The translations under genes were made by a program, and so were the position numbers. Shown in pieces: positions 1 through 42,995 of a DNA stretch of 42,995 nucleotides (within the stretch, counting starts at the first letter, position 1; each line of letters begins with the position of its first letter). Source of the stretch: Rhodoblastus acidophilus (lineage in GTDB: Bacteria; Pseudomonadota; Alphaproteobacteria; Rhizobiales; Beijerinckiaceae); assembly GCF_025961575.1 (NCBI RefSeq), contig NZ_JAOQNX010000039.1, forward strand, positions 1-42,995. The letters run 5' to 3'. A model generated the notes under the pieces. That model searched no databases. It was not told where the DNA came from and was given only the letters and a program-made list of their open reading frames with translations.

Positions 1-81
1 TGCTCAGCCTCCATCAATGAAAGCCAAGCTCAGGGAATCAGGTCTCTGACAAAAAGGGAATCACTTTCGTGAATGCCGTAG

Positions 82-209
82 CCTTGCGGGAGAAGGTGGG
101 CCCGAAGGGGCCGGATGAGGGGTTCTTCCCGCCGTCGCAGGCTAAAAACCCCTCATCCGTCTCGGCGGCTATCGCCGCCGATCCACCTTCTCCCGCAAGG
201 GGAGAAGGA
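82..209. repeat. Nested palindromic intergenic repeat
   Basis: Two pairs of perfect inverted arms are nested here. Bases 82-99 pair with 183-200 (18 bp; the right arm is CCACCTTCTCCCGCAAGG), and bases 112-124 pair with 147-159 (13 bp, CGGATGAGGGGTT). A short palindrome, CTTCTCCC-GCAA-GGGAGAAG, overlaps the right end. The element lies just past the 3' end of the hydrolase gene and could fold into a long cruciform or transcript hairpin. Similar CCTCATCC/CCTTCTCCC palindromes are dispersed in many Hyphomicrobiales genomes. No coding function is proposed. Confidence 0.8.
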
Positions 210-219
210 GGGCTGCGGC

Positions 220-993
220 TTAGAGAAAGTTTCTCAGCAGCGCGGCAAAGCCGTCCGCGTCTTCCACGCAGGAGAGATGGGCCGCTTTCAGGCGCGCCAG
301 TTGCGCGCCGGCGAGCGACGCCAGCTCCTCGCCCATCGGCGGCGGCGTCGAGCCGTCGGCTTCGCCAACGATCACCAGAATGTCTTTTTTCGCGGCCGTG
401 GGGAGCGTTTGGCGGAAATCCGCGTCGCGCAGCGCCGCGCAGCAGCCGGCGTAGCCGCCGGCGTCGCAGGCGTCGAGCAGATCCGAGATTTTTGCCGCGA
501 CCTCGGTATGCGCCGAGCGAAAAGCTTCGCTGAGCCAGCGCGGCAGGATCGCCGGCCGCAGCGCCTTGACCCCGCCCTCCGCCACCGCCGCGATGCGGCC
601 GTTCCAGGCCGCGGCGTCCGGAAGGTGCGCCGCCGTATTGGCGAGGACCAATTTCTCCAGCCGTTGCGGCGCGTGGGTCAAAAACCATTGGCCGAGCAGG
701 CCGCCCATCGACAGCCCGCAAAAGTGTGCGCGCGCGATCGCCAGCGAATCCAGCAGCGCCAAAAGATCGCCGCCGAGATCGTCGAGCGTGTAGGGGCCGG
801 CCGGCTTGAAACTGCCGCCATGGCCTCGGCAGTCGAACGCCAGAATCTGGAAGCTTTCGGCGAGCCGGGCGGAGACTTCGCTCCAGACGCTCAGATCGGC
901 GCCGAGCGGGTGGGCGAGAACCAGGACTGGGGCGTCCTCCGGGCCGGAAAGGGCAAAATTGATTTCGGCCTCGCCGATTTGCAGGCGGCTCAT
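220..993 (-). CDS. Alpha/beta hydrolase, 3-oxoadipate enol-lactonase-like
   Basis: This 257-residue protein belongs to the alpha/beta-hydrolase fold family. It has the HPLGADLSVW oxyanion-hole region near residue 30, the nucleophile elbow GLSMGG near residue 94, an acidic residue in GEADGSTPP, and a catalytic His in AAHLS near the C terminus. Length and motif spacing resemble PcaD-type enol-lactonases, but no other beta-ketoadipate pathway gene is nearby, so the substrate is open. The ATG at 993 is chosen over an upstream TTG because a GAGG lies 8 bases before it. It follows radC after 9 bases and is probably the third gene of a map-radC-hydrolase operon. Confidence 0.8.
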   Translation of the reverse strand: MSRLQIGEAEINFALSGPEDAPVLVLAHPLGADLSVWSEVSARLAESFQILAFDCRGHGGSFKPAGPYTLDDLGGDLLALLDSLAIARAHFCGLSMGGLLGQWFLTHAPQRLEKLVLANTAAHLPDAAAWNGRIAAVAEGGVKALRPAILPRWLSEAFRSAHTEVAAKISDLLDACDAGGYAGCCAALRDADFRQTLPTAAKKDILVIVGEADGSTPPPMGEELASLAGAQLARLKAAHLSCVEDADGFAALLRNFL

Positions 994-1002
994 CAACAAA
1001 CC

Positions 1003-1695
1003 TCAGAAGAGTTTTAGCGCGCGAAAGCTCGCATGGCCGTTGCGGCCGATGATCAGGTGGTCGTGGACGTTCACGCCTAGCGGCTTCGCCACGCTGACGA
1101 TGGTTTCGGTCATCATGATGTCGGCTTGCGAGGGCGTAGGGTCGCCGGAGGGGTGATTGTGCACTAAAATCACCGCGCTGGCGTTCAGCTCCAGGGCCCG
1201 GCGCACGATTTCGCGGGGATAGACCGGGGTGTGGTCCACCGTGCCGCGCCCCTGCACTTCGTCGGCGAGCAGGCCGTTCTTCTTGTCGAGGAACAGCACG
1301 CGAAATTCCTCGGTTTCCAAATAGGCCATGGCCGAGCGGCAATAGTCCAAGACCTGGGCGAAGGAGCCGAGCGTGAGTTTTTTCTTCATGCTCTCGCGCG
1401 ACAGCCGCAGCGCCGCGGCCTCGACGATTTTGAGCTCGGCGATCACGGTGTCGCCGACATAATCGACTTCCTTGAGCCGGGCCGGGGCGGCGGCGATCAC
1501 TTCGGCGAAGGAGCCGAATTTCTGCAGCAGCATTTTGGCGATCGACTTGACGTCGCGCCGCGGAATGGCGCGAAACAGCAGGAGTTCCAGAAGCTCGTAG
1601 TCGGGCAGGGCGTCTGGGCCGCCCTGGAGGAAACGCTCCCGCAGGCGTTCGCGATGACCGGCGTTCAGGTTCGCTGGCGCCGGAACATCGTTCAT
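1003..1695 (-). CDS. radC: RadC family protein (JAMM/MPN+ domain)
   Basis: The protein is 230 residues long. The N terminus carries the helix-hairpin-helix region ([36 protein letters not shown]), and the C terminus carries the JAMM metal-binding signature [14 protein letters not shown]. The family was named for DNA repair, but its real role is unclear; JAMM domains are metallo-isopeptidase-like. The start at 1695 gives a 4-base ATGA overlap with the map stop, implying translational coupling. A longer reading to 1722 would overlap map by about 30 bases and is less likely. Confidence 0.92.
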
Positions 1696-2525
1696 CCCGC
1701 CGTCCCGGTGTACGGGGGACAATGCAGCCCTTTTGGCGACGCGGTGAAGATCTCGCAGCCGTCGGCGGTGACCCCGATGGCGTGCTCGAACTGGGCGGAG
1801 AGCGAGCGGTCGCGGGTCACGGCCGTCCAGCCGTCGCCCAGCACCTTTACGGGAGCCTTGCCCAGGTTGATCATCGGCTCGATGGTGAAGAACATGCCTT
1901 CGCGCAGCACTGCGCCCTGGCCCTTGTGGCCGTAATGCAGAATGTTCGGCTCGTCGTGGAACAGTTTTCCCAGGCCGTGGCCGCAGAATTCCTTGACGAT
2001 CGAACAGCGCTCGGATTCCGCATAGGTTTGAATGGCGAAGCCGATGTCGCCCGTGGTCGCGCCGGGCTTGACCACCGCAATGCCGCGCATCAGCGCTTCA
2101 TAGGTGACTTCGATCAGCCGCTGGGCGCGGCGCGGGACCTCGCCGATGCAATACATGCGGCTGGAATCGCCGTGCCAGCCATCCAAAATATAGGTGACGT
2201 CGATGTTGACGATGTCGCCTTCGCGCATCGGCTTGTCGTCGGGAATGCCGTGGCAGACCACATGGTTGATTGAGGTGCAGATCGCCTTGCGATAGCCGCG
2301 ATAGTCGAGCGGCGCGCAATAGGCGCCGTTGTCCATGCCGAATTCGAACGCCAGCCTGTCCAGCGCGGCGGTGGTGACGCCGGGTTGGGCGGCCTCGGCC
2401 ATGAGATCGAGGGCTTCGGCGGCCAGCCGGCCCGCCTTGCGCATGCCCTCGAACGCCTCGGGGCCGTGCAGGCGAATTTGGCCGCTCTTGCGACGCGGTT
2501 CGGCGTCGGCTTCGATAAAGTTCAT
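1692..2525 (-). CDS. map: Methionine aminopeptidase, type I
   Basis: This 277-residue enzyme removes the initiator methionine from nascent cytosolic proteins using a dinuclear metal centre. The metal ligands are visible in order: D in [19 protein letters not shown] in [15 protein letters not shown] in FTIEPMIN, and E in the [11 protein letters not shown] region. The region [14 protein letters not shown] holds the conserved substrate-side His. Length is normal for alphaproteobacterial type Ia enzymes, with a short N-terminal extension. It is the first gene of the minus-strand operon map-radC-hydrolase and is divergent from the methyltransferase gene at 2678. Confidence 0.96.
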
Positions 2526-2677
2526 CTTGGCTTCTTCCAGCGGCTCGGCCGCACGGGGTTATTCAGTTCCCAGATTTAGACGTTTTACCGGAGCGCGCAA
2601 GGCCGCGCTGTCTTTGCGCGCATCGACCGCGTGGGCGCGCGCTTGGAAGTCTGTGGGGCCGCTGCTACAAAGACAAC

Positions 2678-3526
2678 ATGTTTGCTGCGTCGAAAAACGA
2701 TTTTTCGCCTTTTGGCGCGCATCGGCCGCGCGGATTGACCCGGCGGCTGCTCGACTACACCTGCAATGCCGGCACCCACTGGCTGGCGCAGCGCGGCGCC
2801 CTGATCGCGCGCGGTTTCGGCTTGCGGCGGCTGCGCGCGGCGCCTGTGGACGTGACGGTCGAGCCGATCGCCGCGCGCATGCGTCTCTATCCCTTCAATG
2901 ACGCCTGCGAAAAACGCCTGCTGTTCACGCCGCAATATGCTGACCGCGACGAGCGCGCTTTTGTCGCCGCGCAGATTCGCTCCGAAATGACGTTTTTGGA
3001 CGTCGGCGCGGGCTGCGGCGCGACGAGCCTGTTTGTCGCCTTGCGGGCGGGGCCGGGCGCCCGGATTCTCGCCGTCGAGCCGCAGCCGACCCTTTATGAG
3101 CGCATGGTGTTCAACCTCCGCCAGAACGACGCCCCCTCGGTCAAGGCGCTCAATTGCGCCGCCGCCGATTCGGAGGGCGAAGCGGTTTTGTTCTTCAACC
3201 CTTATGACCTCTCGGAAAGCTCGATTCGCATGGTCAATGTCGAGGGCGGCGGCGGGCAGGCGAAAGTGGCGGTGAAATCGCTGGCGACGCTCGCCCGCGA
3301 CGAGGGGTTCGGCTCCATCGACCTGCTGAAACTCGACATCGAGGGGGCCGAGGATTTGGCGCTGGAGCCGTTCCTGACCCAAGAATCCGAGGATTTGTGG
3401 CCACGCGCGCTGATCCTGGCGTTTTCGCCGGGCAAATGGGACGCCGACCTGCGCGGCCTGCTGTCCGCGAGAGGCTACCGGCGCATCGCGCGCAGCCGCT
3501 CCTATCTGTTTTATGAGCGAGAGTGA
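2678..3526 (+). CDS. FkbM family SAM-dependent methyltransferase
   Basis: This 282-residue protein has a Rossmann-type methyltransferase core. The SAM-binding motif I is MTFLDVGAGCGATSLFVAL near residue 105, followed by ILAVEPQPTLYERM, and the FkbM-type C-terminal segment is IDLLKLDIEGAEDLALEPF. FkbM enzymes methylate hydroxyls on sugars or small metabolites; the substrate here is unknown. No signal peptide or membrane helix is seen. The stop is 3 bases before the CinA-like start, so the two are probably co-transcribed. The ATG at 2678 has only a weak ribosome-binding site. Confidence 0.85.
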   Translation: MFAASKNDFSPFGAHRPRGLTRRLLDYTCNAGTHWLAQRGALIARGFGLRRLRAAPVDVTVEPIAARMRLYPFNDACEKRLLFTPQYADRDERAFVAAQIRSEMTFLDVGAGCGATSLFVALRAGPGARILAVEPQPTLYERMVFNLRQNDAPSVKALNCAAADSEGEAVLFFNPYDLSESSIRMVNVEGGGGQAKVAVKSLATLARDEGFGSIDLLKLDIEGAEDLALEPFLTQESEDLWPRALILAFSPGKWDADLRGLLSARGYRRIARSRSYLFYERE

Positions 3527-3529
3527 GCC

Positions 3530-4273
3530 ATGAGCGAGACCGTGACCGCCGCCGTGCTGGTGATCGGCGATGAAATTTTGTCTGGCCGCACCAAAGACAC
3601 CAACAGCGGCTATATCGCCCATTTCCTCACCCAGATCGGCGTGGACCTGCGTGAAATCCGCGTGGTCGCCGACGACGAGGAGGAGATTGTCGCCGCAGTG
3701 AACGCCTTGCGGGCGAAATACAGCTATGTTTTCACGACCGGCGGCATCGGGCCGACCCATGACGACATCACCGCCGACGCCGTCGCCAAGGCGTTTGGGG
3801 TCGAGATTTCCGAAGACCCGCGCGCCATTGCGCTTCTGCTGGAGCGTATCAAACCGGAGGATTTGAACGCGGCGCGCCGGCGCATGGCGCGCATTCCGCA
3901 TGGCGCCGCGCTGGTGGACAATCCGGTGTCGCGCGCGCCCGGGTTCTGGATCGGCAATGTGATCGTGATGGCCGGCGTGCCCTTTATCATGCAGGCCATG
4001 CTCGACGGCGTCGCGCCCAAGATTTCGCGGGGGACGCCGATGATTTCGGCGACGCTCGACGCTCATGGCCTGCCCGAGGGCGCCTATGGCGAGGGCTTGG
4101 CGGCGCTGGCGAAAAAACATCCGAGCGTGTCGATCGGGTCTTACCCGCGCTTGCAGGATGGGCGGTTCGTCAACCAGGTGGTGCTGAGGTGCAAGGAGGC
4201 TGATGCGCTGGCGGCGGCGGAGGCCGATGTCGCGGCGCTGCTCGAGGAAACGGCGCAGCGGCACAGGCTGTGA
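3530..4273 (+). CDS. CinA-like molybdopterin-binding domain protein
   Basis: The protein is 247 residues long with one MoCF (MoaB/MogA-like) domain. Motifs are AAVLVIGDEILSGRTKDTN at the N terminus and FTTGGIGPTHDDITADAVAK near residue 65. It matches the N-terminal half of CinA and lacks the C-terminal PncC-type nicotinamide-nucleotide amidase domain, a common stand-alone form in alphaproteobacteria. In full-length CinA this domain is linked to ADP-ribose or NMN metabolism; the role of the stand-alone form is not established. It follows the methyltransferase after 3 bases. Confidence 0.85.
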   Translation: MSETVTAAVLVIGDEILSGRTKDTNSGYIAHFLTQIGVDLREIRVVADDEEEIVAAVNALRAKYSYVFTTGGIGPTHDDITADAVAKAFGVEISEDPRAIALLLERIKPEDLNAARRRMARIPHGAALVDNPVSRAPGFWIGNVIVMAGVPFIMQAMLDGVAPKISRGTPMISATLDAHGLPEGAYGEGLAALAKKHPSVSIGSYPRLQDGRFVNQVVLRCKEADALAAAEADVAALLEETAQRHRL

Positions 4274-4304
4274 GCGCGGGATGAAGGCGACCTTGCAGTA
4301 GGCT

Positions 4305-4643
4305 TCATGTCTGCTCTTTCAGTTTCTGCGCCGGCGCCCGCGGCGTCTTGTCGGCGATAGCCTCCCGTAGAGCGGCGTCAATCCGCGACTGCCAACCGGG
4401 GCCGGTGGCGCGGAAGGCGGCGAGCGTCGCGCGATCGAGGCGAAGGCTCACCAATTCCTTCGTCGGGGCCTTCTGCTTGCCCCGCGTCTTCCTGATGCTC
4501 TCAGCCAGGGCGGGGAAGGCCTCGCTGAAAGGCCGCGCCTGCGCCAGTTCGGCCTCGGAGAGTTCCGGATTCTCCGAAACCTCGTCCCAGTCTTCCCTGG
4601 TAAAGCCTTGCCCCGGCTCGAACTCACGCTTTCTTGCGGGCAT
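4305..4643 (-). CDS. brnA: BrnA-type antitoxin
   Basis: This 112-residue protein has an acidic, flexible N-terminal half and a C-terminal ribbon-helix-helix-like segment, KELVSLRLDRATLAAFRATG, followed by GWQSRIDAALREAI. That arrangement is characteristic of BrnA antitoxins, which bind BrnT and repress the shared promoter. The ATG at 4643 lies inside brnT, giving a 20-base overlap in another frame. Order and overlap (toxin first, antitoxin second) match the known brnTA layout. A longer reading to 4751 would cover most of brnT and is rejected. Confidence 0.88.
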   Translation of the reverse strand: MPARKREFEPGQGFTREDWDEVSENPELSEAELAQARPFSEAFPALAESIRKTRGKQKAPTKELVSLRLDRATLAAFRATGPGWQSRIDAALREAIADKTPRAPAQKLKEQT

Positions 4644-4884
4644 AATCACGCTCCTTCTTGCTCGCCGGACGCATGGAAACGACTGAAATCGCTTCGGAGC
4701 CCAGCGGGACGAACACCACAGCGGCGAAATAGACGTTGCCCATCCGCCCAATGGCGAGATGTCGACCCGCTTTCGCCGGAAAGACGATGGAGCTTTGGAA
4801 AAATTCCGGCGTCAGGTCGCTGAAATCCAGCCCGTGCTTGGCGAGGTTGGCGAGACGCTTCCGTTCGTCCCATGTGATGACCAT
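4624..4884 (-). CDS. brnT: BrnT-type toxin (RelE-like fold ribonuclease)
   Basis: This 86-residue protein has the BrnT pattern: ITWDERKRLANLAKHGLDF at the N terminus, a central IGRMGNVYFAAVVF strand pair, and the C-terminal ISVVSMRPASKKERDYA, whose basic residues match the catalytic region of the family. BrnT is a RelE-fold RNase that arrests translation and is neutralised by BrnA. A promoter with its -10 only 5 bases from the ATG lies directly upstream. The module sits between a housekeeping pair and the glnA terminator, as a mobile addiction cassette might. Confidence 0.9.
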   Translation of the reverse strand: MVITWDERKRLANLAKHGLDFSDLTPEFFQSSIVFPAKAGRHLAIGRMGNVYFAAVVFVPLGSEAISVVSMRPASKKERDYARKKA

Positions 4885-4889
4885 AACAA

Positions 4890-4919
4890 ATTGTAGCTAC
4901 ATCTGTTCCGGCCCGTCAA
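4890..4919 (-). promoter_or_regulatory. brnTA promoter with palindromic operator
   Basis: On the minus strand TTGACG (4914-4919) and TACAAT (4890-4895) are separated by 18 bases, a good sigma-70-type promoter. The -10 hexamer is overlapped by the perfect palindrome TGTAGCTACA (4892-4901). Because brnTA modules are autorepressed by BrnA, this palindrome is the natural operator candidate. The brnT ATG lies 5 bases past the -10, so the transcript would be leaderless or nearly so. Confidence 0.6.
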
Positions 4920-4925
4920 TCGCGC

Positions 4926-4957
4926 CCAAAACAAAAAGGGCGGCCTCGCGGCCGCCC
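4926..4957 (-). terminator. Rho-independent terminator of glnBA
   Basis: On the minus strand the stem GGGCGGCC, loop GCGA, stem GGCCGCCC is followed by TTTTTGTTTT. It lies 25 bases past the glnA stop and before the brnTA promoter, so it isolates the two units. Confidence 0.92.
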
Positions 4958-4981
4958 TTCCTTCGCGTCGATCCGAAAAAA

Positions 4982-6391
4982 TCAGACGGAATAGTACATG
5001 TCGTATTCGACCGGATGCGGGGTCATGTCGGTGCGATAGACTTCCTGCATCTTCAGCTCGATGTAAGCGTCGATAAAGTCGTCGTTGAACACGTCGCCCG
5101 CCTTGAGGAAGGCGCGGTCCTTGTCGAGGCTTTCCAGAGCCTGGCGCAGCGAGCCGCACACGGTCGGGATCTTCTTCAGTTCGCGCGGGGGCAGGTCATA
5201 CAAGTCCTTGTCCATCGCGGCGCCCGGATCGATCTTGTTCACGATGCCGTCGAGGCCGGCCATCAGCATGGCCGCGAAGGCCAGATACGGATTGGCGGTC
5301 GGATCGGGGAAGCGAACCTCGACGCGCTTGGCCTTCGGGTTGTTCGTCCACGGAATACGGCAGGAGGCCGAACGGTTGCGGGCGGAATAGGCCAGCAGAA
5401 CCGGGGCTTCGAAGCCGGGGACCAGACGCTTGTAGGAGTTGGTCGACGGGTTGGTGAAGGCGTTGAGCGCCTTGGCGTGACGGATGATGCCGCCGATATA
5501 GTACAAGCATTCCTGCGAGAGGTCCGCGTATTTGTCGCCCGCCATGGTCGGCTTGCCGTTCTTCCAGATGGACTGGTGGACGTGCATGCCCGAGCCGTTG
5601 TCGCCGTAGATCGGCTTCGGCATGAAGGTGGCGGTCTTGCCATACGAGTTCGCGACCTGATGGATCGCGTATTTGTAGATCTGCATGTGGTCGGCCATCG
5701 TGGTCAGCGTGCCGAACTTCAGGCCCAGCTCATGCTGCGCGGAGGCCACTTCGTGGTGGTGCTTTTCGACCTTGCAGCCCATCGCCGCCATGGCCGCCAG
5801 CATCTCGCCGCGCATGTCCTGGCAGGAATCGACCGGGGGAACCGGGAAATAGCCGCCCTTGGTGCGGACGCGGTGGCCGAGGTTGCCGCCCTCATAGGGG
5901 GTGTCGGAGTTCGACGGCAGTTCGGTGTGGTCGAGGACGAAGCCCGTGTTGTAGGGGTCGGCCTTGAAGCGGACGTCGTCGAAGACGAAGAATTCGGCTT
6001 CCGGGCCGAAGAAGGCGGTGTCGCCGATGCCCGAGGACTTCAGATAGGCTTCCGCCTTCTTGGCGATGCCGCGCGGATCGCGGTTGTAGGGCTCGCCGGT
6101 CATCGGCTCGAGCACGTCGCAGGTGATCGACAGGGTCGAGGCGGAGAAGAAGGGGTCGACGAAGGCGGTGGCCGGATCGGGCATCAGCTTCATGTCGGAT
6201 TCGTTGATCGCCTTCCAGCCGGCGATCGAGGAGCCGTCGAACATCTGGCCTTCGGCGAAGAATTCCTCGTCGACCATCGCGATGTCGAAGGTGACGTGCT
6301 GCCACTTGCCCTTCGGATCGGTAAAGCGGAGATCGACATACTTGATGTCTTCGTCCTTGATTTTCTTCAGAACGTCCTTGGCAGTCGTCAT
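4982..6391 (-). CDS. glnA: Glutamine synthetase, type I
   Basis: This 469-residue protein is full length for GSI-beta. It makes glutamine from glutamate, ammonia and ATP as a cytosolic dodecamer. Visible signatures are [17 protein letters not shown] near residue 52, [12 protein letters not shown] near 130, [17 protein letters not shown] near 265, and the adenylylation-site region [14 protein letters not shown] near residue 398, so GlnE control is expected. It follows glnB on the same strand after 42 bases, the standard alphaproteobacterial glnB-glnA operon, and is closed by a strong terminator. The sequence shows nothing unusual. Confidence 0.98.
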
Positions 6392-6433
6392 ATTGCGCCT
6401 CTTGAGAAGATGACGTTTTGGGGAGGAAAAGGA

Positions 6434-6832
<399 letters not shown>

Positions 6833-6993
6833 TCATAGCACCGCAACGCTTTGCTTGCCAGCGCGCCAGGGAGTGATTTTTTCGCAAATTGCCGTGAGAA
6901 TAAGCAAAACTGTCTAAAACCTGTGCAAATGGCGAAAGGTCGCACATCTTGCGCGGGAAGGCGGCGCCGCCGCCGCTTTCCCGCCATTTGGCG

Positions 6994-7845
6994 TCACGCG
7001 GGGCCGATTGCGACCGGGCGGTCGGACGCCTGTCCCCATTCCGACCAGGAGCCGTCATAGACCGGCGCGATGTCATGGCCGGCGTTGGCGAGCGCAAAGG
7101 ACAAAATTGAGGCACTGACGCCGGAGCCGCAGGTGGTCAGCACGGGCTTGTCCGTGTCGATCCCCGCCTTGGCGAAGGCGGCCTCCAGCTCGGCGGGGGG
7201 GCGCAGCCGTCCATCCTGGACCACCTCGCCCCAGGGGAGATTGCGGGCGCCGGGAATATGGCCGGAGCGCAGGCCGGGGCGCGGCTCGATCTCGTCGCCC
7301 TGGAACCGGGCGGCGGAGCGGGCGTCGACGATCTGCGCGCCCCCCTTCGAGGCGGCGCGCATGTCGCTGAGCGAGGCGATCAGGCGATGGTCGATTCGGG
7401 CGGTGAAATGGCGCGGCTGCGGCTGGGCCGGCCCGTCCTCCACGGGACGGTTTTCCGCCAGCCATTTGGGCAGGCCGCCGTCGAGGACGACGACGTCGCG
7501 CACGCCGAAGACTCGAAATGTCCACCAGACGCGGGGCGCCGAAAACAGGCCGAGGGAATCGTAGACGACGATTTTCATGCCGTCGCCGATGCCGAGTTTG
7601 CGCACGGCCGAGGAGAAGGCGATGGCGTCGGGCAGCATGTGCGGCAGGGCGCTGGTCTTGTCGGCGATGGCGTCGATGTCGAAATGCACGGCGTGGGGGA
7701 TGTGCTGGCCTAAAAACTCTTCCGCGCCGTTGCGCCCCGTCGCCGGCAGATGCCAGGAGGCGTCGACGATGGCGAGGCCCGGCGTGCCCAGATGCTGCGC
7801 CAGCCAATCCGTGGAAACCAGATATGTCTCGTTCAAACCCGTCAT
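6994..7845 (-). CDS. sseA: 3-mercaptopyruvate sulfurtransferase (rhodanese family)
   Basis: This 283-residue protein has two rhodanese domains. The first is non-catalytic (VDASWHLPATGRNG through VVVLDGGLPKW). The second holds the active-site loop CGSGVSA with its persulfide cysteine near residue 230. The CGSG[VT]-type loop indicates mercaptopyruvate as sulfur donor rather than thiosulfate. The ATG at 7845 is chosen because GGAG lies 6 bases before it; in-frame ATGs at 7851 and 7857 would add 2-4 residues. An open reading extends further upstream but has no family similarity there. Confidence 0.92.
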   Translation of the reverse strand: MTGLNETYLVSTDWLAQHLGTPGLAIVDASWHLPATGRNGAEEFLGQHIPHAVHFDIDAIADKTSALPHMLPDAIAFSSAVRKLGIGDGMKIVVYDSLGLFSAPRVWWTFRVFGVRDVVVLDGGLPKWLAENRPVEDGPAQPQPRHFTARIDHRLIASLSDMRAASKGGAQIVDARSAARFQGDEIEPRPGLRSGHIPGARNLPWGEVVQDGRLRPPAELEAAFAKAGIDTDKPVLTTCGSGVSASILSFALANAGHDIAPVYDGSWSEWGQASDRPVAIGPA

Positions 7846-7889
7846 GCGCATCTCCATTGGAGCGCGCAAATTAGCGCAACGGCGGGCGG

Positions 7890-7917
7890 AAAAAACCCCC
7901 GCAGAAAGACGCGGGGG
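7890..7917 (-). terminator. Terminator-like hairpin upstream of sseA
   Basis: On the minus strand CCCCCGC, loop GTCTTTCT, GCGGGGG is followed by six T residues. It lies 45 bases upstream of the sseA start, so it would end a transcript arriving from about 7920 or beyond. It could terminate readthrough from the broken gene at 8353-8929, end a small RNA, or act as an attenuator in the sseA leader. Confidence 0.65.
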
Positions 7918-7992
7918 AATGGCGGGGCCAAAAAACGCGCGGCAGTGAAAAGTGAAAACGAATCGGCCGGGGTTGACAAATGGCGATTTTTT

Positions 7993-8007
7993 GTTCCCGA
8001 TATGTTC
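7993..8007. promoter_or_regulatory. Possible LexA (SOS) box
   Basis: GTTC, seven bases, GTTC matches the direct-repeat LexA operator known in alphaproteobacteria. It sits 148 bases upstream of sseA and 15 bases past a TTGACA. The eight fixed bases would occur about once by chance in a window of this size, and no SOS gene follows, so this is only a candidate. Confidence 0.3.
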
Positions 8008-8352
8008 GATGTGAAACGTTTTAGCGCAAGGTATTGATCCTAGGACAAAAATTTCGCGTGGTGACGGCGCGCCTTCCATCCCGCCCGCGCCACAACTTCT
8101 AGGTTGTCATCGCGAAACACGACGTTTTTTGCGCGTTTCTTTCACAAAAATGCAGAAAAACACGCGATTTCGATCACTTTTTCGCAGTTCGCGCTCAACC
8201 CCAGGTGGCAATTTCGCAAAAACACCCCTCTGCCGCGGCGCGATACGAACCATAAAAATACCACGCGAACCACCATTTTTCCGGGCCGCGCCGGTGGGGA
8301 CGCACGAGGGTGCTGGATGGCTTCGCTTCGCAGAAATGGGGCGAACGGCGCG

Positions 8353-8929
8353 TCAATCCGGCAAGGCGAGGCCCGGCGTCACCGCGCCGCGCACCACCGG
8401 CCTGTCCACGCCGCATCTAAAAGTCCGGGCGTTTTCGTCGGCGATCTGGCGCGCCAGTTCAATGGCCTTGGCATTGGCGCGCGCGTCCACATAGCCGATG
8501 AGGCAGCTTGGACCGCCGGCGCGACACCACCAGCACCCGGCCGGAGGGCGTGAACGGTCCCGTCGCCTTGTCGATGTCGGCTTGGGCGGCGACGTTCCAG
8601 CGCAAAATGGTCGCGAAGGGGCGGCCGTCCTCGAGCCGCCACTCGACCTTGCCTTTATAAACAGTGTTGGCGGCGGGGAAGGAACGCCATTCGCCCGCCT
8701 CGCCGTCGGAAAAAGCCACCGACATTTTCTGGTCGCCGGCGCTCAGGATCACCTTGAAGCGTCCGTAGCCGGTGCAGGTCCAGGTCCCGTAATCCTCGGG
8801 GGCGTCGCCCTTTTCACGCCGGCATTTGGCGGTGTCGAAGTCCGTGAAAGCGCTTCGCAGGCTTTCCGCCATCGCGGGCGCTAGGGAAAGCCAAAGCGCC
8901 GCAGCGAAGCAAATGCGTCTTGTCGACAT
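8353..8929 (-). pseudogene. Frameshifted secreted hypothetical protein gene
   Basis: The reading starts at ATG 8929 with a clear signal peptide (MSTRRICFAAALWLSLAPAMA, cleavage after AMA). It continues for about 135 coherent residues to SGRVLVVSR, near base 8510. In that frame it then turns into Arg-rich nonsense and stops at 8459. The next frame continues plausibly from about 8512 (GGPSCLIGYVDARANAKAIE, then ADENARTFRCGVDRPVV) to a TGA at 8353-8355. The total length, 577 bases, is 192 codons plus one base, so a single inserted base near 8505-8520 explains it. The family is unrecognised; the cysteines (CRREKGDAPEDYGTWTCTG; SCLIGY; FRCG) suggest a periplasmic disulfide-bonded protein. This is either a true pseudogene or a sequencing error. 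Confidence 0.72.
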
Positions 8930-9021
8930 GGCGCGGCTCCCCGGGGCGGGACAGGAACGCATTGCGCGCAGGAATGCGTCAAGTCTTTCGCGCTCGCCCA
9001 CGCAATGCGATCCAGTCCCCT

Positions 9022-9483
9022 TTACCCCCGGCCGCGATAGCTCGGGACCCCCTGGTCCGGCAGCCACAGGCCTTTCGGCGGTTCGCCGGTCTGCCAAAAC
9101 ACGTCGATGGGCATGCCGCCGCGCGGATACCAATAGCCGCCGATGCGCAGCCAGCGCGGGTTCAGCGCCGCGACCAAATCCTTGGCGATGCGGATGGTGC
9201 AATCCTCGTGAAAGGCGCCGTGGTTGCGGAACGAGGCGAGATAAAACTTGAGCGATTTCGACTCGACCAGAAACTGGTCCGGCGCATAGTCGATCACCAG
9301 ATGGGCGAAATCCGGCTGTCCCGTCACCGGGCAGAGCGAGGTGAATTCCGGCTGGACGAAGCGGGCGAGATAGACGACGTCCGGGTGCGGGTTGGGCACG
9401 CGGTCGAGTTCGGCCTCCTCGGGGCTTTTCGGCGCCTGGGCCTGTTTGCCGAGCAGATCGGCGCCGTCATGTGTGTGGACCAT
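9022..9483 (-). CDS. queF: NADPH-dependent 7-cyano-7-deazaguanine reductase, type I
   Basis: This 153-residue protein belongs to the tunnel-fold family. QueF reduces preQ0 to preQ1 in queuosine biosynthesis, using NADPH. The catalytic Cys is in [16 protein letters not shown], and the family signature [16 protein letters not shown] follows, with the Glu that binds substrate. Further conserved residues are [12 protein letters not shown] and [17 protein letters not shown]. The length fits the short type I subfamily. The gene is divergent from eno and alone; no queCDE partners are within the window. Confidence 0.94.
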
Positions 9484-9485
9484 AG

Positions 9486-10910
<1,425 letters not shown>

Positions 10911-10918
10911 CGCAGATT

Positions 10919-10948
10919 GGAACGGCGCCTTCGGGCGCCGTTCGCATT
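10919..10948 (+). terminator. Rho-independent terminator of eno
   Basis: GAACGGCGCC, loop TTCG, GGCGCCGTTC, then GCATTTT. The 10-bp perfect stem with a UUCG tetraloop lies 8 bases after the eno stop. The same hairpin may also serve the convergent small gene at 10950. Confidence 0.92.
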
Positions 10949-10949
10949 T

Positions 10950-11153
10950 TCAGAACCCGAAAATCGGACCGAGCAGCGCGTGCGCCTGATTGTGAAAGGC
11001 GCCGAGGGCGAGCAGGGCCAGGCCGAGCAGGAACATGCTCGCGACGAAGCTCAGGTCGCTCTTCTGGTCCCGGTAGATGACCTCACGGACATCCGAAGCG
11101 CGGCCGGGCCGGGCCGGGGCCTTCTTTTCGACGGAAAATCCCAATCTGGACAT
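10950..11153 (-). CDS. Small single-pass membrane protein
   Basis: This 67-residue protein has a basic N-terminal tail (SVEKKAPARPGRAS) and one hydrophobic helix at about residues 36-53 (FVASMFLLGLALLALGAF). It is not recognised as a named family. It converges on eno and is divergent from ftsB. The ribosome-binding site is weak. A coding function is supported by the clean membrane segment and codon usage like its neighbours, but not by homology that I can name. Confidence 0.55.
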   Translation of the reverse strand: MSRLGFSVEKKAPARPGRASDVREVIYRDQKSDLSFVASMFLLGLALLALGAFHNQAHALLGPIFGF

Positions 11154-11300
11154 GGCGGAGTCCCATTGATGAACATTGTTGGGGACAAATGTCTCGCGAC
11201 GAGACAGTCGCCCCCGGTTGGACCAAGAGGTTCAACTTCGGCGCCGCGGGACTTCATCGGCTGTTAACCGCCGCCTAACCAAAAGGCGCGAAGATGCGCC

Positions 11301-11651
11301 ATGGTCGTTCGCACGCGTCTCGCCGCCATTCTGATTCCCTTGGCCTTCTACGTCTTCTCCGGCGTGGTGGGGTCCTATTTCGTCTGGCAGGCCGCGCGCG
11401 GCCAGCGCGGCATCGAGGCCGACCAGGCGACCCGTCGCGAAATGGCCGAGATCGAGGCCAAGCTGAAGGCGGTGCGCGCGGAAGAGGATTATTGGCGCAA
11501 CCGCATCTCGCTGCTGCGCGGCCCGGAAATCGACCGCGACCTGCTCGACGAACGCGCGCGCACGCTGCTCGACCATGTCGGCAAGAGCGACCTGATGATC
11601 TTCCTGCCCTCCGTCAGTTCGGAAACGACCGGCTCGACCACGCGGCGTTGA
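11301..11651 (+). CDS. ftsB: FtsB/DivIC family septum formation protein
   Basis: The protein is 116 residues long. A membrane helix spans about residues 8-28 (AAILIPLAFYVFSGVVGSYF), followed by a coiled coil (EMAEIEAKLKAVRAEEDYW) and the conserved region LLRGPEIDRDLLDERARTLL. That is the FtsB/DivIC layout, in which the periplasmic coiled coil links FtsL and FtsQ in the divisome. The position after eno and before pdhA is conserved in alphaproteobacteria and supports the call. The start ATG is as given; no alternative fits. Confidence 0.87.
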   Translation: MVVRTRLAAILIPLAFYVFSGVVGSYFVWQAARGQRGIEADQATRREMAEIEAKLKAVRAEEDYWRNRISLLRGPEIDRDLLDERARTLLDHVGKSDLMIFLPSVSSETTGSTTRR

Positions 11652-11755
11652 GCGGCTGGGCGCGCGCGCCGCCCCCACTCGCATTTCCCTGCGCTTCTGC
11701 TACGCTTTCTCATGGAATCGTCCGGGCAGACGCCGCTCAAGAGACGGGAGGAAGA

Positions 11756-12685
11756 ATGGCGACGCAAAGGCTGGCGGATTTTGGCTCTGGCGATCTGCTG
11801 GCGAGCTTTCGCGCCATGCTGCTCATTCGCCGTTTCGAGGAACGGGCCGGCCAGATGTTCGCCATGGGCCTGATCGGCGGCTTCTGCCACCTCTGCGTCG
11901 GCCAGGAGGCGGTCGCCGTCGGGCTGCGGCAGGCGGCGCGGCCCGGGGACCAGTTCATCGCCTCCTATCGCATGCACGGCCACCTGCTCGCCAGCGGCGC
12001 CGACCCGCGCGCGGTGATGGCCGAGCTGGTCGGACGCCGCTACGGCGTTTCGCGCGGCAAGGGCGGCTCGATGCACATGTATGCGCCGGAGCGCGATTTT
12101 TTTGGCGGGCAGGGGATTGTTGGCGCGCAGGCGCCGATCGGAGCCGGCCTCGCCTTCGCCAACGCCTATCGCGGCGACGGCAAGGTGTGCGTCGCTCTGC
12201 TCGGCGACGGCGCCGCCGACCAGGGCCAGCTCGCCGAGAGTTTTGTCATGGCCGAGCGCTGGAGCCTGCCCATCGTCTTCGTGATCGAGAACAACCTGCC
12301 GCATTACGAGCGCCCGGCGCTCGCCCGGCGCGGCGCCGCCTTCAACATTCCCGGCGAGGCGGTCGACGGCATGTGCCTGACCTCGGTGCGCGAGGCCGCC
12401 GCGCGGGCGCTCGGCTGGGCGCGCGCCGGCAATGGCCCGACGCTGCTGGAAATGCGCATCGAGCGCTTTCGCGGCCATGCCGCCGCCGAGCAGAGGCGCC
12501 CGCATGGCGAGCGCGATCCCGTCGAGCGGCTGCGCGCGGCGATCCTGGGCGCGGGCCTCGCCGACGAGGCGGACCTGCGCCATGTCGATGCGGAGATTCG
12601 CGCCCGGGTCGCCGAAATCGCCGACCAGGCGGTGAGTTGCGACGAGCCGGAGGAATCCGAGCTCATGACCGACATTCTGCTCTAG
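11756..12685 (+). CDS. pdhA: Pyruvate dehydrogenase E1 alpha subunit, short divergent form
   Basis: This 309-residue protein is shorter than the usual 330-350. The TPP-dependent E1 alpha core is present: CVGQEAVAVGLRQA, the YRMHGH segment, RYGVSRGKGGSMHMY, and the TPP motif from GDGAADQGQLAES to ENN near residue 182. After ENN the usual YAMGTS loop is missing and replaced by LPHYERPALARRGAAF. The C-terminal phosphorylation-loop region (normally RGHSMSDPAKYR) reads RGHAAAEQRRPHGERD. The start has the ribosome-binding site GGGAGGAAG. It pairs with pdhB 9 bases downstream. Acetyl-CoA formation from pyruvate is inferred from synteny; the changed loops could mean another 2-oxo acid. Confidence 0.82.
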   Translation: MATQRLADFGSGDLLASFRAMLLIRRFEERAGQMFAMGLIGGFCHLCVGQEAVAVGLRQAARPGDQFIASYRMHGHLLASGADPRAVMAELVGRRYGVSRGKGGSMHMYAPERDFFGGQGIVGAQAPIGAGLAFANAYRGDGKVCVALLGDGAADQGQLAESFVMAERWSLPIVFVIENNLPHYERPALARRGAAFNIPGEAVDGMCLTSVREAAARALGWARAGNGPTLLEMRIERFRGHAAAEQRRPHGERDPVERLRAAILGAGLADEADLRHVDAEIRARVAEIADQAVSCDEPEESELMTDILL

Positions 12686-12694
12686 AGACCGGCC

Positions 12695-14038
12695 ATGACC
12701 ACCCATGTGCTGATGCCCGCCCTCTCGCCCGACATCAAACAAGGAAAACTCGTCCGCTGGCTGAAGCGCGAGGGCGAGTTCATCGAGGCCGGCGATATTT
12801 TGGCCGAAGTCGAGACGGAAAAGGCGACGATCGAGGTCGAAGCCGCGGAATCCGGCGTGCTCGCGCGCATCCTCGCGCCCGAAGGGGAAAATGTCGCGGT
12901 CAACGCGCCCATCGCCGCCATCCAGGCGGGGCCGGAGGTTTTCGCACGCGAGCCTGAGCCCGAACCGGAGCCCGAGCCCGAGCCCACGCCGCTCGCTCCA
13001 AAACCTGTGGCGCCGCCAAAACCAGCCGCCACACCAAAACCGGCGCCGGAGGCCGCGCCGACCCGCATCACGGTGCGCGAGGCCCTGCGGCAGGCGCTGG
13101 CCGAGGAAATGCGCCGCGATTCCCGCGTGTTTCTGCTCGGCGAGGACATCGGCCAGAATCAGGGCGTGTTCAAGGTCACCCAGGGCCTGTTGCAGGAGTT
13201 CGGCCCGCGGCGGGTGGTGGACGCCCCCATTGTCGAGCACGCCTTCGCCGGGCTGGGCGTGGGCGCGGCTTTCGCCGGCCTGCGGCCGGTAATCGAGTTC
13301 ATGACCTTCAATTTCGCCATGCAGGCGCTGGACCATATCGTCAATTCGGCGGCCAAGACCCTGTATATGTCGGGCGGCGCGCTGAGCTGCCCGATCGTGT
13401 TTCGTGGGCCCAATGGGGCGCGGTCGCGGGCGGGCGCGCAGCATGCGCAGGATTTTTCCGCCTGGTTCGCCCATGTGCCCGGCCTGAAAGTGGTCGCGCC
13501 CTATACCGCCGCGGACGCCAAGGGTTTGCTCAAGGCCGCGATCCGCGACCCCAATCCGGTGGTTGTCCTGGAACACGAACAGCTCTACGGCGAATCCTTC
13601 GACGCGCCCGCCGAAGAGGACGCGCTGGTCGAGATCGGCGTCGCCGCCATCGCGCGGCCCGGGAGCGACGCCACTGTCGTCTCCTTCTCGCGCGGCGTCG
13701 CCCTGGCCTTGAGGGCGGCGGAACTCTTGGCGGGGCAGGGCGTCAATGTCGAGGTGATCGACTTGCGCACATTGCGGCCCCTTGACATGGACTGCGTGAT
13801 CGCTTCGGTGGCGAGGACTGGACGCTGCGTGGTGGTCGAGGAAGGCTGGCCGCAGGGCGGCGTCGGCGCCGAGATTTCGGCGCGGCTGATGGAGGACGCC
13901 TTCGACCGGCTGCGCGCGCCGGTGCTGCGGGTCACGGCCAAGGATGTTCCGGCGCCCTATGCCGCCAATCTGGAGAAACTGGCTTTGCCGCAGGTCGGCG
14001 ACGTCGTGGCGGCGCTGAAATCAGTCCTTGGTCTCTAA
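12695..14038 (+). CDS. pdhB: Pyruvate dehydrogenase E1 beta subunit with N-terminal lipoyl domain
   Basis: This 447-residue protein has a biotinyl/lipoyl domain at residues 1-80 with lipoylated Lys43 in EVETEKATIEVE. A flexible Glu-Pro and Lys-Pro linker follows at about 88-125. The E1 beta transketolase-like domain then begins at about 128. Catalytic features are GEDIGQNQGVFKVTQGL and the His in GAQHAQDFSAWF. Lipoyl-tagged E1 beta is typical of alphaproteobacterial pdhB. In most relatives pdhC (E2) follows directly, but here a DUF5076 gene follows, so E2 and E3 must be encoded elsewhere. Confidence 0.92.
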   Translation: MTTHVLMPALSPDIKQGKLVRWLKREGEFIEAGDILAEVETEKATIEVEAAESGVLARILAPEGENVAVNAPIAAIQAGPEVFAREPEPEPEPEPEPTPLAPKPVAPPKPAATPKPAPEAAPTRITVREALRQALAEEMRRDSRVFLLGEDIGQNQGVFKVTQGLLQEFGPRRVVDAPIVEHAFAGLGVGAAFAGLRPVIEFMTFNFAMQALDHIVNSAAKTLYMSGGALSCPIVFRGPNGARSRAGAQHAQDFSAWFAHVPGLKVVAPYTAADAKGLLKAAIRDPNPVVVLEHEQLYGESFDAPAEEDALVEIGVAAIARPGSDATVVSFSRGVALALRAAELLAGQGVNVEVIDLRTLRPLDMDCVIASVARTGRCVVVEEGWPQGGVGAEISARLMEDAFDRLRAPVLRVTAKDVPAPYAANLEKLALPQVGDVVAALKSVLGL

Positions 14039-14085
14039 AAAGTTTGGCGCCGTGGCCCTTCGGTCCTCGGCCGAAAGGGAAAGCA

Positions 14086-14373
14086 ATGTCTCTGGAAAAA
14101 ATCGAACTGTCCGCGCCCCCCGATGTCGAGGAACACGGCGGGGTCGAAATCCTGCGCCTGTTCATCTGCAACGGCGCCCTGACGCTGTCGATGCAGCGCG
14201 CCTTCGAGCAGCCGGAAATGTGGGGGCGGCTGCTGGCCGAACTCGCCATGCAGGTGGCGCAGGTTTACGCTCACGAAACCCCGATGACCGCCGAGGAAGC
14301 GCTGGCCGAATTGCGCATCGCGCTGGAGACTGGACTCGACCGCGTCTCCTTCGATCAGCCGCCGATCAATTGA
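14086..14373 (+). CDS. DUF5076 family protein
   Basis: This 95-residue small soluble protein contains [20 protein letters not shown] and [18 protein letters not shown]. It matches the DUF5076 proteins that recur between the pdh genes and lipA in alphaproteobacteria. The function is unknown; conserved linkage suggests a minor role with the 2-oxo acid dehydrogenase or lipoylation. The ATG at 14086 is preferred over an earlier in-frame start at 14044 because the conserved sequence begins there and AAAGGGAAAGC precedes it. Confidence 0.75.
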
Positions 14374-14425
14374 CAGACGCCGCGCCGCCGCGCATGAAAA
14401 AAAAGATTTGCACCGGAACAACGCC

Positions 14426-15412
14426 ATGCCCGTCGTGATCGACCTGCTCAACGCCGACCCGCGCAACAGCGGCGACCGTCCGCGCCATCCCGAAAAGGCG
14501 CACCGGCCCGATCAGCCCGTGGCGCGCAAGCCCGACTGGATTCGCGTCAAGGCGCCGGGCTCGCCCGGCTGGGCGGAAACCAGAGCGATCGTCAAGGCGA
14601 ACAAGCTCGTCACAGTGTGCGAAGAGGCGAATTGCCCGAACCAGGGCGAGTGCTGGGACAAGAAGCACGCCACTTTCATGATCATGGGCGAGATTTGCAC
14701 GCGCGCCTGCGCCTTCTGCAATGTCGCCACGGGCCTGCCCCATGCGCTCGACGCCGGCGAACCCGAGCACATTGGCGAAGCCACCGCCAAGCTCGGCCTG
14801 CAGCATGTGGTGGTGACCTCGGTCGACCGCGACGATCTGCCGGACGGCGGCGCCGCGCATTTCGCCGCGACCATCGCCGCCATCAGGCGGCTGAGCCCGA
14901 AAACGACGATTGAAGTGCTGACCCCCGACTTCCTGCGCAAGCCCGGCGCGCTGGAGGTGGTGGTCGCGGCCAAGCCCGACGTGTTCAACCACAATCTCGA
15001 GACGGTGCCTTCCAACTATCTCACGGTGCGTCCTGGGGCGCGCTATTTCCACTCGCTGCGGCTGCTGCAGCGGGTCAAGGAACTCGACCCCGAGATTTTC
15101 ACCAAGTCCGGGATCATGGTCGGCCTGGGCGAGACCCGCAACGAAGTGCTGCAGCTGATGGATGACATGCGCTCGGCCGAGGTCGACTTCCTCACCATCG
15201 GCCAATATTTGCAGCCGACCAAAAAACACTTTCCGGTCAAGGAGTTCGTCACGCCCGAGGCGTTCAAGGCCTATGAAACCGTCGCCTATACAAAAGGCTT
15301 TTCCCTGGTTTCGGCCTCGCCCTTGACCCGCTCGTCGCATCACGCCGGCGACGATTTTGTCAGGCTGCGCGCCAAGCGGAGGCAAGAGAACGGGCAGGGA
15401 GGGGCCGACTGA
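14426..15412 (+). CDS. lipA: Lipoyl synthase
   Basis: This 328-residue radical-SAM enzyme inserts two sulfurs into octanoyl groups on lipoyl domains such as that of PdhB. The auxiliary cluster cysteines are in [12 protein letters not shown] near residue 66. The radical-SAM CxxxCxxC is CTRACAFC near residue 93. [16 protein letters not shown] and the C-terminal Ser-rich [16 protein letters not shown], with the RSS cluster-ligand motif, complete the signature. An upstream in-frame TTG at 14408 exists, but the ATG at 14426 is preferred. It is coupled to coq10, with one base between the stop and the next ATG. Confidence 0.96.
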
Positions 15413-15413
15413 C

Positions 15414-15866
15414 ATGCCGTCGTTTCGCACCAGTCATGTGGTCAAACACACGCCGGATCAGATGTTCGATCTGGTCTCCGACGTCGAATCCTATCCGCAA
15501 TTCGTCCCGCTCTGCCTCGGCATCAAGATCAAGCGGCGGTTCCCCGGCTCCGACGGCGCGACGGTTTTCGTCTCGGAAATGGAGGTCGGCTACAAGGCGG
15601 TGCGCGAAAAATTCACGAGTCGCGTGGTTGCGAACCGCGCCGCGCATCGCATCGAGGTCACCTATGTCGACGGCCCCTTCAGCCATCTGGAGAACCGCTG
15701 GACTTTTGCCGATGCGGGGAATGGCGCCTGCCGCGTGGAATTCTTCATCGCCTATGAATTCCGCAACCGCATGCTGGCGACGCTGATGGGCGGCATGTTC
15801 GACGCGGCGTTCCGGAAGTTCTCGACCGCCTTCGAGGCGCGGGCCGACCAGATCTTTGGCGTCTGA
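15414..15866 (+). CDS. Coenzyme Q-binding protein COQ10 (START-like)
   Basis: This 150-residue START/SRPBCC-fold protein begins PSFRTSHVVKHTPDQMFDLV and contains DVESYPQFVPLC and the C-terminal FRKFSTAFEARADQIFG, as in the COQ10/RatA family. It is thought to bind ubiquinone or its precursors and assist respiration. It starts one base after the lipA stop and has GGGAGGGG upstream. The lipA-coq10 pairing is conserved in alphaproteobacteria. Confidence 0.9.
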   Translation: MPSFRTSHVVKHTPDQMFDLVSDVESYPQFVPLCLGIKIKRRFPGSDGATVFVSEMEVGYKAVREKFTSRVVANRAAHRIEVTYVDGPFSHLENRWTFADAGNGACRVEFFIAYEFRNRMLATLMGGMFDAAFRKFSTAFEARADQIFGV

Positions 15867-16044
15867 CGCTGACGTATTCGTCTGGCGCCGAGAGATTGCT
15901 GAGGGGTAAATAAAGTATTGCGCGCGCCTCGCCGGGAAACAGACGCCTAGAGATAGGCTGATCCCAAAAATAATATTTCACGGCACAGGCCGCGCTGAGC
16001 GCCGCCCAGTTCTCCGCCGCCGCCACAGGGGATGATACGTCCCC

Positions 16045-16084
16045 AAAAAAGAGATGGCCCCGTCGCCGAGGGCGGAACGGGGCC
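16045..16084 (-). terminator. Minus-strand terminator
   Basis: On the minus strand GGCCCCGT (16077-16084) pairs with ACGGGGCC (16056-16063). An inner CGCC/GGCG pair extends the stem, and ATCTC then TTTTTT follows. It implies a minus-strand transcript coming from above 16085, either the weak gene at 16236-16520 or a small RNA. Confidence 0.65.
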
Positions 16085-16201
16085 TGTAATCGCGCTTTGG
16101 CGATTTCCGATAAAAATCAGAAGGTCATGCGGTATCAAACCGCGTATGTGCAGAAGTGGATTGTCTGATCTGCTACTCCCTTCGGTTTAGCGGCACATCC
16201 C

Positions 16202-16228
16202 CGACATACGTGAAAACGGCGTATGTCG
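16202..16228. repeat. Perfect 9-bp hairpin
   Basis: CGACATACG (16202-16210) and CGTATGTCG (16220-16228) are separated by nine bases. The hairpin begins 7 bases after the stop of the weak minus-strand gene at 16236. A related CGTATGTG lies at 16142-16149. It may be a 3' stem of that transcript or part of a decayed element end. Confidence 0.6.
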
Positions 16229-16235
16229 CGCCCCA

Positions 16236-16520
16236 TCAAGGGCCGGAGGTCGATTGGCTCTGCGGTGGAGTCATGCTCGCGTTCCGTTTTTCACAGTCCG
16301 GACACCGCGCATTCGGGCGTTCCGGCTCAGAAATCTCGACCAGCAAGCGGATTCGCGGCGTTTTAAGTCTCGAAACCAGGCCTGCGGGGAACGATTTGTT
16401 TATTGCTCGCCGCGTGGGTTCGTAGCCCTGGGCGTTGACCTCGACTTGGAAGCGGCTCCGCACGTCTTTCAATCGAGGCTGCAATACAATGAATACTGCC
16501 ACTTTTTTTGCCGGCGTCAA
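16236..16520 (-). CDS. Hypothetical small protein with a CPDC motif (doubtful)
   Basis: A reading of up to 94 residues from a TTG at 16520. It is basic, with RLKDVRSRFQVEVNAQGYEP, a central KTPRIRLLVEISEPERP, and one Cys pair RCPDCEKRN near the C terminus. It resembles no family I can name with certainty. For it: a terminator lies downstream on the same strand and the residue composition is protein-like. Against it: no clear ribosome-binding site and codon usage unlike the host. If real, it is probably a horizontally acquired orphan or a fragment. Confidence 0.3.
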   Translation of the reverse strand: MTPAKKVAVFIVLQPRLKDVRSRFQVEVNAQGYEPTRRAINKSFPAGLVSRLKTPRIRLLVEISEPERPNARCPDCEKRNASMTPPQSQSTSGP

Positions 16521-16625
16521 CAGGAAAATTTCGCGCCCCGCTCACGCTCGAAAAAGGGGTCAAGCCGGCATGGCGCCGCATCAAGCTGCGGCTTATCCTG
16601 AGCGCGAATCACCGGGAGACTTCGC

Positions 16626-17615
16626 TTGAAACGGAATGCGCGCGCTCGCCTCATCATCGCGCTGCTCGGCCTGCTGATGGCCCAGACCGTAGAGGCTACG
16701 GCGCGTCGGCTCGATCACGTCTTTGTTCTCGTTCTGGAAAATCGCGGCTTCGACGATGCGGTCCTCAACGGTCCCACGCCGTTCCTGCGCGAGCTGGCGG
16801 AGCGCGCCGGTCTCGCCACCCAATATTTCGGCGTGGCCCATCCGAGCCTGCCCAACTATCTCGCTTTGGTCGGCGGCGACACATTCGGCATCCGCGACGA
16901 CCGGCCAAGCTGCTTCGCCTCCGATCTGACGCCCGGCGCGGCCTGCAATCGCATCGACGGCGACAGTCTGGCCGAACAATTGACGGCCGCGGGGCTCACC
17001 TACGCTGTCTATGCCGAAAGCCTTCCGGCGCCCGGCGCCATGGTCGCGGCCGCGCCGTCGCGCGCCGAACCGCTCTATGCGCAAAAGCACAATCCTTTTC
17101 CGTTCTTTACCCCCTTCGCCCAAAACGCCGAGGCGCGCGCCCGGATGAAGCCGCTCGACGCTTTCGCCCAGGACCTCGACCAGGATGCGCCCAATTTCGC
17201 CCTGATCGTCCCCAACCAGTGCCACGACGGCCACGGGCTGGGAACGTGTGGTGACCGCGACCAGCTGGCGCGGGACTATGACGCCACGGTCCGCGACGTC
17301 TTTGCGCGCATCCGTGCGTCAAAGGCCTGGAGCGCGCGCGCCGTGTTCGTGGTGACCTTCGATGAGGGCGCGCGTCCGATCTATCCCAACCCGCCCTCGG
17401 AGATCGCCCGGCGCGTCGCCGGGGCCGACAACCATATCGCCACGCTCGTCGCCACGCCCTGCGGCCAACCGGTCCGGGAAACTGCGCGGCTCGACCATTA
17501 CGCGCTGCTGGCGACCATCGAGGATGGTTTCGGATTGGTCCGGTTGCGCAAGGCGGCCGGGGCTCCGGCGATGGAGACCTTGTTCTATCCCGCCTGTGGG
17601 GGCGCGCGCCCCTGA
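16626..17615 (+). CDS. Secreted phosphoesterase (acid phosphatase/phospholipase C-like)
   Basis: This 329-residue protein has an N-terminal signal peptide (ARLIIALLGLLMAQTVEA). The mature part starts RRLDHVFVLVLENRGFDD, the metal-site entry of the phosphoesterase family (PF04185), followed by AHPSLPNYLALVGGDTFGI. Further family segments are FALIVPNQCHDGH and FVVTFDEGARP, which hold the other metal ligands. It is expected to act in the periplasm or outside the cell on phosphate esters. The start is TTG at 16626 with GGGAG 7 bases upstream. It appears to be monocistronic. Confidence 0.82.
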   Translation: MKRNARARLIIALLGLLMAQTVEATARRLDHVFVLVLENRGFDDAVLNGPTPFLRELAERAGLATQYFGVAHPSLPNYLALVGGDTFGIRDDRPSCFASDLTPGAACNRIDGDSLAEQLTAAGLTYAVYAESLPAPGAMVAAAPSRAEPLYAQKHNPFPFFTPFAQNAEARARMKPLDAFAQDLDQDAPNFALIVPNQCHDGHGLGTCGDRDQLARDYDATVRDVFARIRASKAWSARAVFVVTFDEGARPIYPNPPSEIARRVAGADNHIATLVATPCGQPVRETARLDHYALLATIEDGFGLVRLRKAAGAPAMETLFYPACGGARP

Positions 17616-17637
17616 CCCTCTGCGCAGCGGGCGCCGG

Positions 17638-17805
17638 TCAGTCGATCTGTCCGGCGATGGCGCCGAGTTCGGCGCGGGGCGGTTCGCCCGTGCGGGCGAG
17701 AATCGACAGCGCGATCACCGCGAGCAGGCAGACGATCAGGGCATATTCGGCGGCTGACGCGGCGCGCTCGTTGTGGCGCAATCGTTGTGGCCCCCGCATT
17801 CCCAT
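17638..17805 (-). CDS. Small Flp-like pilin-type protein
   Basis: This 55-residue protein has a short N-terminal leader, then NERAASAAEYALIVCLLAVIALSILA. That is the Flp pilin pattern of a charged leader, small residues, Glu+5-like EY, and one hydrophobic helix. The C-terminal part is short and lacks the usual polar tail. The ATG at 17805 follows AGGAG at 3 bases; ATG 17799 is 9 bases from it and equally possible. It lies downstream of another Flp gene (18138) on the same strand. No tad assembly genes are in the window. Confidence 0.6.
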   Translation of the reverse strand: MGMRGPQRLRHNERAASAAEYALIVCLLAVIALSILARTGEPPRAELGAIAGQID

Positions 17806-18004
17806 GATCTCCTGCAACTTGTTGCGTGTGTTCCGTCGGCCGCGAGGTCTATGCGCCAGAGGTTGCGCCTCGACTAACGTAACGGAAACAAATCGATCGA
17901 TTGTCCGCTCACGCCCGGAATCCATGGAAGAGAGCGTCGGAGCTGTTGCGCGCCGGGCGAGAGGGGCGCCGGAGAGCGATTTGGCGAAATAGCTTTGGAA
18001 ACAA

Positions 18005-18034
18005 ATAAAAAGAGCCCATTCGGCGAACGGGCTC
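18005..18034 (-). terminator. Terminator of flp
   Basis: On the minus strand GAGCCC (18029-18034), an 11-base loop with partial pairing (GTTCG/CGAAT), then GGGCTC is followed by TTTTTAT. It lies about 105 bases past the flp stop at 18138. Confidence 0.88.
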
Positions 18035-18090
18035 CTGAAGGAGCGCCGCAGCGAATCATGCGCGGCGCGTTAACGGTTTGAGACGGGGGA

Positions 18091-18122
18091 GCGGGCGCGA
18101 TTCGGTTCTGTCCTGGCCCGCG
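18091..18122. repeat. Dispersed GC-rich palindrome, copy 1
   Basis: GCGGGCGCGATTCGGT followed by TCTGTCCTGGCCCGCG. The ends GCGGGC and GCCCGC pair. A near-identical copy lies at 23816-23853, just past the CPA2 antiporter gene. Both copies sit immediately 3' of coding regions. Confidence 0.65.
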
Positions 18123-18137
18123 ACCGGTCCAGCGCGA

Positions 18138-18299
18138 TCAGCTCAAGCCGTTCGCAATCTTGGTGAATTTCGCGTTGAGCCGGCTGCCGGTGGTGGTCAG
18201 GGTGGCGATGGCCACGACCGAGATCAGGGCCGCAATCAGGCCATATTCGATCGCCGTGGCGCCGCTTTCGTCGCGGAGGAAGGATTTAAGTAATCGCAT
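18138..18299 (-). CDS. flp: Flp family type IVb pilin
   Basis: This 53-residue prepilin has the leader MRLLKSFLRDESG, then the processing and assembly signature ATAIEYGLIAALISVVAIAT with Glu-Tyr after the cleavage Gly. The polar tail is TTTGSRLNAKFTKIANGLS. This is a canonical Flp pilin, processed by a TadV/CpaA peptidase and assembled by a Tad system. GAGGGACA upstream supports the ATG at 18299. A strong terminator follows. The assembly genes must be encoded outside this window. Confidence 0.92.
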   Translation of the reverse strand: MRLLKSFLRDESGATAIEYGLIAALISVVAIATLTTTGSRLNAKFTKIANGLS

Positions 18300-18507
18300 T
18301 GTCTTGTCCCTCAATATCCCGGCGGTCCGCCCGGGCCGCCGTCGCGCCAACAATGCTACCAAAAAAGTTTCTTACAGCTTTACGTTGCCGAGTAATGTTG
18401 ACCCTAATGGAGCTGAAGCGATCGGGTTTGGGCGAAGGCCCGGAACAATTTCCGCCGCGCGCCGAAATCGTGTAACGCTGGCCGGCGGCGAGGCTGGATT
18501 TTTCGGC

Positions 18508-19293
18508 ATGACGGACAACAAGATCGACGCATTGCTGGCGCTGCATGGCGGCGGCCGGTTTCTCGTGGGCCGCGACCGCATCAAGCTTCTTGAAAAGGTC
18601 GCCGAGTTCGGCAGCATCGCCAAGGCCGCCAAGGCCACGGGCTTCAGCTACAAGACCGCCTGGGATTCGGTCAATGCGGTCAACAATCTGCTCCCCACGC
18701 CGGCGTTCCGCACGCGCCCGGGCGGCCGCTCCGGCGGCGGCGCCGAGGTCACGCCCGAAGGGCTGCGGCTGATCGCCACCTTCCACAAGCTGGAAGAGAA
18801 GCTGTCGTTCATCACCAATCTTATCGCCGAAGAGGGGCTCGAAGGCCAGGAGGAGGCGCTGCTGTGGACGGTGGGGGCGCGCATTTCGGCCCGCAACGTG
18901 TTCCAGTCCGAGGTCGAGACGGTGCGGCGCTGGCCGGTTGATGTCGAGGTGACCCTGAAATTCGGGCTTGACCAGCGCATTCACGCCATCGTCACCAATG
19001 AATCCGCCGACGATCTGCATCTCGCGCCGGGGCGGCGCGCCCTGGCCCTGGTCAAATCCTCGTTCATCCGGTTGAGCGCGCCTGAAGGCGCGCAGGGACG
19101 GAATCATTTTGTCGGCGAGGTGAAGGAGCGCATCGACGCCGAGCGCAACAGCGAAATCCACCTCGACATCGGCGGCGGCAAGACCCTGACTGTGGTCACG
19201 GCGCGCGAACATGTCGAGGCGCTGCAGCTGGAGGCCGGCGGGCGGGCGGCGGCGCAATTCGACGCCAATCACGTGATTCTCGCCGTCAGCTGA
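18508..19293 (+). CDS. modE: ModE-type molybdate-responsive regulator
   Basis: This 261-residue protein has an N-terminal winged HTH at about residues 20-90 (LLEKVAEFGSIAKAAKATGF, SYKTAWDSVNAVNNL) with the ModE hallmark GGRSGGGAEVTPEG. Two MopI/TOBE-like molybdate-binding domains follow (ISARNVFQSEVETVRRWPVD; AIVTNESADDLHLAPG; KSSFIRL). ModE represses mod transport genes and adjusts molybdoenzymes when molybdate is bound. No modABC is adjacent. The ATG at 18508 is chosen because homology begins there; the open reading extends upstream without similarity. Confidence 0.93.
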   Translation: MTDNKIDALLALHGGGRFLVGRDRIKLLEKVAEFGSIAKAAKATGFSYKTAWDSVNAVNNLLPTPAFRTRPGGRSGGGAEVTPEGLRLIATFHKLEEKLSFITNLIAEEGLEGQEEALLWTVGARISARNVFQSEVETVRRWPVDVEVTLKFGLDQRIHAIVTNESADDLHLAPGRRALALVKSSFIRLSAPEGAQGRNHFVGEVKERIDAERNSEIHLDIGGGKTLTVVTAREHVEALQLEAGGRAAAQFDANHVILAVS

Positions 19294-19368
19294 GCGGTTT
19301 TCTTTACCTCTGTTACGTAAATTCCGAGCAGTTTCAAGCACCGCCTCCGTTGCGAGGCGAGCTTTCGG

Positions 19369-20943
19369 ATGATAACGCGCATGAGCTTGCCGCAACCCAC
19401 CTGTCCAAAGCGAGATCAGAATCAAGCGCGTGAGACGGCGCGCCGTCCCGAATTCCATGTCGCCGACCTGCGCCTGGTGGTGGGGCTGGCCGCCGCCGAA
19501 ACCCGCAGATGCGATCCCGCGCCCAAACCGCGTGGCGCGATCTCGCAACCGATGATCGTCGGCGCGGCCTTCCTCTTCGACCTCGGCGCCATACTGGCGG
19601 CGGGCGTCCTCACCTATTTCGGCGCGCTCTACGGCGTCGAGCCGGACCTGGCCCTGTTGGCTTGGGGGCTCGCGCTGACCGCGGCGGTGGCGCTGGTCGC
19701 CTTACGGGCGCGCTGGTCCTACACGATCCGGGCGCTCTCGGACTTTCCGCGCCAGGGCCTCGACCTCGCCTTCGCCCTTGCGCTGGCGCTCGCCATCTGG
19801 AACGCGGCCTGCGTGCAGGCCGGCGCCGTGGACATGGCCTTCTTGCGCCAATGGAGCCTGGACTGGTTCGTCTGGGCCTTTGGGGCCGCCCTGGTCGGGC
19901 GCGCCGGCCTGTCGCTGGCGATCCGCGCCTGGACGAAAACAGGCGCGCTCGCCCGCCGCACCGTGATCGTCGGCGGCGGCGAACAGGCGCTCGAAACCAT
20001 CCGCCGCCTGGAACGATCGGGCAAGGGCGCGCTCGACATCCTCGGCGTGTTCGACGACCGCGACCGCACGCGGTTGCCCCCGGAAATGACGCGCTATCGC
20101 CTGCTCGGGACCTTCGACGACCTCGAGGACTTTTGCCGCGCCTACAAGGTCGACCTGCTGATCGTCGCCTTCCCGCTCAAGGCGGAGGATCGCATCCTCC
20201 ACATCCTGCAAAAACTCTGGACGCTGCCGGTGGACGTGCGCATTTCCGCGCTCGGCGGCAAGCTGCGCCTGCGCGACCGCGCTTACAATTTCATCGGCGA
20301 CGTGCCGTTCCTGCCGGCCTTCGACAAGCCGATGAACGATTGGGACGTGGCGCTGAAGGCGATCTTCGACCGCTGCGTCGCCGCGGCCCTGATCGTCGCC
20401 CTGTCGCCGTTGCTGCTTGTGATCGCCCTGGGCGTGCGCCTGTCCTCGCGCGGACCGATCCTGTTCGTGCAAAAGCGCTACGGCTTCAACAACGAGGAAT
20501 TCGGCGTCTACAAGTTCCGCTCCATGTATGTCGACCAGTGCGACTATGGCGCGGCGAAACTGGTGACGCGGGGCGATCCGCGCGTGACCCCGTTCGGCGC
20601 CTTCCTGCGCCGCAGCTCGCTGGACGAATTGCCGCAATTGTTCAACGTGCTGCGCGGCGACCTGTCGCTGGTCGGTCCGCGCCCCCACGCCCTCAAGGGG
20701 GCGGCGGCCGGACGCGCCTATGAGCAGGTGGTCGACAATTATTTCGCCCGCCACCGGGTCAAGCCGGGCATCACCGGCTGGGCGCAGGTCAACGGCTGGC
20801 GCGGCGAGACCGACACGTTCGAAAAGATCGAGCAGCGCGTCGCCCATGACCTGCACTATATCGAGCACTGGTCGCTCTGGCTGGACGTCGGCATTCTGTT
20901 GAAGACGCCCTGGGTGGTGCTGACGGGCAAAAACGCGTTCTGA
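19369..20943 (+). CDS. Polyprenyl glycosylphosphotransferase (undecaprenyl-phosphate sugar-1-phosphate transferase)
   Basis: This 524-residue membrane protein has four predicted helices at about residues 60-190, then a nucleotide-binding-like domain (RRTVIVGGGEQALETIRRLE). The C-terminal bacterial sugar transferase domain begins at KAIFDRCVAAALIVALSPLL and contains KFRSMYVD, RRSSLDELPQLFNVLRGD and VGPRPHALKG. It is WcaJ/PssY-like and should start exopolysaccharide repeat synthesis by loading a sugar phosphate, probably glucose, onto undecaprenyl phosphate. An alternative ATG at 19381 is possible. No other polysaccharide genes are nearby. Confidence 0.9.
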   Translation: MITRMSLPQPTCPKRDQNQARETARRPEFHVADLRLVVGLAAAETRRCDPAPKPRGAISQPMIVGAAFLFDLGAILAAGVLTYFGALYGVEPDLALLAWGLALTAAVALVALRARWSYTIRALSDFPRQGLDLAFALALALAIWNAACVQAGAVDMAFLRQWSLDWFVWAFGAALVGRAGLSLAIRAWTKTGALARRTVIVGGGEQALETIRRLERSGKGALDILGVFDDRDRTRLPPEMTRYRLLGTFDDLEDFCRAYKVDLLIVAFPLKAEDRILHILQKLWTLPVDVRISALGGKLRLRDRAYNFIGDVPFLPAFDKPMNDWDVALKAIFDRCVAAALIVALSPLLLVIALGVRLSSRGPILFVQKRYGFNNEEFGVYKFRSMYVDQCDYGAAKLVTRGDPRVTPFGAFLRRSSLDELPQLFNVLRGDLSLVGPRPHALKGAAAGRAYEQVVDNYFARHRVKPGITGWAQVNGWRGETDTFEKIEQRVAHDLHYIEHWSLWLDVGILLKTPWVVLTGKNAF

Positions 20944-20947
20944 CGGC

Positions 20948-21754
20948 TTACGCGCACGGGGCGGTCGGCAGCCTGAGCGTCACCGACGTTCCAAAGCCCG
21001 GCGCGCTGGAAATCCTCAGCGCGCCGCCGAAACGTTCGGCGAAATCGCGCGCCATTGAGAGACCGAGCCCGGTCCCCTTTCCCGCCGGCTTGGTGGAGAA
21101 GAACGGCTCCATGGCGCGGGAGAGCGTGTCCTTGTCCATGCCCGAACCGGAATCGACCACATCCACGCGGAGATAGTCTCCCGGAGGCAGGCCGACCTGC
21201 GTGTCGTCCACGGACTGGGAATAGACCGAGACCGTCAGCGCGCCACCCTGGTTCATCGCGTCGCGGCCGTTGATGGCGAGGTTGATGAGCACCGTTTCGA
21301 ATTCGGCGCGATCGACACAAACGCGCGGCAAGTCGGCGCCAAAATGCATCCTCAGCTTCACGCCATCGCCGAGAGACAGAACCAGCAAATCGGAAAGCTC
21401 GGCCAACAGAATGGATGTGTCGACCGCTTGCGCACACCGTTCCGATGGACGCGCAAGCGTGAGCACGCGGCGGACGATCGAGGCGCCGCGCGTCGCCGCC
21501 AGCGACAGGAGTTTCGACGTTTTCTCGACATGCTGTGCGTCGTTCGGGCGCTGGCGGATGATTTCGGCGCCAATGATCACCGCCTGAAGGATATTGTTGA
21601 TATCGTGAGCGATACCACAGGCCATTTCGCCGAGCGCCGCCAGCTTTTCCGACTGTGCGAATTGCGCCGCGAACGGATCGTGCGGCATGACGGCGTCGGC
21701 TCCTCCGAATCGAGGATCCGAATTCGCGCGCTTACTGAAAGCCACCTTGCGCAT
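20948..21754 (-). CDS. Sensor-less histidine kinase
   Basis: This 268-residue soluble protein has the HisKA H-box GEMACGIAHDINNILQ near residue 45. Its HATPase_c domain contains LINLAINGRDAMNQGG (N box), VDSGSGMD (G1), PFFSTKPAGKGTGLGL and FGTSVTLRLP. It has no membrane helix, sensory domain or receiver domain. Its sequence is close to the kinase core of the large kinase at 39958-42348 (SEKLAALG...GIAHD/FNNILQ). It converges on the sugar transferase, with 4 bases between stop codons. Input and cognate regulator are unknown. A shorter start at 21688 is possible. Confidence 0.88.
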   Translation of the reverse strand: MRKVAFSKRANSDPRFGGADAVMPHDPFAAQFAQSEKLAALGEMACGIAHDINNILQAVIIGAEIIRQRPNDAQHVEKTSKLLSLAATRGASIVRRVLTLARPSERCAQAVDTSILLAELSDLLVLSLGDGVKLRMHFGADLPRVCVDRAEFETVLINLAINGRDAMNQGGALTVSVYSQSVDDTQVGLPPGDYLRVDVVDSGSGMDKDTLSRAMEPFFSTKPAGKGTGLGLSMARDFAERFGGALRISSAPGFGTSVTLRLPTAPCA

Positions 21755-21994
21755 GATGAATTCGTTTCCGACGATTTGCAGTTCAGAGCGATCGGAATGA
21801 TCTGCAAGCCCGCATCACGGATGCGAGAGCGCGGCAATATGCCGCATCAATATCCTCCCTTCGAGACATTACGGCAAGAAATATCTGTTGCGTTTTTTGT
21901 TTGATGTTGCGACGCGCGCGAATCGCCTGGGCGCAGCTCATGCGGCGCCGGACAATAGCGCTGTTAATGCGCGGTTTTCCGGCTATGGTCGGGC

Positions 21995-23776
21995 ATGAGC
22001 GAGTCGAATACGATCGAGATCTTCAGCGACATTCTGGTGGTGCTCGGCGTCGCCGGGATCATTGTTCCGGCGCTGCGCCGTTTCGGCGTCAGCCCGATCC
22101 TCAGCTATCTCGGCGCCGGCGCCGTGCTGGGACCGCTGGGGTTCGGCTCGCAGATCGAAAAATTTCCCTTCCTCTACTGGGTGACGGTGGTCAATCCGGA
22201 CAGCATTTCGGGCATAGGCGAGCTGGGCGTCGTCTTCCTGCTGTTCCTGATCGGCCTGAAATTGTCGGTGAAGCGGCTGTTCACCATGCGAAAACTGGTG
22301 TTCGGCCTCGGCGGGTTGCAGGTCGCCGTCACCGGCGCGGCGCTCACCGGAATAGGCGTCGCTCTCGGCCTGGAGCTGGGCCCCGCGACCATCATCGGCC
22401 TCAGCCTTGCTCTGTCCTCGACCGCCATCGTGCTGGAAATCCTGGCGGGGCAGGGGCGTCTCACCTCGAACGTCGGCCGTCTGAGCTTCGCCGTCCTGCT
22501 CGCCCAGGACCTCGCCGTCGTGCCGATCATCGTGCTGGTGTCGATCCTCGGCAATGGCGCTGGCGAGTCCGTTCTGGTCAGCATTGGCGTCGCGCTGCTC
22601 AAGGCGAGCGTCGCCATTGGCGCGATTGTCCTGTTTGGCCGGTTCCTGTTGCGCCCGATGTTCGAACTGGTGGCGACGGCGGGCTCGACGGAACTGTTCA
22701 TCGCCGCCGCTTTGTTCGTCATCATCGGCTCCGGGCTGCTCGCCCACGAGGCCGGCCTGTCCATGGCGCTGGGCGCCTTCGTCATCGCGCTGATGCTGGC
22801 GGAAACCGCCTATGGCAAGGCGATCGAGGCGGCCATCGACCCGTTCAAGGGCCTGTTGCTCGGCGTGTTCTTCTTCACCGTCGGCATGAAGATCGATTTT
22901 CGAGAATTTTTGCACGAGCCCGGCCTGCTCATCGGAATCGTCGCGGGCCTGATTGTCCTGAAACTCGCGATCTTCGTCGTTCTGGCGCATTTTTTCCGCG
23001 CGAACTGGCGCATTTCGGTCGAAACCGGCGCGCTGCTCGGCCCCGGCGGCGAATTCGCCTTCGTCAGCATCGGCATGGCGTCGTCGCTCAAACTGCTGCC
23101 CCCGCCGGTCGCCAGCGCCGCGCTGGCGGCGGCCGCCGTGACCATGGCGCTGACGCCGATTCTGTCGCTGGCGGCGCGGCGCCTCAAACCGCCAGCCCCG
23201 GCCGCCGCCGAGCCGGACCTCACGTTTCGCGCGCAGCCCGGAGACCGGCACGCCATTGTCGTCGGCCATGGCCGTGTCGGCAAAGTGGTGTGTTCGCTGC
23301 TGCGGCAGCACGAGGTCGGCTTCGTCGCCATCGACCATGACGCCAATGGGGTGGCGCGCGACCGCGGCGACGGCCATCTCGTCCATTTCGGCGACGCCTC
23401 GGACCCGCGCGTGCTCGAGGCCATCGGGCTGAAACAGGTGACTGGCGTGATCCTCACCATCAACGGCCGCAAGACCATCGACCTGATCGTCGAGCGCATC
23501 CGCGCGGCGCGGCCCGATGTGATGATCGTCTCCCGCGCCCGCGACGAGGATCACGCGCGCCGGCTCTACGCTCTGGGCGTGACCGACGCCGTGCCCGAAA
23601 CCATCGAAGCGAGCCTGCAATTGTCGGAAGCGACGCTGGTCGGGCTAGGGGTGGCGACCGGCCACGCCATCGCCTCGATCCATCAAAGGCGCGACGAGTT
23701 CCGCCATGCCTTGCAACAGGCGGCGCGCCTGGCAGGCCGCGACGAGAGCCACGCCGTCAAGGCGAAAACCACATAG
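21995..23776 (+). CDS. CPA2 family monovalent cation:proton antiporter with TrkA-N domain
   Basis: This 593-residue protein has about 12 hydrophobic segments over residues 1-390 with the CPA2 signatures GAGAVLGPLGFG, GVVFLLFLIGLKLS, LALSSTAIVLEIL and FAVLLAQDLAVVPI. A cytoplasmic RCK/TrkA-N domain follows from about residue 415 (HAIVVGHGRVGKVVCSLL, GDASDPRVLEAIGL). This is a KefB/KefC/YbaL-like architecture that exchanges K+ or Na+ for H+ under nucleotide control. No KefF/KefG partner gene is adjacent. It is divergent from the kinase gene at 20948. Confidence 0.93.
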   Translation: MSESNTIEIFSDILVVLGVAGIIVPALRRFGVSPILSYLGAGAVLGPLGFGSQIEKFPFLYWVTVVNPDSISGIGELGVVFLLFLIGLKLSVKRLFTMRKLVFGLGGLQVAVTGAALTGIGVALGLELGPATIIGLSLALSSTAIVLEILAGQGRLTSNVGRLSFAVLLAQDLAVVPIIVLVSILGNGAGESVLVSIGVALLKASVAIGAIVLFGRFLLRPMFELVATAGSTELFIAAALFVIIGSGLLAHEAGLSMALGAFVIALMLAETAYGKAIEAAIDPFKGLLLGVFFFTVGMKIDFREFLHEPGLLIGIVAGLIVLKLAIFVVLAHFFRANWRISVETGALLGPGGEFAFVSIGMASSLKLLPPPVASAALAAAAVTMALTPILSLAARRLKPPAPAAAEPDLTFRAQPGDRHAIVVGHGRVGKVVCSLLRQHEVGFVAIDHDANGVARDRGDGHLVHFGDASDPRVLEAIGLKQVTGVILTINGRKTIDLIVERIRAARPDVMIVSRARDEDHARRLYALGVTDAVPETIEASLQLSEATLVGLGVATGHAIASIHQRRDEFRHALQQAARLAGRDESHAVKAKTT

Positions 23777-23815
23777 GGGGACGAATTGCGCTTGACGTTC
23801 TTGCGGTGAGTGCGA

Positions 23816-23853
23816 GCGGGCAGGGCGCGATTCGGTCCTCTCCCCGGCCCGCG
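23816..23853. repeat. Dispersed GC-rich palindrome, copy 2
   Basis: GCGGGCAGGGCGCGATTCGG followed by TCCTCTCCCCGGCCCGCG. It repeats the element at 18091-18122 with a 3-base insertion and a few changes. It lies between the converging antiporter and irr genes and could serve as a shared transcript-end hairpin. Confidence 0.65.
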
Positions 23854-23856
23854 AGC

Positions 23857-24324
23857 CTAATTGTCGTCGGCGACCCGCACGATCACGTCGACCCCGACAA
23901 TGCGCTTGCCCTTGGGCGCCTTCAGCTGCAACTGGTGGGTGACGTCCTGCTCCATGTCGAACAGCACGGAGCGGTCTTCGTCGTAATAATGGCAATGCGA
24001 CCCGGTCTTGGTGTCGTACCAGACTTTTGAGCCGTAGAGCGCGATCTCGCGCACCAGGCCGGCGTCGGCGAACTGATGCAACGTGTTGTAGACGGTCGCC
24101 CGCGACAGCGGCATTTTCAGCGCCTGCGCCTCGGCGAACACCTGTTCGGCGGTGACATGGCGGTCGCCGGCGACAAACAGCAGGCTGGCGATGCTCACCC
24201 TTTGCCGCGTCGGGCGCAAGTCGACGGCGCGCAGTTTGTCGCGAACCAGCCGCGCCAGAGCGCCATTGACCCAGTCATAGGTGGGCCGGGCCGGCTTGCC
24301 GAGGGTTGAAGTCGATTGCGCCAT
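23857..24324 (-). CDS. irr: Irr-type Fur family regulator, copy 1
   Basis: This 155-residue Fur-family protein has a winged helix containing LRPTRQRVSIASLLFVAGDR, HVTAEQVFAEAQALKMPLSR and ATVYNTLHQFADAGLV. The dimerisation part has KVWYDTKTGSHCHYYDEDRS and VGVDVIVRVADDN. LRPTRQR, the size and the HxHYY segment place it with Irr, the heme-sensing iron regulator of Hyphomicrobiales. The triple His of well-studied Irr proteins is HCH here, and there is no N-terminal GCPWHD heme motif. The ATG at 24324 is preferred over 24357. An Irr-box-like palindrome lies 45 bases upstream, suggesting autoregulation. Confidence 0.88.
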   Translation of the reverse strand: MAQSTSTLGKPARPTYDWVNGALARLVRDKLRAVDLRPTRQRVSIASLLFVAGDRHVTAEQVFAEAQALKMPLSRATVYNTLHQFADAGLVREIALYGSKVWYDTKTGSHCHYYDEDRSVLFDMEQDVTHQLQLKAPKGKRIVGVDVIVRVADDN

Positions 24325-24368
24325 GATTTCCGCCTCATTCGTGTCACGATCTAGCACGGCCTGACGCT

Positions 24369-24385
24369 CTTAGAAAGACTCTAAG
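24369..24385. promoter_or_regulatory. Irr-box (ICE-like) palindrome upstream of irr copy 1
   Basis: CTTAGAAAGACTCTAAG. Against the Irr/ICE pattern TTTAGAA-N3-TTCTAAA it matches 11 of 14 fixed positions. It lies 45 bases before the irr start, where a repressor or activator would act on the promoter. Confidence 0.7.
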
Positions 24386-24446
24386 TTTGTCGCATGTGCT
24401 AGAAAGCAAATTGGGCGCCACGAGCGGAAAGAAACGACGCGATAGG

Positions 24447-25436
24447 TCAGGCCGCCTGCGGCGTCAGCGCCTCGGCCCGGGCGTCGAGCCGGCGCCGCAA
24501 GGCGCGCGGAACCTGCCGCGCCGATTTTGCGCGCGGAAACGGCAGTTCGGCGACATTGCGTCCGCTGGGATAGAGCGCTTCATGTTCGGCCCAATTGTCG
24601 AAGCCCATGCGGGTGACGGTGTCGACAAAGGTCTCGGCGGGCGCGCCATTGGCGAGGATCAGCGCATGCGAGTCGATTTCGAGGTGGTAGTAGGTGAAAG
24701 TTTCGCTTTCGGGCCGCTGCTGGACGATGGTGCGGCCATTGACCAGCGCCCCCGCCTGGACCAGCACGCCGTCGAGATAGAGCGCGTGGTCCGGCGACAG
24801 CCGCAGCTCCTGTGTGGGCAGGGCGTCGCCGAGCGCGCCGGCGGCGATGCGCACCGGCCAGGCGCGCAGCGGATCGGCAAAGCGCGTGTCGACGGCGCGC
24901 CGCCCGATCCAGCGCAGGGTCTCGACGCCGCCGTTGGCGGTGAGCACGCGATCGGCGATGCGCAGGGTCTCGACAGCGCGCGGGCCTTCCGGAGTGGCGA
25001 TCAGCGTTCCTGCGCAGAAACAGGGCGCGTCTCCAATGAATGTGGCTTTGAAATCGATCAAGGAGAACGCATCGCCGTTGCTGCTGTTTAAGGCCAAAAG
25101 GCGTAGATCGGGAATGTAATCGTTGTGGCCTTGGATAAAGCCGTCTTCTAATTCGAGTGAGACAGAAAAAGAAGATCCGCCAGAATGCTCGTCTTTGAAA
25201 AGGTCGATGTTTCTGGAATAACGCTGATTGGGATACGACCAAATAAGCGCGTCTTCAGTGGAAAATGTGACGCTCTCTATTCCGTAATCGATTTTAACCT
25301 CAGCTGAGGTAATGCCCAACCCGCTGAACAATGGCCAGTCATAATGGTCATAGGAGAACGCGATCGTTCCCGTCATGACTCCAAAATTCTGTCCGCTTGA
25401 AAATTGTGCGTTGAAGTCGAATGAAAAACTATGCAT
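24447..25436 (-). CDS. Hint-domain protein
   Basis: This 329-residue protein has an N-terminal region (1-135) rich in Ser, Asp and aromatic residues, beta-strand-like and of unknown family. A Hint_2 domain begins at residue 139 with the nucleophile signature CFCAGTLIATPEG, then VLTANGGVETLRWIG, ELRLSPDHALYLDG with its conserved His, and EIDSHALILANG. Hint domains self-cleave or self-splice; stand-alone Hint_2 proteins in alphaproteobacteria are often secreted. The N-terminal third (25030-25436) is much more AT-rich than the Hint part, suggesting a domain joined by recombination. No classic signal peptide is seen; export by the type I system at 36-40 kb is only a guess. Confidence 0.8.
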   Translation of the reverse strand: MHSFSFDFNAQFSSGQNFGVMTGTIAFSYDHYDWPLFSGLGITSAEVKIDYGIESVTFSTEDALIWSYPNQRYSRNIDLFKDEHSGGSSFSVSLELEDGFIQGHNDYIPDLRLLALNSSNGDAFSLIDFKATFIGDAPCFCAGTLIATPEGPRAVETLRIADRVLTANGGVETLRWIGRRAVDTRFADPLRAWPVRIAAGALGDALPTQELRLSPDHALYLDGVLVQAGALVNGRTIVQQRPESETFTYYHLEIDSHALILANGAPAETFVDTVTRMGFDNWAEHEALYPSGRNVAELPFPRAKSARQVPRALRRRLDARAEALTPQAA

Positions 25437-25547
25437 TTGGTCAATGCCTATGTTGGGAAATCGCTAGGAAAACCAACCTCGCGCCATGATAGCGCATCTC
25501 GGCTCTCTTGCACACGACACGGGGTTGCGTTCTGCCGTAAGGCCCGC

Positions 25548-25576
25548 TTGACCCCGCGCGCCCCCGGGTCCACATA
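25548..25576 (+). promoter_or_regulatory. Promoter of the thi operon
   Basis: TTGACC (25548-25553) and CACATA (25571-25576) are 17 bases apart. Transcription would start at about 25583, right at the 5' edge of the TPP riboswitch. The fit with the aptamer position is the main support. Confidence 0.55.
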
Positions 25577-25588
25577 TCGCCAAAGCCA

Positions 25589-25684
25589 AGGGGAGCCCCG
25601 GCAGGGGGCTGAGAGGCCGGCGAGATTTCCGAAAATCGCCCGGCGACCCTCACACCTGAACCAGGTCATGCTGGCGGAGGAATG
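25589..25684 (+). ncRNA. TPP riboswitch (THI element)
   Basis: The conserved aptamer parts are present in order: GGGGAGCC, the near-invariant GGGCTGAGAGG (25606-25617), an AT-richer P3 extension, ACCCTCACACCTGAACCAGG, and TCATGCTGGCGGAGGAATGG. It binds thiamine pyrophosphate and lowers expression of the downstream genes. Between it and the thiO ATG a small stem CCGCG/CGCGG (about 25716-25734) lies next to the GGGAGG Shine-Dalgarno, so control may act on translation. Confidence 0.95.
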
Positions 25685-25740
25685 GCGCTGATCGACTCGA
25701 AAACCCGAGCCTTTCCGCGCCCCATGTCGCGGGAGGTTTG

Positions 25741-26769
25741 ATGCGCATCAGAATCATCGGGGCCGGCGCCGCCGGATTGACCGCAGCCTTCGAACTCCTG
25801 CGACAGGCGGAAGCCCAAAACCGCGACCTCGCCGTCGAAATCGTCGAAAAGGCCGAGGGCCCCGGACGCGGCTGCTCGCATTATGCCGGCGGCATGATCG
25901 CGCCCTGGTGCGAGGCCGAATCGACCGAGCCGATCGTCGCCACGCTCGGCGAAGAAGCCCTAAAATTCTGGACCGAGACTTTCCCGGTCGCGGAAAAGCG
26001 CGGCAGCCTTGTCGTGGCGCCGAAGCGCGATCGTCCCGACCTCCTGCATTTTTCCAGGCGCACCAAAAATTTCGTCACGCTCGACCGCGACGCCATAGCG
26101 GCGCTCGAGCCCGACCTCGCTGAAAATTTCGATCTCGCGCTCTATTTCGAGCAGGAGGCCCATCTCGCCCCCCGCGAAGCCCTCAAAAAACTCGCCGAGC
26201 ATCTGGCGCAGAAACCCAATGTCGCCATCACCTATAGCGCGGACGCCGAAACCCTCGCGGACACGGCCGATTGGACCCTCGACTGTCGCGGTTTTGCCGC
26301 CAAGCCCGACCTTTCCGGCCTGCGCGGCGTCAAGGGCGAGATGATGATCGTCCGCGCCCCGGATATCACACTCTCGCGGCCGGTGCGCATGGTGCATCCG
26401 CGCCATCCCGTCTATCTCGTGCCGCGCCCCGATGGAACCATCATGGTCGGCGCCACCATGTACGAGAACGAGGAGCGCGCCCGGGTGACGGCGGAAAGTC
26501 TTGTGGAACTCGTCAATTCCGCCTTTGCGCTGAACCCGGCCTTCGCCCAGGCCGAAATTCTGGAGACCGGCTCGGACGTGCGGCCGAGCTTTGCCGACAA
26601 TTTGCCGCGCATCCGCCGCGAGGGCAAAAAACTGTTCCTCAACGGGCTGTATCGGCACGGCTTTTTGCTGTCGCCGCCCTTGGCGAGCCGCGCGGCCGGC
26701 GTCATTCTGGACGGCGCCCATTTCCCGGAGGTGATGGATGAAGATCGCGGTCAACGGCGAAGCGCATGA
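25741..26769 (+). CDS. thiO: Glycine oxidase ThiO
   Basis: This 342-residue FAD-dependent amine oxidase of the DAO fold has the dinucleotide motif RIIGAGAAGLTAAFEL at the N terminus and HYAGGMIAPWCEAES near residue 46. The C terminus has DGTIMVGATMYENE and FLNGLYRHGFLLSPPLASRA. It oxidises glycine to the imine used by ThiG in thiazole formation. It is the first gene behind the TPP riboswitch. The ATG at 25741 follows GGGAGG at 4 bases. Its 3' end overlaps thiS by 32 bases. Confidence 0.93.
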   Translation: MRIRIIGAGAAGLTAAFELLRQAEAQNRDLAVEIVEKAEGPGRGCSHYAGGMIAPWCEAESTEPIVATLGEEALKFWTETFPVAEKRGSLVVAPKRDRPDLLHFSRRTKNFVTLDRDAIAALEPDLAENFDLALYFEQEAHLAPREALKKLAEHLAQKPNVAITYSADAETLADTADWTLDCRGFAAKPDLSGLRGVKGEMMIVRAPDITLSRPVRMVHPRHPVYLVPRPDGTIMVGATMYENEERARVTAESLVELVNSAFALNPAFAQAEILETGSDVRPSFADNLPRIRREGKKLFLNGLYRHGFLLSPPLASRAAGVILDGAHFPEVMDEDRGQRRSA

Positions 26770-26935
26770 GGCGCAGGCGGCGACGCTCGCCGCGCTGCTG
26801 TCTGAACTCGGCTACGAACCCGCCCTGGTCGCCACGGCGGTCAACGAAATTTTTGTGCGCGCCAAAGACCGGGACGCCTGCGCGTTGAATGAGGGGGACC
26901 GCGTGGAAGTGTTGAGCCCCAGACAGGGAGGGTGA
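26738..26935 (+). CDS. thiS: Sulfur carrier protein ThiS
   Basis: This 65-residue beta-grasp protein ends in the essential Gly-Gly (SPRQGG), whose terminal carboxyl is adenylated and thiocarboxylated to donate sulfur to ThiG. The N terminus MKIAVNGEAHE and the central VATAVNEIFVRA are typical. It overlaps thiO in another frame, consistent with translational coupling. The adenylating enzyme ThiF is not in this operon. Confidence 0.93.
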   Translation: MKIAVNGEAHEAQAATLAALLSELGYEPALVATAVNEIFVRAKDRDACALNEGDRVEVLSPRQGG

Positions 26936-26969
26936 CGTGCAGGAATTGCCACGCATGACAAACACCGTC

Positions 26970-26992
26970 ATGCCCGGGCTTGTCCCGGGCAT
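26970..26992. repeat. Palindromic repeat in the thiS-thiG gap
   Basis: ATGCCCGGG, loop CTTGT, CCCGGGCAT is a perfect 9-bp stem, flanked by GTC and CCACG. Elements of this CCGGGCTTGxCCCGGG type are among the commonest dispersed palindromes of alphaproteobacteria. Inside an operon it would form a transcript hairpin and may alter the expression ratio of thiOS to thiGE. Confidence 0.8.
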
Positions 26993-27037
26993 CCACGCCG
27001 GGACATCGCTTCAACCCTGCAGAATTTGCGCGCGCCC

Positions 27038-27817
27038 ATGACCGATCCGCTCACCTTCTACGGCGTCACGCTGACCTCCCGCCTGCTGGTCGGCACCTCG
27101 CAATATCCGTCGCCCGCCATCCTCGCCGAAGCATTGAAAACCTCGAAAGCCGAGGTCGTCACCGTCTCGCTGCGCCGCGAGGCCGGGGGCTCCCGCGCCG
27201 GCGAAAGTTTTTGGGGCCTGATCCGCGATCTCGGCCTGCGCGTCCTGCCCAACACCGCCGGTTGCCGCAGCGTCAAGGAGGCGGTCACCACCGCCCACAT
27301 GGCCCGCGAGCTTTTCAACACCACCTGGATCAAGCTGGAGGTGATCGGCGACGACGACCTCTTGGCCCCAGACCCCTTCGGCCTCGTCGAAGCCGCGCGC
27401 ATCCTTTGCGACGACGGTTTTGACGTTTTTCCCTACATGACCGAGGACGTCACCCTGGCCGACCGCCTCGTGGACGCCGGCTGCCGCGTGCTGATGCCCT
27501 GGGGCGCGCCGATCGGCTCGGGCCGCGGCCTCAACAATATCTTCGGCCTGCGCGCCCTGCGCGCCCGCTTCCGCGACATCCCCCTTGTCATCGACGCCGG
27601 ACTCGGCGCGCCCTCGCAGGCCGCGCAAGCCTTCGAACTCGGCTATGACGCGGTTCTGCTCAACACGGCCATCGCCCGCGCCGGCGATCCCGCCGCCATG
27701 GCCCGCGCTTTTGCGCTCGCCTGCGAAGCCGGCCGCGCCGCCTACAAAGCGCTGCCGATCGAGCCCCGCGACATGGCCGAACCCTCCACCCCGGTCCTGG
27801 GGCGCGCCTTCACATGA
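27038..27817 (+). CDS. thiG: Thiazole synthase ThiG
   Basis: This 259-residue TIM-barrel enzyme condenses deoxyxylulose phosphate, dehydroglycine and ThiS-bound sulfur into the thiazole. Signatures are [12 protein letters not shown], the Schiff-base Lys in [11 protein letters not shown] near residue 98, [15 protein letters not shown] near 155, and [20 protein letters not shown] followed by [10 protein letters not shown]. The ATG at 27038 is preferred to a TTG at 27026. It overlaps thiE by ATGA. Confidence 0.96.
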
Positions 27818-28422
27818 AGCTCGACCCATTTTATCTCATCGTCGATCACGTCGGTTGGCTGCGCCGCCTGCTCCCCTGCGGCGTCAAACTGGCGCAACTC
27901 AGGGTCAAGCAAGCCGAAGACCTGCGCGAGCAGATCGCGGAAGCTCGCGATCTCTGCAAGACCCATGGCGCGCAACTGATCGTCAACGACCATTGGCGCC
28001 TCGCGCTGGACCTCGGCTGCGATTTTGTTCACCTCGGCCAAGAAGATCTTTTGAGCGCCGACCTCAATGCGATCAAGGCGGGAGGCCTGAAACTCGGAAT
28101 CTCCACCCACGACGAGGCCGAGTTGCAAAAGGCGCTCGACGCCGAGCCGGATTATGTGGCGCTCGGCCCAATTTTCCCGACCATCCTGAAAAAAATGCCC
28201 TGGGCGCCCCAAGGGTTCGGCAAAATCGCGCTCTGGCGGCAAAAAATCGGCGCGCTGCCACTGGTCGCCATCGGCGGCCTGACGCCCGAGCGCGCGCAGG
28301 AGAGCTTTAAGGCCGGCGCCGACAGTGCGGCTGTTGTCACCGACATTTCTCTGAACCCAGACCCGGAGGCGCGCTGTCGGGAATGGATTGCGGCGACCCG
28401 CCGCCCCATATCAGCGGCATGA
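27814..28422 (+). CDS. thiE: Thiamine-phosphate synthase ThiE
   Basis: This 202-residue TIM-barrel enzyme joins HMP pyrophosphate and thiazole phosphate. Seen are [30 protein letters not shown] with the substrate Asn-Asp, [24 protein letters not shown] and [11 protein letters not shown]. The phosphate-loop C terminus is slightly changed, reading [10 protein letters not shown]. It is coupled at both ends: ATGA with thiG and ATGA with the copper ATPase gene. thiC and thiD are not in the operon. Confidence 0.92.
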
Positions 28423-30848
28423 CCCTGCACACCGCCACACTCGAAATCGAAGGCATGACCTGCGGCGCCTGCGTCGCCCATGTCGAAAAGGCCCTCAAAT
28501 CCGCGCCGGGCGTGCGCGACGCCCGCGTCAACCTCGCCACCGAACGCGCCGAACTCGACCTCGCCCCCGAAGCGAACCTCGCGGCGCTCGCCCAAAGGGT
28601 GGAAGAAGAAGGCTATCCTGCCCGCCGCCAGACGTTTGAGATCGGCGTCGGCGGCATGAGTTGCGGCGCCTGTGTCGCCCATGTCGAAAAGGCGCTGAAA
28701 AAAGTCCCCGGCGTGCTCTCGGCCACGGCCAATCTCGCCAACAACCGCGCCACCGTCGAGGTTTTGGCGGGCGCGGTCGATTACGCCACGCTGGCCGCCG
28801 CCATCCGCGCCGAGGATTACGAGCCGAGCCCGGTCGAAAACGCGGAACCGCTGGAAACCCGCGAAAAGGAAGCGGCTCGCCTCAAGCGCGATTTTTGGCT
28901 CGCGGCGGCGGGCGCGGTCCCGGTGGTCGCGCTCGAAATGGGCGCGCACATGTCCCACGACTTCGCCAGCGCCCCCCACGCCACCCTGGGCCACCAAACT
29001 CCGATGTTTTTGGCGGCGGCCCTGACCACCTTCGTGCTGGCGGGTCCGGGCCGGCGCTTTTTCAAGCTGGGTTTCGGCTCGCTCCGGCGCGGCGCCCCCG
29101 ACATGAACGCGCTGGTGGCGCTGGGGGCGGGCGCGGCCTACCTCTATTCGCTGCTCGCCACCTTCGCCCCAAACATCCTGCCGGAGGGCGCGCGCCACTC
29201 CTATTTCGAATCGGCGGCCGCCATCGTCGCCTTCATCCTGCTGGGCCGCTGGCTGGAGGCGCGGGCCAAAGGCCGCGCCGCCCAGGCCATAGCGGCGCTC
29301 GGCGCCTTGCAGCCGAAAATCGCCCACGTCCGCCGCGAGACCGGCGCCATCGACTTGCCCGTCGAAGAAGTCCGCGTCGGCGATCTCGTCGAGATCAGGC
29401 CGGGCGAGCCGATCCCGGTGGACGGCGTGGTGGTCGAAGGCGCGAGCCACGTCGACGAAGCCCTCATGACCGGCGAAAGCCTGCCGGTCGCCAAAAAGCC
29501 GGGCGATCCCCTGATCGGCGGCGCGGTCAATTCCGCCGGTTTTCTGCTGATGCGGGCGGAAAAAGTCGGCGCCGGCACGGCGCTGGCCGGAATTATCCGG
29601 CTTGTCGAGGGCGCCCAAGGCGCGAAACTGCCGATCCAGGCGCTCGCCGACAAGGTCACGGCCATTTTCGTCCCCACGGTGTTGGGAATCGCCGCCCTCA
29701 CCTTTGCGCTCTGGATGATTTTCGGACCAGAACCCGCCTTGTCCCTCGCCCTGGTCAACGCCGTGAGCGTGCTGATCATCGCCTGTCCCTGCGCCATGGG
29801 ATTGGCCACGCCGGCGGCGCTGATGACCGGCACCGGGCGCGGCGCGCAACTGGGAATCCTCTTCCGCCGCGGCGACGCGCTGCAGACGCTGGCGGGCGTC
29901 AAAACCGTGGCGTTCGACAAAACCGGCACGCTCACCGAGGGAAAACCGCAGCTCACCGCCCTGCGCGCCGAGAATTTGAGCGATGATGAGGCTCTGGCGC
30001 TGGCGGCGGCGGTCGAATCCCGTTCCGAGCATCCGCTCGCCCGCGCGCTGGTCGAGGCGGCCCATGCGCGGGGGCTCGCCACGCCGGACGTCGAAAATTT
30101 CGCCTACCAGCCAGGCCTGGGCGTCGCCGCCACTGTCGGCGGCAAAAAAATCGCGGTCGGTTCCGGCGAGTTCATGGCGGCGCTGTCCGCGCATTCGCCC
30201 GCGCTCGAAGCCGAAGCCGAAGTTTTGGCGGGGCAGGGGGCGAGCTGCTTCTTCCTCGCGGTGGACGGCCGCGCGACCGCCGTTTTCGCCTTTTCCGATC
30301 CGCTGCGCCCCAGCTCGGCGCAGGCGGTGGCGACGCTGAAGAAATTGGGCGTCGATGTCGCCATGCTCACCGGCGACCGCGCCGCCACGGCGAACGCCAT
30401 TGCCGCGCAAGCTGGGGTGAGCGAAGTTTTTGCCGGCCTGAAACCCGAGGGCAAGGTCGAGATTTTGCAAAACTTGAGCCTGCGCGGCCCCGTCGCCTTC
30501 GCCGGCGACGGCGTGAACGACGCGCCGGCGCTGGCGGCGGCCGATGTCGGCCTCGCCATGGGCACGGGCTCGGAAATCGCGCGCGCCAGCGCCGAAGTGG
30601 TTTTGGTGGGCGCCGATCCCGTCAAGGCGGCGCAGGCTGTGGCGCTGTCGCGTGCGACGCTGCGCAATATCAAGCAAAACCTGTTTTGGGCCTTCGGCTA
30701 CAATGTGGTCCTGGTTCCCGTGGCGATGGGCGCGCTCTATCCTTGGAACGGAACGCTGCTCAATCCGGCGCTGGGCGCGGCGGCGATGGCCTGTTCGAGC
30801 CTTTTCGTGCTCGCCAACGCGCTCCGCTTGAGGAGCTTCGCGTCGTGA
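28419..30848 (+). CDS. copA: Copper-exporting P1B-type ATPase
   Basis: This 809-residue protein has two N-terminal HMA domains with GMTCGAC (residues 12-18) and GMSCGAC (79-85), each able to bind Cu(I). Eight membrane helices follow, with the copper motif CPCAMG in helix 6, preceded by AVSVLIIA. The P domain has DKTGTLTEG, the nucleotide domain has SEHPLARALVEAAH, and the hinge has GDGVNDAPALAAADVG. It exports Cu(I) across the inner membrane. The ATG at 28419 gives a 4-base overlap with thiE; an earlier ATG at 28383 is less likely. Coupling to a TPP-riboswitch operon is unusual. Confidence 0.95.
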   Translation: MTLHTATLEIEGMTCGACVAHVEKALKSAPGVRDARVNLATERAELDLAPEANLAALAQRVEEEGYPARRQTFEIGVGGMSCGACVAHVEKALKKVPGVLSATANLANNRATVEVLAGAVDYATLAAAIRAEDYEPSPVENAEPLETREKEAARLKRDFWLAAAGAVPVVALEMGAHMSHDFASAPHATLGHQTPMFLAAALTTFVLAGPGRRFFKLGFGSLRRGAPDMNALVALGAGAAYLYSLLATFAPNILPEGARHSYFESAAAIVAFILLGRWLEARAKGRAAQAIAALGALQPKIAHVRRETGAIDLPVEEVRVGDLVEIRPGEPIPVDGVVVEGASHVDEALMTGESLPVAKKPGDPLIGGAVNSAGFLLMRAEKVGAGTALAGIIRLVEGAQGAKLPIQALADKVTAIFVPTVLGIAALTFALWMIFGPEPALSLALVNAVSVLIIACPCAMGLATPAALMTGTGRGAQLGILFRRGDALQTLAGVKTVAFDKTGTLTEGKPQLTALRAENLSDDEALALAAAVESRSEHPLARALVEAAHARGLATPDVENFAYQPGLGVAATVGGKKIAVGSGEFMAALSAHSPALEAEAEVLAGQGASCFFLAVDGRATAVFAFSDPLRPSSAQAVATLKKLGVDVAMLTGDRAATANAIAAQAGVSEVFAGLKPEGKVEILQNLSLRGPVAFAGDGVNDAPALAAADVGLAMGTGSEIARASAEVVLVGADPVKAAQAVALSRATLRNIKQNLFWAFGYNVVLVPVAMGALYPWNGTLLNPALGAAAMACSSLFVLANALRLRSFAS

Positions 30849-31038
30849 CGGCGCGGTGAAGGTTTAGTTAATAAAAGATTAAACTTGACGTGAGCGGTTC
30901 GGTTTTGTTCTTAGAAAATGACGCCAGGACTACAGCGCAACCGAGTTATCAGACTTATCCACAGGCCGGAGTTGACGTGGTTTCTCCAAATGTTCTTTCG
31001 GGAAACTTCGGCGCGATACGGCAGAGGAGGCAGGGGCA

Positions 31039-31245
31039 ATGAGCGAAACGATTCTCCATGTCGAGGGCATGAGCTGCGGCAAATGCGCGGCGCGGGTCAC
31101 CAAGGCGATTCAGGCGCAGGCGCCGGAGGCGCAGGTGCAGGTCGAGCTGGAGACCAAGCGGGTGACGATCGCGCCCTCCGTCGCCAATCCGCAAGCGCTG
31201 GCGCAAGCCGTCACCGAAGCGGGCTATCCCGCTCGGCAGGCGTAG
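31039..31245 (+). CDS. copZ: CopZ-like copper chaperone (HMA domain)
   Basis: This 68-residue protein is a single ferredoxin-like HMA domain with the metal site GMSCGKCAARVTKAI and a C-terminal TEAGYPARQA. It should carry Cu(I) to the CopA HMA domains. GAGGCAGGGGCA precedes the ATG. It lies 190 bases after copA on the same strand and 13 bases from the converging P-type ATPase at 31259. Confidence 0.9.
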   Translation: MSETILHVEGMSCGKCAARVTKAIQAQAPEAQVQVELETKRVTIAPSVANPQALAQAVTEAGYPARQA

Positions 31246-31258
31246 AGCAAATCTCGAA

Positions 31259-33355
31259 TCAGGCGCGGCGCTTGTCCGCCTTGGGCGCGGAGCCTCGGAA
31301 CGCGTTGAGCAGAATGCCGATGGTCGCGCCATTGTGCAGCACGGCGGTCGCGACCGGCGACAGCAGGCCCAAGGCGGCGAAACCCAAAATGGCGGTGTTG
31401 AGCCCGACCGTCAGCTTGTAATTCGTGTCGATCCGCGCCATCGCCGCATTGGCGAGCGCGCGGGCGTCGGCGATTCGGGCGAGCGAATCCTCCAGCAGCA
31501 CCACATCTGCGGTGAGCCGGGCGATATCTGCGCCTTTCTGCATGGCGACGCCGACATGCGCCCCGGCGAGCGCCGGCGCGTCATTGATGCCGTCGCCGAC
31601 GAAGGCGATCTTCGCCCCCTTGGCGTTGAGCTCGGCGACGATCCCGGCCTTGTCCTCCGGCGTGAGTTCGGCGTGATAGCCGTCGAGCCCGAGTTTTTCG
31701 GCGAGCTCCGCGGCGCGGTCGTGATGGTCGCCGCTCAGCATCAGAATGCGTTTGACGCCCGCGCGCCGCAGGCGCGCGATCGTCTCGGCGGCGGTGGCGC
31801 GTAACGAATCCTTCAGCGCCAGTATGCCGAGCAGGCGCCCGCCAAAACCGATGAACAGCAGCGTCTTGCCTTCGCGATATAGGCGGTCGACCACTTCGGT
31901 CTGCGCCGAGAGGTCGATGCCCTCATGGTCCTCGACGAAATGCCTGGAGCCCACCACCACGCGCTGGCCGTTGACTTCGCTCGCCACGCCATGCGCGACG
32001 ATGAACTGGACTTCGGTGTGGTCGAAATGGTGGTTCTTGTCGGTCGCCTGCGCGGCATTGACCACCGCCATGGCCAGCGGATGAAAATAATGCTCCTCGA
32101 CCGAAGCGGCGAGGCAGATCAGGTCTTCGGCGCTATAGGCGGTGTCGAAGGCGATGGAATCCGTCACCTCCAGATGGCCGGTGGTGAGCGTGCCGGTCTT
32201 GTCGAAAATGAATGTGTCGGCCTGCGCCAGCCGCTCCAGCGCGGTCGCGCCCTTGACCAGAATTCCGGCCTGTCCCGCATTGTACATGGCCGATTTGAAC
32301 GCTACCGGCGTCGCCAGTTTTAGCGCGCAGGAATAGTCGGCTTGAAGCACCGAGGCGGCGGAGCGCCAGTCGCCGGTCAGCACGGCGGAGACGCCGGCGA
32401 GTTTGAGAACCGTCGGCACCAGCCGGTCGGCAAGGCGCGCGGCGTCGAGCTGGGCCTCGCTTTTCGCCGTCAGCGATTGCTCGACATAATCGGCGATGCG
32501 CGCGGCGGCGGTATGACGTCCCACCTGTTCGGCGTAAATGGTGAGCCGGCCATCCTCCATGCTGGTGCCGGACAGGACCTTTGCGCCGCGCGTCTTGATC
32601 ACCGAGACGCTTTCGCCGGTCATCGCCGCTTCGTTGACGACGCCCTCTCCGGACATCACCGTGCCGTCCACGGGAATCACCGCGCCGGCGCCGACCACGA
32701 CGGACTCGCCCACGGCGACCTCGCCGGTGGGAATTTGAACCTCCTCGCCGTCGCGCAACACCCAGATGAGGTCGCTGCTCGGGCGCAACAAATGTTTGAG
32801 CAGATCGTCGGAGCGCCGCGCGATCGTGCCTTCCAGATATTCGCCGAGCGCCAGCATGAATGTGGTGGCGTTGGCGGCGAGGAAATCGGAGCGCGCCAGC
32901 GAGATCGACACCGCCATCGCCTCCAGCACATGGCTGGTGACGCCGTTCTCGCGGTAATCGGCCACGCCCTCGCGCAGCATCGGCAGCGCCGCGGCGAGGC
33001 TGACCGGAAGCCGCGCCGGCATGGGCAGAACATTGGCGCCGAGCAGCACGGCGAGCGACGAGGCCAAAGCCCCGGCGCCATCGTCGTCGCGCGGTTTTGT
33101 TTTGACCTCGTCCCAGCGCATCTCGGCCAAAGCCCCGACAATGGTCATGACGGAGGTGCGCTGGGTGTCGAAGACGATGGTGAGCGACGCCGCGCGGGCG
33201 TTGACCCTGGCCGAGGTCACGCCGTCGATCAGCCGCGCCATGCCTTCGAGCGCGGCCGCGTCGGGCGCGTCGAGATTGCGGCGATAGCGCAGGCGCACGC
33301 GCCCGGGCAGCCGGTGAACGACTTTCAGCGTGCGCAGCCAGGGCTGAGCCGTCAT
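31259..33355 (-). CDS. fezB: P1B-type ATPase, FezB-like (ferrosome-associated)
   Basis: This 698-residue protein lacks CxxC HMA domains. Instead an Arg-rich N-terminal segment LPGRVRLRYRR (16-26) lies in an HMA_2-like fold. P-type ATPase hallmarks are MTGES (245-249), DKTGT with phosphorylated Asp385, EEHYFHPLA and GDGINDAPALAG. The ion-site helix reads DYSCALKLATP (340-350), so CPC is replaced by SCA, as in the P1B-6 group. That group includes FezB, which forms iron-filled ferrosomes. The gene ends a run of small membrane-protein genes and starts with ATGA overlap. Iron(II) as substrate is inferred; another transition metal is possible. Confidence 0.82.
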   Translation of the reverse strand: MTAQPWLRTLKVVHRLPGRVRLRYRRNLDAPDAAALEGMARLIDGVTSARVNARAASLTIVFDTQRTSVMTIVGALAEMRWDEVKTKPRDDDGAGALASSLAVLLGANVLPMPARLPVSLAAALPMLREGVADYRENGVTSHVLEAMAVSISLARSDFLAANATTFMLALGEYLEGTIARRSDDLLKHLLRPSSDLIWVLRDGEEVQIPTGEVAVGESVVVGAGAVIPVDGTVMSGEGVVNEAAMTGESVSVIKTRGAKVLSGTSMEDGRLTIYAEQVGRHTAAARIADYVEQSLTAKSEAQLDAARLADRLVPTVLKLAGVSAVLTGDWRSAASVLQADYSCALKLATPVAFKSAMYNAGQAGILVKGATALERLAQADTFIFDKTGTLTTGHLEVTDSIAFDTAYSAEDLICLAASVEEHYFHPLAMAVVNAAQATDKNHHFDHTEVQFIVAHGVASEVNGQRVVVGSRHFVEDHEGIDLSAQTEVVDRLYREGKTLLFIGFGGRLLGILALKDSLRATAAETIARLRRAGVKRILMLSGDHHDRAAELAEKLGLDGYHAELTPEDKAGIVAELNAKGAKIAFVGDGINDAPALAGAHVGVAMQKGADIARLTADVVLLEDSLARIADARALANAAMARIDTNYKLTVGLNTAILGFAALGLLSPVATAVLHNGATIGILLNAFRGSAPKADKRRA

Positions 33356-33684
33356 GCCGCGGCGCTCTGTTCCGCCTCGACTTCCGCCGCCAGATCGGCC
33401 ATCTGCTCCTTCATTTCGGCGAAACCGCCCATCACGCTGGAATAGGCCTGGATCGCGCTCTTGAACATTTTGCCGCGGATCTGCTCGTCGGACAGGACAT
33501 AGGCCGCGATCCCGCCAACCGCGAGGCCGAGCAGGAATTGTTCGTTGCGGCCCTTGGGCAGCAGGTTGCTGAGGCTGGCGAACACGCCCTGGTTGGCCGG
33601 CGGCGCCATATTGGCCTGACCCGCCAGCAGGCGCTGCAGTTGACGGCGCTTCAGGCCTTTTCCCTTTTTCTTCTTCTTAGCCAA
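33352..33684 (-). CDS. Small basic membrane-associated protein in the fez-like cluster
   Basis: This protein is about 110 residues long. The N terminus is strongly basic (AKKKKKGKGLKRRQLQRLL). One hydrophobic stretch follows (FLLGLAVGGIAAYVLSD, about residues 53-69), then an amphipathic helix ending in EMKEQMADLAAEVEAEQ. TTG at 33684 is chosen because AGGAGG lies 7 bases before it; an ATG at 33705 would add seven residues (MRRRRPK). It overlaps the previous gene by 8 bases and fezB by ATGA. The basic tail could contact an anionic cargo such as phosphate-iron mineral, but that is speculation. Confidence 0.75.
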   Translation of the reverse strand: MAKKKKKGKGLKRRQLQRLLAGQANMAPPANQGVFASLSNLLPKGRNEQFLLGLAVGGIAAYVLSDEQIRGKMFKSAIQAYSSVMGGFAEMKEQMADLAAEVEAEQSAAA

Positions 33685-34003
33685 TTTCGGCCTCCTTCGG
33701 CGCATCGTGGGTTTCTGTGGTGAGCAAGGTTTCGACCGCCATCACGCCCGCGACGCCTCCGGCGATCGCCAGCGCGGCGCTCAGGTAATCCTGGCGGCGC
33801 AGGCTGTCGGCGGTGGCGACGCCGGCGGCGAGAGCGAAGCCGCCCTGCAACGCGAGTTGCGCCACCTTGCGGTTGGGCGACGCGCCGGCGGCGCGATTCT
33901 GGATCGCGGCCAGCAGGCCGGTGGCGACCAGACCGCGGATGAAATTGTTGGAGAGCTCCGCCGGCGCGAGCGGTTGCGGCGTTCTTACCTTAAGCTTTTT
34001 CAT
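33677..34003 (-). CDS. Hydrophobic small protein in the fez-like cluster
   Basis: This 108-residue protein has a short polar N terminus (KKLKVRTPQPLAPAEL). Three hydrophobic segments follow: GLVATGLLAAIQN, LALQGGFALAAGVATAD and YLSAALAIAGGVAGVMAVE. They are probably membrane-embedded helices. No named family is recognised. It starts inside the end of the preceding gene (14-base overlap). Small hydrophobic proteins beside a P1B-6 ATPase are the typical context of ferrosome clusters. Confidence 0.75.
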   Translation of the reverse strand: MKKLKVRTPQPLAPAELSNNFIRGLVATGLLAAIQNRAAGASPNRKVAQLALQGGFALAAGVATADSLRRQDYLSAALAIAGGVAGVMAVETLLTTETHDAPKEAEIG

Positions 34004-34298
34004 GTTTCGCGCCTTCCTGGGCCGCGGCGGGGTCATCTTTGGCCGGCGCGGCGTCCGGCTGGTCGGTCGCCGCCTCAGCCTGTCCGCCCAGCTTGGCGCG
34101 CAAGCTGGCGGAAGATTTTTCGACCGCGCTCAGGCCGGACACCGTGACGTCGCGCAGCTCCTCGCCGGCTTTGTCGAATCCGCTGCGCGCCTTGTGCGCC
34201 AGCGCCGTCAGCTTGGCGGGCGCCTTGGATGTCTTCAGCATGCGCACCCCGAGGGCGCCGGCCGCTATGCCGGCCACAAAAGTCAAAACGGGCAGCAT
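33990..34298 (-). CDS. Membrane-anchored amphipathic-helix protein in the fez-like cluster
   Basis: This 102-residue protein has one N-terminal membrane helix (LPVLTFVAGIAAGALGVRML). A long amphipathic helix follows (about residues 25-70, with KARSGFDKAGEELRDVTVSG), then a low-complexity Ala-Asp-Pro tail ending GAKHEKA. This phasin-like or YtxH-like layout would suit a membrane or particle surface. The family is not recognised. It lies 21 bases after the HMA_2-like gene and overlaps the next gene. Confidence 0.75.
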   Translation of the reverse strand: MLPVLTFVAGIAAGALGVRMLKTSKAPAKLTALAHKARSGFDKAGEELRDVTVSGLSAVEKSSASLRAKLGGQAEAATDQPDAAPAKDDPAAAQEGAKHEKA

Positions 34299-34319
34299 GA
34301 CGATCTCCTTTCAGTCAAA

Positions 34320-34637
34320 TCAGGCGTGGGCGGCGTCGAGCAGACGGCGCCGCAGAATTTCGCTCTCGGGCGTGGCCTCGCCCGAGAGAAAGCCGCTCCA
34401 GGCCGAAGGCGGGATCGCGCGGGCGTCATATTCGATGGTGCAGGACCGGGCCAAGGGATTGACGCCGACGGATCGTATGCCCTCGACCCCCCCGAGCGCC
34501 TGACCGAATTTTTTGGCCTCGGCGATCAGCTCATGGGGAAGGTTTTCCCGCATTTTCAGCCGGATGCGGCCGGGAATGTGGTGGGCGACGCTGAGCTGGC
34601 GGACCAGACCGAGCAGCGGGGAAGCGGTGGAGGTCAT
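34320..34637 (-). CDS. HMA_2-like protein with an Arg-rich motif (FezA/FezC-like)
   Basis: This 105-residue protein has a single ferredoxin-like domain without CxxC. The motif AHHIPGRIRLKMR lies near residues 18-30, the same PGR[IV]RL signature as at the N terminus of the ATPase at 31259. The rest, GGVEGIRSVGVNPLARSCTI then EYD, resembles the second half of HMA domains. AGGAG lies 6 bases before the ATG at 34637. It is 8 bases behind the previous gene. It is a likely partner or membrane adaptor of the FezB-like ATPase; which fez letter it corresponds to is uncertain. Confidence 0.78.
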   Translation of the reverse strand: MTSTASPLLGLVRQLSVAHHIPGRIRLKMRENLPHELIAEAKKFGQALGGVEGIRSVGVNPLARSCTIEYDARAIPPSAWSGFLSGEATPESEILRRRLLDAAHA

Positions 34638-34645
34638 GGCGGCTC

Positions 34646-35125
34646 CTATCGCAGCACGTGCCGCCGGTGGACGACGATATGGATCAGCGTGAGCGCAAGG
34701 GACAGAACGCCCGCCTGCGCGTGAAGCTTGCGGCTGGATTTCAAGGCGGCGAGCGACAAAGCCATGCTGGCGACCGCGCCGATCTTGGCGGCGCGGTTCA
34801 GCTCCCATTTGGCGCGCCGGCGACGCCGCGACCCATGCGGGGCAGGGGGCGGCGCCGTGGCGGCGGTCTCGGACCCGGGCTCGGCGGGCGAGGCTTCGGC
34901 GGGGCCCAGCAAGGCCGCGACCTCGGCGCGGATGCGCGCCTCCAGCTCGGCGTCCGTCGGATCGAAGCGCAACAGCATCGATCCGACCGCCGGATTGCTT
35001 TCGATGTCCGCAAATTCCCGCAAGCTGTCCAGAACCCGCGCATGGATGTCGCGATTCCGCAGCGCGGGATGACGGAGCCTGATCCGGCCGGGCAGGGCGG
35101 ATGCAAACGGGTTCAAAGGACTCAT
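34646..35125 (-). CDS. HMA_2-like protein with C-terminal membrane helices (FezA/FezC-like)
   Basis: This 159-residue protein has the motif ALPGRIRLRHPALR at about residues 9-22 in an HMA_2-like domain, with PAVGSMLLRFDP as the later strand. An Ala-Pro and Arg-rich linker follows, then two hydrophobic segments (AAKIGAVASMALSLAALKSS; GVLSLALTLIHIVV). ATG 35125 is preferred; a GTG at 35170 would add 15 residues. It is the first gene of the cluster. An Irr-box-like site lies 108 bases before its start, and an 11-base repeat array starts 134 bases before it. Confidence 0.78.
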   Translation of the reverse strand: MSPLNPFASALPGRIRLRHPALRNRDIHARVLDSLREFADIESNPAVGSMLLRFDPTDAELEARIRAEVAALLGPAEASPAEPGSETAATAPPPAPHGSRRRRRAKWELNRAAKIGAVASMALSLAALKSSRKLHAQAGVLSLALTLIHIVVHRRHVLR

Positions 35126-35232
35126 GGCGCAATTCCGCTGGCGCGACAGGGACGGCGCGAAGCGACTCACCCTGCCGACGTTTCAACCATCAATGGCGTT
35201 TCACAACCTTGGCCGCAACCAATCCGACACGT

Positions 35233-35249
35233 TTTAGACTCCTTCCAAC
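35233..35249. promoter_or_regulatory. Weak Irr-box-like site upstream of the fez-like cluster
   Basis: TTTAGACTCCTTCCAAC matches 11 of the 14 fixed positions of TTTAGAA-N3-TTCTAAA. It lies 108 bases before the first gene of the cluster and next to an 11-base repeat array. The right half-site is imperfect. Support comes mainly from its position and from two better matches before the irr genes. Confidence 0.45.
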
Positions 35250-35258
35250 ATGTCTCAT

Positions 35259-35313
35259 GTCACTTGAACGTCACTTGGATGTCACCTGACGGTTACTTGA
35301 GCGTCGCTTTAAC
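35259..35313. repeat. Five phased 11-base direct repeats
   Basis: Five head-to-tail units lie without gaps: GTCACTTGAAC, GTCACTTGGAT, GTCACCTGACG, GTTACTTGAGC and GTCGCTTTAAC (consensus GTCACTTGANN). A possible further unit, GTCAAATTGGC, lies in phase at 35325-35335. The period equals about one helical turn, so all copies face the same side of the DNA. The stretch is non-coding, between the small gene at 35345 and the first fez-like gene, as expected of a cooperative operator array. Confidence 0.72.
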
Positions 35314-35344
35314 GGAGCGTGAGCGTCAAATTGGCGGCCCAAGA

Positions 35345-35617
35345 TCACTCCGCCGGCATGGACAGAAACGCCCGCTCCGCTTCGGGCGCCCGCCGCAGCC
35401 GCGCGATCGTGCTTTCGCATCGCGCCCGGATCGCAGCCGGCGCCACGAAGTCCAAAAACTGCGCGCTGAGCGCGGCGAAGGCGAGATCGACCAGCAGCGC
35501 GTCGCCGGCGCTGTCCAGGTAACGAAATGGCGTGATCGCCTCGGCGATCAGGGCGTCGATTCTGTGTCGTTCACGGGCGATGTCGCACATATTGGCCTCG
35601 TCGGGTTGAAAGCTCAT
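35345..35617 (-). CDS. Hypothetical 90-residue protein coupled to irr copy 2
   Basis: This 90-residue, mostly helical soluble protein has MCDIARERHRIDALIAEAIT, LLVDLAFAALSAQFLDF and a final RAPEAERAFLSMPAE. It has no cysteine motif beyond two scattered Cys (MCDIA, RARCES). The family is not recognised. Its ATG overlaps the irr stop as ATGA, so it is translated with irr and may act with it, for example in iron or heme sensing, but nothing in the sequence proves that. Confidence 0.7.
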   Translation of the reverse strand: MSFQPDEANMCDIARERHRIDALIAEAITPFRYLDSAGDALLVDLAFAALSAQFLDFVAPAAIRARCESTIARLRRAPEAERAFLSMPAE

Positions 35618-36087
35618 TGGAGGGCGTCGTCGTCGCAGAGGCGAACGATCACGTCGACGCCGACGACGCGGTAGCCGGGCGGCGGCGCGATCTTGAGATT
35701 CTTGGTCAAATCCTCGGGAATGTCGGAGAGCCGCTGCCGGTTTTCATCGAAATAATGGCTGTGGGAGCCGACATTGGTGTCGTACCAGACCTTGGAGCCG
35801 AACACCGCGATCTCCCGGATCAGTCCGGCGGCGACGAACTGCCGCAATGTGTTGTAGACCGTGGCGAGCGACAGCGGCATTTCGAGCGCCTGCGCCTCGC
35901 GGTAAAGCTGCTCCGCGGTGACATGGCGGTCGCCGGCGACGAACAGCAGCCCGGCGAGGCTGACGCGCTGCCGGCTGGGACGCAGGCGCGCCGCCTGCAG
36001 GCGCTGCCGGATCATCCGCGCCAGCGGGCCGCCACGCCAGTCATAGGCGATGCGCGCCCGGGATTTCTCGCCGCCGAAGGTCTCCAT
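35614..36087 (-). CDS. irr: Irr-type Fur family regulator, copy 2
   Basis: This 157-residue protein has a winged helix with LRPSRQRVSLAGLLFVAGDR, HVTAEQLYREAQALEMPLSL and ATVYNTLRQFVAAGLI. The sensing part has KVWYDTNVGSHSHYFDENRQ and VVGVDVIVRLCDDD. It is a close paralogue of the protein at 23857-24324. Again the triple His of classic Irr is broken (HSH) and no GCPWHD motif is present. A near-perfect Irr box lies 79 bases upstream. Its position beside the fez-like cluster suggests it controls iron storage. Confidence 0.88.
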   Translation of the reverse strand: METFGGEKSRARIAYDWRGGPLARMIRQRLQAARLRPSRQRVSLAGLLFVAGDRHVTAEQLYREAQALEMPLSLATVYNTLRQFVAAGLIREIAVFGSKVWYDTNVGSHSHYFDENRQRLSDIPEDLTKNLKIAPPPGYRVVGVDVIVRLCDDDALQ

Positions 36088-36165
36088 GGTCTCATCCGCG
36101 AAAGCATTGTCCTGATGCGGAAAAGCTAGCAGCGGGAGTCCAGGCGCCGAAACGAAATGCGGCGA

Positions 36166-36182
36166 TTTTGAATTATTCTAAA
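36166..36182. promoter_or_regulatory. Strong Irr box (ICE) upstream of irr copy 2
   Basis: TTTTGAATTATTCTAAA matches 13 of 14 fixed positions of TTTAGAA-N3-TTCTAAA. It lies 79 bases before the irr start and 14 bases from the hlyD stop, so the divergently oriented neighbour cannot be its target. This is the best Irr site in the window. Confidence 0.8.
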
Positions 36183-36196
36183 TAGGGGCGACGCGC

Positions 36197-37677
36197 CTAT
36201 CGCTCGCGCATCGCCTCCGAAGCCGTCTCCACCAGCGGCGAAAAGATATATTCCAGGATGCGCCGGCGTCCCGTGGCGATTTCGACGCTCACCGCCATGC
36301 CGGGGGTCAGCGGCGTGGACACGCCGTCGACATCCATCGCCGCGCGCCCCGGCGCGAGCGTGGCCGGAAACACCAGATTCTGGGTGCGTTGCCCGCCGCC
36401 AAAGGTCTTTTCCTTGTTCAGCCGGGCCGCGTCGCCCTCGCGTTGCTGCGCCTCGGGCTCCGGAATGGCGTCGCTGGACACATGGGTCACTTTCGCCGGC
36501 AGCGTGCCGAATCGTGTGAACGGGAACGCCTCGACCTTGACCACCGCGCTCTGGCCCGGCTTGACGAAGCCGACATCGCGGTTGAGCAGGTAGCATTCGA
36601 TTTCGAGCGCGGCGTCTTCGGGCACGATGCGCATCAATTCGTCGCCGCCGCCGACCACCTGGCCGATCGTGTTCACGGTCAGGCCATAGACGATGCCGTT
36701 GATCGGCGCGGTCAGGGTCATGCGCTGCGATTTCAGCCGCGCCTTCGCCAGTTTCTCCCGCCAGTCGTCGGCCTGCCGCTGCGCCTCCGACATTTTCTGC
36801 GCATTGTCGGCGATGAAGCTGGTGACGGCCTTGTCGCGGTCGAGATGAAGGACGGCGATGGCCGCGGCCGCGGAATCGCGTTGGCCCTTCTGCATGGCGA
36901 GCTGGGTCTTGTGATAATCCAGGCTCTCCTGCGCGTCGATCAGATTGGCCTTGGCGCCGGACCCGGACTTCACCAGGGATGAGCGCATGTCGACGCGCTG
37001 CTGCAAGGTCGCGATCAATTCGGTTTGCGCCGCCACCGTGCCATCGGCGCGGTCGCGTTCGATCTCCTTTTGCCGAATCTGGGCGCTGTATCCCTCAACG
37101 GCGACCTGCAACTGGCGGAGGTCGCTGGCGAGCACCCGGGTTTCGCGGTCGCGAATTTGTTGCGGCAAATCGGCGTCGAACGGGATCGCCGGCGCCGGCG
37201 TGAATTCGCGCTTTTCCGCTGATTCCACGGAAATGCGGCGGCGCAGCGCCTCCGCCCGGTAGGCGTCATAGGCGCCGCGCGCGTCGGCTTCCTCGGCGCG
37301 CGCCTCGCCGGGGTCGAACTCCACCAGCACGTCGCCGGCGACCACATGGCGGCCGTTTTCGACGCGAATGCCGACGACCCGTCCTGGCTCCAGCGGCTGA
37401 ATCACCTTTACGCGGCCCGCCGGCTGAATCTTGCCCTGGGCCACGGCGATGATGTCGAGCCGGCCGAACCAGCTCCAGGCCAGCGCCACCAGGACCAGCG
37501 CCGCGATGATCAGGATCAGCGCCATGCGCACCGGCGAGGGCGGGGATTCCAGGATTTCCAGATCGGCGGGCAGAAATTCCCGATCGGAGAGCGGCGCGCG
37601 ATCGGAGCGTTTCGCCCGGCCGAAAAGATTTGGCGCAGCGGCCCGCAGCTTTTCCAAGGCGGCGTTCATGGCGGCGT

Positions 37678-37681
<4 letters not shown>
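36197..37681 (-). CDS. Type I secretion membrane fusion protein (HlyD family)
   Basis: This 494-residue protein has a cytoplasmic N terminus of about 50 residues and one membrane helix (MALILIIAALVLVALAWSWF). A barrel/lipoyl half follows (GRVKVIQPLEPGRVVGIRVE, HVVAGDVLVEFD), then long coiled coils at about 130-320 and a second half-motif (LTAPINGIVYGLTVNTIGQV). The C-terminal PGMAVSVEIATGRRRILEYI is the HlyD signature. It bridges the ABC transporter to an outer-membrane TolC-type channel. ATGA overlap with the transporter gene. A TolC gene and a recognisable RTX substrate are absent from the window. Confidence 0.93.
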
Positions 37682-39885
<2,204 letters not shown>

Positions 39886-39957
39886 CGCCAGCCCGCAGTT
39901 GAGCCTGGTGCTCGCCAAGTGTTTACCGCCGCATTAGCAATGGAGCGCATTCGGTTG

Positions 39958-42348
39958 TCAACCAAGCGGCGCGGCTTCCGCTGCGCCCCCGCAAGAGGCG
40001 GGCGGAGACGGGAGCGATTTTTCCAGCACCGCCATGATCCTGTCGGCAAGCCCGGCGGAGTCGATGGGCTTGCGCACCAGCCCCACATTTTGTCCATCAG
40101 CTTCCGCAAGGAATGCCGTCGCGGCCTCGATGGCGTTGCCGGTGATCAGCAGCGCCGGCAGGCGCGGCCGGGCGGCTTGCGCGGCCTGGATCAGCTCGAC
40201 GCCGTTCGTTCCCGGCATAGTCAGGTCCGTGACCAGGACGTCGATCGGGAGAGCGTCGCCAAGACGTTGGAGCGCTTCCGCGCCATTCGCCGCCTCGACG
40301 ACCCGAAAACCATGGTCGGCGAGCTCGGCCGCCAGCACGTGACGCAGCGCGTCTTCGTCATCGACCAGCAGGATCGTGGGTCGCGCCGCGCCGTCGGGCA
40401 GGGGAGGGCGCCGGTTCGCGCCGCGCGCGCCGCCGCTTTCGGACGCAACCGGAATCCAAAGCGAGACGATCGTGCCGCGCCCGGGCGCGCTGTCCACCGC
40501 CAGAGCGCCGCCGGATTGTTCGGCAAAACTGCGCGCCATGGGCAGGCCCAGGCCCGTGCCGGCCCCCGGCCCCTTGGTGGTGAAGAACGGCTCCAGCGCC
40601 CGCGCCGCAGTCGCTTCGTCCATCCCCGTCCCGGTGTCGGCGACGGAGAAGCGGATGAAGGGGGCGTCGCCAGGGCGGCCGTGCGGAGTGTCGAGCTTGG
40701 CGCTGATTTCGATGGCCCCGCCGCCGGGCGTCGCGTCGCGCGCGTTGATGACGAGATTGACCAGCGCCGCCTCGAGCTGGCCCTTGTCGACCAGCGCGCG
40801 GGGCAGATCGTCCGCGACGTCCAGGCGCAGAGCGTAATTCGGGCCAATGGTCGCCGCCAGCATTTCGCAGAGGCCGGCGAGCGTGGCCGCGACATCGACC
40901 GCCTCCGGACGCAATTCGCCCTGGCGCGCGAAGGATAACAGCCTGCGCGTGATCGATTCGCCGCGGTGGGCGGCCTCGGTGAGCAGACGCGCCACTTTGG
41001 CGATCCCCGGATCGTCCGACCGCCGCGCCACCTGGCCGGCGCCGGCCACCATGGTTTGCAGAATGTTGTTGAAATCATGCGCGACGCCGCCGGCGAGCTG
41101 GCCGAGCGCCGCCAGCTTTTCGGATTGCGCCAGTTTGGCCTGCGCCAGTTCGCGCGCCTGCACCTCGGTCTGCACGCGCGTTTCGAGCTCGGCGTTGATC
41201 CGCCGCAGGGCTTCCCGGGAGCGCGCCTCGCTCTCCCGCCGCTGGGCCTCGGCGAGCCGCCGCTCCGCCGCCACCTGGCGCAAGGAGTCCCAGACTTCCC
41301 GGATCTCCGGCGATTTCGGATCGATTTCGACCATTTCGCCGCGCAACAGCGCCTGGGCGCCCAGGTGCAGAGTCTTGATGGGCTGGGTGATCCGCCGGGC
41401 GATCAGCGCCGCGAGAATAATGCTCAGCGCCGACACCAGGGCGCCCGCCGCCACCGCCCAGGCCATGGCGCCAAGGGCCGTCGCGCGCAATTCTTCCGTG
41501 CTGATGGCGATGCCGACGGTCCAGCCGCTCAAGCCTGAAACCGCGTTGGCCTGGACGATGGCTTGGCGCTCCAGCGACAGGATTTCGAACGCGCCCTCCT
41601 TGCCGCGGCTCGCCCTGAACCCGTCGGACGCCAGCCCGCCGAAATAGCGGTCGTTGCCGGGGACTCGGGCGATGAAGCGGCCGTCCTGGTCGATAATGCC
41701 GGCAAACCAGTTCGCTGGCATGGACTGGGCGTTCAGCAGCCGAACGAATCCCCGCGGTTTGACCACCACGCCCAGGGCGCGCACGACCTCCCCATCGGCG
41801 ACCACGGGCAATTCGACGCTGAACACCCAATCGTTCGCGATCCGCCCTTTTCGCAGCGGCGACACCACGGGCGTCCGCTTGCCCGCGGCAAGCCGCTGCG
41901 CGGCGAGTTCCGACGGCGTCCTCGGCGGCAGCGCCTCTCCGCGCGGCGCGGCCAGATTCAGCAGGAGCTTTCCGTCGAGGTCGCCGACGACGACATAGGC
42001 GTCGCTGGATTCGGCGAAAATCGCGCGCGCTTCCGCCTCAAAAGCCGCGAGATCGCCGTCGACCAGGGCCGGCGACCGCGACAGCGCCTCCGCGAGACGC
42101 ATGTATTTGTCCAATTCTGCGTCCACGCCCTGGGCGACGGCGCGGGCGGTATATTGCAGGCTGTTGCGCGCGGCGTCCTGCTGAGCCGACGACACATGCC
42201 AGATGACGACGGCGACCAGAATGTTCAGGGGAACGGCGAGGGTGAGCACGAGCGCGGCGAGACGACGCTCGATCGTCCAACCGTCGAACGCTGCGACCGT
42301 GGGCCTGCTTTCAATGCGATTCAGCAGGGCTCCAAGCCATCGCAGCAT
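39958..42348 (-). CDS. Hybrid sensor histidine kinase with receiver domain
   Basis: This protein is about 796 residues long. The first membrane helix is ALVLTLAVPLNILVAVVIWH. A periplasmic dCache-type sensor region follows (ELDKYMRLAEALSRSPALVD; VVVGDLDGKLLLNLA; GLSGWTVGIAIS), then a second helix (WAVAAGALVSALSIILAALI) and a HAMP-like segment. A coiled coil leads to the H box GQLAGGVAHDFNNILQ, then HATPase_c (LVNLVINARDATPGG; VADTGTGMD; GTGLGLPMARS). A C-terminal receiver has VLVTDLTMPGTNG with the phospho-Asp. ATG 42348 is preferred over a TTG at 42438. It may control the secretion genes downstream. Confidence 0.9.
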   Translation of the reverse strand: MLRWLGALLNRIESRPTVAAFDGWTIERRLAALVLTLAVPLNILVAVVIWHVSSAQQDAARNSLQYTARAVAQGVDAELDKYMRLAEALSRSPALVDGDLAAFEAEARAIFAESSDAYVVVGDLDGKLLLNLAAPRGEALPPRTPSELAAQRLAAGKRTPVVSPLRKGRIANDWVFSVELPVVADGEVVRALGVVVKPRGFVRLLNAQSMPANWFAGIIDQDGRFIARVPGNDRYFGGLASDGFRASRGKEGAFEILSLERQAIVQANAVSGLSGWTVGIAISTEELRATALGAMAWAVAAGALVSALSIILAALIARRITQPIKTLHLGAQALLRGEMVEIDPKSPEIREVWDSLRQVAAERRLAEAQRRESEARSREALRRINAELETRVQTEVQARELAQAKLAQSEKLAALGQLAGGVAHDFNNILQTMVAGAGQVARRSDDPGIAKVARLLTEAAHRGESITRRLLSFARQGELRPEAVDVAATLAGLCEMLAATIGPNYALRLDVADDLPRALVDKGQLEAALVNLVINARDATPGGGAIEISAKLDTPHGRPGDAPFIRFSVADTGTGMDEATAARALEPFFTTKGPGAGTGLGLPMARSFAEQSGGALAVDSAPGRGTIVSLWIPVASESGGARGANRRPPLPDGAARPTILLVDDEDALRHVLAAELADHGFRVVEAANGAEALQRLGDALPIDVLVTDLTMPGTNGVELIQAAQAARPRLPALLITGNAIEAATAFLAEADGQNVGLVRKPIDSAGLADRIMAVLEKSLPSPPASCGGAAEAAPLG

Positions 42349-42542
42349 GGGCGTCCGAGCGCCTGTCTGGCCGTGTGGGACCGTGTCCTCCCGGTTTTCC
42401 TGTTCGCGCGGGGATCGGTGAAATCCCGGCTTCCTCAAGTTCTAGAGGACCGGTCCCTTGGGGCAATGCGGGAAACCTGATCGGCGATTCCACGGGACCG
42501 ACCGCTGCAGCCAAGAGGAGATCTCGCCCCGATTTCGATCCC

Positions 42543-42652
42543 CGACGAAACCATCGCCAACGGCGGCGGTTTCGTCGATGTCCCGTCCCATCCGGGGCGG
42601 GACCGCCACATCCTCCTCCCCGACTGGGCCGCTCTGAAGAGCGGCCCTCTTT
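42543..42652 (+). ncRNA. Candidate trans-acting small RNA with anti-Shine-Dalgarno stretch
   Basis: Three strong stems lie in a row. First, CGACGAAACC (42543-42552) pairs with GGTTTCGTCG (42568-42577), with an inner CGCC/GGCG stem. Second, GTCCCGTCCC (42580-42589) pairs with GGGGCGGGAC (42594-42603) around ATCC, with one G-U pair. Third, GGGCCGCTC/GAGCGGCCC around TGAA (42626-42647) is followed by TCTTT as terminator. Between stems two and three the single-stranded CCTCCTCCCC (42612-42621) could pair with ribosome-binding sites, as in the alpha-proteobacterial sRNA families that carry CCUCCUCCC. The 5' end and promoter are not defined. Confidence 0.5.
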
Positions 42653-42792
42653 CGGCGCGCAGAAAGCCAAATTGAAAGGACGTCCTCGCAGCCTAGCGAA
42701 GGGCAGGGGGCGTGAAGCCGCCGCAACCATCTGTTTTCCGGATGGCTTCGATGCGCTTTGCGCGAAAAATGCAACTTTTTTGAAAAAGGCGC

Positions 42793-42821
42793 TTGACGGT
42801 TCGAGCGGGGAGGTCCTATAA
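42793..42821 (+). promoter_or_regulatory. Strong promoter of an rRNA operon
   Basis: TTGACG (42793-42798), a 17-base spacer and CTATAA (42816-42821) make a near-consensus alphaproteobacterial promoter. An A/T tract (CTTTTTTGAAAAA) lies just upstream, as expected of an UP-element. The long transcribed leader without any gene, ending in CTGTTTGACAATCG, indicates that the 16S rRNA gene follows outside the window. Confidence 0.75.
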
Positions 42822-42995
42822 GCCAGCCATCGACGGCGTCGCTGCCGGTCACTGGCGGCGGACGCTGACGCGTCTTCAACTGAACCTTCGTGGGTTTGGT
42901 CGGCTAGGTCGCCGGGGATGACGTGTCGCTGAAGGATCGGGTTGACACCTTAGGGTGTGAGGCTTAAATTCTTTGGCCCTGCTGTTTGACAATCG

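Follow-up and report, generated by a model that had tools for sequence, protein, structure and literature searches.

A six-gene fez operon in an irr neighbourhood of Rhodoblastus acidophilus, most likely for building ferrosomes

We analysed a 42,995-nucleotide stretch of DNA from Rhodoblastus acidophilus (contig NZ_JAOQNX010000039.1), here called the window. It carries a fez operon of six tightly coupled genes that runs on the minus strand from 35125 to 31259, with a P1B-type ATPase gene last (Table 1). From gene 1 to gene 6, the junctions measure +8, +21, -14, -8 and -4 nt. The layout seen in the sequence-only reading, five small genes tightly joined ahead of an ATPase, is thus real, and its list of small genes holds except for the start of gene 5, which is most likely at 33684 (MAKKKKK, 110 aa) rather than at 33705. 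Where that reading spoke of an Arg-Gly-Arg-rich motif of ferrosome clusters, the motif seen in the locus is PGR[IV]RL, and genes 1 and 2 both carry the PGRIRL that had been noticed in them. Against Pfam HMA_2 (cut-off 30), gene 2 scores above threshold at 34.1 bits, while gene 1 (25.3 bits) and the ATPase (23.4 bits) fall below it.

Table 1. Positions of the fez genes and nearby features in the window
Feature	Position	Strand	Description
gene 1	34646..35125	-	159 aa; HMA2 domain and C-terminal two-helix DUF4405-like (FezC-like) membrane domain
gene 2	34320..34637	-	105 aa; HMA2-domain protein
gene 3	33990..34298	-	102 aa; probable FezA-like protein; glycine-rich TM helix at the N-terminus; tail charged
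gene 4	33677..34003	-	108 aa; glycine/alanine-rich three-helix membrane protein
gene 5	33352..33684	-	110 aa; YtxH-like; a single TM helix between a basic N-terminus and an acidic, amphipathic tail
gene 6	31259..33355	-	698 aa; FezB-type P1B ATPase, DYSCALK ion site, N-terminal HMA2-like segment
ICE-like site (iron-control element), fez	35233..35249		lies 108 bp ahead of gene 1, with 3 mismatches
11-bp tandem array	35259..35314		GTCACTTGAAC repeated 5.1 times; adjoins the fez ICE-like site on its upstream side
irr (iron response regulator)	35614..36087	-	157 aa; NCBIfam IrrA 160.7 bits, cut-off of 150 passed
ICE-like site, irr	36166..36182		1 mismatch; precedes irr
CopA-/CopZ-type genes	28383-31245	convergent with the fez operon	adjoin the fez operon

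The ATPase matches the general heavy-metal P-type model TIGR01525 (473.9 bits) and has the features first read from it: LPGRVRLRYRR at the N-terminus and DYSCALK ahead of DKTGT, without CxxC. P1B pumps for Cu, Zn, Cd or Co have a CPC, SPC, TPC or CPH ion site together with CxxC domains, and P1B-6 ATPases carry SCA. In a phylogenetic tree, all 43 ATPases with D[YF]xCxx[KR], a motif by which these rows had been picked, fell into one clade to the exclusion of 30 other P-type ATPases, with support of 100/99. A Rhodopseudomonas relative stands in this tree for the characterised FezB sequences. The window ATPase thus lies inside a single FezB-type clade, as the proposed P1B-6 assignment would have it; the P1B-6 name itself leans on the SCA motif. 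Beyond its own genus, its sister group is a pair of sequences from a phototrophic genus (G908 and G950; support 95/93). A PDB search with FezB returned Cu, Zn and Cd pumps at the top, followed by remoter P-type ATPases, among the 60 of 120 hits listed.

The rows for this comparison came in part from a scan of named genomes, of which the best 80 of 591 stretches were considered: ten had the ion-site motif and were all used, and 26 of the remaining 70 served as outgroup rows. Because the scan covers the best 80 of 591 stretches, nothing can be concluded from R. palustris not appearing in it. Four of 13 plasmid records were taken into the comparison of 44 loci, and the ATPases L008, L010 and L013 stand outside both these loci and the tree. 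One outgroup row from the R. acidophilus genome itself, L150, sits on a very long branch and its placement is unsure.

Gene 1 had been read as an HMA_2 protein, which is correct as far as it goes; it also has a two-helix tail resembling DUF4405 and FezC. The Pfam DUF4405 match is below the cut-off both in gene 1 (E 0.053) and in its best relative (E 0.0029). A gene 1 profile nevertheless hits the gene following FezB in Mailhella (L036) at E 4.9e-16, spanning both halves of the protein, and that FezC-position gene itself has no DUF4405 match at E 1. FezC is described as a haem b DUF4405-like protein (PMC10979944). Two histidines of gene 1, His135 and His149, are invariant in 7/7 sequences. In the structure model the ferredoxin-like HMA part is confident and the helical hairpin moderately so; a Foldseek search with this model gave nothing at E 0.001 or better. 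We assign gene 1, in part, as a putative FezC-like protein combining HMA2 and DUF4405-like domains. Homologues of gene 2 occur in many fez loci.

The other three small proteins had been thought possible new shell or cargo components. We reject this idea: a six-gene fez set is already known from the literature, which makes all three ordinary operon members, and gene 3 is probably FezA-like. The latter assignment draws on a profile comparison with the FezA-type family of Mailhella and Clostridia (hhalign 88.8% over 34 columns, against no more than 13.8% for reversed decoys). Gene 3 has no Pfam match at E 1, including to DUF6110, which all three FezA-type genes scanned do match. Genes 4 and 5 can be partly assigned as conserved fez membrane proteins. 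Both link to families from a second class of fez-like clusters, described below as class B (hhalign 89.7% for gene 4 and 98.8% for gene 5), and gene 5 homologues were found by profile search in 34 of the 44 loci. The gene 4 model has three helices at low confidence (mean pLDDT 56), and gene 5 reaches Pfam YtxH only at E 0.26. Gene 5 shows a weak link to FezA (29.5 to 52.3%), and gene 3 scores 68.9% against pooled gene 5 families trimmed by a rule that removed 6 of 24 rows. On these two sets of profile scores, gene 3, gene 5 and FezA could be remotely related to one another.

All six genes recur, in unchanged order, in two of five other genomes of the genus that were searched (L120, L121), in two other phototrophs (L134, L135) and on two Azospirillum plasmids (L142, L143), and this recurrence across genomes and plasmids indicates that the arrangement is not due to chance. 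The nearest relatives outside the genus, which are the phototroph genomes G908 and G950 and the Azospirillum plasmids, carry this six-gene order. In the two congeners the ATPase is 91% and 88% identical, and gene 5 is 91% identical in each. At E 1e-120 the ATPase was found in 3/6 genomes of the genus and in 6/149 of the family sample, the R. acidophilus genome included, so the trait is patchy.

In Rhodopseudomonas palustris CGA009, a six-gene fez set is reported to make ferrosomes (PMC12016538). That operon (RPA2333-2338) equals the window operon in gene number. Our comparison runs through G950, a near relative of CGA009: a PufL stretch is identical at 246/246 positions in G950, and at 243/246 in G908, to the L chain of PDB 6z5r/6z5s, which comes from CGA009. 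G950 has the same six families in the same order, with a 75% identical ATPase and irr nearby. In G961, of the same genus as G950, the six fez genes near irr are of another class. As the link passes through a near relative and G961 has the other class, we take the window-type class in CGA009 as strongly suggested rather than certain. Irr is divergent from fez in L134 and L135, whereas in the window it is codirectional and one small ORF away; the fez-irr gap of those two loci contains boxes that match the FNR/FixK consensus exactly, and none were found near the window fez operon. We found no paper naming RPA2332, RPA2339 or RPA2340.

The Azospirillum brasilense plasmid clusters have six genes in the window order, with ATPases 69-77% identical across 81-99% of the query. 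Unlike the window, they are plasmid-borne and neither locus has an Irr match or an ICE-like site; L142 has no FNR-type box. The class B clusters, found in Rhodobacter capsulatus (L026), on a Cereibacter plasmid (L145), in gammaproteobacterial-type loci (L115, L116) and in others, share with the window the FezB-type ATPase, HMA2 proteins and gene 5 homologues, as well as gene 4 homologues in 15 loci. Their gene order differs, their small proteins often have His/Pro/Gly-rich N-terminal stretches, and in place of gene 3, for which no homologue was found at E 1e-3, they encode a single-TM 'FWKGA' protein. A profile link between gene 3 and the FWKGA family failed (1.4%). The fezABC-type cluster of Mailhella (L036, Desulfovibrionaceae) and the fezAB-type clusters of Clostridia (L027, L029 and others), which by position and recall we take to be counterparts of the Desulfovibrio magneticus and Clostridioides difficile fez loci, also have a FezB-type ATPase. 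Their FezA-position proteins resemble gene 3, and the Mailhella FezC-position protein resembles gene 1. These clusters have just two or three such genes, and genes 4 and 5 were not found in them at E 1e-3.

Context probably ties the operon to Irr, an alphaproteobacterial regulator of iron metabolism. At up to three mismatches, the window has only three ICE-like sites, upstream of irr1, irr2 and fez, against 0.13 expected and none for the reversed pattern. Genome-wide, six sites occur at up to one mismatch versus one for the reversed pattern, and four of the six lie upstream of bfd-bfr, a cupredoxin-FTR1 permease pair, a flavodoxin gene and irr. At two mismatches the eight sites equal the eight of the reversed control. 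The fez site, with three mismatches, is a weak candidate Irr element. Within the family, sites also precede fez in L120, L121, L123 and L124; none was found at three mismatches in 21 of 31 sequences scanned, including L134, L135, L139, L142 and L143. FeoB is present in 10/44 loci (E below 1e-90), and in both congeners FeoAB lies one gene from fez. We found no paper pairing ferrosomes with Irr or with Rhodoblastus; as the two founding papers lay outside the search, novelty does not follow from this.

Ferrosomes, iron stores bounded by lipid, were described only recently. The first identification of the locus as a ferrosome cluster is well supported by the phylogeny, the order of the genes and the iron-linked context. 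It is very likely a six-gene fez operon of the Rhodopseudomonas/Azospirillum type in a purple phototrophic alphaproteobacterium, and would most likely work as follows. Under iron shortage, Irr would act at the ICE-like site to switch the operon on, and low oxygen would probably feed in as well, as it does in relatives. FezA-like gene 3, YtxH-like gene 5 and gene 4 would shape or line a membrane vesicle, and FezB would pump ferrous iron into its lumen. The gene 1 protein could pass electrons across the vesicle membrane through a b-type haem on its conserved histidines, so that iron would be stored as an oxidised mineral and later released. In genes 1, 2 and 6 the HMA2 domains may serve for docking or for handing on iron. 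Judged from its relatives, the operon most likely serves in this organism to build small iron stores enclosed by a membrane.

Alternatively, the ATPase could be a plasma-membrane Fe2+ exporter for detoxification, with the small proteins as accessories and no organelle. FezB-type ATPases are P1B pumps, some loci lie near iron genes, and sequence cannot give the direction of pumping. Simple export, however, needs no five additional small proteins, the operon sits in an iron-regulator context, and the comparable R. palustris set is reported to make ferrosomes (PMC12016538); we regard the exporter as unlikely. That the cluster is decayed or laterally acquired and functionless here would fit its patchiness (3/6 genomes of the genus) and its presence on plasmids in Azospirillum, but six open frames in tight coupling and the close identity of the ATPase and gene 5 to their congener counterparts make this highly improbable. 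Least probable of all, and rejected on the tree, the ion site and the context, is an ordinary Cu, Zn, Cd or Co resistance operon like the adjoining CopA/CopZ genes. The TIGR01525 match and the convergent copper-type neighbours speak for it, whereas the ion site is DYSCALK rather than CPC, SPC or TPC and comes without CxxC, the clade is separate from the other P-type ATPases, the window's CopA among them, and the surroundings are those of irr, ICE-like sites and, in both congeners, FeoAB.

Read as a ferrosome operon, the locus is a new example of a known system, not a new system, and adds an anoxygenic phototroph outside Rhodopseudomonas to ferrosome-type systems. FezA-like gene 3 and FezC-like gene 1 are testable assignments, whose roles we did not find described in the literature passages available. 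More tentatively, and with somewhat less than even confidence, we propose that at least two interchangeable six-gene kits exist. Both would have FezB, HMA2 proteins and gene 5 in common, but where one has gene 3 (FezA-like) and gene 1 (HMA2-cytochrome), the other would have the FWKGA protein and His/Pro-rich tails. Either kit could lie near irr within Rhodopseudomonas, so that the vesicle-shaping and redox parts would be modular, and size or mineral may vary between the resulting organelles.

The fez genes of the window form a run of six on the minus strand, with gene-to-gene junctions of +8, +21, -14, -8 and -4 nt from gene 1 to gene 6. The product of the final gene is a P-type ATPase of 698 aa that contains no CxxC, has DYSCALK at the position of CPC in copper/zinc pumps, and carries LPGRVRLRYRR in an HMA2-like N-terminal segment (23.4 bits, below the Pfam cut-off). 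When we re-read the order and motifs reported for this gene set by the sequence-only reading, they stood; the start given for the fifth small gene did not, and is better placed at 33684. Both of the gene-content tests for a ferrosome system that could be settled gave a positive answer, and those for FezA and FezC point the same way, less firmly. The six-gene set most likely works as a ferrosome operon, and is a further instance of an already known system. The own genome (4.9 Mb), of which the window is one entire contig, contains two reaction-centre genes, and the organism is therefore a purple phototroph.

The operon is flanked by a convergent gene pair for a CopA-type ATPase and a CopZ-type chaperone and, upstream of irr (the iron response regulator gene), by type I secretion genes whose top plasmid match is Beijerinckia indica. 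For the right-hand 25 kb of the window, the top plasmid match is a Beijerinckia secretion locus, with 7% covered.

Coordinates of features in the window and in compared loci
Feature	Location	Remark
fez genes 1 to 6	window 35125 to 31259 (-)	
irr2	window 35614..36087 (-)	upstream of fez
irr1	window 23857-24324	155 aa
ICE-like site of irr1	window 24369-24385	
CopA-type ATPase and CopZ-type chaperone	window 28383-31245 (+)	convergent to fez
Type I secretion membrane fusion protein and ABC transporter	window 36197-39885 (-)	upstream of irr2
11-bp tandem array	window 35259-35314	gap ahead of fez
Perfect ICE-like site	L152 (G000:C3:81446-81462)	before 301-aa protein
Class B cluster	L139 6327-14711	six genes, then FeoAB and irr
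Small gene before FezB-type ATPase	L027, L029, L030, L031, L032, L033, L048	Clostridia
Small gene before FezB-type ATPase	L036	Mailhella
Ferritin-like gene	L028 3910-4656	gammaproteobacterial MAG; above Pfam cut-off
Ferritin-like gene	L144 4246-4929	Arcobacter plasmid; not above Pfam cut-off
Exact FNR/FixK match	L120 8915-8928	before fez; sole one in 20 kb
Exact FNR/FixK match	L121 10927-10940	before fez; sole one in 20 kb
Exact FNR/FixK matches	L134 10150 and 10269	fez-irr gap; only ones in locus
Exact FNR/FixK matches	L135 10266 and 10384	fez-irr gap; only ones in locus
Exact FNR/FixK matches	L139 13533 and 14158	before feoA and before irr; only ones in locus

Small-protein families were compared by profile across 44 loci, including class B clusters, which have a different gene order and an FWKGA protein. 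The YtxH-like gene 5 has a homologue in 34 of the 44, and scored 98.8% against the class B YtxH-like family. Gene 4 scored 89.7% against the class B glycine-rich family, and genes 2 and 1 scored 98.2% and 96.2% against the class B HMA2 family, the latter chiefly through its N-terminal half. Gene 3 had no clear partner among the class B families (maximum 16.6%), and scored 68.9% against the pooled, trimmed gene 5 families. In Clostridia and in Mailhella (Desulfovibrionaceae), a small gene precedes the FezB-type gene, and because of this position, among other grounds, we take it for fezA. Pfam DUF6110 was matched by all three of these eight small genes that were scanned (L029, L048 and L036), and a FezA role for this family is likely. 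Gene 3 scored 88.8% against the FezA-type family in an alignment of 34 columns, where no reversed-alignment decoy exceeded 13.8%; gene 5 scored 29.5 to 52.3% against this family.

Gene 1 matched the gene 3' of FezB in Mailhella by profile (E 4.9e-16), and did so over both of its halves. For FezC, haem b binding has been demonstrated and a likeness to DUF4405 reported (PMC10979944). The DUF4405 match of gene 1 is below the cut-off (E 0.053; 0.0029 in the best relative), and a Pfam scan gave no DUF4405 match in the Mailhella gene. His135 and His149 in the gene 1 tail are kept in 7 of 7 sequences, and the predicted structure, built on five sequences, has a ferredoxin-like part followed by two long helices (mean pLDDT 70.6).

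Two side observations concern the other clusters. In L110, L114, L115, L116 and L118, the class B small proteins have N-terminal stretches rich in His/Pro/Gly/Tyr, which are possibly metal-binding or condensate-forming. A ferritin-like gene (DUF2202/rubrerythrin), a possible ferroxidase partner, lies within the fez-like clusters of 2 of the 44 loci.

At E 1e-120, and counting the own genome each time, the ATPase was found in 6 of 149 genomes of the family, 13 of 297 of the order and 8 of 398 of the phylum; a search of the family of G035 found it in 8 of 198. At E 1e-80 there were 13 plasmid records, eight of them from Azospirillum. In a 73-row tree, all 43 ATPases with D[YF]xCxx[KR] fell on one side of a branch (support 100/99), leaving outside it 30 other P-type ATPases, including the CopA of the window. 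These 43 rows were chosen by the motif itself, and the result is therefore that the motif marks one lineage. The branch leading to outgroup row L150 is very long, and the tree omits the ATPases of L008, L010 and L013 (order search) and of L119 (in-frame stop). Within the clade, the window ATPase groups with those of two congeners (100/100), and this group is joined next by G908 and G950 (95/93); a set of eight adds Azospirillum and G296 (100/100).

Reaction-centre genes are present in each of G908, G950 and G961, three genomes of a single genus. The PufL stretch of G950 agrees at 246/246 positions with chain L of PDB 6z5r/6z5s, which was made from R. palustris CGA009 strains (PMC7806223); G908 and G961 differ at 3/246 and 4/246. 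The six fez genes have an identical order in G908 and G950, where a divergent irr-type gene upstream encodes a FUR family product (~3e-34 to the Irr of the window). G961 (locus L139) has a class B cluster, and therefore the fez class that CGA009 would have is one we infer from its nearest relative. Two fez classes thus lie near irr inside one genus. According to PMC6879726, rpa2333-2338 are implicated in metal ion transport and lowered in low light, and half of the genes down in low light concern iron.

The irr gene upstream of fez (irr2) matches NCBIfam IrrA above cut-off, with a 90-aa ORF between irr and fez. The other irr-type gene of the window, irr1 (7.8e-62 to irr2), has an ICE-like (iron-control element) site of its own. 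Scored against an ICE consensus at up to 3 mismatches, the window holds three ICE-like sites versus 0.13 expected, and none for the reversed pattern. They lie 45 bp before irr1, 108 bp before fez gene 1 and 79 bp before irr2; together, the 300-bp stretches ahead of these three starts cover 2.1% of the sequence. Genome-wide, there was no excess at 2 mismatches (8 sites versus 8 for the reverse); at 1 mismatch or fewer there were six sites versus one. Of these six, one each stands ahead of bfd-bfr, of a cupredoxin-FTR1 permease pair, of a flavodoxin and of irr; a fifth neighbours an MntP-like gene, and the sixth precedes a gene with no Pfam match. The genome's sole perfect site precedes a protein with no Pfam match at E 0.001, and by eye a stretch resembling this region adjoins the fez operon of the congener L120.

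In the congeners L120 and L121, each of the five ICE-like sites precedes fez, feoA or a flavodoxin-like gene, and the class B loci L123 and L124 of the same family have a 2-mismatch site ~150 and ~50 bp ahead of the first fez gene. Sites also occur in L108, L111, L028, L115 and L116; 21 of the 31 sequences scanned have none at 3 mismatches, including L134, L135, L139 and the Azospirillum plasmids L142 and L143.

The table gives the sites in relatives that match an FNR/FixK consensus exactly; L142 has none, nor is there one near fez in the window even at 1 mismatch. No 11-bp array was seen by eye upstream in L120, L121 or L135. In the gap ahead of fez in the window, an 11-bp unit, GTCACTTGAAC, is present in five head-to-tail copies, a possible regulator array; its two-unit pattern was found three times in the window, each time here, versus 0.01 expected.
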